From contig CANCKV010000042.1 of the NCBI GenBank assembly GCA_947378615.1, positions 1-11,526 on the forward strand: 11,526 nucleotides of DNA, in the 5' to 3' direction. Both the position numbers and the translations under genes were made by a program. The notes beneath the pieces were generated by a model. That model was not told the origin of the DNA. It made no database searches and was given only the letters and a program-made list of their open reading frames with translations. Of the stretch, positions 1-11,526 are shown in pieces (the stretch's first letter is position 1; each line of letters starts with the position of its first letter). The stretch comes from Chitinophagaceae bacterium. GTDB taxonomy: Bacteria; Bacteroidota; Bacteroidia; Chitinophagales; Chitinophagaceae.

Positions 1-452
1 GATGCTAGGCTATCAGCACTTGTATAACCACCATTTGTTGCGGCTTCTCCTCCAACTTGCGCTGCTTTAGACGCAGCGGAGGCGTCATCCTTATATTTAC
101 TTGGACATTTCAATAGGATATCTTTACATTCAAAATGATCTCCTTGCATCTTGCCTTTCAATACAATCCTTTCACTCTTTTCCATATCCTGTGGTTTCGT
201 ATTATGATAAACTACTTTCACCGTATTACCTAAAGTGTCAATTGCTGTAAAAGCCAAATAGTTAGGGTCTTTTGCTGCATCATATTCCATTGGCTGATTC
301 TTGTCTAGTTTAGCAATCAGGTTGACGAATTTGCCTTCTTTTTGTTTTGCCGAAGCAATAGTTTCATAAGTTGTCAGGTTGCCAGTAAAACTGATCAATA
401 CAGTAATCGCAATTACTATCAATACTAACATTATTATATGCGTCTTCTTCAT
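1..452 (-). CDS. ccmE: Cytochrome c maturation haem chaperone CcmE, Cys-type (partial, 3' end outside window)
   Basis: 150 codons are visible, read from an ATG at 452 to the window edge; the C-terminus is missing. CcmE is a membrane-anchored periplasmic protein that binds haem covalently and hands it to the cytochrome c synthetase CcmF. The N-terminus is a signal anchor (about residues 5-22), followed by a small beta-barrel (OB-fold) domain: KFVNLIAKLDK, AFTAIDTLGNTVKVVYH, then IVLKGKMQGDHFECKDILLKC. The haem-attachment site, usually HxxxY in the phrase HDENY, is here C116-P-S-K-Y120, the CxxxY variant known from archaea and some bacteria (System I*). A low-complexity Ala/Gly/Ser tail follows, as is usual after the barrel. 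In this phylum ccmF commonly lies next downstream, but that would be outside the window. Upstream on this strand is a TACTTTTGC -7-like box at 470-478. The family call is confident; the cut end prevents checking total length. Confidence 0.88.
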   Translation of the reverse strand, partial: MKKTHIIMLVLIVIAITVLISFTGNLTTYETIASAKQKEGKFVNLIAKLDKNQPMEYDAAKDPNYLAFTAIDTLGNTVKVVYHNTKPQDMEKSERIVLKGKMQGDHFECKDILLKCPSKYKDDASAASKAAQVGGEAATNGGYTSADSLA

Positions 453-469
453 TTATGATTATTTTGCCT

Positions 470-478
470 GCAAAAGTA
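470..478 (-). promoter_or_regulatory. Probable -7 promoter box of ccmE
   Basis: Read on the minus strand, the sequence is TACTTTTGC, a match to the Bacteroidota -7 consensus TAnnTTTG, ending 17 bp before the ccmE ATG. No TTG is seen at the usual 17-23 bp further upstream, so the -33 element is weak or missing. Confidence 0.45.
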
Positions 479-594
479 ACTGAAATTAGTTTGCAGAAAT
501 AAGTGTTATTTAATCTTAACAATGGAAATTTGGGATTGATACAATTAATTGACGATATCAGTTATAAAATATAATTGAATAAAATTTCTGAAAT

Positions 595-629
595 AAAAAA
601 GGCTGTCACATAGAAGTGTAACAGCCTTT
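595..629 (-). terminator. Rho-independent terminator of the OmpA-like lipoprotein gene
   Basis: The stem AAAGGCTGT/ACAGCCTTT spans 598-629, with an inner ACA/TGT pairing past one mismatch and a six-base loop. On the minus strand it is followed by a run of six T (positions 600-595). It lies about 20 bp after the stop codon at 650. The plus-strand side has no T run, so it appears to serve the minus strand only. Confidence 0.85.
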
Positions 630-649
630 CCTAAAAAAATAAAATAGGA

Positions 650-1324
650 TTATTTAGTTCCTGCTTCTTTGGTAGCGTCTGATTTCATCTTGTCATTTGC
701 TGAAATCAAGAATTGTACATTTCTGTTTTGAGCCTTTCCTTCTTCAGTATCATTGCTATATTTTGGGTCAACTTGACCATATCCTTTACTCGTTAAACGA
801 GTTTGTGTAACACCCTTTGATACTAAATAAGCAGTAACTGCATCAGCTCTTTTTTGAGATAACTTAAGATTCCCATCAGCAGTTCCTGTATTATCTGTAT
901 GACCTTGGATTTCTACATTGGTATCAGGATATTTTACTAACATTTCATTTAAATTATCTAGGCTAGCTTTTGATGCAGCAGATAAATCGGCCTTGCCAAT
1001 AGCAAACAATACTTTAGAATTGAATTCTACTACAATACCTTCACCTACTCTTTCAACTTTTGCAGATGGTAATGCTTTTTGAATTTCAGCTGCTTGCTTG
1101 TCCATTTTGTGACCAATAATTGCACCTGCACCACCTCCTACGGCTGCACCTGCAATTGCTCCTAGACCAACATGTCCACTCAAACTACCAATTAGCCCTC
1201 CGATGACTGCACCTGCACCTGCGCCAATTACTCCATCTTTTTGAGCTTTGTTCATTGAAGAACAACTGTATAATGCAAAAGATAGCATTACTAATAAAAC
1301 TAAACTTTGTTTGATTACTCTCAT
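650..1324 (-). CDS. OmpA-family outer-membrane lipoprotein with glycine-zipper domain
   Basis: A 224-residue protein of the YiaD/Pal-like type. Residues 1-20 are a signal peptide ending in the lipobox LYSC, so C21 should be lipidated. Residues 31-72 are a Gly/Ala-rich glycine zipper (GVIGAGAGAVIGG, then GLGAIAGAAVGGGAG), which is expected to pack in or on a membrane. Residues about 97-208 are an OmpA C-terminal peptidoglycan-binding domain, with the hallmark segments VEIQGHTDNTG (137-147) and NLKLSQKRADAV (152-163), and a closing RNVQFLI. The D and R in these segments are the residues that contact diaminopimelate in the family. The product probably tethers the outer membrane to peptidoglycan. 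It has its own promoter (TATATTTGC at 1386-1394) and its own terminator, so it looks monocistronic with a leader of roughly 55 nt. Length and domain order are typical. The family is certain; the specific role is not. Confidence 0.93.
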   Translation of the reverse strand: MRVIKQSLVLLVMLSFALYSCSSMNKAQKDGVIGAGAGAVIGGLIGSLSGHVGLGAIAGAAVGGGAGAIIGHKMDKQAAEIQKALPSAKVERVGEGIVVEFNSKVLFAIGKADLSAASKASLDNLNEMLVKYPDTNVEIQGHTDNTGTADGNLKLSQKRADAVTAYLVSKGVTQTRLTSKGYGQVDPKYSNDTEEGKAQNRNVQFLISANDKMKSDATKEAGTK

Positions 1325-1385
1325 AATTGTTATTTTTTGTTATACATCTTTTTGTTTTTTGATGTACTTGGTGAAAAAAAGGATT

Positions 1386-1420
1386 GCAAATATAAGTACT
1401 TACTAATTATTTTCTTTCAA
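1386..1420 (-). promoter_or_regulatory. Bacteroidota-type promoter of the OmpA-like lipoprotein
   Basis: On the minus strand, TATATTTGC (1394-1386) is a full match to the -7 consensus TAnnTTTG plus C. A TTG (1420-1418) lies 23 bp upstream, inside the TTG-N17-23-TAnnTTTG rule described for Flavobacterium. This implies transcription starting near 1380 and a leader of about 55 nt before the ATG at 1324. Confidence 0.65.
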
Positions 1421-1432
1421 TTTGATTTTAAG

Positions 1433-1534
1433 GGGTGCATAAAAGTTTTTCGCTTAAAGAGTTTCGTGGAGACACGAACCTCGGCAGTCTGCTTCGCGGC
1501 GTGTCCTCACGCAGCGAAAAACTTTTATGCACCC
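1433..1534. repeat. 102-bp palindromic (hairpin) element
   Basis: Two perfect 21-nt inverted arms lie at 1433-1453 and 1514-1534 (outer part GGGTGCATAAAAG, inner part TTTTTCGC). The pairing extends by T1454/A1513 inside and by AA/TT with one G-T pair outside, giving about 25 bp. The enclosed ~58 bp is richer in G+C than the surroundings and holds its own small hairpin, TTCGTG-gaga-CACGAA (1463-1478). An alternative pairing is GACACG (1471-1476) with CGTGTC (1500-1505). The element lies between divergent genes, so it is not a terminator for either, and it has no T run on either strand. TTTTA-like sequence occurs on both flanks. No protein is supported here: the 77-codon plus-strand frame across it looks accidental. 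It is best described as a mobile palindromic repeat or a structured RNA of unknown function. Confidence 0.75.
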
Positions 1535-1629
1535 TTTTAGCCTTATGAATCATTCTCTTTCTCATTCAATAAGTAAAGAACACCTCTAATTTCTTCAAAG
1601 AATAACGTCTTTTTCTACCTAATAGGTAC

Positions 1630-1893
1630 AAAATTGTGTTTGAATGTCATCGTCTGCTGCAGATGATACTCAAACACTTGGTTGAAGGCAATCTGCCGCA
1701 GAGGATGACACCCAAACACTCGGTTGAAGGCATTCTAATGCAACGGATGACACCCAAACACTCGGTTGAAGGCATTCTGTTGCAGCGGATGATACTCAAA
1801 CACTCGGTTTAAGGCATTCTGCTGAAACAGATGATACCCAAACACTCGGTTTAAGGCAATCTGCTGCAGGCGATGACCTTCAACCATAATTTT
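1630..1893. repeat. Five 42-bp tandem repeats bounded by 32-bp inverted ends
   Basis: Units begin with GATGA at 1662, 1704, 1746, 1788 and 1830, each exactly 42 bp, with a sixth partial unit at 1872. A typical unit runs GATGACACCCAAACACTCGG, then TTGAAGGCATTCTGTTGCAGCG; units differ at a few positions. The outer ends are inverted: 1630-1661 matches the reverse complement of 1862-1893 at 27 of 32 positions, starting AAAATT and passing through GTCATCG. The array therefore has the build of a small element with terminal inverted repeats and a tandem core. There are no spacers between units, so it is not a CRISPR. Since 42 is a multiple of three, a 71-codon minus-strand frame (1735-1950, TTG start) reads a 14-residue repeat resembling LQQNAFNRVFGCHP, but it lacks other signs of a real gene. 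No clear target duplication is seen at the ends. Confidence 0.85.
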
Positions 1894-2100
1894 ATAACTC
1901 AATGTTACCAAATCATGACTTGTTTCCAAAGGGTTGTATGAAATAATCAATAAAACAGACCTTTGATTTCACTATCGTAATTGTAGTAAAGATTTCTAAC
2001 CATTCAATGATTGACTAATCAGCTAATATTATCCAAAAATATTTGTACACTCGTTTATAATAAGATTCATTTTTTGATCCATAAACTGACACTAACTTCG
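1894..2100. other. Intergenic DNA, nothing recognised
   Basis: AT-rich sequence between the repeat array and the promoter region of the FAD oxidoreductase. No coding frame with support, no hairpin with a T run and no further copies of the 42-bp unit were found. The same holds for the short gap 1541-1629. Confidence 0.5.
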
Positions 2101-2108
2101 TTTCTTTG
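2074..2108 (+). promoter_or_regulatory. Possible promoter immediately before the FAD oxidoreductase
   Basis: TTTCTTTGC (2101-2109) resembles the -7 box TAnnTTTGC except for the A, and a TTG lies at 2074-2076, 24 bp upstream. The box ends only 7 bp before the ATG at 2117, so the transcript would have almost no leader. The match is imperfect. Confidence 0.4.
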
Positions 2109-2116
2109 CAGGTATT

Positions 2117-3202
2117 ATGGAAGTAGATTATATAATTGTTGGGCAAGGCTTATCAGGTAGTTTTCTAAGTTGGAAATTAATCAAAGCAGGCAAGAAAGTA
2201 GTTGTCATTGATAATGCCTCTCCAAATGTAGCCTCTAAAATTGCAAGTGGAGTTATCAATCCCGTTACAGGACGAAGAATTGTGAGTACATGGATGATCG
2301 ATAATTTATTGCCTTATTCATTTGAGGCTTATACTGCCTTTGGTTCAGATTTGAATGCTACGCTTATATCACAAAAGAATATCCTAGATTTTCATCCAAC
2401 CCAACAGATGCAACTTGCTTTTAAGGATAAGATTCCTGTAGAAAATAATTATCTAAGATGTAATGAAGATGAGGGAGAGTTGAAAAAGTTCTTTAATTTC
2501 AACTATGGTGTGGGAGAGATAAATCCTTGCTATTTGATAGATGTTTCGCTTTTAATTTCAGAATGGAGAACACAATTAATTGAAAAGAAAGTATTGTTAG
2601 AAGAAGATTTTAAATCAGAAAATCTAGCGATTATTTCGCACACTTCTGAAAGTGATTTGCCAATAGAAGAGACTGTAGAGTACAAGGGGATTAAAGCAAA
2701 GAAAGTTATTTTTTGTGATGGGGCAAAGGGGGCAGAAAATCCTTTTTTCAAGTTATTACCTTATGCAAAAAACAAGGGAGAAGCTGTGATTGCAGAGATT
2801 GATGGACTTCCTCGAAACAATATTTACAAGCATGGATTGAGCCTTGTTCCTTGGAAAGATAATCTTTGGTGGATAGGTTCTACTTACGATTGGAACTTTT
2901 CTGATTTGAATCCTACCGCTATTTTTAGGATTAAAGCAGAACAGACATTGCAGCATTGGGTAAAACTACCTTACAAAGTTGTAGGTCATTTGGCAACTGA
3001 ACGACCGGCAAATTTGGAACGCCGTCCCTTTGTAGGATTACACCCTCTTCACAGTAGTATTGGAATCTTGAATGGTATGGGAACAAAGGGTTGCTCTCTT
3101 GTACCCTATTTTGCCAATGAATTGACTGCGTACTTATTGAATAATACACCTATCAACCCTCTAGCCGATGTACAACGCTTTAGAAAAATACTAAGTAGAT
3201 AA
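2117..3202 (+). CDS. DAO-family FAD-dependent oxidoreductase
   Basis: A 361-residue soluble flavoprotein of the D-amino-acid-oxidase-like (DAO) superfamily. The N-terminal Rossmann fold is clear: DYIIVGQGLSG (residues 4-14) is the GxGxxG nucleotide loop, and D32 in VVVIDN is the acidic residue that binds the ribose of FAD. NPVTGRR (48-54) follows the second part of the FAD site. KGEAVIAEI and WWIGSTYDW lie in the substrate-domain strands, and the C-terminal NGMGTKGCSLVPYFA closes over the flavin, as the NG-GTKG phrase does in relatives of glycine oxidase and of the MnmC oxidase domain. No signal peptide or TM segment is present, so it is cytoplasmic. The substrate cannot be told from the sequence. 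It is a single-gene unit convergent with the next gene, leaving a 38-bp gap with no obvious terminator. Oxidation of an amine or amino acid is the likely chemistry by family. Confidence 0.88.
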   Translation: MEVDYIIVGQGLSGSFLSWKLIKAGKKVVVIDNASPNVASKIASGVINPVTGRRIVSTWMIDNLLPYSFEAYTAFGSDLNATLISQKNILDFHPTQQMQLAFKDKIPVENNYLRCNEDEGELKKFFNFNYGVGEINPCYLIDVSLLISEWRTQLIEKKVLLEEDFKSENLAIISHTSESDLPIEETVEYKGIKAKKVIFCDGAKGAENPFFKLLPYAKNKGEAVIAEIDGLPRNNIYKHGLSLVPWKDNLWWIGSTYDWNFSDLNPTAIFRIKAEQTLQHWVKLPYKVVGHLATERPANLERRPFVGLHPLHSSIGILNGMGTKGCSLVPYFANELTAYLLNNTPINPLADVQRFRKILSR

Positions 3203-3240
3203 TACTTTGAAAAAGACAATTACAAAACGGTCGTATTTTA

Positions 3241-4143
3241 CTAAAAAGTCCTCACAGCCCTTACATTCAAATAAAAATATTGATTAAAATAATATTGATT
3301 TCCGTTGCTGAAATATTGTGACCAAGCATAAGAAATTCCCTTTGAAATATAATTGCTACTACTCCAATAATTTGTGGGCGACATATTACCTAAACCTTTT
3401 GCCGTAAGATTGGCATAAATCGCATTCAATTCCTCTTTTGACGGTAAAAACCAATCATTATATCCGCCTCCTGTATAGTTTACACAAAGTGTTGCCGCAT
3501 TATTTACGGTGTTGAAAGTAGTAATTATTTTATGTGTATTTGATGCACCCGTACCTATTGCAGTCGCAGTTGCGCCTGAATTGTCAGAAACTTTTTTCCC
3601 ACTCCATTGAATACTATCTGTCAAATGGGTAGAATCTGTGTAATAAGTCAAATCGGTCGTATCGCATACAAGCCCATGATTACCTGTAGAATCAATGTAA
3701 AAAACGAAGCCACCTGCATAATATTGACCAAAAGTAAATGATGATTTTGCAGGAGTCATAAAAGTAACTTGTTCTCCATAAGCAACCCCGGCACTATTTA
3801 CAGCAAATGCACGGGCATAATATAAAGTTCTTGGCTTTAGTCCAGAAAAAGAGATAGAAAATGGCGACCTTGTAGTGGTATCCTTTTTATGTGAACTTGA
3901 ATCATAAATAGGATTAGGGGCTGTATCCCAACAAACTCCTTGATAAATAATCTTCGGTTTGCCCGCATTATCTATTTTAGCAGTAATCGTACAACTGCTA
4001 TCGTTTGTGCTATCAACAAAGTTCATAATGATAGGTAAATCAGGATTTATGTACGTTAATTTTTTATCATTAAATTTTGAACAGCCGTATATAAACAAAA
4101 GAGCAATCAGGAATACACCCGACAAATTGATAAATATCTTCAT
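3241..4143 (-). CDS. Lipoprotein with fibronectin-III-like region and Lcl/DUF1566 C-terminal domain
   Basis: A 300-residue secreted lipoprotein. Residues 1-20 form a signal peptide with a lipobox ending IYGC, so C21 is the lipidation site. Residues about 36-132 resemble a fibronectin type III fold: CWDTAPNPIYDSS, then SFSGLKPRTLYYARAFAVNS and a closing VTFMTPA, a layout common in Bacteroidota surface lipoproteins. Residues about 138-300 are a DUF1566/Lcl C-terminal domain: YYAGGFVFYID, GLVCDTTDL, W180, DWFLPSKEELNAIY (230-243), NYWSSS (258-263) and the closing VRAVRTF. Such domains occur in collagen-binding-like and C-lectin-like surface proteins, so attachment to an extracellular ligand is a reasonable guess and no more. 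A Shine-Dalgarno-like AAAGGA lies at 4148-4153, unusual in this phylum. A weak TAATATTG box (minus, 4182-4175) may be its promoter. Length and domain order look complete. Confidence 0.85.
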   Translation of the reverse strand: MKIFINLSGVFLIALLFIYGCSKFNDKKLTYINPDLPIIMNFVDSTNDSSCTITAKIDNAGKPKIIYQGVCWDTAPNPIYDSSSHKKDTTTRSPFSISFSGLKPRTLYYARAFAVNSAGVAYGEQVTFMTPAKSSFTFGQYYAGGFVFYIDSTGNHGLVCDTTDLTYYTDSTHLTDSIQWSGKKVSDNSGATATAIGTGASNTHKIITTFNTVNNAATLCVNYTGGGYNDWFLPSKEELNAIYANLTAKGLGNMSPTNYWSSSNYISKGISYAWSQYFSNGNQYYFNQYFYLNVRAVRTF

Positions 4144-4301
4144 TGTGTCCTTTAAAAAAAGCTAAATGTTTCGGCAATATTAATGAAAACTAAATGAAAA
4201 TAAATTTAAGATTATGTGAAGAGTGATTGGATTTTATATTTTGCGAAAAATATTTACTATTTGAATTTCTAGATAAGAAATCATTTATTCGTCATATCAA
4301 T

Positions 4302-4309
4302 TACTTTCG
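4302..4309 (+). promoter_or_regulatory. -7-like box directly before mtaB, decides the start codon
   Basis: TACTTTCG (one base from TAnnTTTG) ends five bases before the ATG at 4314. A longer in-frame start at 4227 exists, but its 29 extra residues match nothing in the MtaB family and would lie upstream of this box. The box therefore supports the downstream start and suggests a nearly leaderless message. No TTG is seen 17-23 bp upstream. Confidence 0.45.
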
Positions 4310-4313
4310 CAGC

Positions 4314-5588
4314 ATGCAAAAACAACGTACTGTAGCCTTTCATACTCTTGGATGTAAGCTTAATTTTTCAGAGACATCTACAATTGCAAGACAATTGGAA
4401 ACTGCAGGATTTGAGAAAAAACATTTCGATTCTGTTGCAGATATTTATGTGATTAATACTTGTTCTGTGACAGATAATGCCGATAAGGAATGTAGATATT
4501 TGGTAAGGAGAATTCAAAGGAAATCGCCCGAAAGTATTGTAGTAATTACAGGTTGTTATGCACAATTGAAACCCGAAGAGATAGCGTCAATCCCCGGTGT
4601 AGATTTAGTTTTAGGCGCTGCTGAAAAGTTTAATATCGTTCAGCATATCTCCGATTTTGTAAAGGGTGATAGTACAAAAATTAGTAGTTGTGATATTGAA
4701 GATGTTACCGGATTTAATGCATCTTATTCTGCTAACGACCGCACGCGTACATTCCTAAAAGTTCAGGATGGCTGCGACTATACCTGTTCATTCTGTACGA
4801 TTCCAAAGGCGAGAGGCAAAAGTCGAAGCGATAATATTGAAAATGTAGTGAGAAATGTGGAGGAAATTGCAAAGACTTCAGTTAGAGAAATCGTATTGAC
4901 AGGTGTAAACTTGGGCGACTTTGGAAAGGGACCTGATGGTAATAAGAAAAATAATGAGGAATTCCTACATCTATTACAACAACTCGATGAAGTGGAAGGG
5001 ATTGATAGATATCGTATTTCTTCAATAGAACCTAACTTATTAACGAATGAAATCATTGAGTTTGTAGCAAAAAGTAAACGTATCATGCCACATTTTCATA
5101 TTCCACTTCAAAGTGGGAGTAATACTATCTTGGGTTTGATGAAGCGTCGTTATAAAAGGGAATTATATACAGAAAGAGTGGATTTGATTAAGAAAATGAT
5201 GCCACACTGTTGCATAGGAGTAGATGTTATTGTTGGTTTCCCAGGTGAGACAGAAGAATTATTCAAAGAAACCTTCGATTTTTTACATAGTCTTGACATT
5301 TCCTACCTGCATGTATTTACTTATTCAGAAAGACCTGATACAGAAGCAATTGAGTTGAAACCAGTAGTGCCTGTTCATATAAGAAATGAAAGAAATAAGA
5401 AACTAAGAAATCTTAGTTTTATGAAGCTGCAATATTTTACACAACAGCAAGTAGGCACGAAAAGAAAAGTGTTATTTGAAATATTCGAAAAAGATGGAAT
5501 GATGGAAGGTTATTCTGATAACTACATTCGAATAGCAACCCCTTATAGAAAAGAATGGGCAAATGAAATTGTGGAGTGGAAGATGTGA
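4314..5588 (+). CDS. mtaB: tRNA t6A37 C2-methylthiotransferase MtaB
   Basis: A 424-residue radical-SAM enzyme that adds a methylthio group to N6-threonylcarbamoyladenosine at position 37 of tRNAs, giving ms2t6A. The N-terminal UPF0004 domain carries the three cysteines of the auxiliary 4Fe-4S cluster: C14 in TLGCKLNFSE, C50 in INTCSVT and C81 in TGCYAQ. The radical-SAM domain has the CxxxCxxC motif at C154, C158, C161 (GCDYTCSFCTIPKARG), which binds the SAM cluster. Further family marks are EIVLTGVNLGDFG (192-204), RISSIEPN (234-241), HIPLQSGSN (262-270) and VGFPGET (307-313). A short TRAM-like C-terminal region follows. The TLGCKLN phrase and absence of the MiaB-type C-terminus favour MtaB (YqeV) over MiaB or RimO. 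The ATG at 4314 gives the family's usual N-terminus; an in-frame start at 4227 is rejected. It is monocistronic, convergent with the next gene. Confidence 0.93.
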   Translation: MQKQRTVAFHTLGCKLNFSETSTIARQLETAGFEKKHFDSVADIYVINTCSVTDNADKECRYLVRRIQRKSPESIVVITGCYAQLKPEEIASIPGVDLVLGAAEKFNIVQHISDFVKGDSTKISSCDIEDVTGFNASYSANDRTRTFLKVQDGCDYTCSFCTIPKARGKSRSDNIENVVRNVEEIAKTSVREIVLTGVNLGDFGKGPDGNKKNNEEFLHLLQQLDEVEGIDRYRISSIEPNLLTNEIIEFVAKSKRIMPHFHIPLQSGSNTILGLMKRRYKRELYTERVDLIKKMMPHCCIGVDVIVGFPGETEELFKETFDFLHSLDISYLHVFTYSERPDTEAIELKPVVPVHIRNERNKKLRNLSFMKLQYFTQQQVGTKRKVLFEIFEKDGMMEGYSDNYIRIATPYRKEWANEIVEWKM

Positions 5589-5608
5589 TAGGAGTTACGG
5601 GATGCATA

Positions 5609-5671
5609 TTTCAAGTTGCAGGTTTCAAGGAAAAGAACGGGCAACTTGAAACTTGTAACTTGTAACTTGTA
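5609..5671. repeat. Heptamer-repeat inverted element at the mtaB/YhhN 3' junction
   Basis: A perfect 11-bp inverted repeat, TTTCAAGTTGC (5609-5619) with GCAACTTGAAA (5641-5651), is followed by a run of 7-bp units: CAACTTG, AAACTTG, TAACTTG, TAACTTG (5642-5669). The left arm also shows the 7-bp period (CTTGAAA, CCTGCAA, CTTGAAA when read in reverse complement). It starts 20 bp after the mtaB stop and ends at the base before the YhhN stop codon on the opposite strand. It could act as a bidirectional transcript end, although there is no T run. Confidence 0.75.
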
Positions 5672-6445
5672 TTACCTCGCTGTCTTTCTAAATCCATTTG
5701 CATTTAGAAGTTGCGCATAACCATATAAAATAATCACAACGGCATCTAGTCTTGGTTCCATTAGTTTGTATCTGTTTAATACAATGACTATTGCCGCAAT
5801 TAAAGACAATATAGCAGCAGGGAAAAAGTAGCTGATAGACAGTTTCTTTCTGCTATTACTATCTAAAATGTTGGATGCTGCTGCTGCAACAAATAAAAGT
5901 GAACTTATAAATGCTATCCATGGGTATTTAAAGTGTCCAATTGCCCTAGGACTAATTGCCATCCAAAAAACCAAATAAATCAAACCAAGTCCCACAGTAA
6001 AAATCAAGGAAGGGTAAACTGCTTTATTTAAGGGCACTTTCCTGATTTTATAAAATGCTAATACATGAAATAAATTTGCAAACCCATATCCAATTAAACT
6101 AATAATTAGGGAGGGGTCTTTAGTCACAGTATCTTCAATATTGGGATTTACAAATGCCCTAAAAATATCTGAAATCCAAAGAAATGCTATTGCAGCAAAG
6201 AAGAATATCTTTAGTGTTCTTGAATGTGTAGGTTTTAAGCTGACAAATAAATAAATAGCAAGTATAGGCATTAACATTACCCTGACAATTGAAGCAAGAA
6301 AATACTGCTCACTAAAAATCAGTAACGATCCGGCTATCAATACAACCCAATACAGAAAAAAAAGCCATGTCTTTGCACCCTCCATTAATAAAATTTGTAT
6401 CAGCGAAAATATTAGAATAATGTATATGAAGTACTCTTTTATCAA
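5672..6445 (-). CDS. YhhN (TMEM86/lysoplasmalogenase-like) family membrane protein
   Basis: A 257-residue protein that is almost wholly hydrophobic, with about eight or nine membrane segments (roughly 4-20, 26-44, 50-69, 79-98, 112-131, 143-162, 173-191, 204-223, 233-249). Its pattern matches the YhhN family: RVMLMPILAIYLF (55-67), AFLWISDIF (87-95), GFANLFHVLAFYK (121-133), YPSLIF (144-149), and a C-terminal VLNRYKL then YGYAQLLNANG (241-251). Family members characterised in animals and Legionella cleave the vinyl-ether bond of lysoplasmalogens. D93 agrees with the first conserved Asp. The second, in the usual SD-LLALNRF phrase, appears to be replaced by Ala (A217-A218 before IVIVLNRY), so activity is doubtful. 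The start is TTG at 6445, with a stop two codons upstream. The first ATG is codon 21, which would drop the first TM. The alternative start is not excluded. Confidence 0.7.
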   Translation of the reverse strand: MIKEYFIYIILIFSLIQILLMEGAKTWLFFLYWVVLIAGSLLIFSEQYFLASIVRVMLMPILAIYLFVSLKPTHSRTLKIFFFAAIAFLWISDIFRAFVNPNIEDTVTKDPSLIISLIGYGFANLFHVLAFYKIRKVPLNKAVYPSLIFTVGLGLIYLVFWMAISPRAIGHFKYPWIAFISSLLFVAAAASNILDSNSRKKLSISYFFPAAILSLIAAIVIVLNRYKLMEPRLDAVVIILYGYAQLLNANGFRKTAR

Positions 6446-6458
6446 AAATTAATTAAAA

Positions 6459-6491
6459 TTGTTTAAAAAGAAGGTTAACAAACTAATTTTG
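6459..6491 (+). promoter_or_regulatory. Promoter of the small membrane protein, nearly leaderless
   Basis: TAATTTTG (6484-6491) fits TAnnTTTG and is followed by C. A TTG (6459-6461) lies 22 bp upstream, within the expected 17-23. The box ends only four bases before the ATG at 6496. The 50-bp gap also holds the divergent start of the YhhN gene at 6445, where the minus strand reads TAATTTTTG across the TTG start. Confidence 0.6.
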
Positions 6492-6495
6492 CATC

Positions 6496-6801
6496 ATGCT
6501 AACAGAACAAGAAGAGAAGTTTATACAATGGTGGGAAGAGAATAGAGAATCTCAAAAGAAGAGTTTTAAACAGTTTTTTAAAGGACTTTCAAGAGGACTT
6601 GCCATCAGTTGTGGTATTGTATTTATAGTGATAATAGGTTGGTACAAAAGAGCAAATATGGAAGCAAATAGTCAAATGAGTATTTCAATATTTCTTATTG
6701 CACTTATTGGAATTGCGGTTTTCATGGCTTGGTTGTACCAAAACTACCAATGGGAAATGCAAGAACAACAATATTTAGAATTAAAAGCTCGGAAAAGATA
6801 A
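6496..6801 (+). CDS. Small two-TM membrane protein of unknown function
   Basis: A 101-residue protein not assigned to a named family. The N-terminus is amphipathic and charged (MLTEQEEKFIQWWEENRES). The first membrane segment lies at about 33-50 (RGLAISCGIVFIVIIGWY), followed by a short Asn/Glu/Ser loop. The second lies at about 63-81 (ISIFLIALIGIAVFMAWL), and the tail is charged and helical (NYQWEMQEQQYLELKARKR). By the positive-inside rule the Lys/Arg-rich ends suggest both termini are cytoplasmic. I have the impression that similar small proteins starting with MLTEQEEKF are common in Chitinophaga-type genomes, but I cannot check this. A good promoter lies four bases before the ATG. Its stop is directly followed by the heptamer element at 6803. 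Its product does not hint at a link to the divergent YhhN gene. Confidence 0.75.
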   Translation: MLTEQEEKFIQWWEENRESQKKSFKQFFKGLSRGLAISCGIVFIVIIGWYKRANMEANSQMSISIFLIALIGIAVFMAWLYQNYQWEMQEQQYLELKARKR

Positions 6802-6802
6802 G

Positions 6803-6930
6803 ATAATTGATAATGGTTAATGGTTAATGGTTACCTATATTAGTTAAATAAGTAACAAATTGCCTATTTAGTTTCCATTAACAATTAACCATTAATCATT
6901 AACCACTAACAATTATCAATTATCAATTAT
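6803..6930. repeat. Heptamer-repeat inverted element between convergent genes
   Basis: The left arm (6803-6830) is four 7-bp units: ATAATTG, ATAATGG, TTAATGG, TTAATGG. The right arm (6875-6930) is eight units in the opposite orientation: CCATTAA, CAATTAA, CCATTAA, TCATTAA, CCACTAA, then CAATTAT three times. The loop is about 44 bp. The element begins two bases after the stop of the small membrane protein and runs 8 bp into the 3' end of the GNAT gene, whose TGA stop (6925-6923) is part of a unit. It probably folds into a long imperfect hairpin and could end transcripts from both sides. Confidence 0.85.
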
Positions 6931-7435
6931 TAATTAATAGTGACATCACATAATCATTCATATAATAACCATCACCAATATGAAAATCCTGTTCCCTTAA
7001 AATTTCAAAACCCATCTTTTGATAAAATCCTACTGATTTATTCTTTCTATTAACCTGCAATACCAACTCCTTACCTCCCGAATCAATGACTCTTTTAATG
7101 ACTTCTTGCAATAATTTTTTTCCAGCACCCACTTTTTGTGCTTTAGGATTTACATAAAGCTTATCTAATTTATAAATTCTTTCTTCTTTGAATTTGTAAC
7201 AGGCAAAACCAATTGCAGTTCCATTTAATTCGGCAATGATATATGAATGTCCTAAGAACATCTCTTCTTCCAAAATATCTGTACTATATCGTTGATCTAA
7301 CATGTATTCCACTTGCCTTGAAGGAATGATTCTATTATAAGTGACAGGCCATGTTTCGTGTGCTATCTCCTGAATTGCAGGAATATCATCATTTACAGCA
7401 CTTCTGATTTCGAGAACCGTATTAGACTTATTCAT
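6923..7435 (-). CDS. GNAT-family N-acetyltransferase
   Basis: A 170-residue acetyltransferase that transfers acetyl from acetyl-CoA to an amine; the substrate is unknown. The opening LEIRSAVNDDIPAIQEIAHETW (8-29) is the typical first strand and helix. YIIAELNGTAIGFACYKF (65-82) covers strands 2-3. LDKLYVNPKAQKVGAGKKLL (90-109) is motif A, with the pyrophosphate-binding QKVGAG (100-105). LVLQVNRKNKSVGFYQKMGFE (125-145) is motif B, ending in the FYQKMGF signature. Length and order are complete. It starts 9 bp after the stop of the PAP2 gene on the same strand and probably shares its transcript. No Shine-Dalgarno is seen. The last residues (LLINN) are encoded by AT-rich DNA at the edge of the heptamer element, so its exact C-terminus may have been set by that insertion. 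Confidence 0.92.
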   Translation of the reverse strand: MNKSNTVLEIRSAVNDDIPAIQEIAHETWPVTYNRIIPSRQVEYMLDQRYSTDILEEEMFLGHSYIIAELNGTAIGFACYKFKEERIYKLDKLYVNPKAQKVGAGKKLLQEVIKRVIDSGGKELVLQVNRKNKSVGFYQKMGFEILREQDFHIGDGYYMNDYVMSLLINN

Positions 7436-7444
7436 CAGACTATA

Positions 7445-8104
7445 TTATTTTATTTTAAAAAACTTATGTTGTAACCAATTACTTAAGTAAGCACTTCCAA
7501 TACCAATTACTGCTCCTGCCAATACATCTGTAGGATAATGTTCGCCCAAATATAAACGAGAATAGCCAACAGAAGTTGCATACAAATAAGCGGGCACTAC
7601 CATATACCATTTCTTGCATTCAATCGATAAAGATGCAGCCAAAGAAAAGGCAGTAGATGTATGTCCTGAAGGGAATGAATTACCCGTTTCTGCATTGTCA
7701 TACGGATTAATGATTGTGGGATATTTTGTGTAAGGTCGAGGTCTGTTTATAGCAAACTTTAGTCCTTGAGTAATTGCAGTGTTAACAGCAACTGCACCCA
7801 CTATTTTCCATCCGTGTTGCTGTAATTCCTTGTCATGATGAATATAACCTGCCAACAAAACTCCCGCCGGAACAGCCAATGTAATTGGATATACGGAAGA
7901 AGTTGTCTTCTGCCAATATTTAGAAGATGGAATTGACGGATTAATGTTGTCCAACAAATTCACTTCACCTGATTGGGCAAAAAGATGGTTTCCTCCAATT
8001 AATAGTGCAAACAAAAGAGAGGCACGTAACAGCCTCCGTTTAGTGACAGTGATATTAAATATTTGCGAGACTCTCTTCAATAGTCTTAATTCTTGCTTCT
8101 GCAT
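7445..8104 (-). CDS. PAP2-family (type 2 phosphatidic acid) phosphatase
   Basis: A 219-residue phosphatase of the PAP2/haloperoxidase superfamily, with all three catalytic motifs. Motif 1 is KxxxxxxRP at K116-R123-P124 (KFAINRPRP), motif 2 is PSGH at 145-148 (SFPSGHTS), and motif 3 is SRxxxxxHxxxD at S182-R183, H189 and D193 (SRLYLGEHYPTD). H189 is the nucleophile and H148 the acid/base by family rule. Residues about 24-44 (RRLLRASLLFALLIGG, then FAQ) look like a signal peptide with an unusually long n-region. Membrane segments around 75-90, 100-115, 149-162, 168-180 and 193-210 place the active site on the periplasmic side. Likely substrates are phosphatidate, phosphatidylglycerol phosphate or undecaprenyl pyrophosphate. 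The chosen ATG at 8104 overlaps valS by 50 bp. The n-region is long, so a later start (such as TTG at codon 9) is possible. Confidence 0.9.
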   Translation of the reverse strand: MQKQELRLLKRVSQIFNITVTKRRLLRASLLFALLIGGNHLFAQSGEVNLLDNINPSIPSSKYWQKTTSSVYPITLAVPAGVLLAGYIHHDKELQQHGWKIVGAVAVNTAITQGLKFAINRPRPYTKYPTIINPYDNAETGNSFPSGHTSTAFSLAASLSIECKKWYMVVPAYLYATSVGYSRLYLGEHYPTDVLAGAVIGIGSAYLSNWLQHKFFKIK

Positions 8105-10769
8105 CTGCTTGTTTTTTTCTTTCTAACTCTATCACTTCGGGTCTTGCATTCTGCACAAAACGTTCATTACCTAACTTCTTTAATACAGATTGTAGGAATC
8201 CTTGTTGATGTGCCAAATCCTTCAGCAACTCCTGTTTCAAAGCAGTAGAATCCAATTCCTTTTCGCTTTCAATATAGAACTTATCTCTCTCAACAGCCAC
8301 TACGATTGTATTTGCAACGGTATTGTCTGTAAATGAAATCTCTGCGGCATTCACTTGTTTAGAAAGTATAGATTCTATTGCTTGATAATTAGCAGTTTCT
8401 GCCGTTTGAATATGCAGTTTGATTGTTTCTTTTGGCTTAATCTGATTCTTATTCCTAGCATCACGTAATGCAGTGATTACCTGTTTCAATAATTCGCCTT
8501 GTTGTAAGGTATCTGCATCAGGTACTCCAATCGGTAGATTAACTTTCACACATAAATCATCTGATTGTTCTTTTAAAAGATGATAAATCTCTTCTGAAAC
8601 AAAAGGCATGAAAGGATGAATCAACTGCATCAGTTCTTCGAAGAAACCAACAGTCTTTTCATATATTTCTTTGCTGATTGGTAGTTCAAAACCAGGTTTT
8701 ACCCATTCCAAATACCAACTACAGAAATCATCCCAAACCAAGGAGTAGATGGTCTTCAACGCTTCGCTCAATTTGAATTGTTCCATCAAGACCTCTACTT
8801 CAGTTTTAACTTGATTCAAGCGAGAAGAGAACCACATAATAGGAAAAGGAGTTGTAAGTTGTAAGTTATAGGTTGTAAGTAAAGAATCATGTTCTGACTT
8901 ATTACTTATTACTTCCAACTTATTACCTTCTTCTTGCCTTCCTTCCCACATCTTCACCAACTTCAGGGCATTCCAAAGTTTATTATTAAAGTTTCTTCCT
9001 TGTTCCAAACTGCTTTCGTCAAACAGTAAATCATTGCCCGCAGGGGAGGCAATCATGATTCCAAAACGTACGGCATCGGCACCATATTGTTCAATCAATC
9101 CTAATAAATCGGGTGAGTTGCCTAATTGCTTACTCATCTTCCTGCCTTGCTTATCACGCACCATTCCAGTGAAATACACATCTTTGAATGGTAATTGATG
9201 CTTGAATTCATAACCAGCCATAATCATCCTAGCCACCCAAAAAAAGATAATATCCTGTCCTGTTACCAAGGTAGTGGTTGGGTAATAATAGTTTATTTCC
9301 TCATTATCAGGATTGCTGATGCCCTTAAATACTTCTATCGGCCATAACCAAGAGGAGAACCAAGTATCCAGAACATCTTCATCTTGAAATAAATCATTAA
9401 TGGTCAAACTAGCATTAAAAGCTTGTGCCTTTGCCAATGCTTCATCTACTGTTTTAGCAACAAATACATTTCCATTTACATCATACCAAGCAGGAATCCT
9501 TTGTCCCCACCACAACTGACGGCTGATACACCAATCCTTTATGTTTTCCAACCAATGCTTGTAGGTATTCTTTGTTTTTGCAGGATGGAAAGTTATTTCA
9601 TCACTCATCACAGCTGATAATACTTCAGGATTCTTATTAATGAATCCTTTCATATCCATAAACCATTGAAGGCTTAACCTAGATTCTATAACAGCACCTG
9701 TTCTTTCGCTCGTTCCTACCTGCCCCTTATAATCCTCGATTTTTTCTATTTGACCTAATGCAGCAATATCTTCTACAATCTTTTTTCTTAGATCAAACCT
9801 GTCAACACCTACATAAGAAAGTACTAAATCAGAAGGGTTTTCATCCATCAATCCATTAGCCACAAACTTACCTTCTGCATCGAGCGTGTCAATTGTTTTA
9901 AGGTTATGCTTCCGCCCAATTTCATTATCATTCTTGTCGTGTGCAGGTGTAATTTTCAATGCCCCCGTACCAAACTCTGCATCCACATAGTCATCGGCGA
10001 TGATTGAAATCTTCCTATTAATAATTGGTACAATTACTTCCTTCCCAATCCATGCTTTATAACGATCGTCATTTGGATTCACGCAGATAGCCACATCACC
10101 TAGGATAGTCTCGGGACGGGTAGTTGCTACCATCATGAATTTGGAATTATCTTCTACCAAAGGATATTTAACGTAGTATAATTTGCTGTCAATATCTTTA
10201 AAGATAACTTCTTCATCGCTCAAGGCAGTTTTTCCAACAGGATCCCAATTAACCATCCGCATGCCACGATAGATGATGCCTTTCTCGTGCAAATTGATGA
10301 AGATATCTATGACGGATTTATAGTAATCCGCATCCATTGTGAAAGAAGTCCGTTTCCAATCGAGGCTACAACCAATTTTCTTTAATTGTTGCAAGATGAT
10401 CCCCCCATATTTTTCCTTCCATTCCCAAGCATAACTTAAAAATTCATCTCTAGATAAAGATGATTTCGAAATACCCCTTTCCCTCAACATGCCTACCACT
10501 TTTGCTTCAGTAGCAATAGAGGCGTGGTCAGTTCCGGGCACCCAACATGCATTCTTACCTTGCATCCTTGCACGACGTACTAATATATCCTGAATGGTAT
10601 TGTTCAAACAATGCCCCATGTGCAACACACCTGTAACATTTGGAGGAGGAATTACTACTGTAAAAGATTCACGCCCATCGGGTTTACTGCTGAAATAATC
10701 TTTCTGCAACCAATGTTCATACCACTTATTATCAATCAACGACGGTTCAAAATTCTTGCTTAATTCCAT
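8055..10769 (-). CDS. valS: Valyl-tRNA synthetase
   Basis: A 904-residue class I aminoacyl-tRNA synthetase that charges tRNA-Val. The catalytic Rossmann fold has the HIGH-type motif as HMGH (50-53, in PPPNVTGVLHMGH), and KMSKQ at 544-548 stands for KMSKS. The editing domain (CP1) lies at about 190-350, with MMVATTRPETILGDVA (212-227) and the GTGALKITPAHDKND region (267-281). NWDPVGKTALSDEEV (174-188), SRQLWWGQRIPAWY (416-429), DTWFSSWLWP (468-477) and GQDIIFFWVARMI (504-516) are further family signatures. The anticodon-binding domain follows from about 645, and a C-terminal coiled-coil arm occupies about 835-904. The odd part is residues 613-640 (NKLEVISNKSEHDSLL, then TTYNLQLTT), encoded by a heptamer repeat and additional to the expected length. 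It heads the valS-PAP2-GNAT group. There is no T-box leader; a TACTTTTG box lies at 10855-10848. Confidence 0.96.
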   Translation of the reverse strand: MELSKNFEPSLIDNKWYEHWLQKDYFSSKPDGRESFTVVIPPPNVTGVLHMGHCLNNTIQDILVRRARMQGKNACWVPGTDHASIATEAKVVGMLRERGISKSSLSRDEFLSYAWEWKEKYGGIILQQLKKIGCSLDWKRTSFTMDADYYKSVIDIFINLHEKGIIYRGMRMVNWDPVGKTALSDEEVIFKDIDSKLYYVKYPLVEDNSKFMMVATTRPETILGDVAICVNPNDDRYKAWIGKEVIVPIINRKISIIADDYVDAEFGTGALKITPAHDKNDNEIGRKHNLKTIDTLDAEGKFVANGLMDENPSDLVLSYVGVDRFDLRKKIVEDIAALGQIEKIEDYKGQVGTSERTGAVIESRLSLQWFMDMKGFINKNPEVLSAVMSDEITFHPAKTKNTYKHWLENIKDWCISRQLWWGQRIPAWYDVNGNVFVAKTVDEALAKAQAFNASLTINDLFQDEDVLDTWFSSWLWPIEVFKGISNPDNEEINYYYPTTTLVTGQDIIFFWVARMIMAGYEFKHQLPFKDVYFTGMVRDKQGRKMSKQLGNSPDLLGLIEQYGADAVRFGIMIASPAGNDLLFDESSLEQGRNFNNKLWNALKLVKMWEGRQEEGNKLEVISNKSEHDSLLTTYNLQLTTPFPIMWFSSRLNQVKTEVEVLMEQFKLSEALKTIYSLVWDDFCSWYLEWVKPGFELPISKEIYEKTVGFFEELMQLIHPFMPFVSEEIYHLLKEQSDDLCVKVNLPIGVPDADTLQQGELLKQVITALRDARNKNQIKPKETIKLHIQTAETANYQAIESILSKQVNAAEISFTDNTVANTIVVAVERDKFYIESEKELDSTALKQELLKDLAHQQGFLQSVLKKLGNERFVQNARPEVIELERKKQADAEARIKTIEESLANI
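8851..8924. repeat. Heptamer-repeat inverted element inside valS
   Basis: On the plus strand, GTTGTAA (8851), GTTGTAA (8858), GTTATAG (8865), GTTGTAA (8872) are followed by a ~18-bp spacer, then ACTTATT (8897), ACTTATT (8904), ACTTCCA (8911), ACTTATT (8918). The arms are in opposite orientation and share TAAGT-type cores, so an imperfect hairpin is possible. It lies in frame in valS and encodes residues about 615-640, between the catalytic core helix ending WNALKLVKMWEG and the start of the anticodon-binding domain. Confidence 0.85.
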
Positions 10770-10847
10770 TTTTATTAGTGAGTTAGGTACTGTACTATTG
10801 TAGTTACAAAATACAGTTCCTTATTATACAGATATATTTTTAGTTGC

Positions 10848-10855
10848 CAAAAGTA
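10848..10855 (-). promoter_or_regulatory. Possible -7 box of valS
   Basis: TACTTTTG on the minus strand fits TAnnTTTG and lies 78 bp before the valS ATG. No TTG sits at the usual distance upstream. The leader it implies is about 70 nt and contains a short GTACTGTAC near-palindrome (10778-10786) but no T-box features. Confidence 0.4.
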
Positions 10856-10856
10856 A

Positions 10857-11148
10857 GGAAAACAAAAAGGTTGTATTAAAATAGCAAGGAGAAAAGTTTT
10901 TTTGAATAAAAATAACCTAGAAGTAAGCGATTTCTTGGCAAAAAATATGTTGGTATTTAAATGAAAGTCGAAAGCTATGATATATTAGAATGAAAAAATC
11001 ATTACTAAATCCATGCAAAGTAATTTTCTAGATCTAGAACATTCAACTTAAGGCTTATTAGACACTGAAATGATACAAGCAAATGGCAACGCATTATATC
11101 ACAATTAAAAAGTCATTTTATAAATTCTATTGTTCGATGCATTAGTTT
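10857..11148. other. Intergenic DNA without recognised features
   Basis: AT-rich sequence between the valS promoter region and the MITE-like element. Only very short frames occur and no tRNA, hairpin terminator or repeat arm was found; CTAGATCTAG near 11033 is a short palindrome of no clear meaning. Confidence 0.5.
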
Positions 11149-11330
11149 CAAAGTCCGTTACTACTCAGGAGTTTCTACCACAAGGGCAACGAAGAAAAAA
11201 CAAGGAGCACTAGGACTTCTTTTTAAAATAATTGACAGGCAAATATATAAATTGTATACTTTACCTTGTGTTTCTTTGTTCAAATCCTGAGACCCTAGTG
11301 GTAAAAATACCTGAGTAATAACCAAAATCC
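11149..11330. mobile_element. 166-bp MITE-like element with 30-bp inverted ends and 8-bp flanking direct repeat
   Basis: The left end at 11157-11186 (GTTACTACTCAGG, then TACCAC and AGGG) matches the reverse complement of 11293-11322 (GTTATTACTCAGG, then TACCAC and AGGG) at 25 of 30 positions. Past a ~9-11 bp offset the arms pair again: AACGAAG...ACAAGG (11189-11205) with CCTTGTG...CTTTGTT (11264-11280). Directly outside lie CAAAGTCC (11149-11156) and CAAAATCC (11323-11330), an 8-bp direct repeat with one difference, as expected for a target-site duplication. It has no transposase, so it would move in trans, and 8 bp points loosely to an ISL3- or IS256-like parent. The 68-codon minus-strand frame crossing it (11161-11367) is not a gene. 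A purely structural hairpin without mobility remains possible. Confidence 0.75.
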
Positions 11331-11393
11331 ATATTTGTAGTCCATTAACTAGAAAAAACGGTACCAATTAGTCCTTAAAACAAAATCACCCTA

Positions 11394-11435
11394 ACTCATT
11401 CCTCTTAATTCACTACTCACCAATCACCTCTTACT
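11394..11435. repeat. Degenerate heptamer-repeat run at a gene 3' end
   Basis: Six successive 7-bp units, ACTCATT, CCTCTTA, ATTCACT, ACTCACC, AATCACC, TCTTACT, follow one another without gaps from 11394. They share a CTCAC/TTCAC-type core in the same phase. The last unit contains the TAA stop (minus, 11433-11431) of the adjacent partial gene. No inverted partner arm was found nearby, so this may be half of an element of the type at 6803-6930. Confidence 0.55.
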
Positions 11436-11526
11436 TCTTCACCTTATCAATAAATTGGTCTTCATTAATTGCATCTCCCTCGCTGCCTCTATTTGCTAAG
11501 CCTCCTGTAGCAGCCCGAGAGGGGAT
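11431..11526 (-). CDS. C-terminal end of an unrecognised protein (partial)
   Basis: The last 31 codons and TAA stop of a gene that begins beyond the right edge. The visible residues start IPSRAATGGLANRGSEG and end DAINEDQFIDKVKK, i.e. a flexible Gly/Ala/Ser stretch followed by a charged tail. Codon usage fits the neighbours and the frame is open to the edge, but 31 residues name no family. The stop lies in a heptamer-type repeat run. It lies upstream of valS on the same strand, separated by ~660 bp that include the MITE-like element, so it is unlikely to share a transcript with valS. Confidence 0.5.
   Translation of the reverse strand: MPSRAATGGLANRGSEGDAINEDQFIDKVKK

Follow-up and report, generated by a model that had tools for sequence, protein, structure and literature searches.

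How runs of seven-base repeats can recur at neighbouring loci with a constant step and changing letters is the question raised by the window analysed here, an 11,526-nucleotide stretch of a Chitinophagaceae bacterium (GCA_947378615.1, contig CANCKV010000042.1). Its ValRS relatives likewise point to an uncultured member of this family. An earlier note had listed four such loci, three of them with a second arm in opposite orientation. Three loci (5609-5671, 6803-6930 and 8851-8924) proved strong, each has the opposed second arm, and all three fold far below shuffles; the fourth, at 11394-11435, is weak and single. Within the window, exact self-matches of at least 10 bases number five at lag 7, no other lag between 2 and 30 has more than one, and a dense lag-7 stretch arose in none of 200 Markov-2 simulations.

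The first element forms a predicted stem-loop between mtaB (4314-5588, + strand; TIGR01579, 428.8 bits, cut-off 357.05), its upstream neighbour, and a convergent YhhN-like gene. Its first arm carries CAAGTTG/CAGGTTT-type words (5609-5629, +) and the facing arm about four units of (AACTTGT)n (5642-5676, -; TRF 5643-5671, period 7, 95% matches), with an exact lag-7 run of 15 at 5650. TRF also reports a looser period-7 array (20% indels) within mtaB at 5379-5411, which is absent from the earlier list. In the second element, an arm of (TTAATGG)n (6796-6840, +; TRF 6811-6833, 100%) overlaps and follows the stop of the 6496-6801 ORF, and the facing arm of (CCATTAA)/(CAATTAT)n (6870-6945, -; TRF 6877-6937) covers the last codons and stop of a GNAT acetyltransferase ORF (6923-7435, -; PF00583, E 4.6e-16). 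The third lies within valS (8055-10769, -; NF004349 valine--tRNA ligase, 1052.8 bits, cut-off 704), where both the in-frame (TAAGTTG)n arm (8846-8882, +; TRF 8850-8880) and its facing arm (8891-8926, -; TRF 8897-8926) were recovered by TRF, by a looser array detector and by folding. This insert begins at residue 614, between the end of the tRNA-synt_1 domain at 582 and the start of Anticodon_1 at 646. Fold z-scores against shuffles on the + and - strands were -4.8 and -3.6, -7.4 and -6.5, and -5.2 and -3.3 for the three elements in turn. The degenerate array at 11394-11435 (-), TCAC-like every 7 bases and near the contig end, has no visible partner and gave no fold in the same test; 20 of its 35 lag-7 positions match, a level reached by 1.5% of 42-bp windows in the same stretch.

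To place the window in its genome, exact runs of at least 14 bases were counted at each lag in the 56 longest of 590 contigs (779,784 bp of 3.66 Mb). Lags 7, 14, 21 and 28 yielded 17, 30, 28 and 9 runs, the remaining lags from 4 to 30 had 0 to 3 each, and lag-7 runs were absent from three Markov-3 simulations even when the length was lowered to 11 bases. On this part of the genome the refuting test named in the earlier note, a comparison with random DNA and with other lags, thus came out in favour of period 7, with peaks only at multiples of 7, and a period that stays constant while the sequence changes was borne out as a genome-widespread property. With a detector relaxed to 15 matches in 21, arrays number 156 for lag 7, compared with 49 (lag 6), 39 (lag 9), 30 (lag 4) and 15 to 21 for each of lags 5, 8, 10 and 11, so part of this looser set is background. 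Seven is not the sole step in the relative G012, since its 31 runs at lag 7 are accompanied by 7 at lag 8 and 15 at lag 9.

The heptamers fit one degenerate vocabulary, about T-N-A-R-T-K-R, with the word profile T-(T/A/G)-A-(G/A)-T-(T/G)-(A/G): the scaffold is conserved, positions 2, 6 and 7 are freer, and C occupies position 2 in 1% of words. Among the 102 of 172 detected arrays used for this count (70 were left out because they had too little G/C or were not G- or C-poor) there are 35 distinct consensus words, versus 76 after letter shuffling (minimum 66 of 200). The heptamers that differ from site to site are thus words from a common stock and not independent of one another. Words are mixed inside a single array, and several vocabularies coexist within one genome; in G012 the pattern had no match and other words are carried instead. 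A search across the phylum found the reversed control pattern to be as common as the pattern itself in some families, which indicates that the control is not itself free of heptads.

Where heptamers occupy both arms of a stem-loop, the arms have a preferred polarity. The G-rich strand comes first in 41 of 42 complementary arm pairs from three genomes (26/26 in G000, 11/12 in G008 and 4/4 in G004); all array pairs in G000, complementary or otherwise, divide into 28 +-, 2 -+, 2 ++ and 1 --. Scored by their G and C content, the pairs in valS are -0 in G002 and -+ in G001, and seven complementary pairs among 80 named loci, mostly of GC-rich L148 words, comprise three +-, two ++, one -- and one 0+. 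Given these exceptions, the polarity rule holds for G- or C-poor words. The more distant G034 and G197, a small sample, have 9 arrays and 0 pairs in 94 kb. A single array was detected in 65 of the 84 core elements, and a weak hidden partner in 11 of the 63 tested.

The arms of one element resemble each other in their words, with a similarity of 0.627 (27 pairs within 300 bp) versus 0.534 where the two arrays come from different contigs (6156 pairs), using 113 of the 172 arrays. Word order is another matter: 0 of 45 pairs matched at p≤0.05, with a mean z of 0.38 (1 of 47 in a first run). Simulated copied arms at 5-20% divergence were picked up by the same test in 12 to 19 of 45 pairs, with a mean z of 1.8-2.4, and copying of one arm from its partner was rejected. 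Elements at most 4 kb apart are no more alike than chance (0.541 versus 0.530 shuffled, a value reached by 80 of 400 shuffles), and local spreading between neighbours was rejected on the same grounds.

Most core elements (63 of 84) lie between ORFs, some of them between convergent genes. In tandem gaps, 31 of 48 elements lie no more than 10 bp from the upstream stop, versus 14.1 expected, and the downstream start shows no excess (15 of 48 versus 14.1); the gene 3' ends that the earlier note had marked for an enrichment check are indeed enriched. Arrays also occur in protein linkers, ahead of the ValRS anticodon domain or of a T9SS sorting domain.

The same sites were then compared among relatives. 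The valS gene was detected in 38 of 39 relatives searched, and among 11 loci of the same genus 9 carry an in-frame heptad insert in it, drawing between them on several vocabularies. The mtaB 3' gap holds an array at 3 of 13 loci, in three vocabularies, and the GNAT 3' end at 3 of 11; the words at a given site differ between species of one genus. Sequence at the gaps has diverged widely among these relatives. An identical, unchanged linker is present in 9 of 120 listed ValRS proteins, which speaks against hypermutability of this array within that group. Loops, which reach up to 95 bases, are unique. Comparison of 32 of 45 loops (those of at least 20 bases) yielded three matching pairs, two orthologous and one a 12-base word, which bears out the suggestion that these elements do not arise by simple copying of one element. 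Two orthologous two-arm elements were compared. Over 72 bases of loop, the G000 and G008 copies of one element agree at 93%, and their arm words are swapped for other allowed words; in the second pair the arms evolve no visibly faster than the loop.

Published relatives do exist, although it had been suggested that no named family fits. In the available portions of Rehm et al. 2015 (PMC4692102), the Xanthomonas GGGAATC/GGGANTN and Nostoc GGGGA(C/T)T arrays are genome-dispersed and mostly intergenic, lying nearer to the 5' neighbour gene (28 nt on average versus 160 nt), with 70 convergent array pairs in Xcc and 75 in Xac and few paired arrays in Nostoc. They are described there as generally without mobile-element association and as varying in length between close species. 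Our arrays share the dispersal, the intergenic position near the upstream gene's 3' end and the facing pairs and, on our reading of the same portions, the polarity of the Xanthomonas convergent pairs. They differ in having several vocabularies per genome, protein-linker arrays and no GGG tract in their units, and without a G-tract G-quadruplex formation does not apply. TAACTGA direct repeats are recorded, in the part of MacGregor 2015 (PMC4679880) available to us, from Beggiatoaceae, cyanobacteria and five Bacteroidetes, some of the Bacteroidetes cases being accompanied by other heptamers. The reverse complement, TCAGTTA, fits the form T-N-A-G-T-T-A; the Maribeggiatoa repeats, however, use one word, mostly just upstream of start codons, unlike the many words, two facing arms, gene 3' ends and near-absence of C at position 2 found here. 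In the Nostoc trnL (UAA) group I intron, heptamers likewise fill both arms of the P6b stem-loop, as TDNGATT or NNTGAGT motifs of which one class replaces the other at the same place, independently and unidirectionally, according to the portions available of Kaasalainen et al. 2015 (PMC4476775); that is a single intron locus, whereas our arrays are spread across the genome and occur in protein genes too, the window elements lying between or in such genes. Finally, long simple sequence repeats (Mrazek et al. 2007, as described in the available parts of PMC4679880 and PMC4692102) over-represent heptanucleotide units, a polymerase footprint being proposed as the cause of the 7. Tandem 7-base units exceed chance and other unit lengths here too; that description does not touch on facing arms, a shared vocabulary or fixed-site turnover. 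Among six heptamer strings searched for in the literature, one occurs in the text available, in work on cyanobacterial community dynamics.

Several other explanations of the arrays were weighed. A DNA- or RNA-binding protein that reads a heptamer of about T-N-A-R-T-N-R, with selection keeping tandem facing sites at gene ends, would account for the conserved scaffold with its freer positions, the facing polarity, the 3'-end location and the one ortholog pair that, judged by eye, differs at exchangeable word positions. Such binding sites seem doubtful to us, however, because species of one genus carry different words at the same site, G012 carries other words altogether, and a regulatory role is hard to picture for arrays that lie within ValRS or ahead of T9SS domains. 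It is rather unlikely that the arrays are RNA stem-loops, acting after stop codons as transcription terminators or mRNA stabilisers with pairing under selection. Although three window elements fold very stably and elements follow stop codons or lie between convergent genes, arm word order is unmatched, and the transcribed strand has no more G-U mismatches (19) than A-C ones (23) in 27 of 30 pairs of known direction; these two results leave the idea of selection on a period-7 hairpin unsupported. The prevalence of single arrays and the presence of the same kind of element inside valS count further against it, as do the lack of any Rfam match in the window at E≤1 and a terminator scan of the window that placed no site at the heptamer-array loci.

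A mobile hairpin of REP/RAYT or MITE type, copied around the genome, could have passed on a fixed polarity from one ancestral element and would fit presence or absence at the same gap between species, but we regard it as improbable. Loop matches are orthologous apart from the 12-base word, and 90 flanks yielded six matching pairs, of which three are orthologous, two lie within one element and one spans 17 bases; MITE copying was rejected since the copies share no internal sequence. Surroundings of Y1-transposase genes are no denser in arrays (6 in 60 kb over 20 stretches, against a baseline of 98 in 600 kb; G008, G004), and RAYT/REP dispersal was rejected on this basis; nor, across 20 genomes, do Y1 counts track those of arrays. 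If G-bearing heptamers were added from a template to the 3' ends on either side of a break and the ends then joined, as in a telomere fusion, the facing polarity seen in complementary pairs would be expected; arms alike in words and not in order also speak for this. We nevertheless consider it very improbable, given the mixed words inside one array and the long loops. Moreover, the array-rich G001, G004, G007 and G010 (88, 98, 99 and 99% complete) gave no match to PF00078 (RVT_1), the one reverse-transcriptase family searched, and reverse-transcriptase or telomerase-like templating is therefore not supported.

The explanation we favour, with roughly even confidence, is that these are dispersed heptanucleotide repeats, a Bacteroidota variant of the Xanthomonas, cyanobacterial and Beggiatoaceae arrays, and that they grow on site when copying misaligns, 7 bases at a time. 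Each element would be built where it stands, as a single array or a pair of arrays of 7-base words flanking unique local sequence, the paired arms opposed and the G-bearing strand leading. Slippage, together with template switching across the foldback, may enlarge and alter the arrays and so keep both arms in the same words without keeping word order, and the foldback would be a by-product rather than a selected RNA structure. Arrays would survive at harmless sites, namely behind stop codons, between convergent genes and in linkers before the ValRS anticodon or T9SS sorting domain. Counting against this model, local slippage alone leaves the genome-wide shared vocabulary unexplained and does not predict the facing polarity. 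The unchanged ValRS linkers, the second orthologous pair and the extra lags of G012 weigh against it as well.

A less probable course, put forward tentatively, would be a trans-acting, genome-wide process that writes words of one genome's current vocabulary de novo, in facing pairs, wherever a site is permissive. The vocabulary would then be replaced wholesale between species, with site and layout persisting in the ValRS linker, the T9SS linker and gene 3' ends. If such heptamer writing exists, the facing pairs of Xanthomonas would also be the product of a single mechanism at work in several phyla, independently of word sequence. Bacterial heptamer repeats have so far been noted piecemeal, phylum by phylum, with word-specific explanations such as G-quadruplex formation or translational regulation. 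Taken together, facing arms, a location at 3' ends and words that differ at a fixed site point to a process that minds step and polarity more than sequence, and the valS linker offers a natural recorder for following it across the family.

The 7-base periodicity reported at four loci of the window in the earlier note was confirmed for the two-armed elements at 5609-5671, 6803-6930 and 8851-8924, and is weak at 11394-11435. Exact self-match runs of at least 10 bases in the window number five at lag 7 and at most one at each other lag from 2 to 30. We extended this to the 56 longest contigs (C1-C56; 779,784 bp) of the genome, an assembly of 3.66 Mb in 590 contigs with 67.7% completeness in which the window is the full contig C42. 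Here, exact runs of at least 14 bases numbered 17, 30, 28 and 9 at lags 7, 14, 21 and 28, with 0 to 3 at all other lags between 4 and 30; part of the lag-21 signal comes from a separate repeat class. A density search of 61 contigs, five of them picked for a match, returned 115 loci for lags 7/14/21 compared with 4 to 10 for each equivalent built on lags 5, 6, 8, 9 and 10. Layout was analysed with a looser detector (172 arrays in the 61 contigs), which in 56 contigs found 156 arrays at lag 7 versus 15 to 49 at lags 4, 5, 6, 8, 9, 10 and 11, so that the array set includes some background.

The separate class has periods that are multiples of 21. When period-7 sequence was masked, lags 21, 42, 63, 84, 105, 126 and 147 remained high (18, 29, 10, 24, 9, 12 and 7 runs) and lags 7, 14, 28 and 35 dropped to 0-2. 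The 56 contigs contain 36 such regions, of which 31 do not lie mainly inside an ORF of at least 90 codons. The regions are built of 21n-base units that differ and lack an inner period of 7. The window carries one at 1654-1876, and others lie on further stretches examined (L029 15780-15877; L041 2760-3006; L045 440-518; L054 3778-3918; L074 3796-4017; among others). This class lies outside the heptamer finding, and the two may have a common cause. Between the 1654-1876 repeats and an OmpA-like gene is a 25-nt inverted repeat (1430-1454/1513-1537; 96% complementary, 58 nt spacing, G+C-richer centre).

The heptamers draw on a restricted vocabulary. Restricting the 172 arrays to the 102 that are poor in G or in C but contain four or more of these bases, and orienting each so that G exceeds C, we counted 35 distinct consensus words, compared with a mean of 76 and a minimum of 66 after letter shuffling within words (200 runs). 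Pooled, the words give the profile T, T/A/G, A, G/A, T, T/G, A/G, and the four heptamers of the earlier note approximately match it (CAAGTTA, TTAATGG, TAAGTTG and, on the opposite strand, TGAATAG). Neighbouring elements, up to 4 kb apart, were no more alike than shuffled ones, which argues that the words make up one pool spanning the genome.

Related words also occur in other genomes. Of 395 genomes sampled from the phylum, 131 contain three TNAGTTR words, with one mismatch. The pattern has 302 hits in the window's genome (G000) and 267, 96, 75, 188, 1, 153, 272, 157, 5, 167, 56 and 0 in twelve same-genus relatives (G001 to G012, in order); a reversed control pattern gave 0 to 10 hits per genome except in G005 (25) and G012 (83), where other words predominate. 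The 614 kb analysed from 80 named relatives contain 7, 7, 3 and 1 runs of at least 13 at lags 7, 14, 21 and 28; other lags average 0.17. G012 also shows runs at lags 8 (7) and 9 (15). Its heptamer arrays, built of other words, are much longer, up to ~500 bp (L276 6884-7262, L277 18732-18984, L281 17621-18123).

Most paired arrays have one polarity. Among 33 adjacent pairs within 120 bp in the 61 contigs, 28 have the G-rich array first and the C-rich array second, two the reverse, and three the same orientation (two G-rich, one C-rich). Complementary pairs follow the G-then-C order in 26/26 cases in G000, 11/12 in G008 (the exception having a tied second arm) and 4/4 in G004; these counts apply to G- or C-poor words, as the rule assigns no polarity to GC-rich vocabularies. 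Of 63 single arrays with both flanks, 11 have a weak complementary partner (score at least 10) on the expected side and none has one on the opposite side. The arms share words and not their order: 0/45 pairs were significant (1/47 in a first run), compared with 12 to 19 of 45 when arms were simulated as diverged copies. As the mean z of 0.38 is slightly above zero, there may be a weak order signal.

We then placed 84 core elements, six from the five chosen contigs, on a simple map of ORFs of at least 90 codons. Tandem gaps hold 48, convergent gaps 12, divergent gaps 3, ORFs 12 and contig edges 9. Enrichment at gene 3' ends was observed, with 31 of the 48 tandem-gap elements no more than 10 bp from the upstream stop versus 14.1 expected from random placement. 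This count mixes preference with truncation, since stop codons occur in many words and an array entering a gene end itself provides the stop. No excess was seen at the next start (15/48 within 10 bp, 14.1 expected). Genes near the window elements are mtaB, a YhhN-like gene, a GNAT acetyltransferase, a PAP2 phosphatase and valS.

The valS array pair sits between the catalytic domain, whose last residue is 582, and the anticodon-binding domain, which begins at 646. The 11 other in-ORF arrays comprise five at ORF ends, three within ORFs and three, in frame, directly before the T9SS C-terminal sorting domain PF18962 (L041 2140-2181 and 10141-10178; L081 10613-10648); the linker at L041 2140 is spelled otherwise in G008, G004 and G001. 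The closest named ValRS relatives are from uncultured Chitinophagaceae, Ferruginibacter and Sediminibacterium, which would place the host among these. Of 109 distinct valS linkers, 46 reach 60 nt and were scored: mean self-match was 0.361, 0.341 and 0.350 at lags 7, 14 and 21 and 0.231-0.304 at the remaining lags from 3 to 20, and 10/46 had a fold z below -2 against codon shuffles. In the best 120 of 4656 homologues many linkers look, by eye, like two-armed heptad peptides (e.g. QSSVVSSE...THHSPLTTHH), and nine share one unchanged linker. The ValRS linker (window 8846-8926 and these 120) looks like a hot spot, in this family, for heptad inserts of changing words.

The same sites carry different words in relatives. 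Arrays occur in the mtaB 3' gap in 3/13 loci (G000, G008, G006), with different words in all three; three others have only script-marked short stretches within coding sequence. The GNAT 3' end has arrays in 3/11 loci (G000, G004, G012). Of 11 same-genus valS loci, nine carry heptad arrays: TAAGTTG-type in G000, G007 and G010, AGGTGTA-type in G008, CGGTTAA-type in G001, G002, G004 and G006 (a single arm marked in the last), and a single arm in G012; none was found in G003 or G011.

Xanthomonas GGGAATC arrays, as described by Rehm et al. 2015 (PMC4692102), have the same layout: convergent pairs occur, and the arrays lie close to the upstream gene. TAACTGA repeats are reported from bacteria including five Bacteroidetes, some beside other heptamers (MacGregor 2015, PMC4679880), and the trnL P6b stem-loop is described as having two 7-base motif classes with repeated replacement of one by the other (Kaasalainen et al. 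2015, PMC4476775). A 2025 survey reports that tandem repeats are dense in Bacteroidota and that some units of 6-9 bp are enriched in prokaryotic phyla (PMC12699852). Among the papers listed in searches of open-access literature we found no description of facing heptamer arrays in Bacteroidota or of heptad inserts in ValRS.

A reverse transcriptase was not supported as the driver (PF00078 is absent from four array-rich relatives), nor was a Y1 transposase. Selection for RNA pairing left no sign in 27 two-arm elements, with 19 G-U versus 23 A-C mismatches on the transcribed strand. We infer misaligned copying by 7-base steps, which would act inside one array and also across the foldback; it would account for neither the source of the shared words, the choice of 7 nor the polarity. 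Slippage and a 7-base polymerase footprint are credited to Mrazek 2007 by PMC4692102 and PMC4679880. One orthologous pair kept its loop (93% over 72 bases) with arm words swapped for other allowed words; in a second, arm change was no faster. Non-orthologous loops showed no match beyond one 12-base word among the 32 of 45 long enough for comparison, which argues that every element arises in place.
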